Positions 1 to 9,423 of a stretch of DNA of 9,423 nucleotides are shown here, piece after piece; position 1 is the stretch's first letter; each line of letters opens with the position of its first letter. The notes under the pieces are model-generated. The model was not told the DNA's origin. It saw nothing but the letters and a program-made list of their open reading frames with translations, and did not search any database. Origin of the DNA: Zetaproteobacteria bacterium. Lineage in GTDB: Bacteria > Pseudomonadota > Zetaproteobacteria > Mariprofundales > Mariprofundaceae. Both the position numbers and the translations under genes were made by a program. The stretch is taken from NCBI GenBank assembly GCA_021545665.1, contig JAJRTX010000054.1:1-9423 (forward strand), in the 5' to 3' direction.

Positions 1-51
1 ATCAAAAATCAGAAGCCACCGCATCCGGATGATGACTTTGAAGTGGTGTAG
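1..51 (+). CDS. 3' end of an ORF, possibly an IS200/IS605-type TnpA transposase (partial)
   Basis: An open frame enters from the left edge and ends at TAG (49-51), leaving 16 residues: IKNQKPPHPDDDFEVV. The fragment is too short for a domain call. The IKNQ start resembles the end of the last helix of Y1/HUH (IS200-type) transposases, often written YIxNQ, followed by a short acidic tail. The stronger argument is context: two hairpins follow the stop directly, and beyond them lies an interrupted dbpA gene, which is the layout of an IS200/IS605 right end. The family assignment is inference; another short transposase or an unrelated gene is possible. Confidence 0.4.
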   Translation: MKNQKPPHPDDDFEVV

Positions 52-54
52 TCA

Positions 55-72
55 GTCGGCCGGATGGCCGAC
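55..72. repeat. Perfect hairpin after the ORF stop (7-bp stem, 4-nt loop)
   Basis: GTCGGCC and GGCCGAC flank the loop GGAT, four bases after the stop codon. No T-tract follows, so it is not a canonical intrinsic terminator. It could be a subterminal hairpin of the element or a transcript-end structure. Confidence 0.6.
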
Positions 73-102
73 CAATCACCGGCTTCTAGCCGTAAAAGGA
101 AG

Positions 103-123
103 CCACCGGCTTTTAGCCGGTGG
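103..123. repeat. Perfect IS-end hairpin (8-bp stem, TTTTA loop) with a decayed upstream copy
   Basis: CCACCGGC and GCCGGTGG pair perfectly around the loop TTTTA. A related structure sits just upstream at 77-93 (CACCGGC, loop TTCTA, GCCGT), where only the inner CGGC/GCCG stem at 80-92 still pairs. A strong hairpin with a small T-rich loop near the right end is typical of IS200/IS605 elements. Confidence 0.6.
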
Positions 124-137
124 TCGTTCACCCCTCA

Positions 138-1125
138 GGTTATACTTCCCTTGAACATGGTGCCCACATATTGTCGGCACTCCGGGACGCATCGAAGATC
201 ATTTGAGTCGTGAAACATTGAATCTGAAACATATGAACCCGCTGGTACTGGATGAAGCGGACCGTATGCTTGATATGAGGTTTCAGATATCAGTCGATGA
301 GATCGTTGATCAGATATCCAAATGGCGCCAGACACTGTTATTCAGTGCATCATTTCCGGATCAGATCAGGGCAATAGTCAAACGTATCATGCTGAAGCCA
401 GTGATGGTGAAAGTGAAATCCACCCATGATAGCAGCACGATTTCGCAGCACTTTTATCAGGTGGATGATCAGAAGCAGTGTAAAACTGCTCTGCGTCTGT
501 TGTTGCTGGAATACAAACCGGAATCCAGTCTGGTCTTCTGTAATACCAAACGGGAAACTCTGGATGTGGTAGAAGAGCTTACCCGGCATGGTTCCAATGT
601 GCTGGCACTTAATGGTGATCTGGAGCTGCGGGATCGTGATCAGACCATGGTACGCTTTGCCAACAAAAGCAGCTCTGTACTGGTGGCGGCCCGTGGTCTG
701 GATATTGATATGATTGATGCAGTGTTTAACTTCCATCTTCCGCATGAGCCTGGAACCTATATTCATCGTATCGGGCGCACAGGCCGTGCCGGTAGCAAGG
801 GCAGGATATTCATGCTGCATAACGGCAATGAATATAAACTAACCAGACTCAGTGATTATATAGGACGCTCTATTACAAACGTCCCGATAAACCGCTGATG
901 GCAACCCTGCAAATTGGCGGAGGGAAGAAACAGAAATTGCGCCCGGGAGATATTCTGGGAGCACTGACAGCGGGAAGTAGTATTACAGGCAAACAGATTG
1001 GAAAAATACAGATACTTGATAACTGGGCTTATGTGGCTGTGAGTCGGGATGCTGTGAAAATCGCGCTGAAAAAGCTGGGAGAAGGGAAACTGAAAGGGCG
1101 TTCATATCGGGTCAGGTTGATCTGA
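138..1125 (+). pseudogene. dbpA: dbpA: ATP-dependent 23S rRNA helicase, 5'-truncated and frameshifted
   Basis: DbpA is a DEAD-box RNA helicase that acts on 23S rRNA during 50S assembly through a C-terminal domain binding hairpin 92. Visible parts in order: SLEHGAHI in one frame (147-170), then a frame change and VGTPGRIEDHL (motif Ib, from 173), LVLDEADRMLD (motif II), FSAS (motif III, normally SAT), FCNTKRETLD (motif IV), ARGLDI (part of motif V), HRIGRTGRAG (motif VI), then a second frame change and the DbpA RNA-binding domain (898-1125, GGGKKQKLRPGDILGALT to RSYRVRLI). Lesions: loss of about 120 N-terminal residues including the Walker A region, a probable 1-nt deletion near 171, loss of four residues (expected TDVA) in motif V near 683-691, a frameshift in the linker around 860-885, and DMRF where DMGF is usual. 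The gene is almost certainly non-functional; the dbpA identity is secure. Confidence 0.9.
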
Positions 1126-1282
1126 ACAATAGATTTGAAAATGGAGGTGTCAGGTCTGTTCCGGGCAGCAACTGAAAGTTTCTCTGCATGCATAGAGCTA
1201 TTTGCAAAAGTCATGTGCCTCGATCCCAATACAACCCCATGGACTAAACGTTGAAGCTGTTTTGTTTCTATTCAAATTGAAT

Positions 1283-1311
1283 CTCACAGCTCATTTTTTT
1301 GTGTTTATAAT
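1283..1311 (+). promoter_or_regulatory. Candidate sigma70-type promoter for the polysaccharide operon
   Basis: A perfect -10 box TATAAT (1306-1311) lies 17 bp after CTCACA (1283-1288), which matches four of six bases of TTGACA. The spacer is T-rich. It is the best promoter-like pair between dbpA and the first operon gene and points towards the operon. The expected start of transcription is near 1318. This is a pattern match only. Confidence 0.45.
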
Positions 1312-1461
1312 TTTTTCTGGATAGGTTCTCGTTAGTTGAGATTGATTGGCAGCAGTAATATTGAATGTTTTACCGATTGAAAGAAAAGTCAGCACTGATT
1401 CGCGAAGGTTTGAAGTCGCTGTTTGAGTGAGAGAGTACACACAGGTTGACACAACGGGAGG

Positions 1462-1493
1462 GGGGATCTGAGCTTGAATAAGAGAAGATTCCC
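1462..1493 (+). promoter_or_regulatory. Possible leader RNA hairpin
   Basis: GGGGATCT (1462-1469) can pair with AGATTCCC (1486-1493) in an 8-bp stem with one G-U pair and a 16-nt loop. It lies in the presumed 5' leader about 50 nt before the ops-like motif. There is no T-tract directly after it, so it is not a simple terminator. The large loop makes it a modest candidate. Confidence 0.25.
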
Positions 1494-1541
1494 TGTCGCG
1501 AGTCAAGAGGTTGTGCATCCTTTGTGGTTGGTGAGTTGGCA

Positions 1542-1553
1542 TGCGGTAGTAAG
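1542..1553 (+). promoter_or_regulatory. Weak ops/JUMPStart-like element (possible RfaH recruitment site)
   Basis: The sequence TGCGGTAGTAAG matches the ops consensus GGCGGTAGCGTG at eight of twelve positions, including the seven-base core GCGGTAG. Ops elements sit in long leaders of capsule, LPS and exopolysaccharide operons and recruit the elongation factor RfaH. The location, about 75 nt before the first operon gene, is right. The 3' half that completes the ops hairpin (CG at positions 9-10) is not conserved, so a chance match is possible. Confidence 0.25.
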
Positions 1554-1628
1554 CAATTATCGAAGCTAAAAAATATTATATAAAAGTTTTCTATTTAAAG
1601 TATTGAAGTGACAGGAGAAGTGTTTGTG

Positions 1629-4600
1629 ATGTACCCGATTAGAAGTTTATTGTATCTGATGGTGGCTGTTGCCCTCTGTTCAGTGTCGGTGACCAGTTCC
1701 AATGCGTTAACATTGACACCTGAGCAGATGCAAAAAATCCAGCAGCTATCGCCTGCGGAGCGTGAAGCACTTGCTAAACAGGCAGGGGTTTCCCCATCTC
1801 CTAATCCAGCCAAAAGTGTTAACTCTCCCCGGGTTATAAAACTTCGTACAGTAGGTACTGGTCCTCTGGAAAGGGAGGCCTCGGCTGTTGGTGCTGATTC
1901 TGGCCAGCAAGCAGCGGAAGTATCGCAATCATCTGCGGTTGATGTTCCGGTGGAAAAGGTGGCGGGATCTGCAGGCGCAGACAAGCTTGAAATCCGTCGC
2001 GCATTTTCTGATTTCGTTAGTGAATCAAAACCATTGATTGTTAATGCAGAAAACCTCAAACAGTTCGGTTATGATCTCTTTGCCGGTTCTCCGACCACTT
2101 TTGCCCCGGCGACAGATGTGCCTGTTCCTGCTGAATATGTACTCGGACCCGGTGATGAGTTGGAAGTGCAGCTGTTTGGCGCTAAAAACGATCAGTTTAC
2201 ACTCGTGGTGGACAGAGAAGGGGTAGTAGCATTTCCTGAGATTGGCCCGGTTGTGCTTGCTGGTATGAGCTTCTCAGGTGCCAAAGCACTGCTGGCTCAG
2301 CAGATTGGCGAAAAAATGATTGGCGTTACAGCTAGCATTAGTATGGGCAAGCTCCGCTCAATCCGTATTTTTGCGTTGGGAGAGGTTGCAAAGCCCGGTT
2401 CTTATGTGGTCAGTGGCCTTGCAACACTATCACATGCGCTGCTGGTATCCGGTGGAGTTAAGAAAATAGGATCTCTGCGAAACATTCAACTTAAACGAGG
2501 TGGTAAAGTAGTTGGAAGCATAGACCTTTATGACTTTTTACTTCGTGGTGATACAGGTGGTGACATGCGTTTGTTACCCGGTGATGTGGTGTTTGTGCCT
2601 CCAATTGGCATCACTGTTGGCATAGCTGGAGAAGTTGCTCGCCCTGCTATTTATGAGGTTGGTCGTCGCACAGATGTAGGTGACATGGTTAAACTTGCAG
2701 GTGGATATCTTCCCAAGGCTTATCGGGCAAAAGCGCTACTTGAACGTATCAATCGGTCTGGGGAAAAAGAAGTGTTAAATTTCCCTCTTAAAGGGAGAGG
2801 TCTCAAGACGCGTATTCGTAATGGTGACGTCATTAAAGTTTTCTCTATCCTCGAATTTGAAAGGAATCCGGTTTTGTTGATTGGGAACGTTAAGCGCCCT
2901 GGTAAATATGCATGGAAAAAGGGCATGCATCTTTCCCAGTTGCTGCCAAATCAGGATGTTCTATTACCTGAAACCTTTATGGATTACGGTCTGATTGAGA
3001 GAGAGGCAGAAGGGAATCGTGAACCGGAGGTAATCAGATTCCGTCTTAGTGATCTGTTTGTATCAGGAAAGCAACATGTGGATGTTTCTCTCAAACCGCG
3101 TGATAAAGTCTATGTGTTCCATCGATCACATTTTCGGCAAGCGCCTCAGGCTACTATTGCAGGGAGTGTGAAGTCACCGGGTTCATACGAGTTGAAGAAA
3201 AACATGCAAATTCTGGATTTAATTTTGGCTGCCGGAGGTACAACCAAAGATACCTCTTTTGCCGATGCTGAGCTCTACCGAACAGACCCTGTTACTAAAA
3301 AGGTTAGTATCTCTCACTTCTCTGTCTCTGATGTGATGGAAGGGTCATCGTTGGCAAATCTGTTTATTCAGGATCTAGATAAGGTTATTATACACTCAAT
3401 ATGGGAAAATCAGCATCGGAAAGTGCTTCACATACAAGGTGAAGTTAATAATCCTGGAGAGTTCGAATTTGGTGAGGGAATGAAGGTTTCAGACCTTATT
3501 TTCGCAGCTGGTGGGGTTACCCGAAATGTGTTGCTGGAAAATATTCAAATCTATAGAACGGACGAAGCAAGCAAAAAAATATCGCTGATTACAGTTGATT
3601 TACCTGCTGTGCTTCAAGGAGATGAAAAGAATAATATTGCCCTTCAGGATCTGGATAAAGTGATTATTCACTCAATTTGGGAAACTGTTCAACGTCATAA
3701 AGTCTATGTACATGGAGCAATTAAAAAACCTGGAGCATATGACTTTGCAAGTTCAGGGATGCGCCTCTCTGACCTTGTTTTTGCAGCAGGTGGAGTTACA
3801 GAGCAAGCTTTTCTTCAGCAGACAGAAATCACTCGATATAAGATAGTAAATGGAGAAAAGCGGGAGACGACTCACTTCGAGGTTAGACTTGGCGATGCTC
3901 TTAACGGTGTGAAAGAGGCTGATGTATTACTCCAGCCCTATGATGTGCTTATGGTGCGGACTATAAGCAACTGGCGATCATTGGAGCAGGTAGAGTTAAA
4001 AGGAGAGTTCAAATTTCCCGGCATCTATATCATTGAAGATGGCGAAACGATTTCGCAAGTGATCGAAAGGGCCGGAGGATTTACGAAGGATGCATTTGTA
4101 TCAGCGGCATTCTTTTCCAGAAAATCGATTCGAGAGCAGCAGAAGAAGATCTTGAAAGAGTATGCAGATCGCCTGGAGAGGGAGGTGACCCAGGCTCAGA
4201 CAGCTATTCAATCCGTTAATAATCCCAAGCTGCTTGCAAATAAACAGAAGGGATTATCAGCAGCCCAGACGGTTCTGGAGAAGTATCGGAAGCTGAAACC
4301 TGAAGGGCGGTTGCTGATTGATATTGATGAAAGTGGCAAGTTGAAAGATGGCGCAACTCTGAAGCTTGCGGATGCAGACACCCTCTATGTGCCGAAACGA
4401 CCTGACCAGGTGATGGTCATTGGCGAAGTTTATAATCAGTCGGCCATGCTCTATCGCAAGAATATGGACAGGGATGACTTTATTGCTCTGGCAGGCGGTG
4501 CAACCAGCATGGCTGATGATGATCGTATCTATATTATCAGGGCGAACGGCTATGTTGATTCAGGCAGTGGCTGGAGTAAAAACACCACCATGTATCCTGG

Positions 4601-4727
4601 AGATAGCATTGTTGTACCGCAAAAACTTGAGGCATTTAACCTGCTGGACAGCACCCTGGACTGGTCGAAAGTGTTGATGCAGATCGGTGTCTTTACTGCT
4701 TCGATGGTCGCTGTGGGAATATTGTAA
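1629..4727 (+). CDS. Multi-SLBB polysaccharide export protein (Wza-like, long form)
   Basis: Predicted exported channel or scaffold protein for surface polysaccharide, in the periplasm/outer membrane. Using ATG 1629 it has 1032 residues; AGGAG at 1613-1617 lies 11 nt upstream, and in-frame GTG 1626 is an alternative. Residues 1-26 are a signal peptide with probable cleavage after SSNA; unlike Wza it lacks a lipobox cysteine. A Pro/Ala/Ser/Val-rich linker follows. The polysaccharide-export domain begins near residue 170 (YVLGPGDELEVQLFG). About eight SLBB-type modules follow, recognisable by G(E/S/N)V..PG.Y and AGG signatures, starting near residues 240, 325, 412, 508, 597, 690, 787 and 925. 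A charged coiled coil occupies about 830-890 and a hydrophobic segment ends the chain (about 1013-1032). Wza is roughly 380 residues with fewer SLBB units, so this is a strongly expanded form. It is first in the operon. Family assignment is firm; the transported glycan is unknown. Confidence 0.9.
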   Translation: MYPIRSLLYLMVAVALCSVSVTSSNALTLTPEQMQKIQQLSPAEREALAKQAGVSPSPNPAKSVNSPRVIKLRTVGTGPLEREASAVGADSGQQAAEVSQSSAVDVPVEKVAGSAGADKLEIRRAFSDFVSESKPLIVNAENLKQFGYDLFAGSPTTFAPATDVPVPAEYVLGPGDELEVQLFGAKNDQFTLVVDREGVVAFPEIGPVVLAGMSFSGAKALLAQQIGEKMIGVTASISMGKLRSIRIFALGEVAKPGSYVVSGLATLSHALLVSGGVKKIGSLRNIQLKRGGKVVGSIDLYDFLLRGDTGGDMRLLPGDVVFVPPIGITVGIAGEVARPAIYEVGRRTDVGDMVKLAGGYLPKAYRAKALLERINRSGEKEVLNFPLKGRGLKTRIRNGDVIKVFSILEFERNPVLLIGNVKRPGKYAWKKGMHLSQLLPNQDVLLPETFMDYGLIEREAEGNREPEVIRFRLSDLFVSGKQHVDVSLKPRDKVYVFHRSHFRQAPQATIAGSVKSPGSYELKKNMQILDLILAAGGTTKDTSFADAELYRTDPVTKKVSISHFSVSDVMEGSSLANLFIQDLDKVIIHSIWENQHRKVLHIQGEVNNPGEFEFGEGMKVSDLIFAAGGVTRNVLLENIQIYRTDEASKKISLITVDLPAVLQGDEKNNIALQDLDKVIIHSIWETVQRHKVYVHGAIKKPGAYDFASSGMRLSDLVFAAGGVTEQAFLQQTEITRYKIVNGEKRETTHFEVRLGDALNGVKEADVLLQPYDVLMVRTISNWRSLEQVELKGEFKFPGIYIIEDGETISQVIERAGGFTKDAFVSAAFFSRKSIREQQKKILKEYADRLEREVTQAQTAIQSVNNPKLLANKQKGLSAAQTVLEKYRKLKPEGRLLIDIDESGKLKDGATLKLADADTLYVPKRPDQVMVIGEVYNQSAMLYRKNMDRDDFIALAGGATSMADDDRIYIIRANGYVDSGSGWSKNTTMYPGDSIVVPQKLEAFNLLDSTLDWSKVLMQIGVFTASMVAVGIL
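3369..3845 (+). repeat. Internal duplication of SLBB modules within the export gene
   Basis: The peptide QDLDKVIIHSIWE occurs exactly twice, at nt 3369-3407 and 3645-3683, 276 nt (92 codons) apart in the same frame. Each copy is followed by an SLBB module sharing FAAGGVT and similar flanks. Synonymous differences between the copies (for example GATCTAGATAAGG against GATCTGGATAAAG) show that the duplication is not brand new but the protein has been conserved. Confidence 0.8.
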
Positions 4728-4730
4728 GAT

Positions 4731-4765
4731 AGTGCTGAGTAACGAGTGGTGAGTGCTGAGTAACG
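4731..4765 (+). repeat. Left heptad-repeat block (five 7-bp units)
   Basis: Five consecutive 7-bp units: AGTGCTG (4731), AGTAACG (4738), AGTGGTG (4745), AGTGCTG (4752), AGTAACG (4759). The 14-bp pair AGTGCTGAGTAACG thus occurs twice, 21 bp apart. In this orientation the repeat contains TGA, which falls in every frame because the period is not a multiple of three. The block overlaps the likely start of the IVP-type gene. Confidence 0.85.
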
Positions 4766-5144
4766 TGAAAAGAAAGCGTATTCAGAGTTTTGAGGACTTG
4801 GTTGCATGGCAAAAAGCCAGAGAGCTGAATCGGGTATCTATCAGATTACAAGTTCTGGCGCGTTTGCAAAAGATTACGGATTCCGGGATCAGATACGTAG
4901 GTCATCTGTTTCAGTCTCATCAAATGTTGCAGAGGGGTTTGATCGCGCATCCAGCGCTGATTTCCACAGGTTTGTTGTGATTGCGAAGGCTTCATGTGCC
5001 GAGGTACAATCACAGCTATATCTTGCTCTTGATGTTGGTTACATTGGACAGGAAGAGTTTGAAGTGTTGATGGCACAAGCAAAAGAGGTTGCAAAGATTC
5101 TCGGTGGACTGAGAAAAGCACTGCAAAAGAAGAAGGAAGTATAA
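4765..5144 (+). pseudogene. Four-helix-bundle (23S rRNA IVP/S23-type) protein gene, frameshifted
   Basis: The protein family includes the product of the 23S rRNA intervening sequence and related small helical proteins; its function is not established. The N-terminal part reads KRIQSFEDLVAWQKARELNR from GTG 4765 (GTG 4753, inside the repeat, is an in-frame alternative). The frame must then change near 4832-4834, a GGG run, to reach IYQITSSGAFAKDYGFRDQ and the family signature QIRRSSVSVSSNVAEG, ending at TAA 5142. Restoring one base gives about 126 residues, close to the family norm. The in-frame ATG at 4806 would yield an unrelated N-terminus and is unlikely to be real. A sequencing error, recent decay or programmed frameshifting could explain the break; simple decay or error is most likely. 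The gene ends two bases before the next start codon. Confidence 0.8.
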
Positions 5145-5146
5145 TA

Positions 5147-6160
5147 ATGGATAAGACTGGCGATGGGGAAAGAGTGATAAGTAACGAAGAACTAGAAAAT
5201 GGTACTGAAAGAGAAGTGGCGAGCAACGAGTCAACCACTCAGCACTCAGCACTCGCCCCTCAGTGTCTATATCCTCATTGCTCAGCACTCGCTGCTCAAT
5301 CCTATCCTGACGATGAGATTGATCTTCTGGAATACTGGCGAATTATCTGGAAAAGGCGCTGGCTGATTATCGGTGTTGTATTTTTAGCAGCAGTGCTGGC
5401 AGCAGGTTATTCACTCACATTACCCAATATTTATCGTGCCGAAGTAGTTATCACGCCAGTCGGCGAAAAAAGCAACAGGGGGCAATCATTTGGTGGCCTC
5501 AGCGGTCTGGCTTCGATGGCAGGGATCTCATTGGGTGGCGGGGGTGGAGATGTAAGGGTGAATTTGGCGGTGTTGAAGTCACGCGAATTTCTCCGGGCTT
5601 TTGTTAAAGAGAACAAACTGAAGCCGGTGCTGTTTGCAGAGAGCTGGAACAGTGAAAGCAAGTCATGGCAGGAAGGTGAACCCACTCAATGGGATACATA
5701 CCGGCTGTTTAATAAACTTCTTTCTGTTTCCTCGGGTAAGAAGTCAGGGATAGTCACTGTCGCTGTTGAATGGACTGATGCCAGTCTGGCAGCAACGTGG
5801 GCCAATGATCTGGTAACGCGCCTGAATGCTCATTTAAGGCAGGAAGCCCTCCAGCGCAGCAAGCAAACACTTGGGTATCTGAATGATGAACTGGGCAAGG
5901 TGAGGGTGGCGGAAATGCGACAGGCGCTGTTTGATCTTATTTCACAGGAACAGAAAAAAGCCATGTTGGCCAGCACCCAAAAGGAATATTCTTTCAGAGT
6001 GTTGGATGCGGCGGTGGTACCCGATAGAAAAGCCAAGCCAAAGAGGTTAATGATCGTCATTCTTTCTGTGCTAGTGAGCGGATTTCTGACAGTCATTGGC
6101 GTATTCATTTCAGAAAGCGTAAAAAAACGTAGAGAAAAAAATGAGTTTTTAGAGGGCTGA
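5147..6160 (+). CDS. Wzz/chain-length-determinant family inner-membrane protein
   Basis: Predicted polysaccharide co-polymerase controlling glycan chain length, anchored in the inner membrane with a large periplasmic domain. It has 337 residues. The Wzz-type entry sequence DDEIDLLEYWRIIWKRRW precedes the first membrane helix (about 72-93). A Gly-rich stretch (115-136), a helical periplasmic region with the family motif VVPDRKAKPKR, and a second helix (about 301-321) follow, then a basic tail. No Walker motifs are present, so this is not a fused tyrosine autokinase. The first ~57 residues are atypical: they are translated from the heptad-repeat block (for example TTQHSALAP and CSALAAQ). No ATG between 5149 and the core could serve as the native start, so initiation depends on ATG 5147, with AGGA (5134-5137) lying inside the preceding IVP gene. 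It probably pairs with the upstream SLBB protein. Confidence 0.88.
   Translation: MDKTGDGERVISNEELENGTEREVASNESTTQHSALAPQCLYPHCSALAAQSYPDDEIDLLEYWRIIWKRRWLIIGVVFLAAVLAAGYSLTLPNIYRAEVVITPVGEKSNRGQSFGGLSGLASMAGISLGGGGGDVRVNLAVLKSREFLRAFVKENKLKPVLFAESWNSESKSWQEGEPTQWDTYRLFNKLLSVSSGKKSGIVTVAVEWTDASLAATWANDLVTRLNAHLRQEALQRSKQTLGYLNDELGKVRVAEMRQALFDLISQEQKKAMLASTQKEYSFRVLDAAVVPDRKAKPKRLMIVILSVLVSGFLTVIGVFISESVKKRREKNEFLEG
5173..5296. repeat. Right heptad-repeat block, overlapping the Wzz 5' coding region
   Basis: Forward-oriented degenerate units occur first: AGTGATA and AGTAACG (5173-5186), then AGTGGCG, AGCAACG and AGTCAAC (5215-5235). Reverse-oriented units follow: CAGCACT twice (5240-5253), CGCCCCT, a degenerate stretch, then CATTGCT, CAGCACT, CGCTGCT (5276-5296). 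The change of orientation allows AGTGG (5215-5219) to pair with CCACT (5235-5239). Relative to the left block the outer part is inverted. In reverse orientation the repeat is free of stop codons in all frames, encoding QHSALST-like peptides, so it can be read through by Wzz. Confidence 0.75.
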
Positions 6161-6195
6161 AAAAGGTAGTTATCTTCGGTTTTACTAGAGGATTG

Positions 6196-6218
6196 CTAAA
6201 GGTGAGCGCTCCACCTAG
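6196..6218. repeat. Imperfect palindrome between the Wzz gene and ugd
   Basis: AGGTG AGCGCT CCACCT is a near-palindrome with one bulged base, centred at 6207/6208. It is not followed by a T-tract, so a terminator is not supported; it may be an operator or an mRNA structure that separates the expression of neighbouring genes. Confidence 0.3.
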
Positions 6219-6219
6219 T

Positions 6220-6281
6220 TTATAACTTGTGGAGTTTAAATTGATGAAAATTATAACTTGTGGAGTTTAAATTGATGAAGA
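6220..6281 (+). repeat. 31-bp tandem duplication of the ugd translation start region
   Basis: Two adjacent 31-bp copies (6220-6250 and 6251-6281) are identical except for A against G at position 30 of the unit (6249/6280). Each holds the sequence TGTGGAGTTTAAATTGATGAA, so the Shine-Dalgarno GGAG and the ATG are both doubled. Only the second ATG (6275) is in frame with ugd. Confidence 0.9.
6244..6270 (+). CDS. Short upstream ORF created by the duplicated ugd start
   Basis: The first copy of the duplicated start region has its own GGAG and ATG and encodes eight residues, MKIITCGV, before TAA (6268-6270). It overlaps the Shine-Dalgarno of the real ugd start, so translating ribosomes would stop just upstream of ATG 6275. 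This could couple, delay or compete with ugd initiation. It may equally be a neutral by-product of the duplication; no peptide function is claimed. Confidence 0.35.
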
Positions 6282-7441
6282 TTGCCATTGCAGGCACCGG
6301 ATACGTTGGCCTCTCTAATGCCATGCTACTTGCTCAGCACAATGAGGTTGTGGCGATCGATATAATACCCGAAAAGGTCTCGATGCTTAATTGCAAACAG
6401 TCGCCTATTGAAGATGCCGAAATTGAGGACTATCTGACCAACAAGCCTCTAAAATTTCGAGCCACACTTGATAAGCAGGAGGCTTACGAGGGTGCTGATT
6501 ATGTCATTATCGCTACGCCCACCGACTATGACCCTAAATCGCACTACTTTAACACAAGTTCGGTAGAGTCAGTGATTAATGATGTCCTGAGCATCAATCC
6601 GAATGCGGTAATGATTATAAAGTCCACCGTGCCCGTGGGTTTTACTGCAAGTGTTAGTACCAAGTTTGACTGTAATAATCTGGTTTTTTCGCCCGAATTT
6701 CTACGTGAAGGCAAGGCTCTTTATGATAATCTTCATCCTTCACGCATTGTGATGGGTGAGCACTCCGAACGCGCAGAGGTATTTGTCGCTCTCCTCAAGC
6801 AGGGGGCAATAAAAGAGGGTATTCCTGTATTGTTCACAGACTCCACCGAGGCGGAGTCGATCAAGCTTTTCTCTAATACCTATCTAGCTATGCGGGTAGC
6901 CTATTTTAATGAGTTGGACAGTTATGCGGTGACACATGGCTTAGACTCTAGGCAAATCATTCAAGGGGTTTGCCTAGATTCCCGTATTGGTGACCACTAT
7001 AATAATCCTTCATTCGGTTACGGTGGGTACTGCCTACCTAAGGACACCAAACAATTGCTGGCCAATTATCAGAATGTACCACAAAACCTTATCCATGCCA
7101 TCGTTGAGGCCAATGCCACACGAAAGAATTTCATTGCAGACAGTATTCTAAAGTGTAAGCCCAGAGTCATTGGCATCTACCGTCTTATTATGAAGAACGG
7201 TTCTGACAATTTTCGTGCCTCCAGCGTTCAGGGGATTATGAAGCGAATCAAAGCGAAAGGAATAGAAGTGATTATCTATGAACCCGTGCTGAATACACCA
7301 GAGTTTTTTAATTCACGTGTAATTGGAGATTTTGAGGAGTTTAAACAGAAGTCTGATGTGATTGTTGCCAATCGCATGTCGGATGTCCTTAATGATGTTG
7401 AAGGCAAAGTGTATACCAGAGACCTGTTTGGTCGCGACTGA
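6275..7441 (+). CDS. ugd: UDP-glucose 6-dehydrogenase
   Basis: Oxidises UDP-glucose to UDP-glucuronate with two NAD+ in the cytoplasm, supplying the acidic sugar donor for capsule/exopolysaccharide. The product has 388 residues, the same length as enterobacterial Ugd, and aligns along its whole length from memory. Seen: NAD-binding [15 protein letters not shown] at the N-terminus, STVPVGFT (Thr118), FSPEFLREG (Glu141), [14 protein letters not shown], and the catalytic cysteine Cys253 in [14 protein letters not shown]; the C-terminal UDP-binding part has [12 protein letters not shown] 6275 is chosen because GGAG lies 9 nt upstream and the NAD motif begins at once; an in-frame GTG at 6260 is unlikely. 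Its codon use looks somewhat different from the following dehydrogenase gene, which could indicate separate acquisition, but this was judged by eye. Confidence 0.96.
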
Positions 7442-7478
7442 GTAATGGTTACAGATTACATTTTATGGAGTTTGAAAA

Positions 7479-8771
7479 ATGAAGGATAAAACAGTTGTCG
7501 TAGTTGGTCTTGGTTATGTCGGACTACCGCTGGCTTTGGCCTTTGGTTGTATCATGTCAACGATAGGGTTTGAAATATCGAAAACGAAGGTGAAAGCCTA
7601 TCGTGAAGGGTTTGATCCGACAGGTGAAATGGCCGATGAGCTTTTTATGCATGCCGGGCAGCTGAGTTATACGACAGATGCTGCAGATATTGCTAAAGCT
7701 GACTTTGTTGTAGTGGCTGTACCCACACCCGTGGACGAGGGGCACAAACCTGATCTAACCCCTGTCATTAAAGCCACCGAGACGGTAGGGAAAAACCTTA
7801 AGAAAGGTGCAATTGTGATCTTTGAATCAACGGTTTATCCGGGTGTGACTGAAGAGATATGTGTGTCAATTATGGAACGAGAATCTGGATTGAAGTGTGG
7901 TGAAAACGGTTTCAAGGTTGGTTACTCGCCTGAACGTGTGAATCCGGGTGATAAGCTGCATACGCTGGAGAACATCGTGAAGGTGGTGTCTGGTCAGGAT
8001 GCTGAATCGCTTGAGCAGGTTGCGACGCTTTACGAGCAGGTGATAGAGGCAGGTGTGCACCGTGCAGCAACGATCAAAGTGGCGGAGGCTGCTAAGGTGA
8101 TTGAAAATACTCAGCGCGATCTGAATATTGCACTGATCAATGAGTTGTCGATTATCTTTGACAAAATGGGAATCGATACCCTTGATGTACTCGAAGCAGC
8201 AGGTACCAAATGGAACTTCCTTCCCTTCAGGCCTGGTCTGGTCGGAGGCCATTGTATCGGTGTTGATCCTTACTATCTGACGCATAAGGCTGAAATTCTC
8301 GGTTATCATCCGCAGGTGATTCTAGCTGGCCGCCGCATCAATGATGGTATGTCGGCTTATATTGCTCAGCAAACAATAAAGCAGATGATTCAGTCTGGAA
8401 CCTGTATCAAGGATTCAAAGGTCATTGTGCTGGGTTTAACTTTTAAGGAAAACTGTCCTGATCTCCGCAACTCTAAAGTGGCTGATGTGGTTCGTGAACT
8501 AAAAGAATACGGCTGCAGGGTCAGTGTGCATGATCCGCTAGCCGAGAGTGAAGATGCAATGCACGAGTATGGAGTCTCAATTACAGCTTGGGATGAGCTG
8601 CCTGTCGATGCCGATGCTATCGTGCTGGCTGTAGGTCATGAAAAATATCTGGCGAAAACATCGGAGACACTACTGAGTAAGTTGAAACCGGGTGGGTCGG
8701 TGATTGATGTGAAATCGGCGCTAGATCGGGGCGAAGTCGCCGAGGCCGGTTATCGGTTGTGGCGTTTGTAG
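7479..8771 (+). CDS. tviB: UDP-N-acetylhexosamine 6-dehydrogenase (TviB/WbpO-type)
   Basis: Predicted to oxidise UDP-GlcNAc or UDP-GalNAc to the corresponding uronic acid, as TviB does for Vi antigen and WbpO for O-antigen. It has 430 residues (TviB about 425). Seen: NAD-binding VVVVGLGYVGLPLALAFG (residues 6-23), VAVPTPVD, ESTVYPGVTEE (Thr118), GYSPERVNPGD (Glu152), the helix AEAAKVIENTQRDLNIALINE, and Cys259 in GGHCIGVDPYYL, which marks the HexNAc dehydrogenases rather than Ugd. The C-terminal UDP-binding domain has LGLTFKENCPDLRNSK. ATG 7479 has GGAG 8 nt upstream and follows ugd by 37 nt, so the genes are probably co-transcribed. The exact substrate is not readable; a TviC-type epimerase, the usual partner, is not in the window. 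Confidence 0.92.
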   Translation: MKDKTVVVVGLGYVGLPLALAFGCIMSTIGFEISKTKVKAYREGFDPTGEMADELFMHAGQLSYTTDAADIAKADFVVVAVPTPVDEGHKPDLTPVIKATETVGKNLKKGAIVIFESTVYPGVTEEICVSIMERESGLKCGENGFKVGYSPERVNPGDKLHTLENIVKVVSGQDAESLEQVATLYEQVIEAGVHRAATIKVAEAAKVIENTQRDLNIALINELSIIFDKMGIDTLDVLEAAGTKWNFLPFRPGLVGGHCIGVDPYYLTHKAEILGYHPQVILAGRRINDGMSAYIAQQTIKQMIQSGTCIKDSKVIVLGLTFKENCPDLRNSKVADVVRELKEYGCRVSVHDPLAESEDAMHEYGVSITAWDELPVDADAIVLAVGHEKYLAKTSETLLSKLKPGGSVIDVKSALDRGEVAEAGYRLWRL

Positions 8772-8773
8772 AC

Positions 8774-8780
8774 AGGAGGT
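8774..8780 (+). promoter_or_regulatory. Orphan perfect Shine-Dalgarno sequence
   Basis: AGGAGGT, a full match to the anti-Shine-Dalgarno sequence, starts three bases after the stop of the dehydrogenase gene. No start codon follows at a usable distance: the first ATG (8798) is 17 nt away and opens only a five-codon frame. The repeat AGCCACGAATGA begins ten bases later. The simplest reading is that it once served the next operon gene, now displaced. Confidence 0.5.
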
Positions 8781-8789
8781 CTGAAAGCC

Positions 8790-8816
8790 AGCCACGAATG
8801 AAGGCACGGCAATAAG
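8790..8816 (+). repeat. Left direct repeat flanking the GxxExxY gene
   Basis: This copy begins AGCCACGAATGA and continues with GCACG and AATAA separated by two-base insertions. It matches the copy at 9255-9278 in the same orientation. Confidence 0.75.
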
Positions 8817-8874
8817 GTTTTTATCAGTGGAAATTTGTGAAATCAGTGGCTAGAGGTTTTGAGGTTATGTTTTT

Positions 8875-9246
8875 GTGACAGAGATAATTTATGAAGAATT
8901 TTCGTTTCAGGTGATGTCAGCTGTATTTGAAATACATAATGTGCTTGGCTCAGGGTTCTTGGAAAAAGTGTATGAGAATGCGTTGGTTAAAGAGTTTGGA
9001 ATAAGGAATATTCCGGTTGAAACACAAAGAGAAATAAGCGTCTCATACAAAGGTGAAGATATAGGTAAATATTACGCTGACATACTGGTGGGTGGAAAAA
9101 TTATCATTGAGTTGAAGGCTGTTGATAAGATAAGCCGCTTGCATGAAGCGCAGTTATTGAATTACTTAAAGGCGACAGGAATAAAACTCGGTTATTTGAT
9201 TAACATGGGCGGCAAAAGCGTAGCGTACAAGAGGCTGGTATATTAA
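8875..9246 (+). CDS. GxxExxY protein (PD-(D/E)XK nuclease-like, PDDEXK_3 family)
   Basis: A 123-residue protein of the GxxExxY family, whose function is not established; its fold resembles PD-(D/E)XK nucleases. Seen: the name motif GFLEKVY (residues 27-33), and a nuclease-like core with Asp69 in YYADILVGG and Glu79/Lys81 in IIIELKAV, followed by EAQLLNYLKATG and the typical end LGYLINMGGKSVAYKRLVY. It appears full length and intact. The start is GTG 8875, preceded by GAGG at 8861-8864; ATG 8867 is out because it meets TGA after three codons. It is set between two near-identical direct repeats at the end of the polysaccharide operon, suggesting an inserted cargo gene rather than part of the pathway. 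No partner gene or antitoxin is adjacent. Confidence 0.88.
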   Translation: MTEIIYEEFSFQVMSAVFEIHNVLGSGFLEKVYENALVKEFGIRNIPVETQREISVSYKGEDIGKYYADILVGGKIIIELKAVDKISRLHEAQLLNYLKATGIKLGYLINMGGKSVAYKRLVY

Positions 9247-9254
9247 AAAAGCAT

Positions 9255-9278
9255 AGCCACGAATGAGCACGAATAAAG
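9255..9278 (+). repeat. Right direct repeat flanking the GxxExxY gene
   Basis: AGCCACGAATGA is identical to 8790-8801, followed directly by GCACG and AATAAAG without the two small insertions of the left copy. It starts eight bases after the GxxExxY stop. The short unit CACGAAT appears twice here (9258-9264 and 9268-9274). Confidence 0.75.
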
Positions 9279-9287
9279 AAATACGCG

Positions 9288-9423
9288 GATTCAACTGCCA
9301 AGTGCAACTTCAGTGAGTTGAGTTTTGGTATTGAAGAACACTTCATGGGGTGTTCTGTAGCCCAGCGTTTTTCTTGGCCGATGATTGAGCCGGTGCATGA
9401 TGAAGTCAATCTCGTCATCAGTG
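9288..9423 (-). mobile_element. One end of an IS30-family insertion sequence (partial)
   Basis: The transposase C-terminus lies at 9291-9423. In IS30 relatives the stop codon is often inside or next to the terminal inverted repeat, so the element end is probably near 9286-9291, at GATTCAACTGCCAAGTGCAA. The other inverted repeat is outside the window, so the border is approximate. The IS abuts the right direct repeat of the GxxExxY unit. Confidence 0.6.
9291..9423 (-). CDS. IS30-family transposase, C-terminal end (partial)
   Basis: Read on the minus strand, 43 codons enter from the right edge and stop at 9291-9293. The peptide includes DEIDFIMHRLNHRPRKTLGY and RTPHEVFF, the characteristic end of the IS30-family DDE transposase catalytic domain (LNxRPRKxLG(F/Y)xTPxEVF). 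The catalytic Asp residues lie outside the window; the family's Glu would be upstream as well. IS30 elements transpose through circular intermediates. The gene points towards the GxxExxY gene, so the two are convergent. A longer minus-strand frame through the same bases is a shadow. Confidence 0.88.
   Translation of the reverse strand, partial: TDDEIDFIMHRLNHRPRKTLGYRTPHEVFFNTKTQLTEVALGS

Follow-up and report, generated by a model that had tools for sequence, protein, structure and literature searches.

We describe a hairpin element composed of two inverted arms of heptad repeats, most often of the form AGT(N4AGT)4 (31 nt), and of a loop between them that holds either the gene of an IVP (S23-type) four-helix-bundle protein or just some 7 to 98 bases; arms also occur singly. 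The arms are abundant almost only in IVP-carrying genomes, and the heptad-armed IVP hairpin is apparently a widespread and undescribed kind of genetic element. The analysis started from 9,423 nucleotides of a Zetaproteobacteria bacterium (this whole stretch is called the window), where the initial annotation had noticed an IVP gene bracketed by 7-bp repeats and had known of no description of such a unit; likewise, no report of a link between heptads and IVP outside rRNA was found in the text available from the open-licence PMC literature.

The unit in the window is situated in a polysaccharide operon, as had been recognized from the start, and its parts and direct neighbours are the following:

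1608 to 4727, plus strand: polysaccharide export gene (SLBB, Poly_export; Pfam), upstream, its stop codon abutting the left arm
4731 to 4761, plus strand: left arm, a run of exactly five AGT triplets, spaced exactly 7 bp apart, AGT(N4AGT)4, 31 nt
4765 to 5144, plus strand: IVP / four-helix-bundle gene (profile matches) with one frame break near 4830-4850
5147 to 6160, plus strand: wzz (chain length determinant) ORF (Pfam), with the right arrays in its 5' part
5173 to 5186, plus strand: direct-orientation doublet of heptads, weak, with 86% to the left-arm word
5234 to 5263, minus strand: right arm, first inverted array, translated within the wzz ORF; 27 nt, 85% complementary to 4735-4761, the best arm pair in the window
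5274 to 5298, minus strand: right arm, second inverted array; pairs with 4744-4762 as the closing 19-bp stem when the RNA structure is predicted

Two UDP-sugar (nucleotide-sugar) dehydrogenases and then a GxxExxY gene (8875-9246) follow 3' of Wzz, and the nearest named protein relatives of the window include several Zetaproteobacteria (Mariprofundus, Mariprofundaceae). None of the eight window ORFs scanned is a reverse transcriptase, and an ORF at the 3' end (9200-9421, minus strand) was rejected as a transposase piece, having no Pfam family match. Two further features of the window were recorded: a 31-bp tandem duplication (6220-6283, 96% identity) stands directly before the UDP-glucose dehydrogenase gene, and the DEAD-box helicase gene at 203-895 seemingly lacks its N-terminal part, the DEAD profile being matched only from position 114 of 167 and followed by a full Helicase_C domain.

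The left arm begins 3 nt past the stop codon of the export gene and its heptads extend to 4765, the words being AGTGCTG, AGTAACG, AGTGGTG and once more AGTGCTG and AGTAACG. Heptads to the left of the IVP gene and inverted copies to its right, as first noticed, were confirmed (4731-4765; 5234-5263 and 5274-5298). On the right-hand side the inverted orientation held; the array is not intergenic and forms part of the coding sequence near the 5' end of the wzz ORF. The statement that the ends are not classical inverted repeats did not hold in that form: they are ordinary inverted repeats that happen to consist of heptads. Doublets of the types GAGTNNNGAGT and ACTCNNNACTC occur six times in the window, five of these within the unit, whereas 500 dinucleotide shuffles gave 0.24 on average and never more than 3; the generic period-7 score of the window (12) is only just outside the maximum of 200 shuffles (11), owing to the degeneracy of this copy. 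When 4722-5305 is folded as RNA, the left arm and the second right array close a 19-bp stem in both the MFE and the centroid structure, and the total fold energy is ordinary (z = -1.35). Inverted ends able to form a closing stem are present, degenerate in the window and strong in many relatives.

The family assignment of the annotated gene stood: the C-terminal frame matched PF05635 (8e-31, 106.8 bits, cut-off 33.8) and TIGR02436 (8e-31, 106.6 bits, cut-off 24). The gene is not intact, however, since its N-terminal part, which gave no family match on its own in the profile search, lies in the frame of ORF 4753-4980 and the remainder in ORF 4806-5144. Owing to this single frame change the window copy looks decayed, unless an assembly error accounts for it. 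We see an even chance that the unit represents a hairpin element widespread in bacteria, here in a decayed state and with its right arm absorbed into the wzz coding sequence.

Relatives of this locus were compared at the protein level. In the 453-aa protein P0016 IVP and Wzz are joined in frame, and the junction of this natural fusion looks like translated heptad sequence; the IVP P0142 and the Wzz P0008, both from contigs of 7253, are probably neighbours. Signatures of translated heptads at the Wzz N-terminus were counted at least once in 8 and twice or more in 4 of 109 homologs, the window's own included; this count, made on those of the 120 listed homologs that have a recognisable start and with a signature chosen after seeing examples, is illustrative only. 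Since apparent translated heptads open some Wzz homologs and are missing from the rest, the arms probably do not belong to wzz as a constant component.

In order to see the unit in other genomes, contigs were searched with an alignment of 30 IVP proteins, and the best 80 of at least 582 confirmed stretches (L001-L080), belonging to many phyla, were kept by protein similarity only. Period-7 arrays were present at most 250 bp from IVP in 60 of the 80 loci (left 46, right 43), compared with 90 of 1090 control places, which were random positions in the same 80 loci at least 1300 bp away. The enrichment was confined to period 7: periods 4-6 and 8-13 near IVP were found in at most 1 of the 80 loci. 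Flanks at background level had been named beforehand as the result that would speak against such a unit, and the opposite was obtained.

It should be emphasized that the repeat words vary from locus to locus, yet they agree between the two arms of one locus. The mean local arm score was 19.2 for own arms, 10.2 across loci and 9.3 for own arms in direct orientation, while the maximum in 10000 permutations was 12.3; an inverted array pair spanning the IVP gene was seen in 38 of the 80 loci under a stricter rule. With the arm coupling added to the 60 loci, it proved to be general that IVP genes are paired with oppositely oriented heptad arrays, as proposed originally from one locus. Even among orthologous sites the own arms fitted better: in six same-site groups (24 loci) they scored 20.5 versus 18.0 for ortholog arms (P = 0.0006), although the gain was small in the Nitrospira (16.0 vs 14.6) and betaproteobacterial (15.7 vs 13.4) groups, and in the deltaproteobacterial pair L060 and L064 an identical base change is found in both arms. 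A second IVP set, which was taken from 12 of the same genomes and overlaps the first, had period 7 in 23 and an own-arm score of at least 15 in 22 of its 29 loci.

Judged by the neighbours, the IVP units lie outside rRNA genes: those in the window are protein genes, and those of the 80 loci gave protein families. When the closest ORF of 100 aa or more was taken as the neighbour on either side, both neighbours were co-directional with IVP in 55 loci, both opposed in 3 and mixed in 20, and one neighbour was missing in 2; some of the mixed cases stem from spurious ORFs, and orthologous sites recur among these counts. The Pfam functions of the neighbours were diverse, nucleotide-sugar enzymes being the commonest (GDP_Man_Dehyd 9 times on the left, 6 on the right), in a scan that covered 57 neighbours on the left and 63 on the right, out of 79 on each side, and omitted mainly orthologous-site repeats and ORFs overlapping IVP on the opposite strand.

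The arm behaves as a defined unit. Exact AGT runs at 7-bp spacing in the 80 loci numbered 45 with three triplets, 41 with four, 59 with five, 9 with six, 7 with seven and 14 longer; the peak at five was also met in stretches of two genomes, G006 (23 runs) and G003 (18 runs). Long perfect arrays, of 17 and 22 units, exist as well. In these genomes 40 stretches, chosen for holding arms or IVP, were inspected (three without an AGT-type array): the small hairpins, solo arms and IVP-bearing units of a genome have the same arm words, so that many inverted doublets forming hairpins are found together with singlets in one genome. Twenty-three small AGT-type hairpins had loops of 7 to 98 nt; 11 lay between convergent genes, 8 between tandem and 1 between divergent ones, 2 were inside ORFs and 1 was unclassified. 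Among 54 arms no target consensus was apparent; the base before the arm was T in 15 of 22 cases in G003, and there was no such base in the 32 arms of G006. Neither at these 54 arms nor at the Nostoc site described below was an insertion event, a target duplication or an intermediate seen.

The dependence of the arms on IVP was examined in 199 genomes evenly drawn from the Acidobacteriota phylum, to which G006 (a Terriglobia MAG, the genome of L036) belongs. IVP was matched in 99 of them (93 over the cut-off) and AGT(N4AGT)4 in 83; both occurred in 74, IVP only in 25, the arm only in 9 and neither in 91 (odds ratio 30, p = 1e-22). A sample of 200 genomes from the phylum Pseudomonadota, that of G004 (Thiohalophilus, the genome of L031), gave 37 IVP matches (34 over the cut-off) and the corresponding distribution 18/19/7/156 (odds ratio 21, p = 2e-10); as the genomes are mutually related, both p-values are too small by an unknown amount. 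The IVP-positive genomes contained 6435 of 6492 arm matches in the first sample and 460 of 493 in the second, raw counts that are inflated by overlapping matches in long arrays. Since reversed-pattern controls match heptads too, IVP-negative genomes served as the control: arms were present in 9 of 100 (1 to 17 matches) and in 7 of 163, one of which (G262) has 11 matches. Conversely, 25 of 99 and 19 of 37 IVP-positive genomes had no AGT-type arms, the search pattern missing other heptads.

All 41 arm-rich genomes (at least 20 matches) of the 199 carry IVP, 37 of them Y1_Tnp and 21 RVT_1. With the RAYT subgroups pooled, Y1_Tnp was associated with arms at an odds ratio of 3.4 overall and 4.1 (p = 0.012) among IVP-positive genomes, showed no effect among the IVP-negative ones and was absent from 4 of the 41; for RVT_1 the odds ratio was 2.5. 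As drivers, Y1 transposases and reverse transcriptases are weaker than IVP, not absent. The IVP family itself was not found in fourteen well-known control genomes; PF05635 matches reach 13 per genome in G012 and 17 in genomes of the Acidobacteriota phylum, and the gene was found in 25 plasmid records, with no match in phage records.

Comparison of empty and occupied sites in close relatives, proposed with the initial annotation, was possible in Nostoc, where the L038 site was sought in 11 genomes and was readable in 10 (G214 gave weak matches only). G007 (L038) and G219 (L042), both already among the 80 loci, have IVP with GTGCTGA arms; in G220 the same stop codon is directly followed by an IVP that has diverged (PF05635 4e-20, TIGR02436 1e-25) and has arms of a different type (AAAAGGC and TTTTACC); in seven genomes there is no room for IVP and other short repeats are found instead. 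Since congeners hold an IVP unit, a diverged one or none at one same place, the site is re-used and its occupation by the gene is optional. The right array of G007 and of G219 is located in the 5' coding part of the downstream gene, like that of the window, and this gene has two heptads in G211 and few or none in the others. At conserved Nostoc intergenic sites (L181-L203, L226-L235) congeners carry heptad arrays of very different sequence or decamer-like repeats, as if the repeat blocks had been exchanged whole; no clean single insertion of a small hairpin was found there among the matches listed.

A second pairing of gene and arms was recognized. GxxExxY (PF13366) genes, too, stand between inverted short-period words: about three of the CRCRRAG type, spaced by 8-10 bp. 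In 22 loci (L204-L225), 19 of which were long enough for the arm test, own arms scored 23.6 versus 9.1 across loci, with permutations reaching at most 15.1 and a score of at least 15 in 15 of 19; the simple period test on these flanks was weak (period 8 in 5 of 19), the arm-matching test strong. In the 199 genomes the words were associated with the GxxExxY gene (30/44/6/119 genomes with both, gene only, words only and neither; odds ratio 13.5), and the reversed word pattern was matched in none. The words are also associated with IVP (34/65/2/98, odds ratio 25.6) and the GxxExxY gene with the heptads (odds ratio 6.4), which weakens the case for a specificity of IVP for heptads. IVP may be a marker of hairpin-rich genomes generally, and the results suggest a wider class. 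In the window, the CACGAATGA words near 8796 and 9257, around the GxxExxY gene, share orientation, and this copy fits the pattern poorly.

IVP is a homopentamer of four-helix bundles (PMC4990558), and the structures 2gsc and 2rld have five chains each. The proposal that IVP spreads or maintains the arms is in our judgement a toss-up. The homopentamer would recognise the hairpin form of the arm, in either single-stranded DNA or RNA, and might enable arm spread or upkeep in trans, in the role which the RAYT transposase has for REPINs; that the five AGT words answer to the five IVP subunits is a guess. No nuclease or transposase motif has, to our knowledge, been recognised in IVP. Within operons the stem, once transcribed, would be tolerated and perhaps cut by RNase III, as in the 23S rRNA intervening sequences. 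The common direction with host genes favours a tie to transcription, the hairpins between convergent genes favour DNA as the active form. Taken jointly, and held tentatively with the balance somewhat against it, these points would describe bacterial mobile hairpins that spread without a known transposase, with a pentameric four-helix-bundle protein reading five triplets per arm; the classical 23S rRNA intervening sequences would be copies landed in rRNA genes, and in a second family alongside, the GxxExxY nuclease-fold protein would have arms with a period of 8-10 bp as its partner, the window holding a member of each gene family.

Other explanations have to be weighed against a role of IVP in the spread or upkeep of the arms. 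The initial annotation had considered an RNA-level insertion, where the transcribed arms form a stem cut by RNase III, which removes the IVP segment from the message, and IVP takes no part in spread. The 55 loci with both neighbours along IVP (3 both against) and the 19-bp stem closing the window RNA would fit it, as would the rRNA intervening sequence with a terminal stem of 28 bp cut by RNase III, heptamers beside the S23 ORF and a protein that is probably not made (PMC4990558). Nevertheless we consider it unlikely that nothing more is involved: message excision is useless for the 11 of 23 small hairpins between convergent genes, the dependence of arms on IVP across genomes is left unexplained, and the fold energy of the window unit is ordinary. 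IVP could also be a nucleic-acid-binding regulator, with the arms as dispersed binding sites kept by selection on adjacent genes; regulatory roles were proposed for heptamers (PMC4679880, PMC2700814), and arms do lie close to gene ends and within operons. This appears improbable in view of the diverse functions of the neighbours, of the other repeats that replace repeats at conserved sites among congeners, and of the matching of arms per locus, which a binding site does not need.

Slippage and template switching, by which heptad arrays would arise and match through replication errors at hairpins with IVP merely resident, could account for the long perfect arrays (17 and 22 units), for the one array in a downstream gene that seemingly grew in place (the Nostoc site) and for the over-representation of heptamers among bacterial simple repeats (PMC4692102). 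Run lengths, however, peak at five rather than falling steadily, period 7 alone is enriched at IVP and arm matches are concentrated in IVP genomes; we give this explanation little credence, and as the main cause slippage alone was rejected on account of the five-AGT peak and the IVP link. Equally doubtful is a movement of the arms by some other enzyme, either a Y1 transposase of the RAYT type or a reverse transcriptase, with IVP in an accessory role or as a passenger. RAYTs are believed to bring about the spread of REPINs (PMC3116915), there is a resemblance between PF05635 and Avd, the accessory protein of DGRs (PMC10053308), and Y1_Tnp is present in 37 of 41 arm-rich genomes and associated with arms among IVP-positive ones; against this stand its low overall odds ratio, the lack of association among IVP-negative genomes and the still weaker figures of RVT_1 (2.5; 21 of 41).

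A participation of IVP in arm spread or upkeep would have consequences beyond the window. IVP/S23 proteins have been described as lacking a known function and heptamers have been reported piecemeal without a cause, and linking the two gives a testable explanation of both. The link also suggests where the 23S rRNA intervening sequences come from, and it would extend the REPIN-like systems to one that uses an unrelated protein. Moreover, heptad repeats occur often in environmental genomes, are situated in operons and can turn coding, as in wzz of the window.

Heptamer repeats were reported in Beggiatoaceae (TAACTGA), Cyanobacteria and Bacteroidetes (PMC4679880), in Xanthomonas (GGGAATC, mostly four units) and Nostoc (GGGGAYT) (PMC4692102), as four-unit heptads in G. 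metallireducens (PMC2700814) and in the P6b of the Nostoc trnL intron (PMC3488679). They share with our arms the 7-bp period, the few units and, partly, the inverted pairs; in the available portions of these papers they are explained as regulatory, quadruplex or intron features, without a link to IVP. The DGR accessory protein Avd belongs to a related fold family (4DWL and 2GSC, PMC10053308), whereas no reverse transcriptase or template/variable repeat pair was noticed in the window, the repeats found being heptads, and RVT_1 is weakly linked to arms. The 23S rRNA intervening sequences have the same protein family and a terminal stem, and in one described case heptamers beside the S23 ORF, reported on the 5' side only (PMC4990558); our 80 loci, in contrast, lie among protein genes, mostly inside operons, where RNase III cutting is putative. 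The closest likeness in organization is to REPINs and RAYTs, namely short inverted hairpin doublets and also singlets, many intergenic copies and a linked gene with these repeats on both sides (PMC3116915). The elements described here are known from sequence, with no movement seen, their arms are heptad arrays of varying sequence, and the linked protein is a four-helix bundle instead of a Y1 (RAYT) transposase, for which the odds ratio was 3.4 as against 30 for IVP.
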